This document shows, one piece after another, positions 1 to 64,000 of a stretch of 64,000 bases of DNA. The stretch lies in NCBI RefSeq assembly GCF_006539525.1, contig NZ_BJNE01000003.1:62001-126000 (forward strand), written 5' to 3'. The DNA comes from Glutamicibacter nicotianae (lineage in GTDB: Bacteria > Actinomycetota > Actinomycetes > Actinomycetales > Micrococcaceae). Position 1 is the stretch's first letter. Each line of letters begins with the position of its first letter. Both the position numbers and the translations under genes were made by a program. The notes beneath the pieces were generated by a model. It was given only the letters and a program-made list of their open reading frames with translations. It was not told the DNA's origin and made no database searches.

Positions 1-321
1 GCGCTAAGAACGGGCGAATCTGCAGACATGATAAGGCTAAGCCTACCGCGCAATGCCGGGGAAAAAGGCTTGCGGGTGTCCGTGGTCACCCCTGTGAGAT
101 CGGCCGAGTCGGGTGAGAAGTGCAGGGGGAACCCGGTAAACTCTAAATCGACCTCTCAGGTCGCTGGTACCAGACCGGTAGGCCCGGCTCCGGCCATGCC
201 AGCAATATTCAGTGGAAAGCATCGGCTAGAGTGAAGAGATGTTTGCGTGCATCTTGCAGGCAAGATTGCCTTCGCACACCGCGATGGCCAACCCGATGAA
301 AGATAAGTAAGCCGTAGAACA
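1..321. other. Intergenic region upstream of the polyprenyl synthase
   Basis: No convincing gene is visible here. A 68-codon open frame starting at 28 has no ribosome binding site, low-complexity composition and no recognisable motif. The stretch presumably holds the promoter of the polyprenyl synthase and possibly the promoter of a gene off the left edge. A TAGAGT hexamer at 227-232 could be a -10 box, but I see no -35 at a normal distance. Confidence 0.4.
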
Positions 322-1419
322 GTGACTGATTCGAAGAGCAACTGGACCGCAGCCGGACATGACGTGTCCGACTCGATTGAGCTGAATCCTGAAACCGCTG
401 CATTAGCTGCGGCCATCAATCTTCCCTCGGGCTTCGCTTTGCTGGCCGAGGATCCGGACTTCGGTCCGGCTATTTCCATGGGCATGGCAAAGGTGGAGAA
501 GCTGCTGCGCGATGCACTGGCCAACTCTGACCCCTTGATCGACGCATCCAGCCGCCACCTTGTCGAGGCCGGGGGCAAGCGCGTACGCCCGCTGCTGGTG
601 CTGCTGACCTCCCTGCTCGGCGAGGGCGTCAACGATGAGGTCATCAAGGCGGCGGCTGTCGTAGAACTTACCCACCTGGCCACCCTGTACCACGATGACG
701 TTATGGACTCCGCTCCCATGCGCCGCGGCGCACCGACCGCACACGAAGTGTGGGGAAACTCCGTTGCCATTCTCGCAGGCGACCTGATCTTCGCCCGTGC
801 CTCGGTGTTCGGCTCCGAGTTGGGCCCAGAAGCAGTCATGTGGCAATCACGCACCTTCGAACGCCTGTGCCTGGGACAGCTGCATGAATCCATCGGCCCT
901 CGCGAGGGCGACGATGCCATCGAGCACCACATCCAGGTGATCAGCGACAAGACCGCATCGCTGCTTTCGACCTCCGGTGCTTTCGGCGCGCGTTTCGGTG
1001 GTGCCCCTGACTACATCGAGGTGTTGCGCGAGTACGGCGAGAAGGTTGGCATTGCCTTCCAGGTCGCCGATGACGTGATTGACCTGGCGTCCAAGGAAGC
1101 CGATTCGGGCAAGACTCCGGGCACTGATTTGCGCGAAGGCGTGCCGACCCTGCCGATTCTGCTGCTTCGCCAGGCGGCTGCGGACGGCGACACCCAAGCA
1201 CAGCAGGCTGTCGAACTGGTCGATGCGGACCTGACCAGCGATGAAGCCCTGGCGGCCGCTGTAGAAGCCGTGACCGCCCATCCGGCAATCCACGAGGCCT
1301 GGAAGGCCGCGCGCAAGTGGGCCGATGATGCGATTGCCGTCCTGGCTCCGCTGCCAGAAGGTACCGTGAAGCAGGCGCTGATCTCCTTCGCCGATGCGGT
1401 GGTTACCCGCGAAGCCTAG
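322..1419 (+). CDS. Polyprenyl diphosphate synthase (trans-isoprenyl chain elongation)
   Basis: The 365-residue protein condenses isopentenyl diphosphate with an allylic diphosphate to make the long all-trans chain, most likely the side chain of menaquinone. Both aspartate-rich motifs that bind the Mg-diphosphate are present: DDVMD at about residues 125-129 and DDVID at about 250-254. The GGKRVRP substrate motif lies near residue 84. Length and motif order fit the bacterial heptaprenyl/octaprenyl synthase group. The exact chain length cannot be read from the sequence. The start is GTG; a weak purine-rich stretch precedes it, so a slightly later start is possible. The gene stands alone and ends at a strong hairpin shared with the convergent HIT gene. 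Confidence 0.9.
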   Translation: MTDSKSNWTAAGHDVSDSIELNPETAALAAAINLPSGFALLAEDPDFGPAISMGMAKVEKLLRDALANSDPLIDASSRHLVEAGGKRVRPLLVLLTSLLGEGVNDEVIKAAAVVELTHLATLYHDDVMDSAPMRRGAPTAHEVWGNSVAILAGDLIFARASVFGSELGPEAVMWQSRTFERLCLGQLHESIGPREGDDAIEHHIQVISDKTASLLSTSGAFGARFGGAPDYIEVLREYGEKVGIAFQVADDVIDLASKEADSGKTPGTDLREGVPTLPILLLRQAAADGDTQAQQAVELVDADLTSDEALAAAVEAVTAHPAIHEAWKAARKWADDAIAVLAPLPEGTVKQALISFADAVVTREA

Positions 1420-1433
1420 ACGGGATTGAACAA

Positions 1434-1476
1434 GCAAACCCCGGAAGACTGCGAAAGCCTTCCGGGGTTTCCTTGT
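1434..1476. terminator. Bidirectional terminator between convergent genes
   Basis: A perfect 12-base-pair stem (AAACCCCGGAAG pairing with CTTCCGGGGTTT) closes a short loop between the polyprenyl synthase and the convergent HIT gene. The A and T runs at its two ends would serve both strands. Confidence 0.8.
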
Positions 1477-1513
1477 GCTCGGGGCCTGCTTCTGCCCACG
1501 TGCATGCTCCTGC

Positions 1514-2026
1514 TTATCTGACGATATCCTCGCGGGTCAGCGGCTGCGGATGATTGGGGGAGAAGAGCGCCTGGCGCAGCTGTTCCGCTTTGCTCGCCCG
1601 CTCCTGGATTGAAACCCGGTGGCGCAGCTGCCGATAAAGCTCGTCATCGGCGTAGCGCGGGAAAACATGCTGGTGATAATGCCACACGTGCTGATTGCCC
1701 GCCGGCTCATTATGCTGCCGGGTACTCGTGCCTTCCGGATCCCAGGCCAGCTTCATCGCCAAGGCGACGCGCTTGGTCTCGCGCATGACCGCGGCACCAG
1801 TGGCCTCATCGAGGTCATAGAGCGCCTCCAGATGCGCGGTAGGAATGATCATCACATGACCGCCGTAGTTCCCGAACCCATCACAAGCCATGATCGCTGC
1901 CACAAGTTCGGTCTGATAGATCAGATCTGTGGGCGCGCACAAGTTGTCCTGGCTGAAGGGCAGGTCGTTGACCAGCTCGCAGAAAGGGCACGCGTAATTG
2001 GCTGGTTCATGGGAACGGTGGAGCAC
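1514..2026 (-). CDS. HIT family protein (histidine-triad nucleotide hydrolase/transferase)
   Basis: This 170-residue protein carries the histidine triad HYHQHVFP at about residues 116-123 and an N-terminal CPFC pair (residues 13 and 16), likely zinc-binding, as in many actinobacterial HIT proteins. HIT enzymes hydrolyse or transfer nucleoside monophosphates from AMP-lysine, AP4A or similar substrates; the specific substrate is not evident. The GTG start at 2026 overlaps the TAG stop of the upstream SUKH-like gene by one base, so translation is probably coupled. A longer frame reaching 2116 exists, but it overlaps the upstream gene and its extra residues are arginine-rich out-of-frame sequence. 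Confidence 0.85.
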   Translation of the reverse strand: MLHRSHEPANYACPFCELVNDLPFSQDNLCAPTDLIYQTELVAAIMACDGFGNYGGHVMIIPTAHLEALYDLDEATGAAVMRETKRVALAMKLAWDPEGTSTRQHNEPAGNQHVWHYHQHVFPRYADDELYRQLRHRVSIQERASKAEQLRQALFSPNHPQPLTREDIVR

Positions 2027-2460
2027 TAGTCCTCCAATTCGGCGGCCAGCTCTTCGAAGACCCAGGCGAACATGTCCAGGGTGAATTCGCTGAAGGTGCC
2101 TTCCTCGCTGGTCCATTTGCCCTTGGCATTGTTGCGGCGGTAGACGATTGGATCGGGAACATCGAGCTGGGACGCCTTGAAGCCCCAGACGAACTTCTCT
2201 TCCTCGTCTTCCAGGAACAGGAGGTAGCCGTCTTCGATTTCCAGTTCTTCCGGATCGAAGAAGTAGTGGTAGGCCTCCATGAAATCTTCATTATTGCCCA
2301 GCGCACGATAGAACTCTTCAAGGACGAAGGGAATCGGCACCTCGGACTGCGCCAGCCCTTCGCGCAATTCTTCGGCGCTCAGGCCATCGGCCTCGTTCCA
2401 CTGGTCTTCCAAGTACTTGGGAACCAGGGAACAGAACTTCTCTAGAAACATGTCTGCCAT
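2026..2460 (-). CDS. SUKH (SMI1/KNR4)-like protein
   Basis: A very acidic 144-residue protein. The central pattern, an FFDPEELEIEDGYLLF strand-loop-strand followed by a tryptophan-glycine segment (VWGFKAS) and a DPIVY stretch, resembles SUKH/SMI1-KNR4 domains. Those are best known as immunity proteins for polymorphic toxins but also occur as housekeeping proteins. No toxin gene is visible nearby. It shares an overlapping stop/start with the HIT gene and starts 18 bases after the PucR stop, so the three may be one transcript. The family call is from pattern memory only and should be taken as moderate. Confidence 0.6.
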   Translation of the reverse strand: MADMFLEKFCSLVPKYLEDQWNEADGLSAEELREGLAQSEVPIPFVLEEFYRALGNNEDFMEAYHYFFDPEELEIEDGYLLFLEDEEEKFVWGFKASQLDVPDPIVYRRNNAKGKWTSEEGTFSEFTLDMFAWVFEELAAELED

Positions 2461-2478
2461 GTCTTTATCCTATCGAGA

Positions 2479-3882
2479 TTAGCCCAGCTCAAGGGCGCTC
2501 AACGCGATCCAGAGCTGGACTCGGTCGCTAGTCACATTCGGGTCGTAGCCGGAAAGGTCTGAAATCTGCTGGATCCGGTAGCGCACAGTGTTGCGGTGCA
2601 GGCCCATGGACTCTGCCACCGCGCCCACCGAGCCATCGCGGTTGAGATACTCGCTCAACGTCAGCAACAGGTCGGAATCGTGGGAGGCATCGAACTCCTG
2701 CAGCGGCCCCAGCACTTCGATGGCCAAATCCTGCAGGGGAACATCGTGGGCGGCGAGCAGGAGCGAGGTGAGTGACAGCTTGGTAGGCTCGTTGACCCGT
2801 TCGCCGTGGCGCAATGACTCCAGGGCCTCGAAGTAGCTCCAGCGGATGCCGGTGGTATTCGGGTAGCGTCCGCCGTAGCCCACGCGCGCCGGAATGCCGG
2901 CCGCGAGCAGATACTCATCGAGGTGCTTGACGGACAGCTGCACCTTGCCGTGCGCAACGATGATTGCCAATCGGCCATCGATGATCGCCGAAACCTGCGA
3001 GGAGAGATCGGAAGGCAGCGGCAGGGTTTGCAAGCGCTCGATCTGGCTTGGAGCCTGGACCAGGATGACCGAGTGCTCGCGCTGGGTGTTCAAGCCCAGA
3101 GCGCCCAGGCGTCCAGCCGCATCGGCGCCGACCAGGGCGCCGCCGGCGAGGTCTTCGAGCACTTGGCCGTTGGCGTGGCGCTGCGAAGCGCGCAGCCGGG
3201 ACTTGTTCGCGAGTTCCAGGCCGATCAGCGACTGCGCGTAGTCGACTACTTGCTGGTGGACGTAGGGCTCGGCAATATGCAAGGTGCACTTGTCGCGCAG
3301 CCCGGTGGCCACCGGGCGTTCATGCCAGGAACGCGCCGGATCATAGTCGCCGCTGATCACTTCTCCGTGCAGGGTCAGTGCCACTTGGGTGCCGAGCATG
3401 CGTTCGAGTTCCTCGAGCATGCTGTCAAGATCCGAGGAGAGCAGTGTCTGGGCCAGCTTCTGGTGGGACTTCAGCAGGCTTTCAACGCGCTTGAGATGAT
3501 CGGAGTTCAGTGCTTCGGCAATCAGCCGGGTGATCGCCGCGAAAGGTATCTGATAGGGAACCTCGAAGACGGGAAGTCCTACTTCGCGGGCGGCGTCAAC
3601 GGTCGCCTGCGGTACCGAATCGTGCTCCAGTCCTGTGCCAAAACCCAAAGCTACGGCATCATTGGCCGCAAGGATATGGACGAACTGCCGTTGCGCGGCT
3701 TTGGTCTTCTGGCGAACGCCAGTGGTCAAGACAATTTCTCGTCCGGTCAAGAACTGCGAAGGGTCGAGTAGTTCGGTCACCGCACCCCAGGTGATGACCA
3801 TGCCATCGCGGTGACTGTGTTCAGTTAGCGGCCGAAGATCGAGCTCGTCATGTTCCAGAAGACCGCGTAAACTAATTGCCAT
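2479..3882 (-). CDS. PucR family transcriptional regulator
   Basis: The 467-residue protein has the PucR layout: an N-terminal ligand-binding PucR domain (about residues 1-125), a GGDEF-like middle region, and a C-terminal Fis-type helix-turn-helix with the signature VAESMGLHRNTVRYRIQQI near residue 425. Members usually activate purine, amino-acid or GABA catabolic genes in response to a small molecule. It is divergent from the SNF transporter and gabT, which makes those its probable targets. The ATG has no Shine-Dalgarno; TAGAAT lies exactly 6 bases before it, consistent with a leaderless message. Confidence 0.9.
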   Translation of the reverse strand: MAISLRGLLEHDELDLRPLTEHSHRDGMVITWGAVTELLDPSQFLTGREIVLTTGVRQKTKAAQRQFVHILAANDAVALGFGTGLEHDSVPQATVDAAREVGLPVFEVPYQIPFAAITRLIAEALNSDHLKRVESLLKSHQKLAQTLLSSDLDSMLEELERMLGTQVALTLHGEVISGDYDPARSWHERPVATGLRDKCTLHIAEPYVHQQVVDYAQSLIGLELANKSRLRASQRHANGQVLEDLAGGALVGADAAGRLGALGLNTQREHSVILVQAPSQIERLQTLPLPSDLSSQVSAIIDGRLAIIVAHGKVQLSVKHLDEYLLAAGIPARVGYGGRYPNTTGIRWSYFEALESLRHGERVNEPTKLSLTSLLLAAHDVPLQDLAIEVLGPLQEFDASHDSDLLLTLSEYLNRDGSVGAVAESMGLHRNTVRYRIQQISDLSGYDPNVTSDRVQLWIALSALELG

Positions 3883-3888
3883 ATAGTC

Positions 3889-3894
3889 ATTCTA
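3889..3894 (-). promoter_or_regulatory. Candidate -10 box of a leaderless PucR transcript
   Basis: TAGAAT on the minus strand, followed by 6 bases (GACTAT) and then the ATG of the regulator. With the usual spacing, transcription would start at the A of the start codon. No ribosome binding site is present. Confidence 0.55.
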
Positions 3895-3984
3895 GTGGGA
3901 GAGCGAAAAGTTCCCGATTTAGCAAAATGCTCAAAATGTGGACACGAAAGCTCTAGAAATGACCACAATGTGAAAGTTTTGCAG

Positions 3985-3990
3985 TAGCTT
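3985..3990 (+). promoter_or_regulatory. Candidate -10 box of a leaderless transporter transcript
   Basis: TAGCTT followed by AGACAC and the ATG at 3997, placing the predicted start of transcription at the start codon. No Shine-Dalgarno is seen. The divergent regulator gene has the same arrangement, so this 114-base intergenic region would hold two back-to-back leaderless promoters and any PucR operator. Confidence 0.55.
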
Positions 3991-3996
3991 AGACAC

Positions 3997-5604
3997 ATGA
4001 GCACTCCATCTTCATCGCAGGGCGCTCCACTCGCAACAGAGAAGCGTGAGACTTTCAGCTCCCGAAAGTTGTTCATCCTCTCAGCGATTGGTTCGGCCGT
4101 TGGTCTGGGAAACATCTGGCGTTTCCCCTATGTCGCCTACGAAAACGGCGGCGGCGCATTCTTGATCCCGTACCTGGTCGCAATTCTCTGCGCCGGCATC
4201 CCGCTGCTGTTCCTCGACTACTCGATCGGCCACCGCTACCGCGGCTCCGCCCCGCTGGCGTACCGCCGGGCTAACCGCAAGGCTGAGGTCCTGGGTTGGT
4301 GGCAGGTACTGATCTGCTTCATCATCGCCATCTACTACGCTGCCATCATTGCCTGGGCCGCCATGTACTGCTGGTTCTCCATCACCAAGACATGGGAAAC
4401 GAACGCAGACGGCGCCGCCGGGTTCTTCATGGGGGACTTCCTCAAGGTCTCGGACAACGTCAATGTCGGGTTCGACTTCGTTGGCAACATCTTCATCCCG
4501 ATGTTCTTCGTTTGGCTGGTCACCATCGTGATCATGGTCGCCGGCGTGAACAAGGGCATTTCACGAGCCAACGCGGTCTTCATGCCGCTGCTGATCGTGA
4601 TGTTCTTGATCCTGGTCGTCCAGTCGGTCTTCCTGCCAGGCGCCATCGACGGCCTGAGTGCATTCTTCACCCCGGACTTCGCGGCACTGTCCAACCCGGC
4701 GGTGTGGGCTGCAGCCTTCGGACACATCTTCTTCTCGCTGTCCGTGGCCTTCGGCATCATGGTGACCTACTCGTCCTACATGAAGCGCAAGAGCGATCTG
4801 ACCGGTTCGGGCTACGTTGTCGCCTTCGCCAACTCCAGCTTCGAACTGCTGGCAGGCATCGGCGTCTTCGCCGCTCTGGGCTTCATGGCCTACAACGCCG
4901 GCAGCTCCGTGGACGAGGTTGCCACCTCCGGCATCGGCTTGGCTTTCATTGCCTTCCCGACCATCGTGTCCGAAGCGCCGCTGGGCTCGCTGATCGGTGT
5001 GCTGTTCTTCGGCTCGCTGGTCTTCGCAGGCCTGACCTCGCTGATCTCCATTCTTGAGGTGATCGTGGCGGCATTCCAGGACAAGCTGGGCTGGAAGCGC
5101 GTCCCAGCGACCCTGGTCGTGGGCATTCCGGTTGCAGTGATTTCGCTGGTGCTGTTCCCGACCACCACTGGCCTGTACCTGCTGGACACCATGGATGCCT
5201 TCGTCAACCAGTTCGGCATCCTGGCCTGCGCCTTGGTACTCGTGATCGTCTTCGGTGCCGGCCTGGGCATGCTGCCGAAGCTGGCCAAGCACCTGAACCG
5301 CCATAGTTCCATCAAGCTGGGAACCGGTTGGAAGGTCCTCGTTGGCGGCATCGGACCAGCAGCCTTGGGCTACATGCTGATCAACGAATTGCAAAGCAAG
5401 ATGGCCGAGTCCTACAGCGGTTACCCTGTCTGGTTCAACGGCATCTTCGGCTGGGGCATGGCCGGTGCGCTGATCGTTGGCGCGATCGTGCTCTCGCTGA
5501 TTCCATGGAGCAAGAACTCGAAGATCGATGACCCCGAGTTCGACCAGCATCGTGCGAATGTCGAGGCCGAGGAAGTTCCTGAAGTCGCTGGAAAGGAGTA
5601 CTAG
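3997..5604 (+). CDS. Sodium-dependent transporter, neurotransmitter:sodium symporter (SNF) family
   Basis: The 535-residue protein has the SNF hallmark at its N-terminus (SAIGSAVGLGNIWRFPY, residues about 31-47, the unwound TM1 that binds Na+ and substrate) and about eleven to twelve membrane segments. It should import an amino acid or amine with Na+. The next gene encodes a MetS-like small subunit, as in the MetP/MetS methionine-alanine importers. The following gene, however, is a GABA aminotransferase, and a PucR regulator is divergent, so GABA or a related omega-amino acid is an alternative substrate. The substrate is not decided by the sequence. Confidence 0.9.
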   Translation: MSTPSSSQGAPLATEKRETFSSRKLFILSAIGSAVGLGNIWRFPYVAYENGGGAFLIPYLVAILCAGIPLLFLDYSIGHRYRGSAPLAYRRANRKAEVLGWWQVLICFIIAIYYAAIIAWAAMYCWFSITKTWETNADGAAGFFMGDFLKVSDNVNVGFDFVGNIFIPMFFVWLVTIVIMVAGVNKGISRANAVFMPLLIVMFLILVVQSVFLPGAIDGLSAFFTPDFAALSNPAVWAAAFGHIFFSLSVAFGIMVTYSSYMKRKSDLTGSGYVVAFANSSFELLAGIGVFAALGFMAYNAGSSVDEVATSGIGLAFIAFPTIVSEAPLGSLIGVLFFGSLVFAGLTSLISILEVIVAAFQDKLGWKRVPATLVVGIPVAVISLVLFPTTTGLYLLDTMDAFVNQFGILACALVLVIVFGAGLGMLPKLAKHLNRHSSIKLGTGWKVLVGGIGPAALGYMLINELQSKMAESYSGYPVWFNGIFGWGMAGALIVGAIVLSLIPWSKNSKIDDPEFDQHRANVEAEEVPEVAGKEY

Positions 5605-5606
5605 CC

Positions 5607-5750
5607 ATGAGTGCCATCGCGATTGTCTTCATGATTATCTCCATGCTCACCATCTGGGGCGGCCTGGCCGTCTCGCTGATCAACCTGAGTCGTCATCCTG
5701 AAAAGCAGGACGACGATGTGATTGAGCCAGCTGGCTCGGCAGGAAACTAG
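5607..5750 (+). CDS. MetS-like small subunit of an SNF transporter
   Basis: A 47-residue protein with one N-terminal membrane helix (IAIVFMIISMLTIWGGLAVS) followed by a short NLSRHPEKQDDD tail. This is the layout of the MetS family small subunits found directly after SNF transporters such as C. glutamicum metP. It begins two bases after the transporter stop, with GGAAAGGAG as a ribosome binding site inside the transporter's last codons. It is presumably needed for activity or stability of the transporter. Confidence 0.85.
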   Translation: MSAIAIVFMIISMLTIWGGLAVSLINLSRHPEKQDDDVIEPAGSAGN

Positions 5751-5772
5751 AACCTGCACGCAGCATCAGGAT

Positions 5773-5824
5773 TAGAGGCCTCTGCGCTTCAAGCTACGGC
5801 TTGGAACGCAGAGGCCTCTTTCTT
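5773..5824 (+). terminator. Rho-independent terminator
   Basis: The stem AGAGGCCTCTGCG pairs with CGCAGAGGCCTCT around a GC-poor loop and is followed by TTTCTT. It separates the transporter operon from gabT. Confidence 0.8.
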
Positions 5825-5957
5825 GTGCAAATGCACTGTGCGACACGAAGTGCGTTGTGCCATTCAGCGTAGTCCGCTGGTGGCCAGGAGAATACTCTCT
5901 AGTTATAGAGAAAACTGGGCAAGCGAGCTCACCAACAAGTTCTGGAAGGACAAGCAC

Positions 5958-7301
5958 ATGGACGTTACCTACCGCATTGATCAGAAGCGCAAGATCAACG
6001 GTCCGTTCCCCGGCCCGAAGTCGCAGGAGCTGACCGCCCGTCGAGCCAAGGCAGTTGCCGCAGGCGTGGCTTCCAGCCTGCCTGTATACGCCGCAGAGGT
6101 GGATGGCGGCATCATTGTCGATGTCGACGGCAACCAGCTGATCGACCTGGGATCCGGCATCGCGGTGACCACCGTTGGCGCTTCGAATCAAGCGGTAGCC
6201 AAGGCCGTCGCCGAGCAGGCAGCCCGCTTCACGCACACCTGCTTCATGGTCGCCCCGTACGAGAACTACATCGAGCTGGCCGAGAAGCTCGCTGCCATCA
6301 CCCCGGGCAACTTCGAGAAGCGTGCGGTCTTCTTCAACTCCGGTGCCGAAGCGGTAGAGAACGCCATCAAGGTCGCCCGCATTGCCACCGGCCGCCAGGC
6401 AGTGGTCGCCTTCGACCACGCCTACCATGGCCGTACCAACCTCACTATGGGTCTGACCGCCAAGGCAGCTCCATACAAGCGCGGCTTCGGACCGCTGGCA
6501 CCGGAGATCTACCGCATGCCAATGAGCTACCCGTTCCGCGAGGAAAACCCGAACATCTCCGGCAAGGAAGCTGCCGAGCGCGCCATCCTGGCCATGGAGA
6601 AGCAGATCGGTGGCGACCAGATCGCGGCGATCATCATCGAACCGATCCAGGGCGAGGGCGGCTTCATTGTTCCAGCCACAGGCTTCCTGCCGCGCATTGC
6701 CGAGTGGGCCAAGGAAAACGGCATCGTCTTCATTGCCGACGAAGTACAGGCAGGCTTTGCCCGCTCCGGCGCATGGTTCGCGTCGGATATCGAGGGCATC
6801 GAGCCTGATATCGTCACCCTGGCCAAGGGCATTGCCGGTGGCATGCCGCTGTCGGGCATCATCGGCCGCGCCGAACTGCTGGACTCGGTGCACGGCGGCG
6901 GACTGGGCGGCACCTACGGCGGCAACCCGGTAGCAGTGGCCGCAGCCCTGGAATCCATCAAGTTCATGGAAGAGCAGGACCTGGCGGGCCGCGCCCGGCA
7001 GATCGAAGAGAAGTTCTTCACCCGCTTCGGAGCGCTGCAGAAGGACATCAAGGAACTGGGCGACATCCGTGGCCGTGGCGGCATGGTCGCGATGGAATTC
7101 GTCAAGGCCGGGGGCAAGGAGCCGGATGCCGCACTGACCAAGGCGATCGCCGACGAATGCCTGGCCCAGGGTGTGCTGATCCTGACCTGCGGCACCTACG
7201 GCAACGTGGTGCGCCTGCTGCCGCCGCTGGTCATTGGCGACGAGCTGCTCGAAGATGCCTTTAACGTGCTGGAAGATGCCATCCGCAAGGCTGTCGCCTA
7301 A
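5958..7301 (+). CDS. gabT: 4-aminobutyrate (GABA) aminotransferase
   Basis: The 447-residue class-III PLP aminotransferase transfers the amino group of GABA to 2-oxoglutarate, giving succinate semialdehyde and glutamate. Visible landmarks are the cofactor-contacting SGAEAVENA segment, the DEVQAGFARSG aspartate motif and the Schiff-base lysine in LAKGIAGGMPLSG (about K290). The ATG at 5958 was chosen because AAGGA precedes it at good distance and the conserved N-terminus begins there; a frame open from 5823 runs through the preceding terminator. No succinate-semialdehyde dehydrogenase gene follows. The gene ends at a hairpin shared with rarD. Confidence 0.9.
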   Translation: MDVTYRIDQKRKINGPFPGPKSQELTARRAKAVAAGVASSLPVYAAEVDGGIIVDVDGNQLIDLGSGIAVTTVGASNQAVAKAVAEQAARFTHTCFMVAPYENYIELAEKLAAITPGNFEKRAVFFNSGAEAVENAIKVARIATGRQAVVAFDHAYHGRTNLTMGLTAKAAPYKRGFGPLAPEIYRMPMSYPFREENPNISGKEAAERAILAMEKQIGGDQIAAIIIEPIQGEGGFIVPATGFLPRIAEWAKENGIVFIADEVQAGFARSGAWFASDIEGIEPDIVTLAKGIAGGMPLSGIIGRAELLDSVHGGGLGGTYGGNPVAVAAALESIKFMEEQDLAGRARQIEEKFFTRFGALQKDIKELGDIRGRGGMVAMEFVKAGGKEPDAALTKAIADECLAQGVLILTCGTYGNVVRLLPPLVIGDELLEDAFNVLEDAIRKAVA

Positions 7302-7326
7302 GCAGCCGCGTTCTAGGCCGAGCACG

Positions 7327-7369
7327 GCGAAAGCCTCGAATCTCCTTTTCGGAGATTCGAGGCTTTCGC
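7327..7369. terminator. Bidirectional terminator between gabT and rarD
   Basis: A perfect 19-base-pair inverted repeat (GCGAAAGCCTCGAATCTCC and its complement) with a TTTTC loop sits between two convergent genes. Confidence 0.8.
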
Positions 7370-7396
7370 TTAATCAGTGCTCATGCCAATTGGCGC

Positions 7397-8335
7397 TCAG
7401 CCCAGCCTCTTTGGTTCGGGCATGGATCCAGTGCGTGGAATCCGCATCATGTCCACGAGCACGAAGATGACTGCAACCCATACCAGAGCGAAGCCAACCC
7501 AGCGTTCGAATGGCATGTGCTCGCCGAAGACCAATAAGCCCAAGATGAACTGCAAAAGCGGGGCGAGGAACTGCAGCGAGCCCAGCGTGCTCAATGGCAA
7601 ACGGCGTGCCGCACCTCCGAAGAGCAATAGTGGAACAGCGGTGATAATTCCGCTGCCTGCCAGGAGCAGGAGACCCGGAACGTCAGCCGAGAACAGTGCC
7701 GACTGACCGTCAACAGCCAGCCACAGCAGGTAGCCGAAGGCCAGCGGGGTCAGCCAGACGGTTTCAATGGTCAACGACCCCAGAGCAGTACCGCTTTGGC
7801 CCACCTTGTTCTTCACCAGTCCATAGAAGCCAAAGGAGAAGGCCAGCCCGAGGGAAATCCATGGAACCCGCCCCAGACCGACGGTCAGGACGATCACGGC
7901 AACAGTGGCTACGCCGACTGCGATCCACTGCAGGCGACGCAATTTTTCCTTCAGGACCACGACGCCCAGGAGGATGGCCACGATTGGGTTGATGAAGTAG
8001 CCCAACGATGCTTCCAGCACATGCCCGGTCAAGACAGCTAGCGCGTAGAGCGTCCAGTTGGCCGCGATCAGCACACTGGCCAGTCCCAGCTGCCACATGG
8101 CCTTGGCGTCCCTGAACATGGCCAAAAACTGCTTGAACTGGCGGGTGAATGCTAGTAGAAGCAGGCAGAAAACCAGCGAGAAGATTACCCGGACGCCAAC
8201 GAATTCGAGGGCCGAGATGGCAGGCAGCAGTAGGAAGTAAGCCGGGAGCATGCCCCAAATCAGGTATGCGGAGGTGCCTTGGATCAGCCCATAACTATGT
8301 TCCGAGCGGATCGGTTTGGCAGTACTTAAGGACAT
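7397..8335 (-). CDS. rarD: EamA family transporter, RarD type
   Basis: The 312-residue membrane protein has ten predicted helices in two EamA halves. It opens with the RarD signature (GTSAYLIWGMLPAYFLLL), and the FYGLVKNKV and ETVWLTPLAF segments are typical of the chloramphenicol-sensitive RarD group. The transported compound is unknown. The start is ATG at 8335; no good Shine-Dalgarno precedes it. The gene is single and divergent from htpX. Confidence 0.85.
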   Translation of the reverse strand: MSLSTAKPIRSEHSYGLIQGTSAYLIWGMLPAYFLLLPAISALEFVGVRVIFSLVFCLLLLAFTRQFKQFLAMFRDAKAMWQLGLASVLIAANWTLYALAVLTGHVLEASLGYFINPIVAILLGVVVLKEKLRRLQWIAVGVATVAVIVLTVGLGRVPWISLGLAFSFGFYGLVKNKVGQSGTALGSLTIETVWLTPLAFGYLLWLAVDGQSALFSADVPGLLLLAGSGIITAVPLLLFGGAARRLPLSTLGSLQFLAPLLQFILGLLVFGEHMPFERWVGFALVWVAVIFVLVDMMRIPRTGSMPEPKRLG

Positions 8336-8573
8336 GCAGGGCGCACACTTTCAGAATCGCAATAGGTCGGAGGAACGGGCTAGCCGGAAATAAGCTGTGG
8401 CACCGCATCTTAAAACTACAACGTCCAGCCTCCCGGTATATTCCCCTGCCCTTGCGGGTGCCTGCACCCGGGGCGCCGATGTGGTCTTCTCACCGGAACA
8501 TATTTGGAATTCCAGTCGTTGACTAGACTAGAGAACACCAACTTGGTTTGCTTCATTGAGGGAGTGCATCGCC

Positions 8574-9452
8574 GTGCATGGACATAACAACGGACTCAAA
8601 ACCGCCTTTTTGATGGGTGGAATGTTCGCCCTGCTGCTGGCCATCGGCTCGCTGATTTCCGCGGGTACCGGCCGTTCGATGTTCATATGGATCTTCGCCT
8701 TGATCGGCCTCGCAAGTACCGCCTACAGCTATTGGAATAGCGACAAACTGGCCCTGCGCTCAATGCATGCCTACCCGGTCAGCGAAGCGGAACAACCGGA
8801 AATGTACCGCATCGTGCGCGAGCTTTCGATGAACGCGCAGCAGCCGATGCCGCGCCTGTATGTTTCCCCAACCACTTCGCCGAATGCCTTTGCTACCGGC
8901 CGCAACCCGCAGAACTCGGCGGTGTGCTGCACCGAAGGCATCTTGCAGCTGCTTAACGAACGAGAATTGCGTGGTGTGCTGGGCCATGAACTGATGCACG
9001 TCTACAACAGGGACATCCTCACCTCGTCGGTCGCCGCGGCAATTGCCGGCGTGATCACTTCGGTGGCGCAGTTCCTGATGTTCTTCGGAGGCGGCAACAG
9101 CAATGACAACCGCGGGGTGAACCCAATCGCATTGATTGCGTTGTCGCTGCTGGCACCGCTGGCTGCGTCCATCATCCAGATGGCCGTGAGTCGTACCCGC
9201 GAATACGATGCCGATGAAGATGGTGCCAAGCTGACCAACGATCCGCTGGCACTGGCAAGCGCGCTACGCAAATTGGAATCGGGGATCTCCCACGCTCCGC
9301 TGGCGTCGAATGACCAGAAGCTGGTCAACAGCTCGCACCTCATGATCGCGAACCCTTTCGGTTCGCGCCTGAAGCGCATGTTCTCCACCCACCCTCCGAT
9401 GGAAGATCGCATCGCGCGGCTTGAAGCAATGGCCGGCGGCCGCGGGTACTAG
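8574..9452 (+). CDS. htpX: Zinc metalloprotease HtpX
   Basis: This 292-residue membrane protease degrades misfolded membrane proteins. It begins with the family-typical [16 protein letters not shown], has N-terminal membrane helices, the zinc motif HELMH at residues 138-142, further helices, and the downstream zinc-binding glutamate in the REYDADEDG segment. The GTG at 8574 is preferred over an earlier in-frame TTG because GAGGGAG lies 9 bases before it and the known N-terminus starts there. Confidence 0.9.
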
Positions 9453-9631
9453 GCTGAATCCGCTGGAGCAGGTGACCGCTCCTGCGGATCGACCTGTTGT
9501 AGCAGCGCTCCATGGGCGATCGGAGACTCGCGTCTGCGGGAAGTTGAAGCCCTGGGGAAGCCTCAAAGGCGTTAACCCAGAACCGTGATCGCGGCATGCT
9601 TCTCATCAACAGACCACGAGGAGAAAGAAAA

Positions 9632-10225
9632 ATGACCGACGGCGAAATGCGTTTTCCTTCGCTGGGTGATGCGATTGCTGGCCGGTTGACGACAGGTGTG
9701 GTGAAGGGAGCGGTTGCCCTCCTGCTCGCGTGGATCATTACGCTGTTCATCGATGTCGACATGGCGTTTGACAGGATCGCGGTCGCACTAGTTCTTGCGT
9801 TTGTCCTATCCGGGATTGCGGGCGCAGTCATTGAGCGGCCCATCGTGCTCCGCGATCGCAGGCCCAATCCAGGAGGGTTTGCCTACGTTTTCCTGCCGTT
9901 CACGGCGTCAATAGTGATCAGTTTTGTTGCTTCTTACGCTCTCCACCGTTCCATAAGTGCCAGTGCAGTGGTGACGGCTGCAGTGGCAATCTGCAATTTG
10001 GCAGAGCTGCTCTGGATGAAAAGTTGGATTCCTGGGCCGACTCCTGAGGAAGAGCAGGCCACGATCGATGAATTCACGGCGATGACGAAGGAGCATTTTG
10101 CCGACGATGTGGAGGAGATCAAGCGTGGTGCCAGGGAGAGGAGCCGCGACAGGTACTACAAGAAGAAGGCCCGTGACGAGGCCAAGGCGCAAAAACGCAA
10201 AGGCGATGGCAAACGGACACGTTGA
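9632..10225 (+). CDS. Hypothetical membrane protein with a basic C-terminal tail
   Basis: The 197-residue protein has about four hydrophobic helices (residues 22-40, 47-65, 82-100 and 108-122), a short acidic stretch (TPEEEQATIDEF), and a highly charged, lysine/arginine-rich, probably helical tail from about residue 165. I do not recognise the family. The ATG at 9632 follows GAGGAGAAAG and is much better than the ATG at 9596. The codon usage looks a little less GC-biased than its neighbours'. It stands alone between htpX and a terminator. Confidence 0.7.
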   Translation: MTDGEMRFPSLGDAIAGRLTTGVVKGAVALLLAWIITLFIDVDMAFDRIAVALVLAFVLSGIAGAVIERPIVLRDRRPNPGGFAYVFLPFTASIVISFVASYALHRSISASAVVTAAVAICNLAELLWMKSWIPGPTPEEEQATIDEFTAMTKEHFADDVEEIKRGARERSRDRYYKKKARDEAKAQKRKGDGKRTR

Positions 10226-10256
10226 GCAGTCGGACGAGAGTTTTCGGTAATCCAGC

Positions 10257-10311
10257 AAAAGCCGGGGGCTGTCACCCATCCACCACGGATGGGTGACAGC
10301 CCCCGGCTCTT
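10257..10311. terminator. Bidirectional terminator, 21-bp stem
   Basis: GCCGGGGGCTGTCACCCATCC and its complement form a very stable hairpin between the hypothetical membrane gene and the convergent yajQ-like gene. Confidence 0.85.
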
Positions 10312-10342
10312 GCGAAGTACGTCTAGCAGGCTGAGATGAGCC

Positions 10343-10831
10343 CTACCGGAAGTTCACGAACTGCAGGTCTGCTTCTTCGAAGTCGCGCAGCAGAGCCATG
10401 GTGGCCTGAAGATCATCGCGGGACTTGGACGAAACGCGCAGCTCATCGCCCTGGATCGTGGACTTGACGCCCTTAGGTGCCTCATCGCGGATCAACTTAT
10501 TGATCTTTTTGGCGACATCCTGGGCGATGCCCTCCTTGATGCTCGCTTCGATGCGGTATTCCTTGCCCGAAGCGAAAGGGTCACCGGCATCCAACGACTT
10601 CAGCGAAATGCCGCGCTTGACCAGTTTGGACTGGAAAACATCCAGTACAGCGTTGACGCGCTCTTCCGAGTTGGCCTTCATCAGGATCTTCTCGCCGCTG
10701 AAGTCAATTTCAGCGCCAACGCCCTTGAAGTCGTACCGCTGGGCGATTTCCTTCTGGGCCTGGTTCATCGCGTTGGCGACTTCCTGGCTATCAACCTTGC
10801 TTACGACGTCGAATGTGGAATCACTAGCCAT
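10343..10831 (-). CDS. yajQ: YajQ family nucleotide-binding protein
   Basis: The 162-residue protein shows the YajQ hallmarks: FDVVSKVD at the N-terminus, QRYDFKGVGAEIDF, and the C-terminal DLQATMALLRDFEEADLQFVNFR. It has two ferredoxin-like folds. Family members bind cyclic di-GMP or nucleotides and RNA; the role in actinobacteria is not established. The ATG at 10831 was chosen over an upstream start because TAGGAG lies 7 bases before it. Confidence 0.9.
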   Translation of the reverse strand: MASDSTFDVVSKVDSQEVANAMNQAQKEIAQRYDFKGVGAEIDFSGEKILMKANSEERVNAVLDVFQSKLVKRGISLKSLDAGDPFASGKEYRIEASIKEGIAQDVAKKINKLIRDEAPKGVKSTIQGDELRVSSKSRDDLQATMALLRDFEEADLQFVNFR

Positions 10832-10937
10832 GTGAGTACTCCTAGTTGAAACGGGTCTGATTCGCTTCATAGCCTACCGGTTTTAACATTCAAATTCGGG
10901 GTGTGATCAGGCTTACAGCAAAAATGCCCCTCTCGAT

Positions 10938-10966
10938 TTCACAACTCCGGAAAACTCCTGTAGAGT
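10938..10966 (+). promoter_or_regulatory. Promoter of tRNA-Tyr
   Basis: TTCACA (10938-10943), a 17-base spacer and TAGAGT (10961-10966). The bases after the -10 box read TATTTCTCGTT, a motif shared with the tRNA-Trp promoter and in part with tRNA-Thr and tuf. Confidence 0.6.
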
Positions 10967-11013
10967 TATTTCTCGTTCCGACAAGAGCAAATGTTCTTGA
11001 AGCGAACATACTC

Positions 11014-11095
11014 GGCAGATTACCCGAGTGGCCAAAGGGGGCTGACTGTAAATCAGCTGGCAACGCCTTCACTGGTTCGAATCCAGTATCTGCCA
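11014..11095 (+). tRNA. tRNA-Tyr (GTA)
   Basis: A class II tRNA with a long variable arm. The acceptor GGCAGAT pairs with ATCTGCC, the anticodon loop is CTGTAAA, and the T arm contains GGTTCGAATCC. The discriminator is A; the CCA end is not encoded. A terminator follows. Confidence 0.95.
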
Positions 11096-11101
11096 CAAAA
11101 T

Positions 11102-11134
11102 AACTCCCGGATCCCAGGATCCGGGAGTTTTTTG
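11102..11134 (+). terminator. Terminator of tRNA-Tyr
   Basis: AACTCCCGGATC pairs with GATCCGGGAGTT and is followed by a run of six T including the stem end. Confidence 0.85.
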
Positions 11135-11223
11135 CATCCGGGGAACTTGCGCGGCCATCGGGTTGGTTTTATTCCCGTGCTCAACCAAGATCACCTTTCT
11201 ACGTATTTCAAATAAGGATCGGC

Positions 11224-11229
11224 TACCGT
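11224..11229 (+). promoter_or_regulatory. Candidate -10 box of a leaderless thioredoxin transcript
   Basis: TACCGT, 6 bases, then the ATG at 11236. No Shine-Dalgarno is seen between the box and the start codon. Confidence 0.45.
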
Positions 11230-11235
11230 ATAACC

Positions 11236-11610
11236 ATGGCAACGAAAAATGTGAGCGAAGACGAATTCGCGCAGCTGATTGATGAGAACGACATCGTCCT
11301 GGTGGACTTCTGGGCTGCCTGGTGCGGTCCATGCCGCAATTTTGCGCCGGTGTACGAGCAGACTTCCGAGAAGTTCCCCGATGTAGTGTTTGCCAAGGTG
11401 GATACCGAAGCGGAACAAGGCTTGGCCCGCGCTGCGAACGTCACCTCGATTCCGACCATCATGGCGTTCCGCGAGAATGTCCTCGTGTTCTCGCAGGCTG
11501 GTGCGCTGAACCAGACCCAGCTCGAAGACCTTGTTACCGCCGTCAAGGGCATTGACATGAGCGAAGTGCATAAGCAGATCGCAGAGGAAGCCGCGCAGGC
11601 AGACTCCTAG
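11236..11610 (+). CDS. trxA: Thioredoxin
   Basis: The 124-residue cytoplasmic thioredoxin has the active site WCGPC (cysteines 30 and 33) and the cis-proline motif TSIPTI near residue 75. It reduces protein disulfides using thioredoxin reductase. It has a C-terminal extension of roughly 15 residues (EVHKQIAEEAAQADS) beyond the classical fold. It is a monocistronic gene with an apparently leaderless start, convergent with the DNA glycosylase gene. Confidence 0.92.
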   Translation: MATKNVSEDEFAQLIDENDIVLVDFWAAWCGPCRNFAPVYEQTSEKFPDVVFAKVDTEAEQGLARAANVTSIPTIMAFRENVLVFSQAGALNQTQLEDLVTAVKGIDMSEVHKQIAEEAAQADS

Positions 11611-11635
11611 GAATTCCCAGAAACTTCGGGCTCCC

Positions 11636-12598
11636 TTACCGCCGCCGGTGATCCAGCGGTGCGTATCGGGGCCCGAAGCTTTGTTTTCTCTGCCCCGAGA
11701 GCTGCAGCAAACGGACCACGCGTTGCCGATGCGGGGCATAGGGCGCCAGCAGGTCAAGCATCTGCGCATCGCTGATTCTCGAACCGGCCAGCACCTGGCC
11801 AACGAAATCTGCCAGATGGAAATCTCCGACGGAAATGTGATCAGCAGATCCATGGGAACGCTGCAGCGTCTCGGCAATGGTCCATGGGCCGACCCCTGAC
11901 ACCGACGCCAACGCCGCCTCCAGGGTTCCCGGTGCCATCGCCTTGGGCTTTGGCTGGTTTATCGGCTTATCCGCCCACCACTGCAAGCTGCTGGCAACCC
12001 GCACCACACGCGCCATCGTGGTAGCCCGTTGCCCTTCAACACGCGCTGCTTGCCAGTCCCACCGCTTCATCGTTGCCAATTTCTGCGGACCGGGGAAAAT
12101 CATCAGGCCTTCGGGCGCCGGGCCAGGTGCCCGGTGGCCCAGGTGGCGGATCAGCCAGCGCCACGCGTAATTCGCTTCGATCCCGGTGACCCGCTGTTCC
12201 AGAATCGCCCCGGTCACGTGCTCGAAGATCCTGCCGGTGCTGGGCAGAACGAAATCAGGATGCTCGAAGCGGGAACGCGCGATGATCTCCGGGAACTTGC
12301 CTTCTTTGACTCCCGCGTCGAAATCGGTCCAGTCATCTTTCGCACCCAGCAAGTTCGGTGCCGATTCCATGGCCCACTGGGCGCCAGGACCCCAGGCCTG
12401 CAATGCGGCTGGCGAGCTCGGGGAGGGCTTATGGATATGCAAAGTTGCATCCCCCAGCGGCGTCGCAAAGGCCAGCCACGCCTCGGTCTGCGACAGGCGG
12501 ATCGTCGGATCGCCCAGGCCGCGGCGCAAGATGCCCAAGGTCTTGGGCAGGGCCACCGGACGCTGCGGATCGTAGCTGGCGGTCAACGACTTCTCCAT
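11636..12598 (-). CDS. DNA-3-methyladenine glycosylase-like protein (HhH-GPD)
   Basis: The 320-residue protein has a C-terminal helix-hairpin-helix-GPD module: SVSGVGPWTIAETLQR is the hairpin, and VGDFHLADFVG holds the aspartate expected to be catalytic. This places it with AlkA-type base excision enzymes that remove alkylated bases. The N-terminal 120 residues resemble the beta-rich domain of AlkA. No Ada domain is present. The ATG at 12598, preceded by AGGA at 8 bases, was chosen; one codon set upstream (12607) is also possible. A longer frame would overlap the cbs promoter. Confidence 0.8.
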   Translation of the reverse strand: MEKSLTASYDPQRPVALPKTLGILRRGLGDPTIRLSQTEAWLAFATPLGDATLHIHKPSPSSPAALQAWGPGAQWAMESAPNLLGAKDDWTDFDAGVKEGKFPEIIARSRFEHPDFVLPSTGRIFEHVTGAILEQRVTGIEANYAWRWLIRHLGHRAPGPAPEGLMIFPGPQKLATMKRWDWQAARVEGQRATTMARVVRVASSLQWWADKPINQPKPKAMAPGTLEAALASVSGVGPWTIAETLQRSHGSADHISVGDFHLADFVGQVLAGSRISDAQMLDLLAPYAPHRQRVVRLLQLSGQRKQSFGPRYAPLDHRRR

Positions 12599-12722
12599 GA
12601 AACGCATCCTATAACTTCGTGCTCGGGATTCCTGGGCCAGCATCGCTATCACCAGAGAAAAGCGTGCGTCCACTGCGTGACGTTTCGCTACGCCTCGGAA
12701 CGACATGTATGACATCCGCCGG

Positions 12723-12728
12723 TAAAGT
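12723..12728 (+). promoter_or_regulatory. Candidate -10 box of cbs
   Basis: TAAAGT ends 7 bases before the ATG at 12736, placing the predicted transcription start one base upstream of it. ACGACA at 12700-12705 gives a 17-base spacer as a weak -35. Confidence 0.45.
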
Positions 12729-12735
12729 TCTTGAC

Positions 12736-14100
12736 ATGAAGTATGCGTCCACAGTTCTAGACCTGATCGGCAATACCCCTTTGGTGAAGCTCAACCGAGT
12801 CACCGACGGGATCAAAGCCACCGTACTGGTGAAGCTCGAGTACCTGAATCCGGGCGGTTCCATCAAGGACCGCATCGCATTGAAAATGGTCGAGCGTGCC
12901 GAGGAATCCGGCCAGCTCAAGCCCGGTGGAACCATCGTGGAACCGACCAGCGGCAACACCGGCGTCGGCCTGGCGATGGTAGGCCAGCTCAAGGGCTACA
13001 ACACCATTTTCGTCACCCCCGATAAGGTGGGCGAGGAAAAGCGCGACGTGCTGCGCGCCTACGGTGCCAAGGTAGTAGTTACCCCAACCGCGGTGGCTCC
13101 GGATTCGCCCGAGTCCTACTACGGCGTATCCGACCGCCTGGTCACCGAAATCGATGGCGCATACAAGCCCGACCAGTTCTCCAACCCGGGAGCGCCTGAC
13201 AGCCACTTCGAGACCACCGGCCCGGAAATCTGGAATGACACCGACGGCAAGCTGACCCATGCAGTCATCAGCGCAGGAACCGGCGGCACCATCACCGGCA
13301 CCGGACGCTACCTCAAGCAGATCTCCGCTGACCGCGCTTCCGGCCCGGTGAAGATCATCGCCGCTGACCCCGATGGCTCGGTCTACTCCGGCGGCACCGG
13401 ACGCCCCTACTTTGTCGAAGGCGTCGGCGAAGACATGTGGCCGGGAAACTACGACCCCTCCGTGCCGGATGCCGTGGAGCCGGTCACCGACGCCGAGGCA
13501 TTTGAGATGACCCGCCGTCTGGCCAAGGAAGAGGGCCTGCTGCTGGGTGGTTCCTCGGGCATGGCTGTCGTCGCCGCGTTGCGCGCCGCCAAGGATCTGG
13601 GCGAAGACGACGTGGTTGTCGTGATCGCACCGGATGGCGGCCGCGGCTACCTGGCCAAGATCTTCAACGACCAGTGGATGCTGGACCAGGGTTTCACCAC
13701 CGATGAATACTCCGCGCTGGACTTCATCGGCGAGGCGCTGGCCAAGCAAGGCACCGCGACAGTGCCATTGGACACTACCCTGGCCGAGGCGGCCAAGGCG
13801 CTGCGCGAGCAGGGCGATGACGCGCTGGTCGTAGCCACTGCACCACTGCCTGCGCGAATCGGCGAGATCCGCGGCGTAATCGGTGCCAGCGACATCACCG
13901 ACGCGCTGTTGGCCGGTGCAGAACCAACCAGCACGCTGGCAGATCTGGGCGACTTGGCAATGCCATTCATTGGCACCGCAGACACCCCGGAGCATGCGCA
14001 AGACTTGCTCAAGAGCCACCCGGCCGTGCTGCTGACCAAGGGCGGCGAAGTGATTGCCGCGGCCACCGCAGCCGACCTTCTGGCCTACACCACCCGCTAG
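12736..14100 (+). CDS. cbs: Cystathionine beta-synthase
   Basis: The 454-residue enzyme condenses serine (or O-acetylserine) and homocysteine to cystathionine. Residues 1 to about 310 are a fold-type II PLP domain with the lysine in NPGGSIKDR (K44), the TSGNTG phosphate/substrate loop, and the GTGGTITGTG glycine loop. Residues from about 330 form two CBS domains, which distinguish it from plain cysteine synthase. The next gene is cystathionine gamma-synthase/lyase, so the two form a transsulfuration pair. The ATG at 12736 was chosen by homology to the family N-terminus (MKYASTVLDLIGNTPL); there is no strong ribosome binding site. Confidence 0.92.
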   Translation: MKYASTVLDLIGNTPLVKLNRVTDGIKATVLVKLEYLNPGGSIKDRIALKMVERAEESGQLKPGGTIVEPTSGNTGVGLAMVGQLKGYNTIFVTPDKVGEEKRDVLRAYGAKVVVTPTAVAPDSPESYYGVSDRLVTEIDGAYKPDQFSNPGAPDSHFETTGPEIWNDTDGKLTHAVISAGTGGTITGTGRYLKQISADRASGPVKIIAADPDGSVYSGGTGRPYFVEGVGEDMWPGNYDPSVPDAVEPVTDAEAFEMTRRLAKEEGLLLGGSSGMAVVAALRAAKDLGEDDVVVVIAPDGGRGYLAKIFNDQWMLDQGFTTDEYSALDFIGEALAKQGTATVPLDTTLAEAAKALREQGDDALVVATAPLPARIGEIRGVIGASDITDALLAGAEPTSTLADLGDLAMPFIGTADTPEHAQDLLKSHPAVLLTKGGEVIAAATAADLLAYTTR

Positions 14101-14127
14101 AGACTTCACCACAAAGGATTGATATCG

Positions 14128-15285
14128 ATGACTGAAAACCATCAGGGCGCAAACACCCGCTTTGTCCACGCGGGCCAGGAATTCGAACCGGTTACCGGCG
14201 CGGTAGTTCCGCCGCTGCACTTCTCCTCCACCTACGCGCAGGACGGCATTGGCGGCCTGCGCAACGGCTACGAGTACGGCCGCGGCACCAACCCGACCCG
14301 CGACTCGCTGCAGGCGCAGCTGGCCGGCGCCGAATTCGGCAACCACGCATTCTCGTTCAGCTCGGGCCTGGCCGCCGAGGATTCGCTGATCCGCGCCGTT
14401 CTGCGCCCGGGCGACCACATTGTGCTGGGCAACGACGCCTACGGCGGAACCTTCCGCCTGATTGACCGCGTCCTGGGTGCATGGGGCATCGGCAACACCC
14501 CGGTGGACATGGGGGACGAGGCTGCCCTGGCCGCTGCCATCGAGAAGAACCAGGCGAAGCTGGTGTGGGTGGAAACCCCGTCCAACCCGATGATGAAGAT
14601 CACCGACATCGCGAAGGTCGCAGAGATTGCGCATGCTGCCGGCGCACTGCTGGTCGTGGACAACACCTTCGCCAGCCCGTTCCTGCAGCAGCCGCTGACC
14701 CTGGGGGCCGACATCGTGGTCCACTCGACCACCAAGTACATCGGTGGCCACTCCGACGTGGTGGGCGGCGCCGTGATCGTCAAGGACGCCGAGCTGGCCG
14801 AGAAGATCGGCTTCATCCAGTTCGCCGTGGGCGCCGTTTCCGGTCCCATGGATGCGTTCTTGACCACCCGCGGCCTGAAGACCCTGGGCGTGCGCATGCG
14901 CACCCACTCGGAGAACGCCGCGCAGGTGGCCCAGTGGCTGCGTGAACGCAGCGAGGTCGAGCGCGTGCTCTACCCGGGCTTCGAAGACCACCCGGGCCAC
15001 GAGATTGCCAAGAAGCAGATGTCCGGCTTCGGCGGCATGGTCTCCGTGCAGTTCAACGGCGGGGAATCGGCAGCCCGCAAGATTGCCGAGAGCACCAAGC
15101 TGTTCACCCTGGCTGAATCCCTGGGCGGCATCGAGTCGCTGATGAACTATCCGTCGGAGATGACCCACGCTTCGGTGAAGGGCACCGAGCTGGCAGTTCC
15201 AGTGAACTTGCTGCGCCTGTCGGTCGGCATCGAAGACCCTGCAGATTTGATCGAAGACCTGGAGAAGGCCTTCACCAACCTGTAA
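14128..15285 (+). CDS. metB: Cystathionine gamma-synthase (or gamma-lyase)
   Basis: This 385-residue Cys/Met-metabolism PLP enzyme has the Schiff-base lysine in HSTTKYIGGHSD (K203) and the conserved YEYGRGTNPTRD and VDNTFASP segments. Synthase would make cystathionine from activated homoserine; lyase would cleave it to cysteine. The two are hard to tell apart by sequence, and pairing with cbs favours reverse transsulfuration. The ATG at 14128 follows AAAGGA at 9 bases. It lies 27 bases after cbs and is probably cotranscribed. Confidence 0.9.
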   Translation: MTENHQGANTRFVHAGQEFEPVTGAVVPPLHFSSTYAQDGIGGLRNGYEYGRGTNPTRDSLQAQLAGAEFGNHAFSFSSGLAAEDSLIRAVLRPGDHIVLGNDAYGGTFRLIDRVLGAWGIGNTPVDMGDEAALAAAIEKNQAKLVWVETPSNPMMKITDIAKVAEIAHAAGALLVVDNTFASPFLQQPLTLGADIVVHSTTKYIGGHSDVVGGAVIVKDAELAEKIGFIQFAVGAVSGPMDAFLTTRGLKTLGVRMRTHSENAAQVAQWLRERSEVERVLYPGFEDHPGHEIAKKQMSGFGGMVSVQFNGGESAARKIAESTKLFTLAESLGGIESLMNYPSEMTHASVKGTELAVPVNLLRLSVGIEDPADLIEDLEKAFTNL

Positions 15286-15299
15286 GCCGTAAACGCAAA

Positions 15300-15345
15300 G
15301 GACCTGGGTTCTGCTGCCCGCCAAGGGCAGCAGAACCCAGGTCCT
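15300..15345. terminator. Terminator of cbs-metB
   Basis: GGACCTGGGTTCTGCTGCCC pairs with its complement around a GCCAA loop and is followed by TTCGT. It lies between convergent genes. Confidence 0.8.
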
Positions 15346-15373
15346 TCGTGCATTGAACCGGGTTCCGGTCCGG

Positions 15374-15790
15374 CTACCGGCGGCGCTTGGCCGGCTTGGG
15401 ATCGACGATCTTGAAGTACCTGTTGCTTGCCGGCAACCACATCAGCACCACGCTGAACATGATGATGGCGGCCAGCAGCGAATAGCGTCCGAACCGCAGC
15501 AGCAGCGGCAGTGCGGCAATCAGCCCCAGCCAGGACAGCTGGGCGCGCGCTGCCCGGTCGCCGGTGAACAGCCGGTATCCCAGCACGCCGCAGGCGATGC
15601 CCGCTGCGGCGAAAAAGACCATCAGCGCAATGCTGCCGAAATCCAGTGTGGAATCCCGGCTCTGCTCATAGGCCAGGAAGCCGCCGAAGCCGAGAAAAAG
15701 CACTCCGGCCAACAGCCAGAGCATCTGGGCGACGAACAACCCGCCGGGGATGGGCTCATCGGGACGTCGTGGAAAAAGTGGTTTCTTCAC
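15374..15790 (-). CDS. Hypothetical membrane protein
   Basis: The 138-residue protein has four hydrophobic helices (about residues 18-38, 50-70, 82-94 and 98-116) and a lysine/arginine-rich C-terminus (DPKPAKRRR). I do not recognise a family. The start chosen is the GTG at 15790, with AGGG 8 bases upstream; the frame remains open to 15865, but those residues overlap inverted repeats upstream of the helicase. Confidence 0.65.
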   Translation of the reverse strand: MKKPLFPRRPDEPIPGGLFVAQMLWLLAGVLFLGFGGFLAYEQSRDSTLDFGSIALMVFFAAAGIACGVLGYRLFTGDRAARAQLSWLGLIAALPLLLRFGRYSLLAAIIMFSVVLMWLPASNRYFKIVDPKPAKRRR

Positions 15791-15838
15791 GTGCTTAACC
15801 CTACGTGCTCTGGCGCGGTGCCCGATCTCACACGGCTT

Positions 15839-15860
15839 CGGCACTGACAACACAGTGCCG
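15839..15860. repeat. 8-bp perfect stem-loop upstream of the helicase
   Basis: CGGCACTG, a six-base ACAACA loop, and CAGTGCCG, located between two divergent genes. It could be an operator or an RNA hairpin. Confidence 0.5.
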
Positions 15861-15877
15861 TTCAAGCTAGCATTAAG

Positions 15878-15889
15878 TGTTCGCGAACA
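15878..15889. repeat. 12-bp palindrome TGTTCGCGAACA
   Basis: A perfect palindrome in the divergent region before the DEAD-box helicase gene, with dyad symmetry typical of a dimeric repressor site. It has the GTTCG and CGAAC half-sites of actinobacterial SOS boxes but in the inverted arrangement and without a spacer, so it is not a standard LexA site. Confidence 0.4.
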
Positions 15890-16039
15890 TCAGGGTATCC
15901 CTCTCGCATCCAGCCCAATTTTTGAGGCTGGAGCCTTCTCGTGTTGTATTTTCCGCAAAGTGTGTGCGGGTCTTTATGTCATAGGGGAGCGCTTGATGAG
16001 CGTGACTTGTATCTGACTGTGCAGCCTATACGTCGTTTC

Positions 16040-16072
16040 TTTGGGGACGGCCAAGGCCTATCCCCAAACGAA
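16040..16072 (+). promoter_or_regulatory. Leader hairpin just upstream of the helicase ribosome binding site
   Basis: TTTGGGGA (about 16040) pairs with TCCCCAAA (about 16068), closing a stem with an internal GGCC palindrome. The ribosome binding site GAGG follows within a few bases. This could control translation initiation of the helicase mRNA, as cold-shock leaders do. Confidence 0.45.
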
Positions 16073-16086
16073 TGAGGTAATTCTTC

Positions 16087-17991
16087 GTGTCTTCTGACAT
16101 GCCCGTAAACACCAACGACAACCAGACCCCGGAAGAGCCAACCGTGCTCTTCTCCGAGCTTGGCCTGGATGCCCGCGTGCTTGCATCGCTTGCCGACCTT
16201 GGCTACGAGAAGCCATCGCCAATCCAGGCAGCGACCATTCCACTGCTCCTCGAAGGCCGCGACGTGGTCGGACTGGCCCAGACCGGTACCGGCAAGACTG
16301 CTGCTTTCGCACTGCCTGCCCTGTCCCGCATGGCCGAACTGGCTGACACCAACGGCCTAGCCAAGACCCCGCAGATCCTGGTCCTGGCTCCAACCCGCGA
16401 GCTGGCCCTCCAGGTCGCCGAGGCCTTCACCTCCTACGCCAAGTACCTGCCGAACTTCACCGTTCTGCCCGTGTACGGCGGCTCCCCATACGGCCCGCAG
16501 CTCAACGGCCTGCGCCGTGGCGCACAGGTCGTCGTGGGCACCCCAGGCCGCGTGATCGACCACATCAACAAGGGTTCCCTGGACCTGTCGAACCTGCAGT
16601 ACGTGGTGCTGGACGAGGCCGACGAAATGCTGCGCATGGGCTTCGCCGAAGAGGTCGACAAGATCCTGGAAGCGACCCCGGAAGAGAAGCAGGTTGCCCT
16701 GTTCTCGGCCACCATGCCGCGCACCATCCGCCGCATCGCCTCTGAATACCTGCGCAACCCGCAGGAAGTCGCCGTGAAGTCCAAGCAGTCCACCGGCACC
16801 AACATCACCCAGCGCTTCCTGCAGGTCATGGGCGCCCACAAGCTGGACGCCATGACCCGCATCCTCGAATCCGAGGAATTCGACGGCGTGATCACCTTCG
16901 TGCGCACCAAGATGGCTACCGAAGACCTGGCCGACAAGCTCAAGGCCCGCGGCTTCACCGCTGCCGCCATCAACGGCGACATCCCGCAGCAGCAGCGCGA
17001 GCGCACCGTGGAGAACCTGCGCTCGGGCAAGATCGACATCCTGGTGGCTACCGACGTGGCGGCCCGCGGCCTGGACGTCGAGCGCATTTCGCACGTGATC
17101 AACTTCGACATCCCGCATGACACCGAGTCCTACGTGCACCGCATCGGCCGCACCGGCCGTGCCGGCCGCAAGGGCGACGCGATCCTGTTCATGACCCCGC
17201 GCGAGAAGTACCTGCTGCGTGCCATCGAGAAGGCGACCCGCCAGCCGGTGACCCAGATGCAGCTGCCGTCGCTGGATTCGGTCAACGACCGCCGCATCCA
17301 GAAGTTCACCGACCGCATCGACAAGACCATCAGCGGCCAGGACCTGACTACTTTCCGCGAGATCGTGGAGAAGTTCGCTGCCGAGCACGAGGACCTGGAC
17401 CACCTGGAAATCGCGGCTGCACTGGCTTTGATGGCCCAGGGCGGACGCCCGCTGCTGATGACCGAACCGGTCATGTCGCCTGCGAAGAAGGCCCGCATGG
17501 ATCGCCCGGAGCGTGGCGAACGCGGTGAGCGCGGTCCACGTGCCCGCAAGACCGCTGCCGAGGGCAACGCCATGTACCGTCTGGCAGTTGGCCGCCGCAA
17601 CCGCGTGCAGCCAGGCTCGATCGTTGGCGCGCTGGCCAACGAGGGCGGCTTCGATTCTTCGGAAATCGGCGGCATCGACATCCGTTCGGACCACACCCTG
17701 GTGGAGCTGCCAGCAGAGCTGAGCAAGGACCAGTGGCGTGCGCTGTCCAAGACCCGCATTGGCGGCGAAGCCATCGATCTCCAGCTCGACAGTGGCCGCA
17801 GCCCGCGCCGTGACGACGATGGCGACCGCGCTGGTTTCCGTGGCAGCCGTGGCGGCTACGGTGGTGGACGTGGCGGCCGTGGTGGATTCGGTGGCGGACG
17901 CAATGGCGGACGTGGCGGATTCGGCGGCGGACGCGGTGGCAAGGACCGCTACAGCGATTCGAACCGCAGCGGTGGACGTCGCGACTACTAA
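16087..17991 (+). CDS. DEAD-box RNA helicase with DbpA-type domain and RGG tail
   Basis: The 634-residue helicase has a Q motif (about residue 41), Walker A AQTGTGKT (64-71), DEAD (176-179), SAT and the HRIGRTGR motif, then a DbpA-like RNA-binding domain at about residues 485-565. The last 60 residues are a glycine/arginine-rich tail with repeated RGG and FGGGR units. It resembles the actinobacterial CsdA/DeaD proteins that unwind rRNA precursors and mRNA in the cold. The GTG start at 16087 has GAGG 9 bases upstream. A long leader with hairpins precedes it. Confidence 0.92.
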   Translation: MSSDMPVNTNDNQTPEEPTVLFSELGLDARVLASLADLGYEKPSPIQAATIPLLLEGRDVVGLAQTGTGKTAAFALPALSRMAELADTNGLAKTPQILVLAPTRELALQVAEAFTSYAKYLPNFTVLPVYGGSPYGPQLNGLRRGAQVVVGTPGRVIDHINKGSLDLSNLQYVVLDEADEMLRMGFAEEVDKILEATPEEKQVALFSATMPRTIRRIASEYLRNPQEVAVKSKQSTGTNITQRFLQVMGAHKLDAMTRILESEEFDGVITFVRTKMATEDLADKLKARGFTAAAINGDIPQQQRERTVENLRSGKIDILVATDVAARGLDVERISHVINFDIPHDTESYVHRIGRTGRAGRKGDAILFMTPREKYLLRAIEKATRQPVTQMQLPSLDSVNDRRIQKFTDRIDKTISGQDLTTFREIVEKFAAEHEDLDHLEIAAALALMAQGGRPLLMTEPVMSPAKKARMDRPERGERGERGPRARKTAAEGNAMYRLAVGRRNRVQPGSIVGALANEGGFDSSEIGGIDIRSDHTLVELPAELSKDQWRALSKTRIGGEAIDLQLDSGRSPRRDDDGDRAGFRGSRGGYGGGRGGRGGFGGGRNGGRGGFGGGRGGKDRYSDSNRSGGRRDY

Positions 17992-18021
17992 GCCTGCAGC
18001 GCACAGCTGAATAGCACTGGA

Positions 18022-18066
18022 TAACGCCCTTGGGGCAAGCCGAAAGCTTGCCCCAAGGGCGTTTTC
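18022..18066. terminator. Bidirectional terminator between helicase and thiC
   Basis: AACGCCCTTGGGGCAAGC pairs with its complement, GCTTGCCCCAAGGGCGTT, with a CGAAA loop and TTTTCGC tail. Confidence 0.85.
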
Positions 18067-18081
18067 GCATGCCCGGGCTAA

Positions 18082-19932
<1,851 letters not shown>

Positions 19933-19934
19933 TT

Positions 19935-20161
19935 AGCACGCTTGGGAGGAGGAAACGCAAATCCAGTGGTCAGAACAGTGACATCAAGTCAGGATGCGGG
20001 CACTGGCCCCGGCGTCAGGAGATAGTTTCTGGAAGCGATCAGTCTCTTGCGGCGCGAATCCGGAATCTGGGAAAAAGGGCGTGGCAGATAACTGGCGAAG
20101 CAGCGCGGGCGCAGGCTGAAGCGATGGCCGCGCGATGGGGCACTGAGAGCGGTAGATAAAC
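19935..20161. other. Intergenic stretch, no gene seen
   Basis: This stretch between the riboswitch and the terminator of the minus-strand tRNA-Thr holds the thiC promoter on the minus strand. Short open frames on both strands lack start signals and motifs. Confidence 0.4.
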
Positions 20162-20197
20162 GAAAAGAGAAGCAATCTGGAACCAGATTGCTTCTCT
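20162..20197 (-). terminator. Terminator of the minus-strand tRNA-Thr
   Basis: AGAGAAGCAATCTGG and its complement, separated by two bases, followed on the minus strand by TTTTCG. It begins 7 bases after the tRNA 3' end. Confidence 0.8.
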
Positions 20198-20204
20198 CAT
20201 TTCG

Positions 20205-20276
20205 AGCCCCCTGCCGGAATCGATCCGGCGACCTCGTTCTTACCAAGAACGCGCTCTACCACTGAGCTAAGGGGGC
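20205..20276 (-). tRNA. tRNA-Thr (GGT), copy 1
   Basis: The 72-base cloverleaf has acceptor GCCCCCT pairing with AGGGGGC, anticodon loop TTGGTAA and T arm GGATCGATTCC. The CCA end is not encoded. It is identical base for base to the plus-strand copy at 20830-20901. Confidence 0.95.
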
Positions 20277-20287
20277 AACAGGTAAAT

Positions 20288-20315
20288 ACTTTACACAGGT
20301 TTTCGAGGTTTGCAA
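20288..20315 (-). promoter_or_regulatory. Promoter of tRNA-Thr copy 1
   Basis: On the minus strand: TTGCAA (20315-20310), a 16-base spacer and TAAAGT (20293-20288), followed by ATTTACCTGTT and the tRNA. The box and downstream bases match those before the second copy, differing in only a few positions. Confidence 0.55.
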
Positions 20316-20811
20316 AATCTGCCGGGGATTTGTTGCTGACATCACAATGTCCCTAATCAAGGCGGAAATGGAGGTCGGTGAACCTAGGGGGATTCTGCGC
20401 CCGCAATAGCTTGCCTTCATGCCACTGAATTCCGGTTGCCGCACGTGGTGGAGAGTTCACCCACCGGATGTCGCGCACCCAGCCGGATGTCGCGCACCCT
20501 TCCGGACGGCCCGTGGCCCTGGAGCTAGCGGGGGCAGGGGGAGTGTTCTCTTCTGGAGTATTTGTGTTGGAAGATTTGCCGGCTGCCTCAAGGGAATTCG
20601 GCGCGGAACTCTATCCTGTAAGCCTGAGCGAAGCGGCGATTGACCGCGAGGGGCAACCCAGTGAGCATCGTCACCAGAACACTTTTTGTCCCAGCCTTCG
20701 TCCCTGATTGCCTTCAAGGTCTGGCTAAAACCGTTTTGACTAGCAGTTTTATGGAAATCCTCGGGCGCTTTCCAGATCGGTTTGCCGATTTTTCTTTGCC
20801 GGGAAATGCGT
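20316..20811. other. Gene-free spacer between inverted tRNA-Thr copies
   Basis: No open frame with a start signal or recognisable motif is seen on either strand. The only structure found is a 17-base direct repeat near 20464. Position between two identical inverted tRNA genes suggests a duplication or decayed insertion, but no integrase or transposase fragment could be recognised. Confidence 0.5.
20464..20499. repeat. Tandem 17-base repeat, period 19
   Basis: CCGGATGTCGCGCACCC occurs at 20464-20480 and again at 20483-20499, separated by two bases. It lies about midway between the two tRNA-Thr genes. Confidence 0.75.
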
Positions 20812-20812
20812 G

Positions 20813-20818
20813 TAGAGT
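20813..20818 (+). promoter_or_regulatory. -10 box of tRNA-Thr copy 2
   Basis: TAGAGT preceded by GTG and followed by ATTTACTCGTT. Similar to the box of copy 1 and of tRNA-Tyr and tRNA-Trp. No clear -35 is seen at 16-18 bases. Confidence 0.5.
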
Positions 20819-20829
20819 ATTTACTCGTT

Positions 20830-20901
20830 GCCCCCTTAGCTCAGTGGTAGAGCGCGTTCTTGGTAAGAACGAGGTCGCCGGATCGATTCCGGCAGGGGGC
20901 T
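20830..20901 (+). tRNA. tRNA-Thr (GGT), copy 2
   Basis: Identical over all 72 bases to the minus-strand copy at 20205-20276. It is followed 47 bases later by tRNA-Met and probably forms one transcript with it. The spacer contains an AGTGAGAA/TTCTCACT inverted repeat that may help processing. Confidence 0.95.
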
Positions 20902-20948
20902 CTGAGTGAGAAGCTTTCTTGGCTTCTACTGGATTGTTTCTCACTTGT

Positions 20949-21025
20949 GGCGGCGTAGCTCAGCTGGTTAGAGCGCACGACTCATAATCGTGAGGTCCCG
21001 GGATCGAGTCCCGGCGCCGCTACCA
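20949..21025 (+). tRNA. tRNA-Met (CAT)
   Basis: Acceptor GGCGGCG pairs with CGCCGCT (one G-U pair), the anticodon loop is CTCATAA, the T arm contains GGGATCGAGTCCC, and CCA is encoded at 21023-21025. It looks like elongator tRNA-Met; tRNA-Ile2, whose CAT is modified, cannot be fully excluded. Confidence 0.9.
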
Positions 21026-21030
21026 AATCA

Positions 21031-21064
21031 AAGATCCTCAGCTTCGGCTGAGGATCTTTTTTTG
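21031..21064 (+). terminator. Terminator of the tRNA-Thr/tRNA-Met unit
   Basis: AAGATCCTCAGC, a TTCG loop, GCTGAGGATCTT and a T run. It is a textbook intrinsic terminator. Confidence 0.9.
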
Positions 21065-21119
21065 GTTTCCGGGTTCGAAACGGTCTTCAGCGGACCTTGA
21101 GCGCTAAAGCCATTAAGGC

Positions 21120-21896
21120 TTAGTTGTCGGCACACTTTTCGGGGCCTCTGGTGCTGGCTTGCTGTGCCAGCGACAGCAGTCCTTGGAAGGCCTTCGTATC
21201 GAAAGTCGCCTCGTGGCCTGCTTGGTCATTGGCATCATGGCCGTGTACTTCGGTATGCAACCGTTGCATTTGCATATCGAGTTTCGTTGCAACAGCTGCC
21301 GCATCGGCGAGCTCCTGTACCAGATGCTCTGGAACCTCGCCCTCGTACTTGTAGAAAATCTTATGTTCCAGGCTTGCCCAGAAGTCCTGGGCGATGGTGC
21401 GGATCTGCAACTCCACTACAACGTCGACAGGGCCGTCGGACAAGAAGACCGGAATTTGCACAATCGCATGAACACTTTTATAGCCGCTAGGCTTCGGGTT
21501 CTTGATGTAATCCTTGATCTGGATGACCTTCAGGTCATTTTGAGCGGTCAAGGTGTTCAGGACCTTATAGATGTCCTTGACGAAACTGCAGGTGATGCGC
21601 ACACCCGCAATATCGCTGAGGTTCTCGCGTATGGCAGTAAGAGACGGTGCGATATTCCGGCGGGCAACCTTGCGCATGATGCTCTCCGGAGTTTTCACCC
21701 GGGAACTGACATGTTCGATTGGATTGTATTTGTGCAAGTACAAGAACTCTTCGCGCAAGATCGAGACCTTGGTCAGTACTTCGTCCACCGCAAACTGGTA
21801 TTCCATCATGAAGCGCTGGAAATCATGGTGGAAGGCCTTCGTCAATCGCTGCAACTCAGCCGGGGAAGGGGTAGTTCCAGCAGCTGAGATTGCCAC
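21120..21896 (-). CDS. Small alarmone synthetase (RelA/SpoT-domain (p)ppGpp synthetase)
   Basis: The 258-residue protein consists essentially of one RelA/SpoT synthetase domain with no HD hydrolase, TGS or ACT domain. Typical segments are IAGVRITCSFVKDIY, KPSGYKSVHAIVQIP, VELQIRTIAQDFWASLEHKI and YKYEGEVPE. It should transfer pyrophosphate from ATP to GDP or GTP, probably as a RelQ/RelP-like stress synthetase. The start chosen is a GTG at 21896; the ribosome binding site is poor, so the start is uncertain. It is a single gene next to a tRNA cluster. Confidence 0.88.
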   Translation of the reverse strand: MAISAAGTTPSPAELQRLTKAFHHDFQRFMMEYQFAVDEVLTKVSILREEFLYLHKYNPIEHVSSRVKTPESIMRKVARRNIAPSLTAIRENLSDIAGVRITCSFVKDIYKVLNTLTAQNDLKVIQIKDYIKNPKPSGYKSVHAIVQIPVFLSDGPVDVVVELQIRTIAQDFWASLEHKIFYKYEGEVPEHLVQELADAAAVATKLDMQMQRLHTEVHGHDANDQAGHEATFDTKAFQGLLSLAQQASTRGPEKCADN

Positions 21897-22136
21897 TGCA
21901 CGCGTCTCGTCATCAAATGGGACAGAAATCCTGGATCACCTCAACAGATTGTGGCCCGGCCCGCGGTACGTTTCCGGTGCAGTTTCAGCCTACGGGCATC
22001 TCCTAAGAATTAGGTCAGAACCAATCGGGAATTTGTTCAGCTAACTTTCGGACTTTGTGTATCGGCCAACCTGTCCGCCGGACCTGGCCATCTGCGGTGA
22101 ACTATCGTTGGGAGGGGAAACTTCAGAAAGGTCCTG

Positions 22137-23078
22137 ATGGAATTCGCTTCAGCTACCCGGCAGCTATGCCACGGCATCAGCTTCGCAGAACATGAACCCG
22201 CCCCGATGCTCCAGCTGCGCAGCGGCGAAACCTGGGGCACCGAGTACTTGGAAGCGGGGCGTTCACTGGCCCTGGAGATCGGAGAACTGAAGTTCTGCCT
22301 GGGCTACATCACGATGAAGGCCGACGGCTCGCGCAATACGCTGCCGTGTCCCAAGAACCAGGCCCTGCGCACCGGTACCCAATGCGAGAGCTGCCGCCGG
22401 CTGGACCAGTCGAAGTTCATGCACCATTTCCACAAGACGGGCGAAGCCCCCGAAGGCCTTCGCAAGTACCTGGAACAGCCGCACTTCTTGTATATAGCCA
22501 GCTTCGCCCACGGCGCGACCAAGGTCGGCACCACCTCGACCAGTAGCAAGTGGACCCGGCTGGCGCAGCAGGGCGCGGTCATTGCGCGTTATGTCGCCCG
22601 CGCCAACGACGGGGCGGCCATCCGGGTGCTCGAAGACCTGGTCACCGAGCATGTGGGCCTGAGCCAGCAGGTGAGGCAGAAGTCCAAGGTCAAGGGCTTG
22701 GCTAGCTGGGAACTGGACTACGCCCAGCTTGATCAGATCAACGCCGACGCAGCAGGCAGGGCCCGGGACTTCCTCGGCGCGCAGCGGGGCTTGGAGGCCT
22801 ACGGCGTGCAATTGCGCGACGAGCTGTGGGAGCAGCCGGCTTTCGCCCGCCCAGTCATTGGCGCCTGGGATGCGCATGCGCTGCATGCCTGGACCACGGC
22901 CCTGCCCGGAAGCACCGTGAACCTGCGTATCCGCGGCGTGCTGGGACAGAGCATCCTCGCCGACAGCGGCGATGGCACCACCCTGCGCGTGCTGGATGCC
23001 GCCGAGCTGAAAACCCGCGAGGTCGCGGTGGTGGAGCAGCGCGGGGACTTCAAGGAAGAGCAATCCGCCTTGTTCTGA
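22137..23078 (+). CDS. DUF2797 domain-containing protein
   Basis: The 313-residue protein has several conserved cysteine/histidine positions near residues 75-105 (LPCPKNQ, CESCRRLDQ, HHFHK), which look like a metal site, and the GATKVGTTSTSSKWTRLAQQGA segment typical of DUF2797. The last part resembles a GIY-YIG-like alpha/beta region in some descriptions of the family, but I cannot confirm this. Function unknown. The start ATG has GAAAGG at 6-7 bases. It is monocistronic or leads into the next small gene. Confidence 0.75.
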   Translation: MEFASATRQLCHGISFAEHEPAPMLQLRSGETWGTEYLEAGRSLALEIGELKFCLGYITMKADGSRNTLPCPKNQALRTGTQCESCRRLDQSKFMHHFHKTGEAPEGLRKYLEQPHFLYIASFAHGATKVGTTSTSSKWTRLAQQGAVIARYVARANDGAAIRVLEDLVTEHVGLSQQVRQKSKVKGLASWELDYAQLDQINADAAGRARDFLGAQRGLEAYGVQLRDELWEQPAFARPVIGAWDAHALHAWTTALPGSTVNLRIRGVLGQSILADSGDGTTLRVLDAAELKTREVAVVEQRGDFKEEQSALF

Positions 23079-23150
23079 GACCAGAATGCTGTCGGGGGAG
23101 TCACGCGGAAATGCCCCGGCGGCAATGAGCGCTCCCGGCCCGGGCTGAAC

Positions 23151-23156
23151 TAGACT
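23151..23156 (+). promoter_or_regulatory. Candidate -10 box of a leaderless small membrane gene
   Basis: TAGACT, then TTGAGC (6 bases), then the ATG at 23163. No Shine-Dalgarno is present. Confidence 0.5.
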
Positions 23157-23162
23157 TGAGCC

Positions 23163-23438
23163 ATGACCAACACTCCTTGGGAATCCGCCTCGCCGCGCTA
23201 CAAGAAGCTCGTCTTCGCCGCCATGGGCATCATGGGCGTGGGCATCATCCTGGCCATCATCGGCGCCAACATTCCGTCCCTGCCCACGGTCTACACCGCG
23301 ATCGGCATCATGGTCATCGGCATGCTCTGCCACATCGCCAGCCTGGTTGTCCGGGCCAAGGACGCACGCCAGTGGCGCATCGAGAATGGCCTTGCCGCAC
23401 CACGGACCAACAAGCGCCCCTCCGACGGGCAGAACTAG
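23163..23438 (+). CDS. Hypothetical small membrane protein, 91 aa
   Basis: Two hydrophobic helices (about residues 17-38 and 43-62) linked by a short SLPTVYT loop, and a polar C-terminus. No family recognised. It appears to have its own leaderless promoter and precedes the dehydratase pair by about 100 bases. Confidence 0.7.
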   Translation: MTNTPWESASPRYKKLVFAAMGIMGVGIILAIIGANIPSLPTVYTAIGIMVIGMLCHIASLVVRAKDARQWRIENGLAAPRTNKRPSDGQN

Positions 23439-23539
23439 GCTCCCGCAAGAATTCCACAGTGTGACCGGGCAGCTGCGCCCGGATTTCGTATCCGGCGGCA
23501 TCCACGCCCGGCCACGTCCAACAACGTTCAGGAGAACCC

Positions 23540-23986
23540 ATGGGCATCAACCCTGACCTGGTAGGGCGCATCTACCCTGCCGGCGAGTCCTACCAGGTAG
23601 GCCGCGAGAAGATCCGCGAATTCGCCGCCGCCACCAAAGCCGCCAACCCGGCGCACTACGACGTGCAGGCAGCCCGCAAGCTGGGCTACAGCGACGTTGT
23701 CGCCCCGCCGACCTTCGCAATCATCATCGCACAGCGGGCCGATGCGCAGCTGATCTCCGACCCGGCCAGCGGCATCGACTTCTCCCGCGTGGTGCATGCC
23801 GACCAGCGATTCACCCACCACCGACCGATCGTGGCGGGTGATGAACTGCTCGCCGAGCTCTACGTGGACCAGGTCCGCGAGATGGGCGCCGGCGCGATGA
23901 TCACCACCCGCGCCGAAATCACCACCGCGGCCGGCGAGAAGATCGCCACCACCGTTTCATCGCTACTGGTACGAGCTGAGGACTAA
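23540..23986 (+). CDS. MaoC-like dehydratase, HadA-type subunit (UPF0336-like)
   Basis: The 148-residue hot-dog protein has the FAS1-like dehydratase N-terminal pattern (GREKIREFAAATKAANPAHYD and VVAPPTFA). In mycobacteria HadA pairs with HadB to dehydrate 3-hydroxyacyl-ACP in FAS-II. The adjacent gene is the HadB-like partner, 2 bases downstream, and the pair sits upstream of murB as in many actinobacteria. The hydratase motif is degenerate here, which fits the non-catalytic subunit. AGGAG precedes the ATG. Confidence 0.8.
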   Translation: MGINPDLVGRIYPAGESYQVGREKIREFAAATKAANPAHYDVQAARKLGYSDVVAPPTFAIIIAQRADAQLISDPASGIDFSRVVHADQRFTHHRPIVAGDELLAELYVDQVREMGAGAMITTRAEITTAAGEKIATTVSSLLVRAED

Positions 23987-23988
23987 GC

Positions 23989-24429
23989 ATGATTGAATTC
24001 GACAGCCTCGAAAAGGGACAGGTCATTGGATCGCACACGGTGCAGGTCAACCGCGCGGACCTGGTTCGCTATGCCGGAGCTTCGGGCGACTTCAACCCGA
24101 TCCACTGGAATGAGCGCTTCGCCAAGGAGGTGGAACTGCCTTCGGTGATCGCCCACGGCATGTTCACCATGGGTTCGGTCATCGACCTGGTCTCGCAGTG
24201 GGTAGGGAACCCGGGCGCCATCATCGACTACCAGACCCGCTTCACCAAGCCGGTCGTCGTCGAAGACCCGGAAGGCTCCAACCCATCGGAGCATGAAGGC
24301 ACCACCATCTCGGTGGAAGGCAAGGTCGGCGCCTTGGACGCCGAAGCCCGCACCGCCCGCATCGACTTGGCAGTCTCGGCCGATGGAGCCAAGGTGCTGC
24401 TCAAGTGCCAAGCAGTGGTGCAGCTCTAG
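23989..24429 (+). CDS. MaoC-family dehydratase, HadB-type catalytic subunit
   Basis: The 146-residue protein carries the hydratase-2 motif, ASGDFNPIHWNERFAKE, with the catalytic aspartate and histidine near residues 37-42, and AHGMFTMG. With the preceding HadA-like protein it should form a heterodimeric (3R)-hydroxyacyl dehydratase. The natural substrate is unclear if the organism lacks mycolic acids. The stop is 2 bases from the MFS start. Confidence 0.85.
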   Translation: MIEFDSLEKGQVIGSHTVQVNRADLVRYAGASGDFNPIHWNERFAKEVELPSVIAHGMFTMGSVIDLVSQWVGNPGAIIDYQTRFTKPVVVEDPEGSNPSEHEGTTISVEGKVGALDAEARTARIDLAVSADGAKVLLKCQAVVQL

Positions 24430-24431
24430 GC

Positions 24432-25634
24432 ATGCAGCTTCCAGGTGATGCGCAGCGGCCGGCAACCCAGTGGCGCAATGCGCTGATGGCCGCCTACCTG
24501 GCCAGCGGCCTGCTGATCTCGGCCCTGGTCTCGCGCTTGCCGGCGGTGCGCGACGCCTTGGCGCTGGACCACGCCAGTGTCGGCCTGCTGCTGCTGTGCC
24601 TGAGCGCAGGGTCCTTCCTGTCCGTGTCGGTCTCGGGGCAGCTGGTCCTGCGGCTGGGCGCCACCAGCGTCATGCGCATCGCCGCGACCCTGGCCGGCGG
24701 CTCGCTGATCCTCGTCGGCGTCGGTGCCGGGATCTTCGGCAGCGTCGTCATCTGCGGCATCTTCCTCTTCGCCCAGGGACTGGGCACCGCCTCTTGGAAT
24801 GTCGCCTCCAACGTCCAAGGCGCGGCCATGGAACGGGCCCTGGGCAAGAGCATCATGCCTGCCCTGCACGGCTTCTTCTCCATTGGCACGGTAATCGGCG
24901 CCGGTGCCGGCGCGCTGGGCGCACGCCTGCAGATCCCGCTGCAGTACCACTACGGCTTCATGGGCCTTCTCATCATCGCCACGGTCCTGTTCAGCGCACG
25001 ATTCTACGGCGAAGACTTCAGCCGGACCCCGCGCACCAGCAGCAACGGGTCCTCGCTGAAGAAGGCCTGGACCGAACCGCAGACCGTGCTCCTGGGCGTG
25101 CTGGTGCTGGGCATGGCCCTGGCCGAAGGCGCTGCCGGAGACTGGGTGGCCATGGCGCTGGTGGACGGATACCAGACGAAGGAAGGCGTGGGCGCCATCG
25201 GCTACGGCGTCTTCGTGGCCGCCATGACCCTGACCCGCCTGCTCTCCGGCGATTTGATCCTGCGGATGGGCAGGGTTTTCATGATCCGTGCCAGCGCCAT
25301 CAGCGCGCTGGTTGGCGTGCTGCTCTTCGCCTTCGGCAACAATCTGCCCCTGGCCTTCGTGGCCTTGGCCATCTGGGGCATGGGCGTGGCCCTGACCTTC
25401 CCGTTGGCCATGAGCGCTGCCTCGGATGATCCGGTGCATGCCGCGACCCGCGTCTCGGTGGTGTCCACCATCGGGTACGGCGCGTTCCTCGGCGGCCCGC
25501 CACTGCTGGGTCTGCTGGCCGAAGTCATCGGGCTGCTGCCAGCACTGGGCTCCATCTCCATCCTGGTGGTTGTGGCCTTCTGCCTGTCCTCGAATGCCGC
25601 CGGAAGCCGTGCCGGCGGCGAGCCCAAGGCCTAA
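24432..25634 (+). CDS. MFS transporter
   Basis: The 400-residue protein has twelve hydrophobic helices and the organisation of the major facilitator superfamily. Charged motifs near TM1-2 (SRLPAVRDALALDHASVG) resemble YbjJ/FucP-like carriers. The substrate is unknown. It starts 2 bases after the HadB-like stop, so it may be cotranscribed with the dehydratase pair. Confidence 0.85.
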   Translation: MQLPGDAQRPATQWRNALMAAYLASGLLISALVSRLPAVRDALALDHASVGLLLLCLSAGSFLSVSVSGQLVLRLGATSVMRIAATLAGGSLILVGVGAGIFGSVVICGIFLFAQGLGTASWNVASNVQGAAMERALGKSIMPALHGFFSIGTVIGAGAGALGARLQIPLQYHYGFMGLLIIATVLFSARFYGEDFSRTPRTSSNGSSLKKAWTEPQTVLLGVLVLGMALAEGAAGDWVAMALVDGYQTKEGVGAIGYGVFVAAMTLTRLLSGDLILRMGRVFMIRASAISALVGVLLFAFGNNLPLAFVALAIWGMGVALTFPLAMSAASDDPVHAATRVSVVSTIGYGAFLGGPPLLGLLAEVIGLLPALGSISILVVVAFCLSSNAAGSRAGGEPKA

Positions 25635-25677
25635 CTGGCCGGGCAGGAAGCCCACCCCTACCTCCTCATACGGAAAG

Positions 25678-25683
25678 TAAACT
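25678..25683 (+). promoter_or_regulatory. Candidate -10 box of a leaderless murB transcript
   Basis: TAAACT, then GAAGCA (6 bases), then the ATG at 25690. No Shine-Dalgarno is present. Confidence 0.5.
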
Positions 25684-25689
25684 GAAGCA

Positions 25690-26751
25690 ATGCTGAAGAA
25701 CCTGACCACGACCCGCGTCGGCGGGCCAGCCCGGCAAATGGTGACCGCAACCAGCGAAGCTGAACTGGCTCACGCAGTAGCCGCCGCGGATGCCGCAGGG
25801 CAGGACGTCCTGCTCATTGGCGGGGGGTCCAACCTGGTGATCTCCGATGAGGGCTTCCCGGGTGTTGCCGTGCAGATTGCCACCCGTGGATTGCACCTGG
25901 ACGAGCAGCCGAATGGCAAGGTGCTGCTGCGTGCCGCCGCCGGCGAGAACTGGGACACGACCGTTGAATACAGCTTGGCTGAGGGCCTGAGCGGGCTGGA
26001 AGCGCTCTCGGTCATCCCAGGGTGCACCGGTGCCACCCCGGTGCAGAACGTTGGAGCCTACGGTGCAGACGTGTCCCAGACCTTGGCGTGGGTGCGCGCC
26101 TATGACCGCGAGAGCGACCAGGTGCTCAAGCTGGATAACGCCGAGCTTGAATTCGCCTACCGGGAGTCGCTCATCAAGCGCACCAGCACCAATGGGTCCC
26201 CGCGCTATGTGGTCCTCGAGGTGGCGTTCCTGCTGGCCCGCGAGAACGAATCGGCTCCGATCCGCTACGCAGAGCTGGCCCGCCGGCTCGGGGTTGAAGC
26301 GGGAGACCGCGCCAACGCGCTCCAAGTGCGCCAAACAGTGCTCGAATTGCGCCGTTCCAAGGGCATGGTCTTTGATATCAAGGACGCTGACTCGCATTCC
26401 ACCGGTTCCTTCTTCACCAACCCCATCGTTGAATCCAGCGTCCTGGACAAGCTTCCGCCGAACGCCCCGAACTACCCGGTGGAACAAGCCGGCTTCGTGA
26501 AGCTGTCCGCTGCGTGGCTTATCGACCAGGCCGGTTTCTCCAAGGGCTACGGTTTGGAGGGGACCGGCGGATTCGCGCTCGCCGATGGCCGCGCCTCGCT
26601 GTCCACCAAGCACACGCTGGCCATCACCAACCGCGGGGAAGCCACTGCCCAGGACATTCTGGCCATCGCCCGCTCAGTACGTGCCGGCGTGCAGGAACGT
26701 TTTGGAATTGAACTGGTCAACGAGCCGTTGCTGATTGGCGAAGTGCTCTAG
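25690..26751 (+). CDS. murB: UDP-N-acetylenolpyruvoylglucosamine reductase
   Basis: The 353-residue FAD enzyme reduces the enolpyruvyl group of UDP-GlcNAc to give UDP-MurNAc for peptidoglycan. It has the LIGGGSNLVISDEGFPG FAD-binding motif, the IPGCTGATPVQNVGAYGADV segment, the catalytic STGSFFTNP serine loop, and the end region typical of the type I (E. coli-like) enzyme. It follows the MFS gene by 55 bases and probably has its own promoter. Confidence 0.93.
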   Translation: MLKNLTTTRVGGPARQMVTATSEAELAHAVAAADAAGQDVLLIGGGSNLVISDEGFPGVAVQIATRGLHLDEQPNGKVLLRAAAGENWDTTVEYSLAEGLSGLEALSVIPGCTGATPVQNVGAYGADVSQTLAWVRAYDRESDQVLKLDNAELEFAYRESLIKRTSTNGSPRYVVLEVAFLLARENESAPIRYAELARRLGVEAGDRANALQVRQTVLELRRSKGMVFDIKDADSHSTGSFFTNPIVESSVLDKLPPNAPNYPVEQAGFVKLSAAWLIDQAGFSKGYGLEGTGGFALADGRASLSTKHTLAITNRGEATAQDILAIARSVRAGVQERFGIELVNEPLLIGEVL

Positions 26752-26794
26752 GTGAAATGCTTCCCGGCGATTGCCGGGGCAAGGGAGGAATGCC

Positions 26795-27319
26795 GTGGCG
26801 GAAGTATCCCTGCGAAAGCTCTGTCCAGCAGATATCGACCTGCTGGAGGTGAACTTCCAATCCGTCCAGGGCGCCGGCGAAGCCCAATGGTTCGGCTTCT
26901 GGGATACCAGCAAGCTGCGCAACCGCGTGGCCCAAGACCAGATGATCGGCAGCGCTGACGGTGCGCTGGCAGTTTGCCTGGGAGAGCAGGTCATCGGCAA
27001 AGCCGATTGGTTCACCGTCACGTCGTGGGGCCGGGCCAACACCTCTGCCTGCTGGGAAATCGCCATCGGCATCTTTGCCGAGTTCCGCGGCCAGGGCCTT
27101 GGCACCCGAGCGCAGGAGTTGCTTGTCGATTACTTGTTCTCCCATTACCCGCGGCATCGGATTCAGGCCACGACAGCCGCTGAAAACCTGGCTGAGCAGA
27201 GGTGCCTGGAGAAGCTGGGGTTCACCCGCGAGGGTGTCATCCGGCAAGCGCAGTGGCGTGCCGGTGCGTGGCATGACCAGCTGATCTATTCGCTGCTCAG
27301 GGATGAGTTGGCCCGCTAG
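26795..27319 (+). CDS. GNAT family N-acetyltransferase
   Basis: The 174-residue acetyltransferase contains the acetyl-CoA loop FRGQGLGTRAQELLVDYLF and the C-terminal NLAEQRCLEKLGFTREG element of RimJ/RimL-like enzymes. The substrate is unknown. The GTG at 26795 is preceded by AAGGGAGGA; it lies 43 bases after murB and may be cotranscribed with it. Confidence 0.82.
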   Translation: MAEVSLRKLCPADIDLLEVNFQSVQGAGEAQWFGFWDTSKLRNRVAQDQMIGSADGALAVCLGEQVIGKADWFTVTSWGRANTSACWEIAIGIFAEFRGQGLGTRAQELLVDYLFSHYPRHRIQATTAAENLAEQRCLEKLGFTREGVIRQAQWRAGAWHDQLIYSLLRDELAR

Positions 27320-27337
27320 CGCTCACCTGCAGGAAAA

Positions 27338-27384
27338 TGGCACACAGCCCGGAACAGAAATCCTGTTCCGGGCTGTGTGCCATG
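27338..27384. terminator. Bidirectional terminator before asd
   Basis: ATGGCACACAGCCCGGAACAG pairs with its complement around a short AAATC loop, between convergent genes. Confidence 0.85.
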
Positions 27385-27403
27385 GTTTGCGCTTCAGGGA
27401 TGG

Positions 27404-28522
27404 CTAGAGGCGGCCCTGGGCGATAGCGAGCATGCGGCGCAGCGGCTCCGCTGCGCCCCACAGCAGCTGGTCGCCGACGGTGAAGGCCGAGATGTATTCC
27501 GGGCCCATTTCCAGCTTGCGGATGCGGCCTACCGGGATGTCCAAGGTGCCTGAAGCCGCGACCGGAGTCAGCTGATCCACGGTCGCTTCCTTCTCGTTCG
27601 GGATGACCTTGGCCCACTCGTTGTCGGCTGCCAGCAGCGACTCGATTTCGGAGACCGGCAGGTCTTCCTTCAGCTTCAGCGTCAGTGCCTGCGAGTGCGA
27701 ACGCATGGCGCCAATGCGGACGCACAGTCCGTCCATGATGATCTGCTGGTCGCCGGAAGTCTGCAGGATCTTGTTGGTCTCAACGCCTGCCTTCCATTCC
27801 TCGCGGGACTGGCCGTTGCCCAGATCCGCGTCGATCCATGGGATCAGCGAGCCGCCCAGCGGTACGCCGAACTGGGAAGCGTCGAGGTTTCCGCGCTGGG
27901 TTTCCAGGACCTTGCGGTCGATTTCCAGGATGGCGCTTGCCGGGTCAGCCAGTTCGCTGCCCACCGATGCGTTGATGTCGCCGAACTGGGTGAGCAGTTC
28001 GCGCATGTGGCGGGCTCCGCCGCCGGAAGCGGCCTGGTAGGTCATCGCGGTGCCCCACTCGACCAGGTTGTTCTTGAACAACCCGCCCAAGCCCATGAGC
28101 ATGCACGAGACGGTGCAGTTGCCGCCGATGTAGTCCTTGGTGCCAGCGGCCAGGGATTCGTCGATCACCGAGCGGTTGACCGGGTCCAGGACGATGACGG
28201 AATCATCGTTCATGCGCAGCGAGGACGCGGCATCGATCCACAGGCCGTCCCACCCGGACTTGCGCAGCTCGGTGTGGACCTTGGTTGTGTAGTCGCCACC
28301 CTGGGCGGTGACGATAATCGGCAACTTCGACAGCGTGTCAATGTCGAACGCGTCCTGCAGCGGGCCGGCGCCCTCAGCGAATGCCGGGGCGTTGCCGCCA
28401 GCATTGGAAGTCGAGAAAAATACCGGGTCGATCTGGGCAAAATCGCCTTCGTCGAGCATGCGCTGCATCAGCACGGATCCAACCATGCCTCGGTAACCTA
28501 CAAAACCAACAGATGAAGTCAT
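27404..28522 (-). CDS. asd: Aspartate-semialdehyde dehydrogenase, E. coli-type
   Basis: The 372-residue NADPH enzyme makes aspartate semialdehyde, the branch point to lysine, diaminopimelate, methionine and threonine. It has the nucleotide-binding [12 protein letters not shown], the catalytic cysteine in [10 protein letters not shown] (C136), and [11 protein letters not shown]. Throughout, it matches the gammaproteobacterial Asd type rather than the shorter form usually next to lysC in actinobacteria. It is not accompanied by aspartokinase. TACCAT ends 6 bases before the ATG, suggesting a leaderless mRNA. Confidence 0.92.
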
Positions 28523-28528
28523 GTCTCC

Positions 28529-28534
28529 ATGGTA
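28529..28534 (-). promoter_or_regulatory. Candidate -10 box of a leaderless asd transcript
   Basis: TACCAT on the minus strand, then GGAGAC (6 bases), then the ATG at 28522. The GGAG is too close to the ATG to work as a ribosome binding site. Confidence 0.45.
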
Positions 28535-28634
28535 GGTGCGATGATCGGGCAGAGCCCGGTTCGTTACAAGAGTTAAAGCAGAATCACACCCAAGCCCCAG
28601 CAGGGTTCAGGTGTGATTCGGTACAGCGAAAGTT

Positions 28635-28862
28635 TTACTTTTCCTCAAGCAGCAGCTTGCGGTTCTTGATCGCCCACATCGCCGAGAAGATGAAGATCTG
28701 CGTGGGAACCAGCAATAGGATCAGGCCGAAAATCTTGTGGCCGCCCAGAACCATGAAGAAGCCGAGTACGGCCACTACCAATGCCAGCAGCGGGAAGAGC
28801 ATGTATCCGAGAATGAAGAGTGCCTCGGGGTGCTGCTTGAGCTCTCCGATGTATTTTTTCAT
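28635..28862 (-). CDS. Hypothetical small membrane protein, 75 aa
   Basis: Two hydrophobic helices (about residues 15-38 and 43-66) with a polar N-terminus (MKKYIGELKQHPE) and a lysine-rich end. I do not recognise the family. It lies 7 bases downstream of folA on the same strand and is likely the last gene of the thyA-folA operon. Confidence 0.65.
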   Translation of the reverse strand: MKKYIGELKQHPEALFILGYMLFPLLALVVAVLGFFMVLGGHKIFGLILLLVPTQIFIFSAMWAIKNRKLLLEEK

Positions 28863-28869
28863 GGTCGTT

Positions 28870-29445
28870 CTAGTCCTTTAGGCGAAGCCAGGTTTCAAAG
28901 CGGTAGCGGGTACCGGTGGAGGAAGTATGCCAACGGGCAGCTTCCGATTCTTGGGATGGATCGCAAGCACCCAGAGCGAAGTCGGCGGTGAGCGCGGGTG
29001 CAGAGGTGTCTCCTTCGGGGGAGACATCAAGCTTGGTGACCACTGCGAGGTCCAGCATGTCCAGTGCCTGTGCGTAGACCTTTCCGCCGCCAATGATCCA
29101 GACTTCTTCGCCGCCTTCGCTGCGCTGTGCCAGGGCAACGGCTTCTTCCAGGCACGAGACGGGTACTGCGCCATCCTCGCGGAGTTGCCCATGGGCATCG
29201 GCCTGAGTGGTCAGCACGATGTTGGTGCGGCCTGGCAGGGGGCGGAACTTCGCCGGGAATGAGTTCCATGTGGTGCGGCCCATGATTACCGGATGGCCTG
29301 CGGTGGTGCGCTTGAAATGGGCCAAGTCCTCGGGAACATGCCATGGCATAGCACCGCCAGCGCCAATGATGCCGTTCTCGCCTTGGGCCCAAATGGCGCC
29401 AATTAGCGGTTGCGCTTCGTGCGCGTGGCGCGGATTGGAGGTCAT
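28870..29445 (-). CDS. folA: Dihydrofolate reductase
   Basis: The 191-residue enzyme regenerates tetrahydrofolate consumed by thymidylate synthase. It has the DHFR landmarks [27 protein letters not shown], and [13 protein letters not shown]. The ATG at 29445 overlaps the thyA stop in an ATGA arrangement, so the two are translationally coupled. An upstream frame of a longer protein is the shadow of thyA. Confidence 0.93.
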
Positions 29446-30254
29446 ACGGCTACGGTTCCCTTGATGGTCGGGTGGTGCTGGTAGTCGTTGACGCTGAAAT
29501 CTTCCAGCGTGTAGTCGAAGATCGACTCTGGCTTGGAATTGAAGCTGAGCGTCGGGTATGGGTAAGGATCGCGGGAGAGCTGTTCCTTTACCTGTTCCAA
29601 GTGGTTGGTGTAGATGTGCACGTCGCCGCCGGTCCAGATGAACTCGCCTGGTTCCAGATCGAGCTGGTGCGCCAGCATGCGGGTGAGCAGGGCATAGGAG
29701 GCGATGTTGAAAGGCACGCCCAGGAACATGTCTGCACTGCGCTGGTAAAGCTGGCACGAGAGCTTGCCTTCGGCGACGTAGAACTGGAAGAACACGTGGC
29801 ATGGCGGCAGCGCCATGTTGTGGATTTCTGCGACGTTCCACGCCGAGACGATGTGGCGGCGGGAGTCAGGGTTGTTGCGCAACGAGTCGACCAGCTGGGA
29901 GATCTGGTCAATGTGCCCGCCGTCTGGAGTTGGCCAGCTGCGCCATTGGACGCCGTAGACCGGGCCGAGTTCGCCGGTCTCATCAGCCCATTCGTTCCAG
30001 ATGCGAACGCCTTGGTCCTGCAGCCACTTCACGTTGGACTCGCCGCGCAGGAACCACAGGAGCTCGGCAGCCACAGACTTGAAGTGCACCCGTTTGGTGG
30101 TGATCAGCGGGAAAGAATCCTTCAGATCGAAGCGGATCTGGCGGCCGAATACCGACAGGGTTCCGGTTCCGGTGCGGTCTTCCTTGGAGGCGCCGTTTTC
30201 CAGCACGTCTCGAAGCAGATCTTCATAGGGGGTCGCGATTGAACTCGTCATCAT
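29442..30254 (-). CDS. thyA: Thymidylate synthase
   Basis: The enzyme methylates dUMP to dTMP with methylenetetrahydrofolate. It contains the [12 protein letters not shown] catalytic cysteine motif, [11 protein letters not shown] near the N-terminus, and the [15 protein letters not shown]-terminus. It is a ThyA type, not ThyX. The start is ambiguous: ATG at 30254 or 30251, or an upstream GTG at 30290; the family N-terminus favours the first two. Confidence 0.93.
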
Positions 30255-30360
30255 ACCTGTCGTGCTGGTGGTCGGCGCTGGCTTATTCACACGTTCCAGT
30301 TTAGATCACTCGGGATGCTGCCGGAACAAGGCGCAAGGATGACCCTGCTCGCATTCGAGG

Positions 30361-30693
30361 CTAGCTGGCGGAAACCACCATGTCGTTGTATTCCGGGTAG
30401 CGGTGCAGGTAGTCCTGGACGTAGCTGCACTCGGGAATGATCTTCAGGCCCTCGTCGCGGAACTTGTCCAGAACCAGGGTCACCAGGGCACGAGCATATC
30501 CGCGGCGGCCGAATTCCTCATTGACGATGGTGTGCTGAATCGTGGCGATCCCGTCTTCTTCGTGGTAGCCGAGGAAGCCGACGAAAGTGGAACCGTGCCA
30601 CAGAGAATAGCGGCCACGGCTTGCGTCGTGATCCAGACGCAGGCCATGGTGCACAATCTTCTCGACTGGCTGGTGCGGCTGCTTGGCAGTCAT
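30361..30693 (-). CDS. Small GNAT family N-acetyltransferase
   Basis: The 110-residue protein belongs to the short, YidJ/GNAT-like group: HTIVNEEFGRRGYARALVTLVLDKFRDEG is split over the acetyl-CoA loop, and ECSYVQDYLHRYPEY is the typical end. The substrate is unknown. GAGG precedes the ATG. Confidence 0.75.
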   Translation of the reverse strand: MTAKQPHQPVEKIVHHGLRLDHDASRGRYSLWHGSTFVGFLGYHEEDGIATIQHTIVNEEFGRRGYARALVTLVLDKFRDEGLKIIPECSYVQDYLHRYPEYNDMVVSAS

Positions 30694-30832
30694 GGCATTA
30701 CCTCATTCTCGGCTGTGACGTGTGTCCTATTTACAGTCTTATCCCTAATCGGAGCCAGATGCAACGGGTTGCGCCAAGCCATGAGAGAACACCTATGCAC
30801 GGCATGCATTGGACGGGCAGCGGCCGCCGAGG

Positions 30833-31840
30833 CTAGTCGTGGTACGGCGTGTGGATCTCGAATGAGACGATGCGCGGCTTGCCGGCTTGGACCTGCTGTG
30901 CAACGATCAAGGATCCTGGTTCCAAATAGGGATCTTGATCCGGCAGTGCCTGGGCCAGTTCAGCGGTGGAGTTCTTTGCGAGGACCTCCAGTACGAAGGG
31001 CAGCACCGGCCGATGGGTGCAAATCACCTGGGAACGGTACTTGTCGAACAGCTTCTGCACGGCCTTGCGGGCTCGCTCAGGCTTGCGCGTGGCAGCATGT
31101 TCGGTCAGTGCCTTGATGCTCTTGAGGTTCAACGCGTGCAAGGCTGCGTAGGGCGTAATCGTCTGTACGCAACGCATCCACGGCGAAGAAGCCACGTGCA
31201 TAGGCTTCCACGCTTCGAGCATCCGCGAAACAGCCTGCGCTTGGCGCCGTCCGGTCGCCGCCAGCGGGCGGTCGCCCTCGGCGCGCGTCCATTTGCCACG
31301 CGGCTTGGCCTTGGCATGGCGGACGATCAGCACCGGGTGCGTATCGAGCACGCCAGCGTCATGGGCCCGCACCAGGTCGTCCAGCGGCTGGTTGTCGGTG
31401 GCCGCGGACAGCATCCCGGCAGCTTTCTTGGGGCTGACCCAGCGCGTCTCGTCGCATTCTGCGCCGTCGGGTTCGATCACCGTCTGCGGATCGGTCTTGG
31501 CCGCCCAGTAGTAGACGACCTTGGTTTTCTGCCCGACTGTGTAGGCAGTGGCCGAAAGCGGGATGCCCAAGGTTATGCGCAACCCGATTTCCTCGCGGAC
31601 CTCGCGCAACGCGCACTCTGCGATGGATTCGCCCTGGTCCAGCTTTCCCTTGGGCCAGGACCAGTCGTCGTACTTGGGACGGTGGATCAAGAGAACTTGC
31701 AGTTTGCCGTCCTTCAGCCTCCAGGGGATCGCCCCGGCAGCCACGATGTCGTATTCGCCAAGGCGGATTTCCTCGGCGTCTGCGGATCGGATGATGTCAC
31801 GAGCCCTGGTGCGGGTATCGCGCAGCTCTGATTCGTTCAC
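30833..31840 (-). CDS. mutT1: NUDIX hydrolase fused to histidine phosphatase (MutT1-type)
   Basis: The 335-residue protein has an N-terminal NUDIX domain with the box GKLDQGESIAECALREVREE plus IGL (about residues 66-88) and a C-terminal histidine-phosphatase domain beginning at LIVRHAKA (about residue 170). This fusion matches mycobacterial MutT1, which sanitises 8-oxo-GTP/dGTP and diadenosine polyphosphates. The GTG start overlaps the ppk stop by one base (TAGTG), so the two are cotranscribed. Confidence 0.88.
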   Translation of the reverse strand: MNESELRDTRTRARDIIRSADAEEIRLGEYDIVAAGAIPWRLKDGKLQVLLIHRPKYDDWSWPKGKLDQGESIAECALREVREEIGLRITLGIPLSATAYTVGQKTKVVYYWAAKTDPQTVIEPDGAECDETRWVSPKKAAGMLSAATDNQPLDDLVRAHDAGVLDTHPVLIVRHAKAKPRGKWTRAEGDRPLAATGRRQAQAVSRMLEAWKPMHVASSPWMRCVQTITPYAALHALNLKSIKALTEHAATRKPERARKAVQKLFDKYRSQVICTHRPVLPFVLEVLAKNSTAELAQALPDQDPYLEPGSLIVAQQVQAGKPRIVSFEIHTPYHD

Positions 31841-34056
31841 TAGCTGTTACGTCCACTGTTCCGTCGGCGGGCATGTTCTTCTATTAGCCAGAACTGGACA
31901 TCGGAGAGTGGCTTGCCATCCTCGTCCTGGTAATGGCGGATCCATTCTCCATCGGAGTTCAAGTGCCAGGAAGCGGTCTTGTCATCCATGTAGCGGGCCA
32001 GCAGCGTGATCATGCGATCGATGTCTTCCGGGTTGCGCAGCGAAACCAGGGCTTCCACGCGCCGGTCCAGGTTGCGGTGCATCATGTCGGCGGAGCCGAT
32101 GTACACCAGTGGATCTCCGCCATTTTCAAACATGAACACGCGGCTGTGCTCAAGGAAACGGCCAAGGATGGAACGCACTTCGATGTTCTCGCTCAGTCCG
32201 GGGACACCCGGGCGCAGGGCGCAGATGCCGCGAACAATGACTTCCACCTTGACGCCTGACTGGCTGGCCCGGTACAGCGCATCGATGATGGCTTCATCCA
32301 CGATCGAGTTGACCTTGATAACGACCTTCGCCGGCTTGCCCGCGGTGGCGTTGACGATTTCCTTCTCGATGTGCGCCAGCAGTCCGGTGCGTACCGAACG
32401 CGGAGCAACCAGCAAGCGGTTGTATGTCGAGCGCGGGGCGTAGCCCGAGAGCTGGTTGAAGAGCTTGGAGATATCCTCGCCAACCTCGTCGTCGCAGGTG
32501 AGCAAGCCGAAGTCCTCGTAGTAGCGCGCGGTGCGCGGGTGGTAGTTTCCGGTGCCGATATGGCAGTAGCGGCGCAGCTTGTCGCCTTCGCGGCGAACCA
32601 CCAGGGAGAGCTTGGAGTGGGTTTTCAGGCCAACGATGCCGTAGACCACGTGCACTCCGGCCTGCTCCAGCTTGCGCGCCCAGGAGATGTTGGCCTGCTC
32701 GTCGAAGCGCGCCTTGATTTCCACCAGGGCCAGGACTTGCTTGCCGGCTTCTGCCGCGTCGATCAGCGCATCGACAATTGGCGAGTCGCCGCTGGTGCGG
32801 TACAGGGTCTGCTTGATGGCCATGACCTTCGGGTCAGCTGCCGCCTGTTCCAGGAAGGCCTGCACGCTGGTGGAGAAGGAATCATAGGGATGGTGAAGCA
32901 GGATGTCGCGGCGGCGTACGGCCGCGAACACATTGGCGGCCTTGGCAGTTTCCGATTCGTTCAGGTAGTTGGAAGTATGGCCGACATGCTTGGTGTAGTG
33001 CAGTTCGGAACGATCCAGCGATGCGATGACACCGAGGCCGCGCAGGTCCAATGGGGTGGGAAGCTTGAAGACCTCGTCCTCTTCCACACCTAGTTCGCGG
33101 GTGAGCAGTTCCATGATTTCGGGGTTGATGTCATCGGCGACCTCCAAGCGAACCGGTGGACCGAAGCGGCGGCGCAGCAATTCCTTCTCCAGCGCCTGCA
33201 GCAGGTTTTCTGCATCGTCTTCTTCAACTTCCAGGTCTTCGTTGCGGGTAACGCGGAAGAAGTGGTGCTCAACGATTTCCATGCCGGGGAACAGCAGCTC
33301 CAGGTGTACCGCGATGAGCGCTTCGAGCGGGATAAAGCGGGCGGTGCGCAGCGACGAGTGCGCAGCGCGGGTGCCGTCGATGCTGATCAGGCGGGCGATG
33401 GTGTCCGGCACCTTCAAGCGGGCGAAGAGTTCTTTGCCGGTCAATGGGTTGCGGACTACCACAGCCAAGTTCAGCGAGAGGCCGGAAATGTAGGGGAACG
33501 GGTGGGCGGGGTCAACGGCCAGCGGGGTGAGTATCGGGAACACCTGGGAAACGAACCATTTGGAAAGCAGTTCTCGTTCGGAGGCCGAAAGGTCTTCCCA
33601 TGTGGTGATGCGGATCCCTTGCTCGGTCAAATCCGGGTAGACCGAGTCGGCGAAGACCTTGGCGTGGCGGGTCTGCAGTGCGTGGGCCGAGGCGAGCAGC
33701 AGCTCCAGCTGGTCTACCGGGTTCATGCCGTTTGCCGCTGGCACTGCCAGTCCTGCGTGGATGCGGCGCTTCAGCCCGGCAACGCGAACCATGAAGAACT
33801 CATCGAGGTTCGAGGCGAAGATGGACAGGAAGTTCACACGTTCCAGCAACGGCAGATCGGTGTCTTCGGCCAGTTCCAGTACACGGGCGTTGAAGTGCAG
33901 CCAGCTGAGCTCGCGGTCAAGGAAACGTTCATTTTTGAATCCGCCATCAGGATGCAAGTCCGGCAGCGAATCGGCAGGTTCTATGCGGTCCTCGTTGACT
34001 TTCGAAGAAGGGACATCGCGTAGTTGAGTACCAGTTTCCTTGGGGTAGCTATTCAT
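31840..34056 (-). CDS. ppk: Polyphosphate kinase 1
   Basis: The 738-residue enzyme reversibly makes inorganic polyphosphate from ATP. It begins, after an acidic extension of about 40 residues, with the characteristic [19 protein letters not shown], contains the autophosphorylated histidine of [16 protein letters not shown], and [19 protein letters not shown], and ends in the PPK C-terminal domain. It is the first gene of the ppk-mutT1 pair. Confidence 0.93.
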
Positions 34057-34140
34057 CTGCTGAACTCACTTCTTTCCTGCAAGTGGACGCTAAAGACACC
34101 GCTAGTGGCAGTCCCGAAATAATCGGAACTGCCGATACCC

Positions 34141-35097
34141 CTAGTCTATCTTCTGCGGACCGTACATGATGTCGGCATCCCAAAGTGTGAAGCCCAGCGA
34201 GCGGTAGAGCTTCACCGCTGCCTCATTATCGGCATCGACGTACAGGATCACCGCATCAACGCCCAATTCAAGCAGGTAGTTGACGCCGGTGGTGGTCAAG
34301 GAACGGCCCAAGCCCAGTCCCTGCGCCTCGGGAACCACGCCGACAACATAGACTTCGCCGGTGGGACGTGCCGCGTCAGCGGAGGCAGGATGGATCTTGG
34401 TCCAGTGGTAGGCGAGCAGATTCTCCTCCGCATCGAATGCGAGGAAGAAGCCGGTTGGATCGAACCAGTCCTCGGACATGCGTGCTTCGAGGTCGTCGAG
34501 GGTCAGTGAGCCCTGCTCGGGATGGTGGGCGAAGGACTTGGCGTTGGCTTCCAGCCACTGCGGCTCATCCTCGCCAACGCGGAACGTGCGAACCGTGATG
34601 CGGCGGTCAATCGGGGATTCTTCCAAATAATCGGTGCCTTCGCGGCGCATCCGGAACAGCTCGCGTACGCGGTTCAGTCCTACGCCGGCGGCCAGCTTCT
34701 TGGCCGCCTCGTGGTCGCCGTGCGCCCACGCCTGGATTTGCGAGAGGTCCAGCAGCTCGCCGAGCTTGCCCAACAGGGCGCGGCCAATACCGGCCCGACG
34801 ATGCTCAGGGTGGACCACCAGTTCCAGGACCCAAGGGTGCTCCTCGGATTCCCGAACCGCGACAGCCACACCGGCCAACGTGGAATCCGCACCTTCACCG
34901 GCTTCAGCGAGCAGTGCAATTAGATTTCCGTTTGACTCATCGGCTGCCAAAGCCACCAGGGTCTGATCGCTCAACGGCGGATTGCCATCGGCTTCCTGCG
35001 CATCGAGTGCTAGTTGACGCACGTCGGACAGTACCCGTTCATCAAGCTCACCGGGGACGTGCTGAATGGAAACAGTGTTCTGTGGCAGTTCGCTCAT
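34141..35097 (-). CDS. mshD: Mycothiol synthase
   Basis: The 318-residue protein has two tandem GNAT domains. It acetylates Cys-GlcN-Ins in the last step of mycothiol synthesis. In the first domain, VVHPEHRRAGIGRALLG is the acetyl-CoA loop; in the second, VVPEAQGLGLGRSLTTTGV and LYVDADNEAAVKLYRSLGF. It lies 52 bases downstream of glnR on the same strand, the conserved actinobacterial arrangement. The ATG at 35097 was chosen because MSELPQ begins the family homology; a -10-like TATCGT ends 7 bases upstream. Confidence 0.92.
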   Translation of the reverse strand: MSELPQNTVSIQHVPGELDERVLSDVRQLALDAQEADGNPPLSDQTLVALAADESNGNLIALLAEAGEGADSTLAGVAVAVRESEEHPWVLELVVHPEHRRAGIGRALLGKLGELLDLSQIQAWAHGDHEAAKKLAAGVGLNRVRELFRMRREGTDYLEESPIDRRITVRTFRVGEDEPQWLEANAKSFAHHPEQGSLTLDDLEARMSEDWFDPTGFFLAFDAEENLLAYHWTKIHPASADAARPTGEVYVVGVVPEAQGLGLGRSLTTTGVNYLLELGVDAVILYVDADNEAAVKLYRSLGFTLWDADIMYGPQKID

Positions 35098-35149
35098 GCA
35101 TTTCACGATAGTCGCAAAATGTGGGAAGTGGGTAGGAGTTATCCGAAAG

Positions 35150-35818
35150 TTATGATTCGGTGTGGAAGCGGTAGCCGACGTTGCGCACCGTTCCAATGAG
35201 CTGCTCATGATCGGTGCCGAGTTTCGCGCGCAAACGGCGCACATGCACGTCAACTGTACGGGTGCCGCCGTAGTAGTCGTAGCCCCACACCTCATGCAGC
35301 AGCTGCTCGCGGGTGAAGACCCGACCGGGAAACTGCGCGAGGTACTTGAGCAGCTCGAACTCTTTGTATGTCAGGTCCAGCATGCGGTTATCGATACGGG
35401 CGGTGTAGCTCAACTCGTCGATGCGCAGGCCCGAAGAGCTTTCGGGCTCGACCTGCGCCGGGGCAGGCGCCGATGCGCCTGAGAGCATCAGACGGATGCG
35501 TGCATCAAGTTCTGCAGGAATCGCGGAAGGCAGCAGGAAATCCGTCGCGTGCCAGTCCGAATTCAAAATGCCCAGTGCGCCCTCGCTGACAACCAGCAGC
35601 AAGGGGAGATTCAAGTTGGCGTGCAAGAGCTGTGCCAAAGAGCGAGCCGGAATCAGATCGGTGCGGGCATCGAGAATGAGCGCATCGCATTCCGGGAGTT
35701 GGCTCAGCGACTCTGTGGTTGCAGGGAAGAATGAAATCTCGTGCATCAACAGTTCAAGTGCCGGAAGAACTTCAGCGGCATTTTCGGCATGATTACTTAG
35801 GAGCAGTAGGTGAGCCAA
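35150..35818 (-). CDS. glnR: GlnR-type orphan response regulator
   Basis: The 222-residue OmpR-type regulator of nitrogen assimilation has an atypical receiver (MAHLLLLSNHAEN through ILDARTD, with Asp50) and a winged-helix C-terminus (LTYKEFELLKYLAQFPGRVF and GTVRNVGYRF). No kinase is adjacent, as expected for GlnR. The TTG at 35818 has AGGAGG 8 bases upstream and aligns with the known GlnR start; the ATG-like frame from 35869 is less likely. It should control glnA, amtB and similar genes. Confidence 0.88.
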   Translation of the reverse strand: MAHLLLLSNHAENAAEVLPALELLMHEISFFPATTESLSQLPECDALILDARTDLIPARSLAQLLHANLNLPLLLVVSEGALGILNSDWHATDFLLPSAIPAELDARIRLMLSGASAPAPAQVEPESSSGLRIDELSYTARIDNRMLDLTYKEFELLKYLAQFPGRVFTREQLLHEVWGYDYYGGTRTVDVHVRRLRAKLGTDHEQLIGTVRNVGYRFHTES

Positions 35819-35944
35819 TCGGTCTGCCTCCTGCCAGATAGTTGCGAAAAAATCACTTTTACGTGTCACAGTATAAGGAATGAATCAGTTGAAGCACGCA
35901 TGTGAACACGCAAGTGCGGACACATTACCGTCAGGAATCGGAAT

Positions 35945-36685
35945 TTGAGAATCAAGGTTTTATTCAGTGGGCTCGTTGCAGCAGCACTGCTTGTCATTGC
36001 CGCAAGTCTGGATTCGATGAGTTGGCTGATGGGTGTGCTCACCGCGGTATTGCAGCTGATTTTCGCCTATACGTGGCCCCGCATGGTTCGCTCCGATGCG
36101 CCATGGCCGATCACCATCATCTTGGCGCTATGCTCGTTGGCTGCCACGGCCTTGGCCATGTTCCTGCCGGGCGGGTCGATGATGTCACATAGCGTCGAAG
36201 TCATCGCGGTTGGCGTGCTTCTGGTATTTATCAGCCAAGTATTGCGCGGTGCAGAAGCCGAAGGCCGGTTGGCCGGCGTGGTTTCCGGTGTCACTGGCAT
36301 TGTCCTGGGCGTGCTCGGTTCTGCCTGGGCCGCCAGCGCTTACGCGCCATACGGCTTTGGGTTGACCGTGATCACCGTGGTCGCGCTGCTCGGGGCCGGC
36401 GCGGTGTCTGCAACCCGACTTCCGAACCGGATGACGATGATTCTTGCGCCGGTGGTCGCTGCCGCATTGGGCGCGGCGTCCAGTGCGTTGCCCATGGATC
36501 TGCTTTGGTACCAGGGTGCGATCCTCGGGTTGCTGGCAGGACTGCTGGTTGGTTCGTTACGCGCCTTGGCTTTGGTCAGCCGCAGCGTGCGCAATCTGAG
36601 TGGAATCCTGGGCTTGGCCTGCGCCATCTTGCTGATGAGCGGTGCTGTCAGCTGGTATGCGATGGAAGTTCTGGCATTCATTTAA
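35945..36685 (+). CDS. Hypothetical polytopic membrane protein
   Basis: The 246-residue protein is almost entirely hydrophobic, with seven or eight predicted helices and no recognised domain. The TTG start at 35945 has AGGAA about 8 bases upstream. It is divergent from glnR; alanine-, valine- and leucine-rich composition and lack of charged motifs give no clue to function. Confidence 0.7.
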   Translation: MRIKVLFSGLVAAALLVIAASLDSMSWLMGVLTAVLQLIFAYTWPRMVRSDAPWPITIILALCSLAATALAMFLPGGSMMSHSVEVIAVGVLLVFISQVLRGAEAEGRLAGVVSGVTGIVLGVLGSAWAASAYAPYGFGLTVITVVALLGAGAVSATRLPNRMTMILAPVVAAALGAASSALPMDLLWYQGAILGLLAGLLVGSLRALALVSRSVRNLSGILGLACAILLMSGAVSWYAMEVLAFI

Positions 36686-36750
36686 CGGTGAGCGGTTCAA
36701 ATATGATGCAAGCTGCGTCACGCGTGTCGAAGTTGTCCGGGCTCGCACGC

Positions 36751-36756
36751 TAAGAT
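36751..36756 (+). promoter_or_regulatory. -10 box of a leaderless 39-codon gene
   Basis: TAAGAT, then GAAGCC (6 bases), then ATG at 36763. A TTGTCC upstream is too near to be a normal -35. Confidence 0.5.
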
Positions 36757-36762
36757 GAAGCC

Positions 36763-36882
36763 ATGAATGAAAATTACCTTGCAATCGAAATTTTCTTCCA
36801 GGCACTTGTAGTGATCGCCGGTCTCGGAATGGCCGGGTTCGCGGGCCTGGTAGTGAAGCGCCTCTTCCAGGGCCAGAAGTAG
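36763..36882 (+). CDS. Single-helix membrane peptide, 39 aa
   Basis: A 39-residue peptide, mostly one helix from about residue 6 to 31 (ATG-initiated MNENYLAIEIFFQALVVIA and so on), ending in a basic KRLFQGQK tail, which implies an inside C-terminus. The gene has its own -10 box and intrinsic terminator, so it is a complete small transcription unit. No family recognised. It resembles small actinobacterial membrane peptides of unknown role. Confidence 0.65.
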   Translation: MNENYLAIEIFFQALVVIAGLGMAGFAGLVVKRLFQGQK

Positions 36883-36885
36883 AAA

Positions 36886-36922
36886 CAGCGCACACAACAA
36901 CGTGTGCGCTGTTTTCTTTTCA
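36886..36922 (+). terminator. Terminator of the 39-aa gene
   Basis: ACAGCGCACAC pairs with GTGTGCGCTGT around an AACAAC loop and is followed by TTTTCTTTTC. Confidence 0.85.
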
Positions 36923-36951
36923 TCACTAACTAAATTAGGAGCGAGTAGTCC

Positions 36952-37566
36952 ATGGCCTTTGACCTACCTACGGACCTCACCCCGGAACTTGTACCTTTCG
37001 CTTGGCTCATTGGCACCTGGGAAGGTGCCGGCCGTCTTGGCGAAGGCGAAGCCGAGGACGAGTACTTCTGGCAGCAAGTCATCTTCCGCGACCTTGGCGG
37101 CCCTTACCTTGAATACCGCAGCGAAGCCTGGCTGACAGAAGCCGATGGCACGAAGCTGCGCATCCTGGCGGTTGAATCCGGATTCTGGTCGCTGGACCGC
37201 GAACAGCAGGATGCCGATGCGGGTCCTGGCATGGTGCCGGGGGATATCTTCCCGGTATTGCGTTCGGCTGACGATGTGCAGAAGCTGCACACCGAGGACG
37301 GCTTCAAGATCCAGGCGCATATCGTCCGGCCTGATGGCATCTCAGAGCTGTATTACGGCCTGATTGATGGGCCGCGTATTCAGCTTGCCACCGAGAGCCT
37401 GCTGCGCAGCAAGAATGCCCAGGCTTACGCATCGTCCACTCGCATCTACGGTCTGGTCAATGGCGAGCTGTTCTGGCGCTGGGATGTCTCCAAGGGCAAT
37501 ATGGACCTCCAGGCGCACGCCTCCGCGGCGCTCAAGCGTGTCACGGCCGAAGGGACGGCGAACTGA
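36952..37566 (+). CDS. Nitrobindin-like heme-binding protein (FABP/THAP4 family, DUF1794)
   Basis: The 204-residue beta-barrel protein has the diagnostic GTWEGAGRL motif near residue 21 and a C-terminal histidine in MDLQAHASAALKR that in nitrobindins ligates heme. Family members bind NO or isomerise peroxynitrite. It ends 2 bases before ygfZ, with which it is probably cotranscribed. The pairing is common in actinobacteria. Confidence 0.85.
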   Translation: MAFDLPTDLTPELVPFAWLIGTWEGAGRLGEGEAEDEYFWQQVIFRDLGGPYLEYRSEAWLTEADGTKLRILAVESGFWSLDREQQDADAGPGMVPGDIFPVLRSADDVQKLHTEDGFKIQAHIVRPDGISELYYGLIDGPRIQLATESLLRSKNAQAYASSTRIYGLVNGELFWRWDVSKGNMDLQAHASAALKRVTAEGTAN

Positions 37567-37568
37567 TC

Positions 37569-38651
37569 ATGGCCGCTGGATACCGTTCAGTTCTGCTCGA
37601 TCGCGCTGGGGCTGTGGAAGCTGGCGGTGTTGATGCCGGTGTCGCAGCCCACTACGGCGCGCCGACCCGTGAAGCACGCAAGCTCGCCGAGGGCCAGGCA
37701 GTTGCCGATCTGAGCCACTTCGACGTTGTCGAGATCCGGGGCGAGGATCGGCAGAGCTGGCTCGATACGCTCAGCAGCCAGCGAATTTCCCATCTGAACC
37801 CAGGGGGCAGCACCCAGGCGCTGTTGCTTTCGGTCCAGGGTCGGATTGAGCACGAGATGAAGGTGCTCGCCGCCGAAGACCAATTGCTGCTGATTGTTGA
37901 ACCGGGCGCCGGGGCAGCGTTGGAGCAGTTCTTGAACTCGATGCGCTTCATGCTGCGCGTTGAGGTCAATGACCTTTCCTCCAGCTATGGCGTGCTGGCA
38001 GCTACCCGCAAGATCGGCACCGCTGGATCGCTGGTCTGGGAGAACCCATGGCCAGGCATTACCGAGGGCGGGTGGGCCTATTCCCGCGAAGACCACCCAG
38101 GCAAGGAACGTCCATGGTTCTTGCACATCGTGGAGCTGGAGAATCTGGCCGAAGCCGTAGGTGACGAAGAACTAGCCGGCATGATGGCTGTCGAAGCCTT
38201 GCGCATTGCCGCGTGGGAACCGCGTTTCGGCGCTGAGATCGACGACAAGACCATTCCCCACGAGCTGGACTGGCTGCGTACCTCGGTGCATTTGAACAAG
38301 GGCTGCTACAAGGGCCAGGAAACGATTGCCCGCGTGCACAACATTGGCCACCCGCCGCGCCGACTGGTGTTCTTGGACCTTGACGGTTCCATGCACACGT
38401 TGCCTGCCGCCGGCGCCAAAGTGAAGCTGGGAGAACGCACGGTAGGCCGGATTACTTCCGCGACCTTGCATTATGAAGCCGGGCCCATCGCCTTGGCCGT
38501 GGTCAAGCGCAACGTCGATCCGGAAGCGGAATTGGCCGTGATTGATGGTGAAACGAGCTATCCGGCGACGCAGGAAGTCATTGTGGCTACCGATGCCGGC
38601 CAGGTCGCTGGGCGCTTTACCGGGTTCCTGAGGACTCCGCCCCAAGGCTAG
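37569..38651 (+). CDS. ygfZ: YgfZ/GcvT-like folate-binding protein
   Basis: The 360-residue protein belongs to the YgfZ family, folate-dependent factors for maturation or repair of iron-sulfur enzymes. It contains the defining KGCYKGQE motif (about residues 249-256) with the essential cysteine. An N-terminal RSVLLDRAGAVEAGG extension is present. It differs from glycine cleavage T protein by this motif. It is followed by a hairpin. Confidence 0.88.
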   Translation: MAAGYRSVLLDRAGAVEAGGVDAGVAAHYGAPTREARKLAEGQAVADLSHFDVVEIRGEDRQSWLDTLSSQRISHLNPGGSTQALLLSVQGRIEHEMKVLAAEDQLLLIVEPGAGAALEQFLNSMRFMLRVEVNDLSSSYGVLAATRKIGTAGSLVWENPWPGITEGGWAYSREDHPGKERPWFLHIVELENLAEAVGDEELAGMMAVEALRIAAWEPRFGAEIDDKTIPHELDWLRTSVHLNKGCYKGQETIARVHNIGHPPRRLVFLDLDGSMHTLPAAGAKVKLGERTVGRITSATLHYEAGPIALAVVKRNVDPEAELAVIDGETSYPATQEVIVATDAGQVAGRFTGFLRTPPQG

Positions 38652-38659
38652 AAGCCAAC

Positions 38660-38714
38660 GACAAGGGCGTGGGGTGAAATGCTTTCCAAGGCATTTCACC
38701 CCACGCCCTTGTTG
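38660..38714. terminator. Bidirectional terminator between ygfZ and pfkA
   Basis: ACAAGGGCGTGGGGTGAAATGC and its complement form a 22-base-pair stem between convergent genes. Confidence 0.85.
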
Positions 38715-38725
38715 CGTCTCCAGGA

Positions 38726-39754
38726 TCAGCCGAAGAGCACAGCGGCTTCTTCGTAGCGTTCCATGGGCACGCGCTTGAGGTTGTTCAAGGCGGCCCGCAG
38801 AGGCACGCGCAGCACCTTGGTGCCGTGCAATGCCACCATGGTTCCCCATGCCTCGGCGTGAATGGAATCCACAGCTGCCATTCCCAAACGGGTGGCAAGG
38901 ACACGGTCGAAAGCCGTAGGCACGCCGCCACGCTGAATATGCCCCAGCACGGTTGCACGCGTTTCAATGCCGGTACGTTCCTCGATCACTGGCGCGAGCA
39001 TCTCGCCAATGCCGCCAAGGCGAGCACGGCCGAAGGAGTCGAGGCCGCGTACCGAGAAGGCCTCTTCCATGCCTTCGGGCACGAAGCCTTCGGCGACAAC
39101 CACCAATGGGGCGCGTCCGCGTTCATGGGCTTCGTTCACCCACTGGCAGATCTGCTCCATGGTGGTGGATACCTCCGGGATGAGTACGGCGTGCGCACCG
39201 GATGCCATGCCCGCGTGCAGGGCAATCCAGCCCACGTGCCGGCCCATCACTTCAGCGACCATGCAGCGGTGGTGCGAGTCGCCGGTGGTGCGCAGGCGGT
39301 CGATGGCTTCGACGGCGATCTGGTTGGCGGTATCGAAACCGAAGGTGTAGTCCGTGGCGTCCAGGTCATTGTCAATGGTCTTGGGGACGCCAACGATAGG
39401 CAGGCCCGCCTCGCAAAGGCGCTGGGCGCCGGCGAGCGTGCCTTCGCCGCCGATGGCGATCAGCGAATCGATGCCATTGGACTTGAGGACTTTGGAAATG
39501 TTCTCGGCGCCACCGAGCTCACCCTCGAACGCATTCGTGCGCGAGGTGCCTAAGATGGTGCCGCCCTGCTTGGCGATGCCGCGCACAGCGGTTCGGGGAA
39601 GATCAAAGTAGTCGCCTTCCTTGACGCCACGCCAGCCGTCGCGGAAACCGACGAACTCGTAATCGTAGCTTTTGATGCCGTTCAGTACCGCTCCGCGGAT
39701 AACAGCGTTCAAACCTGGGCAGTCGCCGCCCGAGGTCATGATTCCAATGCGCAT
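38726..39754 (-). CDS. pfkA: 6-phosphofructokinase
   Basis: The 342-residue enzyme phosphorylates fructose 6-phosphate in glycolysis. It has the N-terminal MRIGIMTSGGDCPGLNAVIRG, the phosphate-donor loop GGEGTLAGA and the catalytic PKTIDNDL. It belongs to the clade with GGE in place of E. coli's GGD; ATP versus pyrophosphate as the donor cannot be settled by eye. It is a single gene. Confidence 0.92.
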   Translation of the reverse strand: MRIGIMTSGGDCPGLNAVIRGAVLNGIKSYDYEFVGFRDGWRGVKEGDYFDLPRTAVRGIAKQGGTILGTSRTNAFEGELGGAENISKVLKSNGIDSLIAIGGEGTLAGAQRLCEAGLPIVGVPKTIDNDLDATDYTFGFDTANQIAVEAIDRLRTTGDSHHRCMVAEVMGRHVGWIALHAGMASGAHAVLIPEVSTTMEQICQWVNEAHERGRAPLVVVAEGFVPEGMEEAFSVRGLDSFGRARLGGIGEMLAPVIEERTGIETRATVLGHIQRGGVPTAFDRVLATRLGMAAVDSIHAEAWGTMVALHGTKVLRVPLRAALNNLKRVPMERYEEAAVLFG

Positions 39755-39910
39755 TGGCCCTCGCTTAGTAAAGGGAAAGCCTTGTGCAGCAGCTGGAGCA
39801 AGCAGGCTCCCGATATAGCTGCGACAATAAGGATTTCCATTCGGATGTCATTCAATATCCGCGCGCCATTGAGCATCTACTCTGCGTGCCATTGTACGTG
39901 CTTAAAGCCA

Positions 39911-39955
39911 CTAGGGCGAGTCTCACGTCACGGATGTGCGTGAGACCCGCCCTAG
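39911..39955 (-). terminator. Hairpin between pspC gene cluster and pfkA
   Basis: CTAGGGCGAGTCTCACG pairs with CGTGAGACCCGCCCTAG (one mismatch), located just after the last gene of the minus-strand PspC cluster. There is no T run, so it may terminate weakly. Confidence 0.6.
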
Positions 39956-40008
39956 CCGGATCATGGCGCCAAGCCTCGTTCGCCGAGTTGGCCGGTCGGG
40001 ACCAGAAC

Positions 40009-40251
40009 TTAGAATTTGCGCAGCCAGTTCTGCAAGATGATGGTGTTGTCCTGTGCCGGGATCAGGATCCACGCCAGAATATATGCGGCAATGCCCATGA
40101 CCGGGAGCAGGAACGAAAGCAGCAACGCAATGCGCACCAAGGTGACATCCCATCCGAACTTGTAGGCAATGCCTCCGGCGACGCCGCCGGCCAAGCGGCC
40201 TGGTCCGCGGCGAAGCGGCATGGAACGAAGCGAGTTGAAGAATGCGTCCAT
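40009..40251 (-). CDS. Short PspC domain protein, 80 aa
   Basis: The 80-residue protein is little more than one PspC domain: basic PLRRGPGRLAGGVAGGIAYKFGW followed by two helices (VRIALLLSFLLPVMGIAAYILAWILI). PspC domains sense membrane stress through interaction with partner proteins. It is the last gene of a minus-strand set of three next to the divergent kinase. Confidence 0.85.
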   Translation of the reverse strand: MDAFFNSLRSMPLRRGPGRLAGGVAGGIAYKFGWDVTLVRIALLLSFLLPVMGIAAYILAWILIPAQDNTIILQNWLRKF

Positions 40252-40286
40252 CAGATAACTCCTAATAGTTGGAAAAGCGTGGAAAC

Positions 40287-40535
40287 TTAGAGGTTGGGGT
40301 CCGTGGGCAGAGGTGGTTCAGCTGCGGATTTCCGGGCCTTGCCGGCCGCGGCCAGACCGGAGAAGATCATGGCAACACCAGCCAACGCGACGATGGTGAT
40401 GAAGAACAACGGCATGTCGAAACTCCATTGCAGAACCAGTCGGCTGAGCGATGCCAGGGCGACAACGATCATGATCAGCCCGAAGACCAAGGTTCCGGTA
40501 GGGAATTTTCTAGCTGGAGTGGAAGAAGAATTCAT
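40287..40535 (-). CDS. Hypothetical small membrane protein, 82 aa
   Basis: Two hydrophobic helices (about 13-34 and 41-64) between polar ends (MNSSSTPARKFPTG and KARKSAAEPPLP). Lies between two PspC genes in the same operon, with an AAGGACTG ribosome binding site. No known family; context suggests a role with the PspC proteins in the membrane. Confidence 0.7.
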   Translation of the reverse strand: MNSSSTPARKFPTGTLVFGLIMIVVALASLSRLVLQWSFDMPLFFITIVALAGVAMIFSGLAAAGKARKSAAEPPLPTDPNL

Positions 40536-40547
40536 GAAGCTCAGTCC

Positions 40548-41870
40548 TTAGAAATCCTTGTTGCTGGGGTTCAGGATGGTGGGAGTATCGACGCTGGTGG
40601 AGAAGGAGGAAAAAGCGCCGTCGACTTCAACGGTCAGCGTTGGTGCATCGCCGGGCAAGGTCCGCAGATCCTGAGGCAGCTCCAAGTCCATGCCGGATAG
40701 GAACGCGCCTTCGGTTTGTACCTTCACCGGAACATTCTCCGGCAGGAGCAGGTCCAGCTTGGAAAATACGGAGTCGATCTCTACCGTAGTGGGCTTGGTA
40801 ATCGTGCCCAAATGGGTCAGGTCTACCGTGGAGCTGCTGAATGCTGCACTGTACTGGCTGTCGTCTCCGGTTGCCGAGCGAACGAACCCGCGGGTTGAAT
40901 CACCGAAGGACGTTACAGAGAAGATCACCGTCAACACCAGCAGAGGAATTGCCAAGCCCAAGAGGCCTCCACTGGTGCGCCCGGAAAGCGCGGCCAGGAC
41001 GATGACGAGCCCAACCAGCAGCAGTCCGCAAGCCAAGGCCACCGTCCAGCCCGAACCAGGCAAAGCAACGATATCCAAGTAATCGGCCAGCATGACCACA
41101 GCGATCACCAGCACGGTGAGGCCGAAGACGGTCGTTCCAAGCCATCCCGGAATCGGGTGGATGATCGGCTTGCGATTCACCTTGGGGTTGTAGGCCTTGG
41201 TGTATGCAGGATCTGGTGAGTAGCTATTCTCGTGCTGGCGTATGGGGCCAGAATCATCTGAACTCATGGGGTGCTCCTTGGTTGGCGCATCTGGATTACC
41301 GGCCGCGAACCGGTTCGCCGCGCTTGCATTGAAACTCTGGGTGCCATCTCCACGCCATGGATGCTCCAGCGCCGTGGTCTTGCTGGCAGGCTTGGGCGAG
41401 GCGGCAGGACTGGTACCGGTTGGCGCCGTCTTTCGGGCCCCGTCCGGCCGCGCAAATCGGGTGTTTTTCCTGCTGAAGATGATGAATGCGATGGCCGCGA
41501 CAATTGCCACGGGCCACAAGATCGGTGCCAGCGAATCCAGGAACCAGGGAGCCGGGAAGATGCCAAACGCAAAGATGATGACTGCGCCGGTCATGCCGCT
41601 GGTCCAGTTGCGATTCACTGCACTTTCCAGATGCATCTTTCCAGCGGCATCAGGCAGCAATGCCCAAGCCAGACCGTAGAGCACCATGCCCAAGCCGCCG
41701 AGGACACCGAGCACCACGAAGATGCCGCGGATCAGGACCACATCGACCTTGAAATAATCGGCCACGCCAGTTGCGACGCCGCCGAGCCACTGCGAGTCCT
41801 GGCGGGTGACCGGTGATTTGCGCAGCTGTTCGTATATGCCGCGACGACGTTGAGACCCTTCGTTATTCAT
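40548..41870 (-). CDS. PspC-LiaF-like membrane protein
   Basis: The 440-residue protein has an N-terminal PspC domain (about residues 15-75), a long linker rich in alanine, proline and threonine, four or more membrane helices (about residues 230-320), and a beta-strand C-terminal region with the repeated 'VEVDGAFS' and 'VEIDSVFSKLDLLLPENVPV' patterns typical of LiaF-like cell-wall-active antibiotic response domains. LiaF-type proteins restrain a cognate kinase. It is divergent from just such a kinase. Confidence 0.85.
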   Translation of the reverse strand: MNNEGSQRRRGIYEQLRKSPVTRQDSQWLGGVATGVADYFKVDVVLIRGIFVVLGVLGGLGMVLYGLAWALLPDAAGKMHLESAVNRNWTSGMTGAVIIFAFGIFPAPWFLDSLAPILWPVAIVAAIAFIIFSRKNTRFARPDGARKTAPTGTSPAASPKPASKTTALEHPWRGDGTQSFNASAANRFAAGNPDAPTKEHPMSSDDSGPIRQHENSYSPDPAYTKAYNPKVNRKPIIHPIPGWLGTTVFGLTVLVIAVVMLADYLDIVALPGSGWTVALACGLLLVGLVIVLAALSGRTSGGLLGLAIPLLVLTVIFSVTSFGDSTRGFVRSATGDDSQYSAAFSSSTVDLTHLGTITKPTTVEIDSVFSKLDLLLPENVPVKVQTEGAFLSGMDLELPQDLRTLPGDAPTLTVEVDGAFSSFSTSVDTPTILNPSNKDF

Positions 41871-41996
41871 AGTTCAATGTTCTCGCGTTGCCGGGGTCCA
41901 GCGCTATGAGGGGATACCCTGAACTTCCCCTAGGGGTGCCCCTAGATCCGGTGATCAACCGCGAAGAATCGCCAAGAACGTGCTTGACTTAGAACC
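41871..41996. promoter_or_regulatory. Divergent regulatory region between the PspC cluster and the kinase
   Basis: A 126-base region that must hold promoters for both directions. CCCCTAGGGGTGCCCCTAG around 41931 contains two short palindromic CCCCTAG(G) elements. I cannot assign -10 boxes with confidence. Confidence 0.4.
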
Positions 41997-43250
41997 ATGG
42001 AAAGTCCTGAACGACGTTTGATGGTTCGCAGCGAAAACCGGCTCGTTGCTGGTGTCTGCGGCGGCCTCGCGGAGCATCTGAATCTGCCGCTGAAGTACGT
42101 CCGGCTGGGGTTTCTGGGACTGTCCGTTTTAGGCGGCGTCGGCATACTGCTCTATGCCTGGCTCTGGGTATTCGTCCCGAGCGCAGAAGAAGCGCACGCG
42201 GACGAGCTCCGCTCCTGGGGCACCAGGTCTCGCAGCCTTGCTGAAGAGATGAACCGAGTGCAGCAAGGCATTTTCCGGCCACGCGAAGGGTGGGAAAGGA
42301 ACTCCACCTGGCGTGACACGCTAATCGGTGCGGGTTTGCTGGCGCTCGCCGTCCTGGCCTTCGGGCAATGGACCGGCTGGAATATCCGCTGGGATCTGAT
42401 CTGGCCTTCCTTGTCCATTATTGCTGGCATTGTGCTGGCCTGGATCCAATTCGATGAGGGAATCACCGAGGGCAGGAAACGTCTGGCACTGCCGTTGCTG
42501 CTGCGCTTGGCCTTTGGGCTGGTCCTGGTTATCGGCGGGCTGCTGGCCTTGCTGGGAAACATTGTCGGTGCCGCGGACCTGCTCGGCGGCCTGTGGGCGG
42601 CTTTGGCGATTATCGTCGGCGCGACCGTTGTCTTGCTTCCTTGGGGCACCCGGCTATGGCGGGATTTCATCGCTGAACGAAGCTCTCGGCAGGCTGCGGC
42701 CCAACGAGCCGAGTTCGCCGCTCACCTGCATGATTCGGTTTTGCAAACCTTGGCGGTGATTCAAAAACGCAGTGAAGACCCGGCTGCGGTGAGGACCCTG
42801 GCACGTGTCCAGGAACGTGAACTGCGCCAATGGCTGTATGGCAACCACGACCTTGATGACGAAGACGTCATCGTTGAGATCCAGCACGAGGCAAGCCACA
42901 TTGAACAGTTGCTCTTGCGCGATGTTGAAGTCGTTTCGGTAGGCAATGCGCAGGGCTTTGCCGGACAGCAGGCACTGGTGGCCGCTAGCCGCGAGGCCAT
43001 GATGAACGCGGCCAAGCATGCTGATGGCAAGATTTCAGTTTTCATCGAATGCTCGGCCGCGCAAGTAGAAGTGTATGTGCGCGACCGCGGCACCGGTTTT
43101 GACATCGAAGGAATACCGGCGGATCGTCACGGCATCAGGGAATCAATCATTGGCCGCATGGAACGCGCAGGCGGCACGGCACAGATCCGCAGCGGCGCAT
43201 CCGGAACTGAAGTGCAGCTGAGCATGCCATTGGACATGGAGGAAGAATAG
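41997..43250 (+). CDS. PspC-domain sensor histidine kinase
   Basis: The 417-residue kinase starts with a PspC domain (residues 1-60), then helices at about residues 105-125, 130-145, 165-185 and 190-215, a NarL-type dimerisation/phosphoacceptor motif HLHDSVLQTL (His245), and a HATPase domain with EAMMNAAKHAD and DRGTGFD. The combination is the LiaS/PspC-type envelope stress kinase. It is coupled 4 bases from its response regulator. Confidence 0.9.
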   Translation: MESPERRLMVRSENRLVAGVCGGLAEHLNLPLKYVRLGFLGLSVLGGVGILLYAWLWVFVPSAEEAHADELRSWGTRSRSLAEEMNRVQQGIFRPREGWERNSTWRDTLIGAGLLALAVLAFGQWTGWNIRWDLIWPSLSIIAGIVLAWIQFDEGITEGRKRLALPLLLRLAFGLVLVIGGLLALLGNIVGAADLLGGLWAALAIIVGATVVLLPWGTRLWRDFIAERSSRQAAAQRAEFAAHLHDSVLQTLAVIQKRSEDPAAVRTLARVQERELRQWLYGNHDLDDEDVIVEIQHEASHIEQLLLRDVEVVSVGNAQGFAGQQALVAASREAMMNAAKHADGKISVFIECSAAQVEVYVRDRGTGFDIEGIPADRHGIRESIIGRMERAGGTAQIRSGASGTEVQLSMPLDMEEE

Positions 43251-43254
43251 GAAT

Positions 43255-43923
43255 ATGAGCGCAGAAAACGCCTCCGGGCTGTACCGAGTAGTGCTGGTGG
43301 ATGACCATGCCATCTTCCGCTCCGGATTACGTGCCGATTTGGCCCAGGATATCGAGATTGTCGGCGAAGCCGGCACCGTGGAAGACGCCATTGAGGTGAT
43401 CAGCGCGCAGCAGCCGGATGTGGTGCTATTGGACGTGCATCTGCCCGGCGGCCGCGGCGGCGGCGGGGCCGAAGTGCTCAAGGGCTGCACCGGGCTGCTG
43501 GGATCAACGCGCTTTCTGGCATTGAGCGTTTCCGACGCGGCGCAGGACGTCGTGACGGTTATTCGTTCCGGTGCCCGCGGGTACGTCACCAAGAGCATTT
43601 CCGGGGCGGAGATTTCTGATGCGGTGCGGCGCGTGGCCGGGGGAGATGCCGTGTTCTCGCCACGCTTGGCAGGGTTCGTCTTGGACGCCTTTGGCAGCAG
43701 CGCGCCGGTGGCGGAAATTGATGAAGAACTCGATCTGCTGTCCGACCGCGAATTGCAGGTCATGCGGCTGATCGCCCGCGGATACAGCTATAAGGAAGTT
43801 GCCAAGGAGCTGTTCATCTCAGTGAAGACCGTGGAATCCCATGTCTCAAATGTGCTGCGCAAACTCCAGCTATCAAACCGGCATGAGCTCACCCGTTGGG
43901 CCGTTGACCGCAAGATCCTCTGA
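43255..43923 (+). CDS. NarL/LuxR-type response regulator
   Basis: The 222-residue protein has a receiver domain with the acidic pair at residues 16-17 and the phosphorylated aspartate at 60 (VVLLDVHLPGG), and a GerE-type helix-turn-helix at about residues 155-215 (YSYKEVAKELFISVKTVESHVSNVLRK). The receiver carries an unusual glycine stretch (GGRGGGGAEVL). It partners the PspC kinase. The likely target is the divergent PspC cluster. Confidence 0.92.
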   Translation: MSAENASGLYRVVLVDDHAIFRSGLRADLAQDIEIVGEAGTVEDAIEVISAQQPDVVLLDVHLPGGRGGGGAEVLKGCTGLLGSTRFLALSVSDAAQDVVTVIRSGARGYVTKSISGAEISDAVRRVAGGDAVFSPRLAGFVLDAFGSSAPVAEIDEELDLLSDRELQVMRLIARGYSYKEVAKELFISVKTVESHVSNVLRKLQLSNRHELTRWAVDRKIL

Positions 43924-43943
43924 ACAGCATTGCGGAAAAACAA

Positions 43944-43988
43944 TGAAGCCGGGAAATCCATGATCGTGGTGGATTCCCCGGCTTCTTG
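43944..43988. terminator. Terminator after the two-component operon
   Basis: GAAGCCGGGAAATCC pairs with GGATTCCCCGGCTTC with one mismatch and is followed by TTG. It lies between convergent genes and probably serves aspC too. Confidence 0.75.
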
Positions 43989-44003
43989 CGTGGTGAGTCT
44001 CGC

Positions 44004-45203
44004 TTACTTGGCTTCGCCCAGCAGCTTGGCCATCCGCGCGACGCCTTCTTCAAGGTCTGCATCACCGAGCGCATAGGACATGCGGATGTATCCGGACGGG
44101 CCGAACGCTTCACCTGGAACGACGGCAACTTCTGCGTGCTCCAGGATGAAGGCCGCCAGTTCTGCACTGGTGTTGTTCACAACTCCGCGGATCTCGCGAC
44201 CCAGCAATCCGCGCACGTCCGAGTAGGCGTAGAACGCGCCCTCCGGGGTTGGGCAGTGCAGTCCGTCAATTGCGTTCAGCGACTCGACGATGGCCAGCCG
44301 GCGGCGGTTGAAGGCGACCTTCATTTCGTTGACTGCATCCAGCGGCCCGGCAACGGCTGCCAATGCGGCGCGCTGCGAGACGTTGGAAACATTCGAGGTC
44401 GCGTGGGACTGCAGGTTGGTGGCCGCCTTGATGACATCCAGTGGACCTGCCATCCAACCCACGCGCCAGCCGGTCATGGCGTAGGTCTTTGCGACGCCGT
44501 TGAGAATGACAACTCGATCTTCGAGCTCCGGGACCAAGGTCGCGATGGAGCTGAAAGAGGCATCGCCGTAGGTCAAGTGCTCGTAGATTTCATCGGTAAC
44601 GACCCACAGGCCCTTGGATGCGGCCCACTGGCCGATCTCGCGGACCTGCTCTGGGGTGTACACCGCACCGGTCGGGTTCGATGGGGAAACGAACAGCAGC
44701 ACCTTGGTGCGTTCGGTCAGCACGGACTCGAGCTGTTCGACGGTCACCTTGTAGCCCTGCTCTGGACCGGCGAAGATCGATACAGCCTTGCCTCCGGCAA
44801 GCTGGATGGCTTCAGGATAGGTGGTCCAGAAGGGCGCTGGAACGATGACCTCGTCGCCTGGATCAAGCAGCGTGGCAAACGTGTTGTACACCGCCTGCTT
44901 GCCGCCGTTGGTGACCAGAACCTGGTTGGCGTTCAGTGCGTAACCCGAATCGCGCATGGTCTTAGTGGCGATTGCTTCGCGCAGCTCGGGAAGACCGGCA
45001 GCAGGGGAGTACCGGTGGTTCTTCGGATCCTGGGCTGCCTTGACTGCTGCTTCGACAATGTAGTCAGGGGTTGGGAAGTCAGGTTCACCGGCACCGAAAC
45101 CGATGACTGGTCGACCTGCTGCTTTAAGAGCCTTCGCCTTGGCATCTACTGCGAGAGTCGCGGATTCGGAAATTGCGCCGATGCGGCGAGAAATGCGAGA
45201 CAT
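44004..45203 (-). CDS. aspC: Aspartate aminotransferase (class I/II, subgroup 1b)
   Basis: The 399-residue PLP enzyme interconverts aspartate and glutamate with their oxo acids. The cofactor lysine is in [16 protein letters not shown], and [13 protein letters not shown] and [13 protein letters not shown] are typical of the bacterial subgroup 1b. It is followed by its terminator and divergent from tRNA-Trp/secE. AGGACG precedes the ATG. Confidence 0.9.
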
Positions 45204-45354
45204 TGGGGATTCGTCCTGAAATCTATGGGGACAGCTGTTACACCTCAGTTTAGTTTGCGACCCTGCACTTCAGCATCACAATCTTGAAAATGACACAATA
45301 AGGTGCAAATCGGGGTCCGGGAATGCGTTCTGCGCCACACCGGAGGTTGTCAGT

Positions 45355-45383
45355 TCGACATTTCCGATTTCGTTGCGTAAAGT
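45355..45383 (+). promoter_or_regulatory. Promoter of tRNA-Trp
   Basis: TCGACA (45355-45360), a 17-base spacer and TAAAGT (45378-45383), followed by TATTTCTCGTTGCC. The motif after the -10 matches that of the tRNA-Tyr promoter. The tRNA starts about 85 bases downstream; a second -10-like TAAGAT lies at 45437. Confidence 0.6.
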
Positions 45384-45472
45384 TATTTCTCGTTGCCGAG
45401 ACATCGCAACGGACAAAGCAGGAAGTTTTATCCGCTAAGATGTTCTAGGTGGGAGCGGTAAAAAGCTCCGAA

Positions 45473-45544
45473 GGGTAGTGGCGCAATTGGTAGCGCAGCG
45501 GTCTCCAAAACCGCAGGTTGCAGGTTCGAGTCCTGTCTGCCCTG
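45473..45544 (+). tRNA. tRNA-Trp (CCA)
   Basis: Acceptor AGGGTAG pairs with CTGCCCT (one G-U), anticodon loop CTCCAAA, T arm GGTTCGAGTCC, discriminator G. It immediately precedes secE, as in most actinobacteria. Confidence 0.95.
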
Positions 45545-45658
45545 CGCAATAGCGATTTATCGCTTAGCGAATTATCTCATCACGGTGTGTTGCAGTCGAA
45601 TAGACTATGGCACACCGTGATTGTTTCAACTGGCCAAATTTTTGAAACGAGGAAGAAC

Positions 45659-45907
45659 ATGACCGAATCTGCTCTCAGCTCCGGTAAGGGTGGACAGAAG
45701 TTGGGTTTCTTTGCCCGGATCTTCTTGTTTTTCCGTCAGGTAATCGCAGAACTTAAAAAGGTCGTCACCCCGACCCGCAGCGAACTGGTGAATTACTTCC
45801 TGGTTGTTGTCGGTTTCGTAGTCGTGGTGATGCTGATCGTGACGGCCCTGGACTTCGTCTTCGGGCAGGGGTCGATCCTCCTGTTCACCAACAAGGTAGA
45901 ACAGTAA
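45659..45907 (+). CDS. secE: Preprotein translocase subunit SecE
   Basis: The 82-residue protein has the conserved amphipathic helix FRQVIAELKKVVTPTRSELVNY and one membrane helix. It joins SecY and SecG in the translocon. The ATG at 45659 follows a GAGGAAGAAC ribosome binding site; the open frame runs back through the tRNA, which was rejected. Confidence 0.92.
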   Translation: MTESALSSGKGGQKLGFFARIFLFFRQVIAELKKVVTPTRSELVNYFLVVVGFVVVVMLIVTALDFVFGQGSILLFTNKVEQ

Positions 45908-45979
45908 TTTTTTTGCCTCGGCGGTATGATTACCCCGAGGCAATTTAGTGTCATTCAGTCAAAGAAAGCAGGAGCTGCA

Positions 45980-46798
45980 GTGTCCGACAAGGAACTCGAA
46001 CCGCAGATTAATGACGAGGTCGATAACGAGTTCGTTGAAGCCGCCGGCGATCAGGTAGAGCCAGCTGTTGAAGCTGGCATCGACCCAACCGAAGCACCAG
46101 CACAGGACGCTGAAGACGCTCAGGTTTCCGAAGGCGCAGCTGAAGAAGCTGAAGGCGACGACAACGAAGCCGAAGCTGAAGACAACGTAGCAAAGCTCAA
46201 GGAAGAATTCCGCGCTAAGCTCCGTCGCCTTCCGGGTGACTGGTTTGTGATCCACACCTACGCTGGCTATGAAAACCGCGTGAAGGTCAACCTCGAGACC
46301 CGTATCCAGACCCAGGACATGGATGAGTACATCTTTGACATCCAGGTTCCAATGGAAGAGGTCGTTGAGGTCAAGAACACCCAACGCAAGATCGTTCGTC
46401 GCGTGCGCATTCCGGGCTACGTCCTGGTTCGCATGGAACTGACCGACGCTTCGTGGGGTGTTGTTCGCCACACTCCAGGTGTCACCGGATTCGTTGGCAA
46501 CGCCCACGATCCAAACCCATTGAACCTTGATGAAGTGTTCTCCATGCTGGAGCACACCATCGTTGATCCGGTAGAGCAGCCGTCGGCTTCGAAGCCAGGC
46601 CGTGCTCCAATTACTGAGGTCACGGTTGATTTCGAAGTTGGCGAATCGGTCATCGTGAACGACGGACCGTTCGAGACGATGCCGGCAACCATCTCGGAAA
46701 TCAAGCTGGATGCCGCTCAGCTGGTCGTGCTGGTTTCGATCTTCGAACGCGAAACCCCAGTGACCCTGAACTTCAACCAGGTCACCAAGATCCAGTAG
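45980..46798 (+). CDS. nusG: Transcription termination/antitermination factor NusG
   Basis: The 272-residue protein has an unusual, highly acidic N-terminal extension of about 80 residues (rich in Glu, Asp and Ala), then an NGN domain beginning at [21 protein letters not shown] and a C-terminal KOW domain with [13 protein letters not shown]. NusG binds RNA polymerase and coordinates elongation with Rho and the ribosome. The GTG at 45980 has AGGAGC upstream. The long acidic extension is typical of actinobacteria but not of E. coli. Confidence 0.93.
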
Positions 46799-46809
46799 TA
46801 TTAAGTCTT

Positions 46810-46872
46810 CGTGCTCCATATCGGTCGCTTATCGATGTGAGAGCACGGTTGGCTGTCGCGCCACGACAGCCA
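46810..46872 (+). promoter_or_regulatory. Two tandem hairpins in the rplK leader
   Basis: The first stem is CGTGCTC-CATATCG pairing with CGATGTG-(A)-GAGCACG (46810-46847). The second is TGGCTGTCG pairing with CGACAGCCA (46850-46872). Both lie between nusG and rplK. They could end nusG transcripts or form an L1-binding leader; there is no T run. Confidence 0.5.
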
Positions 46873-46927
46873 GATCCCCGTACCACGCTCCTGTGCTGCG
46901 GGAAACGCAAGAGTAGAAGGACCCGAC

Positions 46928-47359
46928 ATGGCCCCAAAGAAAAAGGTCACCGGACTCATCAAGCTGCAGATCCAGGCAGGTGCTGCTAACCCAGCTCCTC
47001 CAATCGGTCCAGCCCTTGGTCAGCACGGCGTCAACATCATGGAATTCTGCAAGGCTTACAACGCAGCGACCGAGTCGCAGCGCGGTAACGTGATTCCAGT
47101 TGAAATCACCGTATACGAAGACCGTTCGTTCACTTTCATCACCAAGACTCCGCCTGCAGCTGAGCTGATCAAGAAGGCCGCTGGCATCGCCAAGGGCTCG
47201 GGTGTCCCGCACACCAACAAGGTCGCCAACCTGACCCAGGCACAGGTCGAGGAAATCGCCAACTCCAAGATGGCTGACCTGAACGCCAACGATCTGGCTG
47301 CTGCAGCCAAGATCATCGCCGGCACCGCCCGCTCCATGGGTGTGACCGTAGAAGGCTAA
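46928..47359 (+). CDS. rplK: 50S ribosomal protein L11
   Basis: The 143-residue protein has the proline-rich [21 protein letters not shown] start and the usual C-terminal rRNA-binding domain with [11 protein letters not shown]. It binds the GTPase-associated 23S region and is needed for RelA activation. It has a good ribosome binding site (AGAAGG) and lies in the L11-L1 operon. Confidence 0.95.
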
Positions 47360-47494
47360 TTGCGCCTTCCGCTATTCACCTCGTGAACAGCAACAAAGAA
47401 TTTAATCTAAGGCGTTTCGATCCGTTGATCGATTCGCCCGTGGCAGGACCGGGCGCGGTCCATATGACCACGACTGCATAAGGAGATAACGCAG

Positions 47495-48196
47495 ATGGCA
47501 AAGCGCAGCAAAGCATACGTAGCCGCCGCGGCTAAGATCGACGCGGACAAGTTCTACGCTCCAGCCGAGGCAATCGCCCTGGCCAAGGAGATCGCAGGCG
47601 ACAAGGCAAACTCGACCGTTGAGGTTGCTTTCCGCTTGGGTGTTGACCCACGCAAGGCTGACCAGATGGTTCGCGGTACCGTGAACCTTCCACACGGCAC
47701 CGGCAAGACCGCCCGCGTGGTTGTTTTCGCTAACGGCGACAAGGCAGAAGCAGCTCGTGAAGCTGGCGCCGACTTTGTTGGCTCGGACGACCTGATCGAA
47801 AAGATCCAGGGCGGCTGGACCGACTTCGACGCAGCAGTTGCAACCCCTGACCTGATGGGCAAGGTTGGCCGCTTGGGTAAGGTTCTGGGTCCTCGTAACC
47901 TGATGCCAAACCCTAAGACCGGCACCGTGACCATGGACGTGGCCAAGGCTGTCACCGACATCAAGGGCGGCAAGATCGACTTCCGCGTCGACAAGCACTC
48001 GAACCTGCACTTCATCATTGGCAAGGTTTCGTTCGATGCAAAGCAGCTGACCGAGAACTACGCAGCAGCCCTGGACGAGGTTCTGCGCCTGAAGCCTTCG
48101 GCTTCGAAGGGCCGCTACATCTCTAAGGCAACCATCGCTACCACCTTCGGTCCAGGTATTCCTGTTGACGCGAACGTAACCCGCGTTGAGGCCTAA
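47495..48196 (+). CDS. rplA: 50S ribosomal protein L1
   Basis: The 233-residue protein begins [20 protein letters not shown] and contains the [19 protein letters not shown] signature. It forms the mobile stalk near the E site and usually autoregulates the L11-L1 operon. AAGGAG precedes the ATG. A hairpin with a T run ends the operon directly after it. Confidence 0.95.
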
Positions 48197-48212
48197 GCCT
48201 AGTAGCTAGCTA

Positions 48213-48255
48213 GTTTGAGGGAGCATGTCGAAATTCGGCATGCTCCCTCAACTTT
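48213..48255 (+). terminator. Terminator of rplK-rplA
   Basis: TTGAGGGAGCATG pairs with CATGCTCCCTCAA, with a TCGAAATTCGG loop and CTTTT tail. Confidence 0.85.
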
Positions 48256-48528
48256 TAAGCCAATAACTTCCTTCGCTGCCGGCACACGAAAGCATGTCTG
48301 CGTTTCATGCCGGGCGGCCGCCGGTGATAAGCTTTGACTACCGAGTATTCGGTCGTCCGCGTATGGATCCCCCAAGGCCCTACGCGGGCGAGGCACGAAA
48401 GTTTCCCCAAGACTTTCATGTCGGCGGGGCTTGTTGCCAGCGTTCCCCAAGCGCGGGCAAACGAGTCCCGCCATTCTAATTTTTATCTTCCCAGTGACCA
48501 GGATCATGGGGATGCTTCCGGCATTGAT
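48256..48528. other. Intergenic stretch between rplA terminator and rplJ promoter
   Basis: No gene is seen. Short open frames on the plus strand (for example from 48334) lack ribosome binding sites. The stretch contains CCCCAAGACTTTC/GGCGGG-type fragments with no clear regulatory site. Confidence 0.4.
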
Positions 48529-48556
48529 TTGCTGTCGCGTCGACTGCTCCTATAAA
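48529..48556 (+). promoter_or_regulatory. Promoter of rplJ-rplL
   Basis: TTGCTG (48529-48534), a 16-base spacer and TATAAA (48551-48556). The leader begins shortly afterwards. Confidence 0.65.
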
Positions 48557-48564
48557 CTGGAACT

Positions 48565-48748
48565 ACCGAAGACCGTCGGTTGAACATCTGGTTTCCATTT
48601 GTTCCTAAGGATCCGCAAGGATGACCAACGCAGGTTACATAGATTTTTTGACTTTGAATAAGTTGAAACGCCCTGTGCTCCTGCGCGGGGCTATTTTTAT
48701 GGCCTCGCCGGTTTTGAAACGGTACCGAACAAATCCCCGGAAGGAGTG
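48565..48748 (+). promoter_or_regulatory. L10-type ribosomal leader with attenuator
   Basis: ACCGAAGACCGTCGGT and downstream structured sequence resemble the L10 leader that binds L10/(L12)4. It ends in an attenuator hairpin: GCCCTGTG pairs with CGCGGGGC (two wobble pairs) and is followed by TATTTTTAT (48670-48698). rplJ starts at 48751 after CGGAAGGAG. Confidence 0.65.
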
Positions 48749-48750
48749 TT

Positions 48751-49272
48751 ATGGCAACCCCAAGCAAGACTGCAGCGATTGAAGAAATCACTGCGGAATT
48801 CAACGATTCGTCGGCGGCTGTCTTGACCGAATACCGTGGGCTTACCGTTGCACAGCTCAAGGATCTGCGCCGCTCGCTTGGTCAGGAGACCAAGTACGCA
48901 GTCGTGAAGAACACCTTGACCGCAATCGCAGCGAAGAACGCTGGCATCGATGCTTTCGATGAGCAGCTTTCTGGTCCAACCGCAATCGCCTTCATCAAGG
49001 GCGACGCAGTTGCTGCCGCTAAGAGCCTCACGGAATTCGCCAAGACTAACGACAAGCTGGTCATCAAGACCGGTTGGTTCGAAGGCAAGGCACTGGATCA
49101 GAGCGGCATCGCTGCTCTGGCTGCGCTGGAATCCCGCGAAACTCAGCTCGCCCGCGTTGCAGCAGTGCTGCAGGCTCCAGCTTCCGCTGCTGCCCGCGCT
49201 GTCGAAGCTCTGCGTGCAAAGCTCGAAGAGAACGGTGGCGAAGCTGCCGAGGAAGCTCCGGCAGAAGCCTAA
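48751..49272 (+). CDS. rplJ: 50S ribosomal protein L10
   Basis: The 173-residue protein has AAIEEITAEFNDSSAAVLTEYRGL at its start, the GLTVAQLKDLRRSL segment, and an alanine-rich C-terminal helix. It anchors the L7/L12 dimers. It is the first gene of a two-gene operon with its own leader. Confidence 0.95.
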   Translation: MATPSKTAAIEEITAEFNDSSAAVLTEYRGLTVAQLKDLRRSLGQETKYAVVKNTLTAIAAKNAGIDAFDEQLSGPTAIAFIKGDAVAAAKSLTEFAKTNDKLVIKTGWFEGKALDQSGIAALAALESRETQLARVAAVLQAPASAAARAVEALRAKLEENGGEAAEEAPAEA

Positions 49273-49345
49273 GCTTTCGAGTTCTCTCGCAACGTAAACC
49301 CAAATTCATCGGCCCTCAAGGCCAAAAACCGAAAGGACGCCCATC

Positions 49346-49720
49346 ATGGCGAAGCTCAGCAACGAAGAGCTGCTTTCCGCATTCAAGGAAATGACCATCA
49401 TCGAACTGTCCGAGTTCGTTAAGGAATTCGAAGAGACCTTCGACGTAACCGCTGCTGCTGTTGCAGTTGCTGGTCCAGCTGGCGGCGGCGAAGCTGCTGC
49501 TGAAGAGAAGACCGAATTCGACGTAATCCTCGAATCGGCTGGCGACAAGAAGATCGCAGTCATCAAGGAAGTTCGCGGCATCACCTCCCTGGGTCTGAAG
49601 GAAGCTAAGGAGCTCGTTGACGGCGCTCCAAAGGCTCTGCTGGAAGGCGTTGCCAAGGACGCAGCCGAGAAGGCTAAGGAAGCTCTGGAAGCTGCCGGCG
49701 CAACCGTCACCGTTAAGTAA
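49346..49720 (+). CDS. rplL: 50S ribosomal protein L7/L12
   Basis: The 124-residue acidic protein has the N-terminal dimerisation region, an alanine-rich hinge and the C-terminal domain with [20 protein letters not shown] and [12 protein letters not shown]. It recruits translation factors. GAAAGGA precedes it. Confidence 0.95.
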
Positions 49721-49746
49721 GTTCAGCGGTCACTCGCAACTTATTG

Positions 49747-49785
49747 CCAAAGGCCCACAGACGAAAGTCTGTGGGCCTTTGGCCG
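49747..49785 (+). terminator. Terminator of rplJ-rplL
   Basis: CCAAAGGCCCACAGAC, GAAA loop, GTCTGTGGGCCTTTGG. Confidence 0.85.
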
Positions 49786-49867
49786 TTAAGTTGGGAAATT
49801 GATACCAATAGTTTTATAACGTTTCTATTAACAGGGTTCATTCAAGTTCATTGTTTACAGTGAAAAT

Positions 49868-51037
49868 GTGCCAAAAACCGTCGCTACCCAGACCCAGAAG
49901 CCAGCACCGCGCCTAGGGCTCCTAGACGCCCTGAGAATCACTGCTGCGCTGATTGTCGTGCTCTACCACTACACCGCATGGGGACACGATCATTGGGGAA
50001 CGCAAGCTGCCGAGTTCTGGCCGGTGCTTTCCGAATTCACCCGCTATGGACAGCTGGGCGTCCAGCTGTTCTTCCTGATATCGGGCTTCGTGATCCTGAT
50101 GTCCCTCCAGGGGAAGAACGTCATTGGCTTCATCGGTTCGCGCGTCGGAAGGCTCTACCCGGCGTACTGGCTCGCGGTGATCGCAGCGGCAGTACTCTCC
50201 CTTCGCATCTGGCCCTCCGGTAACGAAGGCAGGTCAGCCAGCGATATTCTTCCCAACCTGACCATGATGCAGGCTGGATTCGGCATCACCGATATGGACG
50301 GCGTCTACTGGACACTGTGGGTCGAGTTGCGTTTCTACGTGCTGCTCGCCGTGCTCTTGTCCTTGGGCTTCGTGAAGAACAAGCACATCCTTGTGCTTTC
50401 GGCTGTTTGGCCAGCATTGGGCCTGTACCTGCATTTCACCAGCTTGGACAAGCTTCAGGAATGGATCGCAGGACAGTATGCGGCATTGTTCGCGGCCGGT
50501 ATGGTGCTCTTCTTGATCTATCAAAGCGGCCATAGCCTTCTGCGGTGGTTCATGGTCGTTGCCAATACGGCCATCGCAGCATTCTTTACCGGCATCAAGG
50601 GGCGCAATGACGCGGACTTGCTCTCAGGCCTGGATATCCCCGCTTGGCATTTCCAGCTGCTGACCGTACTGTGCGTGGCCCTGCTGGCAGCGTGTACCCT
50701 GACCCCGCTCAAGAACGTCCAGGGCAAGTGGCTCGCAGTGGCAGGTTCCCTGACCTACCCGTTGTACCTGGTGCACCAGTTGTGGGGTTGGTGGCTGATC
50801 GACCAGCTGCACGGTGCCGTGAACAAGTACGTCCTGCTAGCCGGTGTGCTGGTGCTGATGCTGGTCATCGCCTACCTGGTGGCACGCTTCGTCGAGCAGC
50901 CATTGGGGCTGCCGCTGCGCAACGCAACGATCAGGGGATTGACTGCAGCGCAGGCTTCGACCAAGAAAATATTTGCCAAGCCTGGGCTGGTTATTCCGGA
51001 GTCGAAATATCAGCAATCGTGGCATCAAATCCGCTAA
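49868..51037 (+). CDS. Acyltransferase 3 (OafA/YrhL-type) membrane protein
   Basis: The 389-residue protein has ten or so membrane helices. Motifs of the acyltransferase-3 family are clear: RLGLLDALRITAALIVVLYHY near the N-terminus, GQLGVQLFFLISGFVILMSL and GSRVGRLYPAYWLAV, and YWTLWVELRFYVL. Such proteins O-acetylate cell-surface polysaccharides or lipids. The GTG start at 49868 is preceded by poor ribosome binding sequence. It overlaps the convergent ybaK gene by 47 bases. Confidence 0.9.
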   Translation: MPKTVATQTQKPAPRLGLLDALRITAALIVVLYHYTAWGHDHWGTQAAEFWPVLSEFTRYGQLGVQLFFLISGFVILMSLQGKNVIGFIGSRVGRLYPAYWLAVIAAAVLSLRIWPSGNEGRSASDILPNLTMMQAGFGITDMDGVYWTLWVELRFYVLLAVLLSLGFVKNKHILVLSAVWPALGLYLHFTSLDKLQEWIAGQYAALFAAGMVLFLIYQSGHSLLRWFMVVANTAIAAFFTGIKGRNDADLLSGLDIPAWHFQLLTVLCVALLAACTLTPLKNVQGKWLAVAGSLTYPLYLVHQLWGWWLIDQLHGAVNKYVLLAGVLVLMLVIAYLVARFVEQPLGLPLRNATIRGLTAAQASTKKIFAKPGLVIPESKYQQSWHQIR

Positions 51038-51488
51038 CCAAATCCTTGGCGCGAACGAGTAGCCCATGAGCGCGGTCTCCGCTGCCCAATCCGATCTGTT
51101 CTGGAACAGGCTCTTCGAAGACGCTGGCATCGACGTATACCGGCAGTACCGTGTGGGAGCCGAAAGGAGTGATCGTTCCGCTCTCGTAGTGCGTGACATC
51201 CCAAGCGATATCGGAGGATGGCAGCGAGAGCTTGTTGACTCCCATGACGCCACGAAGCTTCGCCCAATCAAGTTTCCGTCCACCGGGAATGAGCGCGAAG
51301 ACGAAGGTGCCATCCGCGCGTTTGATCACCAGTGTCTTGAGCAGTGCCGAGGTCGAGATACCCATGGCGTCCGCTGCCTCTTCCAGAGAACGGACCTTGT
51401 CGCGAGGGACAATCTCAATCGGGATGTTCCTGCGCGAGGCGTCGAGGGTGACTCGGGTCAGTGCTTCATCTGATTGCAGCTTATTCAC
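50991..51488 (-). CDS. ybaK: YbaK-type aminoacyl-tRNA deacylase
   Basis: The 165-residue YbaK/ProX-domain protein trims mis-acylated tRNA, typically Cys-tRNA-Pro or a similar pair. Features are KTLVIKRADGTFVFALIPGGRKLDWAKL and SGTITPFGSHTVLPVYVD (the GTITPFG loop binds the substrate). The start is ATG at 51488. Its last 47 bases overlap the end of the acyltransferase gene on the other strand. Confidence 0.88.
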   Translation of the reverse strand: MNKLQSDEALTRVTLDASRRNIPIEIVPRDKVRSLEEAADAMGISTSALLKTLVIKRADGTFVFALIPGGRKLDWAKLRGVMGVNKLSLPSSDIAWDVTHYESGTITPFGSHTVLPVYVDASVFEEPVPEQIGLGSGDRAHGLLVRAKDLVSGFDATIADISTPE

Positions 51489-51929
51489 TTCGTCTCCTAA
51501 CCGTGGATGTTTGCTCGATCATAGCTAGTGGCCCTGGAAGAAGCCACCGGACACACGACGGCGTGGACGCTTCTTACCTGCTCGGGAAAAAGCGGTACAA
51601 CGTTCCCGGATGACCAGGTAAGGTTCGCAGCGAAGCTTACCGGGACGCTGGAATCCCGGATCTTGATGGTTTTGGAACTCTTCGAACTTGGATGTGACAA
51701 AACGCATAGCGATGCCGGATGTCCGGAATATGAATCATGCTTTCAACGCATCCCGAGCCTCAGCTTTTCTGGGCAACCGGCGCAAACTCGCGCATCAGTT
51801 GGGAAAATGCGTGAGGTTCCCGTGGAACGATCACGCCAGGATTCGTGACGGAGCTGAGGCGAGGCGACGAAATGGGGGACTGGGCGAAAGTGGGGGCGAA
51901 AACTATAGCACGAATTTCTGCACCGAGTA
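51489..51929. other. Intergenic region before the rpoB promoter
   Basis: About 440 bases with no convincing gene. Open frames at 51528-51848 and 51688-51960 on the plus strand and several on the minus strand lack start signals, and no motif is recognised. Confidence 0.5.
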
Positions 51930-51958
51930 TCGACAACCGGATTTTCCTCCGGTAGAGT
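51930..51958 (+). promoter_or_regulatory. Promoter of rpoB-rpoC
   Basis: TCGACA (51930-51935), a 17-base spacer and TAGAGT (51953-51958). The spacer holds CCGGA and TCCGG half-sites. The transcript would have a leader of about 135 bases. Confidence 0.65.
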
Positions 51959-52099
51959 AGAAATTTGCGCCTTGCTGTTTGCGCGCGCGGCCTTCATATA
52001 GCGGTGGGTTCGTGCGGACGAAAAAGAGGAACTGTCCTATGGCAGGAACCTTAGCACGGTAAGCGTTCGGAAACCTGACGGTCTTTGGAAGGATCCATC

Positions 52100-55606
<3,507 letters not shown>

Positions 55607-55703
55607 TCTGGCGCCCTGCCTGCAGGACCTGCAGGCAGCGGCGGCACATTTCCAACCTCATTCGTATCGACTTCAGACACCACAGAAGAGAGAAAAGGAC
55701 CAT

Positions 55704-59594
<3,891 letters not shown>

Positions 59595-59629
59595 GCCGGA
59601 AGCCGGGACGCCGTAAGGTAGCCTGAACC

Positions 59630-59664
59630 AATGCCTGCCCGCACACTGTGCGGGCAGGCATTGG
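59630..59664 (+). terminator. Hairpin after rpoC
   Basis: AATGCCTGCCCGCAC, three-base loop, GTGCGGGCAGGCATT. No T run follows, so it may need Rho or be a processing/stability element. Confidence 0.65.
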
Positions 59665-60192
59665 GCGTTTAACCGGGACTGCAGCCGTCTACTGGGGGAG
59701 AAGTGGGCTGCGGGCAGCGCAGATAATGAGGTGATGAATCTTCTGGATGATTTGACTACCGGTTTACGGTGACGATAGAACCGGCGGCCGGTAGCAGGTG
59801 GTCAACAAGCAGTCGCCAGCGCCGGGTTCAGGTAGTTTTCACCTGGCGGCCCAGTGGCGTTCAGCTGCGGCAGATAGCGTGGTCACTACCCAAACCGGCT
59901 CGATGGCGGAAGGGCGAGCGGGGCCTTCGCGGTGAGTTAGCTTACTGTACATGGTGGCTCGGTGGATTAATGCTAGACTGAGATCAATTGTTTTATGTGT
60001 GGCAAAATGGACTCCGTCCGGGTTGCGGGTAGGTTGCGCAACGAATGCCACACTTTCGCACGCCTAGGGACTTTTGATTCTGAGTGCGCGGTAAAGCAAG
60101 CAGCTAGCTACATTGCGAAGCGCTAAAACTTTTCTAGGCTTAGGCGTTTTCGTCGTGTTGCCGAAGAACTTAGACAATGGAAGGACACGAAA
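59665..60192. other. Gene-free leader/promoter region of rpsL
   Basis: No gene is seen. A frame at 59769-59981 has no start signal. A promoter candidate lies at 59752-59781, and a second -10-like TAGACT near 59972 is followed by TGAGATC. The region may hold one or more promoters and a long leader for the rpsL-rpsG-fusA operon. Confidence 0.5.
59752..59781 (+). promoter_or_regulatory. Candidate promoter of rpsL-rpsG-fusA
   Basis: TTGACT (59752-59757), an 18-base spacer and TAGAAC (59776-59781). It would give a leader of roughly 400 bases. Confidence 0.4.
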
Positions 60193-60567
60193 GTGCCTAC
60201 TATTCAGCAGCTGGTCCGCAAGGGCCGCTCGCCTAAGGTCGTCAAGACCAAGGCCCCTGCCCTTAAGGGCAACCCAATGCGCCGTGGCGTGTGCACCCGT
60301 GTGTACACCACCACCCCGAAGAAGCCAAACTCGGCTCTGCGTAAGGTCGCACGTGTGCGCCTTGCCGGTGGCGTCGAAGTTACCGCTTACATTCCAGGTG
60401 TCGGACACAACCTGCAGGAACACTCCATCGTGCTCGTTCGCGGTGGTCGTGTGAAGGACCTTCCAGGTGTCCGCTACAAGATTGTTCGTGGTGCTCTGGA
60501 TACCCAGGGTGTGAAGGATCGTAAGCAGGCTCGTTCCCGCTACGGTGCAAAGAAGGATGGTAAGTAA
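60193..60567 (+). CDS. rpsL: 30S ribosomal protein S12
   Basis: The 124-residue protein has the streptomycin-relevant [18 protein letters not shown] and [11 protein letters not shown] segments, both looking wild-type. It has GTG start with GGAAGGAC upstream. The stop overlaps the rpsG start by one base (TAATG). Confidence 0.95.
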
Positions 60568-61037
60568 TGCCTCGTAAGGGTCCGGCGCCAAAGCGCCCAC
60601 TAGTTTCTGATCCAGTCTTCGATTCCCCATTGGTCACCCAGCTGATCAACAAGGTTCTCGTAGACGGCAAGAAGTCCACTGCAGAGCGCATTGTTTATGG
60701 TGCACTCGAAGGTGCCGCGGCAAAGTCCGGCACCGATGCTGTTTCGACCCTCAAGAAGGCCATGGACAACATCCGTCCAGCCCTCGAGGTTCGTTCCCGC
60801 CGTGTCGGTGGCGCTACCTACCAGGTTCCTGTTGAGGTCAAGCCAGGCCGTGCAACCGCACTGGCTCTGCGCTGGCTGGTTGGCTACTCGAAGGCTCGCC
60901 GCGAGAAGACCATGATCGAACGTTTGATGAACGAGATCCTGGACGCATCGAACGGTCTGGGTGCCGCTGTGAAGCGTCGCGAAGACACTCACAAGATGGC
61001 TGAGTCCAACAAGGCCTTCGCCCACTACCGCTGGTAA
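60567..61037 (+). CDS. rpsG: 30S ribosomal protein S7
   Basis: The 156-residue protein begins [17 protein letters not shown] and contains [23 protein letters not shown]. It nucleates assembly of the 30S head. Its start overlaps the rpsL stop. Confidence 0.95.
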
Positions 61038-61106
61038 GAACCGCTCGGAAAAGCTGGGCATCAACCGATGCCCAGCGATTCCGGCCTCACCTTATAGGGA
61101 GACAAC

Positions 61107-63221
61107 GTGGCACAGGACGTGCTTACTGACCTTAACAAGGTCCGCAATATCGGCATCATGGCTCACATTGACGCCGGTAAGACCACTACTACTGAGCGCA
61201 TCCTTTTCTACACGGGTGTGAACCACAAGCTCGGTGAAACCCACGACGGTGCTTCGACCACCGACTGGATGGAGCAGGAAAAGGAACGCGGTATCACCAT
61301 TACCTCCGCGGCCGTGACCTGCTTCTGGAACAAGAACCAGATCAACATCATCGATACCCCGGGCCACGTTGACTTCACCGTTGAGGTGGAGCGCTCGCTG
61401 CGCGTGCTCGATGGCGCCGTTGCCGTCTTCGATGGCAAGGAAGGCGTTGAGCCTCAGTCCGAGACCGTTTGGCGCCAGGCTGACAAGTACAACGTTCCAC
61501 GTATCTGCTTCGTCAACAAGATGGACAAGCTGGGTGCTGACTTCTACTTCACCGTAGACACCATCATCAACCGCCTGGGTGCCAAGCCGCTGGTCATGCA
61601 GCTGCCAATCGGTTCCGAGTCGGACTTCATCGGTGTTGTCGACCTGCTGACCATGAAGGCTTTCGTTTGGGAAGGCGACGCCAAGGGCGACGTTTCGCTG
61701 GGCGCCGCTTACGAGACCCGCGAAATCCCTGCAGACCTGCAGGAAAAGGCTGAAGAGTACCGCGCCAAGCTGGTTGAAGATGTCGCTGAGGCATCTGAAG
61801 AGCTCATGGAGAAGTACCTCGAAGGCGAAGAGATCTCCCTCGAGGAACTGAAGGCTGGCATCCGCAAGCTGACCGTGAACTCGGAAGCTTACCCGGTATT
61901 CTGTGGTTCGGCGTTCAAGAACCGCGGCGTGCAGCCAATGCTCGACGCTGTTGTCGACTTCCTGCCAAGCCCGCTCGACGTGGGCGCAATGGTCGGTCAC
62001 GATCCAAAGAACGAAGAAATCGAGCTCACTCGCGAGCCTTCCGAGGATGCACCATTCTCGGCACTGGCATTCAAGATTGCCGCTCACCCATTCTTCGGCC
62101 AGTTGAACTTCATCCGCGTTTACTCCGGCAAGGTAGAGTCCGGCGCGCAGCTGCTGAACTCCACCAAGCAGAAGAAGGAACGCGTTGGCAAGCTCTTCCA
62201 GATGCACTCCAACAAGGAGCAGCCGGTAGATGAGATCCACGCAGGTCACATCTACGCTGTGATCGGCCTGAAGGACACCACCACCGGTGACACCCTGTGC
62301 GATCCGCAGAACCCAATCGTCCTCGAATCGATGACCTTCCCGGATCCAGTGATCTTCGTGGCCATCGAACCAAAGACCAAGGGTGACCAGGAAAAGCTGT
62401 CGACCGCTATCCAGAAGCTGTCCGCAGAAGACCCAACTTTCACCGTGTCCCTGAACGAAGACACCGGCCAGACCGAAATCGGCGGCATGGGCGAGCTTCA
62501 CCTGGACATCCTCGTTGACCGCATGAAGCGCGAATTCCGCGTTGAGGCCAACGTTGGCAAGCCGCAGGTTGCATACCGCGAAACCATCAAGAAGGCTGTG
62601 GAGAAGGTCGACTTCACCCACAAGAAGCAGACCGGTGGTTCGGGCCAGTTCGCAAAGGTCCAGGTCTCGTTCGAGCCTCTGGAAGTTGTCGACGGCGTAA
62701 CCTACGAGTTCAAGAACGCTGTTACCGGTGGTCGCGTTCCTCGCGAGTACATTCCTTCGGTCGACGCAGGTATCCAGGACGCAATGCAGTACGGTATCCT
62801 CGCAGGCTACCCACTGGTTGGTGTCAAGGCTACCCTCATCGATGGTGCTTACCACGATGTCGACTCCTCGGAAATGGCCTTCAAGATCGCTGGTTCCCAG
62901 GTATTCAAGGAAGGCGCACGCCGCGCTAACCCTGTTCTGCTTGAACCACTGATGAGCGTTGAAGTCCGTACCCCAGAAGAGTACATGGGCGACGTTATCG
63001 GTGACTTGAACTCCCGCCGTGGTTCCATCCAGGAGATGTCCGACGCTGCTGGCGTCAAGGTCATCCGCGCTGGTGTGCCGCTGTCCGAGATGTTCGGTTA
63101 CATTGGTGACCTGCGTTCCAAGACCCAGGGTCGCGCAGTTTACTCGATGACCTTCGACAGCTACTCTGAGGTTCCGAAGGCAGTAGCCGACGAGATCATC
63201 CAGAAGTCCCGCGGCGAGTAA
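61107..63221 (+). CDS. fusA: Elongation factor G
   Basis: The 704-residue GTPase drives translocation. The P loop is [14 protein letters not shown], the switch regions are present ([15 protein letters not shown] and DTPGHVDF), and [10 protein letters not shown] is the NKXD motif. The GTG start follows a TAGGGAG ribosome binding site and lies 69 bases after rpsG. It is the last gene of the rpsL operon. Confidence 0.95.
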
Positions 63222-63277
63222 TCGTCTCGGAATAAACCTGGCCGTGACCCCCATTGCGGGGAAGTGGCCGATCGCGG

Positions 63278-63305
63278 GCCGGTTCCGTTGGGAAACGGAG
63301 CCGGC
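63278..63305 (+). promoter_or_regulatory. Strong hairpin between fusA and tuf
   Basis: GCCGGTTCCGTT pairs with AACGGAGCCGGC (one G-U pair) around a short GGGA loop. No T run follows, so it could be a processing site, partial terminator or tuf leader. Confidence 0.5.
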
Positions 63306-63388
63306 GCCGCAAACGGCCAACGAGGGATTTGCATCACAATGCAGGTCCCGCAGAGGACCGGAATTTCCTAAATTATCCAAGCCCCCAG

Positions 63389-63394
63389 TAGACT
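63389..63394 (+). promoter_or_regulatory. -10 box of a separate tuf promoter
   Basis: TAGACT followed by ATTTCTAGTTCG, the same start-site motif as in the tRNA-Tyr and tRNA-Trp promoters. The -35 is weak (TTTCCT or TCCTAA). Confidence 0.5.
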
Positions 63395-63461
63395 ATTTCT
63401 AGTTCGTTTGCGAACCGCGCAGACGAAGAATGTCTTCTGTAAATGTTTCTAGGAGGAACTT

Positions 63462-64000
63462 GTGGCAAAGGCAAAGTTCGAGCGCAACAAGCCGCACGTC
63501 AACATTGGTACCATCGGTCACGTTGACCACGGTAAGACCACTCTGACCGCGGCTATCTCCAAGGTTCTGGCTGACAAGTACCCAGACCTGAACGAACAGC
63601 GCGACTTCGCTAACATCGACTCGGCACCGGAAGAGCGCCAGCGCGGTATTACCATCAACATCTCGCACATCGAGTACCAGACCGAGAAGCGCCACTACGC
63701 ACACGTAGACGCTCCAGGTCACGCTGACTATGTCAAGAACATGATCACCGGTGCTGCACAGATGGACGGCGCAATCCTCGTTGTTGCCGCCACCGATGGC
63801 CCAATGGCTCAGACCCGCGAGCACGTTCTGCTGGCCCGCCAGGTTGGTGTTCCAACCCTGATGGTCGCACTGAACAAGTCGGACATGGTTGAGGACGAAG
63901 AGCTGCTCGAGCTCGTGGAGATGGAAGTTCGCGAACTTCTGTCCTCGCAGGGCTTCGATGGCGACGACGCTCCAGTGATCCGCGTTTCGGGCCTGAAGGC
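63462..64000 (+). CDS. tuf: Elongation factor Tu (5' part, cut by window edge)
   Basis: The GTG at 63462 follows AGGAGGAAC. The first 179 codons are present and contain [35 protein letters not shown] and NKSDMV, all EF-Tu. The rest lies outside the window. Confidence 0.95.

Follow-up and report, generated by a model that had tools for sequence, protein, structure and literature searches.

A probable EsrISR/LiaFSR-type envelope-stress divergon in Glutamicibacter nicotianae and its conserved candidate operator array

What do three PspC domains do in a single bacterial locus that lacks PspA? The question is raised by five genes (positions 40009 to 43923) in the window, a stretch of 64,000 nucleotides of Glutamicibacter nicotianae DNA. 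A sequence-only reading had taken these genes for an envelope-stress divergon with a LiaF-like brake, possible autoregulation and a kinase that could sense through contacts between PspC domains. All five open reading frames are confirmed at the coordinates first proposed (ORF list of the window; Table 1), and the locus very probably encodes a three-component envelope-stress system of the EsrISR/LiaFSR type, with a putative brake and an array of half-sites that the regulator would bind. Such systems are already known; a conserved array and a small partner protein are added here. The ideas of envelope stress, LiaF-like brake and autoregulation are right by analogy with the published EsrISR system and are already in print (PMC7283102, PMC11237479).

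Three PspC domains do occur in one locus, in the bare PspC protein, the PspC-LiaF protein and the kinase, with about 60 bits each against a Pfam cut-off of 25 bits, and they are the only ones found by a search of the whole 3.55 Mb genome. The count is exactly three in all 18 genomes of the genus, the window's own included. Next to PFK, the five-gene order is unchanged in the 17 other genus loci (PFK, bare PspC, two-helix protein, PspC-LiaF, kinase, regulator), and an aminotransferase gene (AAT) follows the regulator in 16 of them, the remaining one (L043) stopping at a contig edge. Median identities to the window in these loci are 87% for the regulator, 83% for the bare PspC orthologues, 75% for the kinase, 66% for the two-helix protein and 54% for PspC-LiaF. 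PspA is absent from the locus, which lies on contig C3; a genome scan finds two PspA_IM30 genes, on contigs C2 and C29. The brake-side genes presumably form one operon.

Table 1. Genes and candidate regulatory elements of the divergon (positions in the window)
Feature	Position	Strand	Remarks
Bare PspC protein	40009..40251	-	80 aa; PF04024, 61.2 bits; last gene of the presumed brake operon
Two-helix membrane protein	40287..40535	-	82 aa; LiaI-LiaF-TM-like hairpin; hydrophobic stretches
PspC-LiaF protein	40548..41870	-	440 aa; EsrI-like putative brake; PspC, 60.4 bits; hydrophobic stretches
PspC sensor histidine kinase	41997..43250	+	417 aa; EsrS-like; PspC at residues 9-62, 61.9 bits
NarL/LuxR-type response regulator	43255..43923	+	222 aa; EsrR-like; directly after the kinase
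Putative operator half-site 1, ATGAGGG	41906..41912	+	resembles ATCRGGG in other families; orientation opposite to half-site 2; alternatively perhaps a piece of the brake promoter
Putative operator half-site 2, CCCTGA	41917..41922	+	identical in 18/18 aligned genus sequences
Putative operator half-site 3, CCCTAG	41928..41933	+	CCCTGA in many other genera; inside the first CCCCTAG(G) of the sequence-only reading
Possible fourth copy	41939..41945	+	weakly conserved; second CCCCTAG of that reading; missing in several genus members
Element directly before the kinase ATG, TGCTTGACTTAGAACC	41981..41996	+	conserved in the genus alignment

On the kinase side, the N-terminal PspC domain is followed by a membrane bundle, an HLHD box (residues 243-246) and an ATPase domain (HATPase_c, 28.6 bits against a cut-off of 26.4). 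The HLHD box, Q250, N337, D363, G365 and G367 are invariant across eight aligned kinases. The regulator combines Response_reg (60.6 bits) with GerE (73.2 bits) and retains D60, the presumed phospho-acceptor, together with the acidic pair D16-D17. Matches to the kinase profile at E values up to 1e-30 occur in 186 of 296 genomes of the class, many of them over the kinase part only. Membership of the MacS/MadR family is rejected, the best NCBIfam scores (76/300 bits for the kinase, 159/300 for the regulator) falling far under the cut-off.

The putative brake is built of PspC, membrane helices, a long linker, a membrane bundle and a C-terminal beta domain. In the window protein LiaF-like_C scores 18.9 bits, below its Pfam cut-off of 29; among the 40 members of the homologue alignment, 28 match it at E values up to 0.1 (best 3.4e-11). 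The structure model is modest (mean pLDDT 62.8, pTM 0.44, with 293 of 440 residues under 70), and for this reason its use is confined to the C-terminal beta domain, residues 331-430, which is predicted with pLDDT of 68-91 in blocks. The best match of this domain is 4qrk (Foldseek E 0.011; Z 8.2 over 102 residues at 2.7 A, the next rows near 3.5), a Z near 8 being close to the level that unrelated folds can reach through a merely common arrangement. The sequence profile of the PspC-LiaF alignment also matches 4qrk (E 1.6e-8).

Between the brake gene and the bare PspC gene lies what had been called a small two-helix protein of unknown family. Two helices it has, but it is not of a wholly unknown kind. 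Its profile aligns with that of PspC-LiaF (hhalign probability 95.5, E 5e-9) and with that of the kinase (probability 64.6, E 8e-6), matches that composition may inflate, since a low-complexity linker lies in the aligned stretch and the comparison is uncontrolled against unrelated membrane hairpins. A Pfam scan reports neither PF18917 nor PF22570 for the window protein, and two of six relatives scanned match LiaI-LiaF-like_TM1 or LiaF-TM under the cut-off (best 17 of 27 bits). Because Pfam stays under its cut-off while the profile comparison is positive, the protein is called 'related to' the LiaF hairpin and nothing stronger; we read it as a conserved neighbour, apparently a detached LiaI-LiaF-TM-like hairpin. 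A similar ORF follows PspC-LiaF in 19 of 26 order-level loci among those listed. Some of the remaining order-level loci have a longer two-helix ORF at that place. A holin or SecE identity, tried as well, gave sub-threshold matches only.

The divergent region holds the element on which regulation would turn. Aligned, the 18 intergenic regions of the genus share an invariant block, CGCTATGAGG..-N-T.CCCTGA, that ends at 41922. This block had gone unnamed in the sequence-only reading, in which two CCCCTAG(G) words were the possible operators. Both words are present (41927-41933(4) and 41939-41945) and both vary within the genus, the second being lost in several members. A conserved element does lie in the divergent region, and it is more than the CCCCTAG words. 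It is better read, from the alignments, as a phased array of an ATCRGGG-like half-site, CCCTGA, N5 and CCCTGA, spaced by about 11 bp and lying upstream of the brake gene; the CCCCTAG words appear to be degenerate outer copies of this longer array, and the third half-site is degenerate in the window's own clade. Half-site 2 is separated from the PspC-LiaF start codon by 46 bp and from that of the kinase by 80 bp, and a leaderless kinase mRNA probably has its core promoter in the TGCTTGACTTAGAACC element.

In the window's genome, CCCTGA-N5-CCCTRR occurs once, at the divergon (reversed control 0); the search found no second site and no regulon beyond the divergon, and near either PspA gene the best array match has 3 or 4 mismatches. 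Across the genus, GAGGGGNTACCCTGA with at most one mismatch is found in 21 places against 12 control matches, namely 17 divergons (in 17 of 18 genomes) and four extra places (two in G007, one each in G017 and G006), and nothing beyond the divergon stands out. A 6-4-6 palindrome, TSAGGGNNNNCCCTSA, was rejected as operator; it occurs at two places in the genome and is not the form common to other families.

That common form, shared by the other families of the order, is CCCTGA-N5-CCCTGA. Over the 300 bases that precede the kinase, 18 of 41 order-level loci have it exactly and 21 have it within one mismatch; locus L072 has an exact site just outside this stretch. In the window and 15 close relatives, CCCTAG or a similar word takes the place of the second copy (15 of the 16 have two mismatches, one has three), and their case rests on the alignment, because shuffling of these single loci gives weak p values (0.010 to 0.265). 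The 40 class-search loci include five of the window's order; the array is exact somewhere in 14 of the 40, has one mismatch in 12 and is not found within one mismatch in 14.

In the 80 divergon loci (739,591 bases), exact CCCTGA-N5-CCCTGA is counted 38 times, in 34 of the loci; the controls give none for the reversed and complemented forms, spacers of 4 and 10 and an inverted N5 pair, three for a spacer of 6 and two for a spacer of 7. With one mismatch allowed there are 68 copies in 49 of the 80 loci, against none reversed or complemented, 3, 13, 10 and 4 for spacers of 4, 6, 7 and 10, and 12 for the inverted N5 pair. In 58 whole genomes, ACCCTGA-N5-CCCTGA has 22 matches versus 1 for the control, 12 of them in the divergon by position. 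The ten outside comprise one stand-alone PspC gene and nine sites that lack a clear common target; a few ABC-transporter neighbours were seen by eye, and the ten form no consistent set.

Across the class, many relatives have the array in their divergent region, and others do not. Among the 80 named loci listed, eight have an exact N5 copy (five Bifidobacterium, one Bifidobacteriaceae MAG, Galliscardovia and one Actinomycetota MAG). The family that contains Corynebacterium contributes 15 loci, with an exact pair at N6 or N7 in 3, one mismatch in 2 and no array found in 10 when spacers of 4-7 were tried. Of 50 Corynebacterium records listed, 21 carry an inverted pair ATC[AG]GGG / CCC-GA between the divergent genes, an uncontrolled pattern chosen after inspection. 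In L137, where kinase and brake are separated, an exact array sits beside the brake gene, and a reverse copy with one mismatch lies near the start of the kinase frame. A frequency matrix of the motif, built on 51 loci picked for carrying the site out of 176 (41 order-level with the window, 40 from the class, 15 of the Corynebacterium-containing family and 80 named), is a description and not a test.

The purpose of the bare PspC can be approached through its relatives elsewhere. Of 24 candidate PspC genes that stand alone, away from the brake operon, 21 were checked (all but G029:C14, G045 and G018): an upstream array is present with 0-1 mismatch in five and with two mismatches in two, and the complement control never falls under 3 mismatches. 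The kinase is no more than about 5 kb away from two of the five (G039, G049), and the other three are on other contigs. These five are among 15 genes from 12 kinase-bearing genomes; in genomes without an orthologous kinase, none of six genes has the array at 0-1 mismatch. Five genomes of the same family (G025, G027, G028, G030, G035) keep a bare PspC next to AAT and lack an orthologous kinase, regulator or brake. G027, G030 and G035 show the full series AAT, bare PspC, PFK, GCV_T-type gene and look as though the remaining four genes had been excised. Loss would be likelier than later insertion because the system is widely spread. G018, G022 and G045 have the bare PspC at other places.

These distributions bear on the proposal that the three PspC domains touch one another, the kinase sensing through PspC-PspC contacts with the bare PspC as sensory partner. 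The proposal fits the three PspC genes in each of the 18 genus genomes and their clustering in the 17 other genus loci, and PspC has been put forward as a sensor domain (PMC11237479) and noted as input module in many actinobacterial kinases, that of C. glutamicum included (PMC9239133). It agrees less well with the five genomes in which the bare PspC outlives kinase, regulator and brake, or with genomes (e.g. G038, G051, G053) that have PspC genes for kinase and brake only. On balance it is doubtful, though still the strongest of the competing explanations. Since the bare PspC persists without an orthologous kinase in five genomes, it need not belong to sensing, and the sensory role first given to it is probably wrong or incomplete. 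An output of the system is favoured instead, a second, sensory role being also possible, because of the array at some stand-alone PspC genes, the retention without kinase and two published observations. The first involves the name 'putative stress responsive transcriptional regulator', which we take to be the old COG name of PspC. It is the annotation of cg1325, a gene of the Esr regulon of C. glutamicum (PMC6975037). The second is a PspC-domain gene that is up in a peptide-producing strain (PMC9969654).

A mechanism can be proposed from these elements. At rest, the PspC kinase would be kept inactive by PspC-LiaF within the membrane. A disturbance of the envelope or of the lipid II cycle would make the brake release the kinase, which would then phosphorylate the LuxR-type regulator, and the phosphorylated regulator would bind the phased half-sites. 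It would switch on the operon for PspC-LiaF, the two-helix protein and bare PspC, possibly also the kinase genes, so that the brake is restored and bare PspC is made as a membrane-acting output. Several of these steps are carried over by analogy from C. glutamicum, in which EsrI (Cg0706) inhibits EsrSR under non-stress conditions, EsrISR has its own locus, heat-shock genes and ABC transporters as direct targets (PMC7283102), and bacitracin and vancomycin act as inducers (PMC6975037).

The direction of control could be the opposite, with the array overlapping and blocking the brake promoter. In 27 of 41 loci its best match and the script-chosen start codon of PspC-LiaF are 45-47 bp apart, and the array may overlap that promoter; EsrISR is reported to repress nlpC during envelope stress (PMC9960051). 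Against repression, esrI mRNA was up 2.31-fold in one protein-secreting, secretion-stressed strain of C. glutamicum, with 0.80 in a second (PMC6975037, Table 1). Repression of the brake operon seems improbable. Equally unlikely is an assignment of the half-sites to another regulator or to a sigma-factor promoter, of which the outer CNAT word could be an element (it may be either half-site or promoter element), since the stand-alone PspC genes have the array in 5/15 cases in kinase-bearing genomes and in 0/6 without an orthologous kinase, and since phasing by about 11 bp and inverted half-sites of the form ATCGGGG-N4-CCCTGAT suit dimeric LuxR-type regulators.

With activation by the linked regulator as the preferred reading, it is tempting to go one step further, if only tentatively. 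The array, spread through much of the class, might be one ancient operator that defines a PspC regulon with bare PspC as main output; PspC-LiaF, hairpin and kinase might be a losable control unit, and the bare PspC that stays might stabilise the membrane without a PspA beside it. As a defined DNA target, the conserved array could be tested in Bifidobacterium and many other actinobacteria, and the retained bare PspC would allow a simple genetic test of PspC function where no PspA gene lies next to it. Should this operator already be in print for EsrR, what is new is how widely it occurs and not the element itself; in PMC9960051, the parts that mention EsrR binding sites print no motif. EsrISR has been studied in detail in C. 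glutamicum, and a system very probably of its type is found here in a related actinobacterium.

Among known systems, the classical Psp system differs in that the window locus has no PspA. LiaFSR of Bacillus subtilis likewise joins a LiaF-type inhibitor, a kinase and a response regulator for envelope damage (PMC7191749), but its LiaS is described with HAMP and no PspC, and its operon, liaIHGFSR, includes the PspA homologue LiaH (PMC11237479). Closer is the actinobacterial Lia-like system without PspA, where a kinase fused to PspC and LiaI-LiaF-TM and a REC-HTH regulator share a promoter region with a divergent PspC gene, which in some cases carries Toastrack (mSystems 2024, PMC11237479); section 26 of that paper is silent on the array, on the small hairpin gene and on what becomes of the bare PspC. 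Closest is EsrISR of C. glutamicum, with a PspC kinase, a LuxR-type regulator and a PspC-type membrane inhibitor. The window has a kinase with N-terminal PspC, a LuxR-type response regulator in the kinase operon and a divergent integral membrane protein with N-terminal PspC. Domain order and the lengths of kinase and regulator are similar, CgtS7/Cg0707 having 423 aa with PspC at 47-107, five membrane helices, HisKA_3 and HATPase_c, and CgtR7/Cg0709, of LuxR type, 230 aa (PMC3353115). The C. glutamicum locus is not among the 80 named loci listed; other Corynebacterium loci among them share the divergent layout, and orthology to Cg0706-Cg0709 is suggested by published domain tables and by these other species. 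Three differences set the window apart: the regulon is broad in C. glutamicum, whereas the search of the window's genome finds the divergon site only; the window array has an extra direct copy, compared with the inverted pair of 21 of the 50 Corynebacterium records listed; and the presumed brake operon adds a LiaI-LiaF-TM-like hairpin and a bare PspC.

Alignment within the genus shows that the word TGCTTGACTTAGAAC is conserved upstream of the PspC sensor kinase gene, ending 1-2 bases before the ATG, and words resembling TGYTTGGATNNNNCATG are also found in other families. No Shine-Dalgarno sequence is visible in this stretch (41981-41999, kinase ATG included), which suggests that the kinase mRNA is probably leaderless.

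Beyond PFK, the gene neighbouring the bare-PspC end of the locus, Pfam identifies genes for a THAP4-like heme-binding protein and a GCV_T-type folate-binding protein; locus comparison indicates that the position of the latter is kept in relatives. Past the aminotransferase gene that follows the regulator, ORFs resemble secE, nusG and rplK by eye.

In the family that holds Corynebacterium, 29 of the 31 genera have some kinase match. At least 10 genomes of one large genus (4.4-6.2 Mb), which we take to be probably Mycobacterium, lack a match at 1e-20, and two further genomes have weak matches only.

Among the matches listed, a short PspC protein devoid of the LiaF part is apparently the sole divergent partner of the kinase in three MAGs (two Streptosporangiaceae and one Actinobacteria). 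Also among the matches listed, the PspC-LiaF gene, encoding the presumed brake, is co-directional with the kinase gene and ahead of it, not divergent, in four Thermoleophilia-type records (L218, L223, L224 and L228), from Patulibacter, Solirubrobacteraceae and Conexibacter.

Coordinates of features in the window and in kinase loci of other genomes (L-numbers)
Record	Feature	Coordinates
Window	THAP4-like and GCV_T-type genes	36952-38651
Window	Conserved word and kinase ATG	41981-41999
Window	secE-, nusG- and rplK-like ORFs	45518-47359
L212	Apparently short divergent PspC, LiaF part absent	4959-5340
L219	Apparently short divergent PspC, LiaF part absent	4908-5277
L225	Apparently short divergent PspC, LiaF part absent	4871-5159
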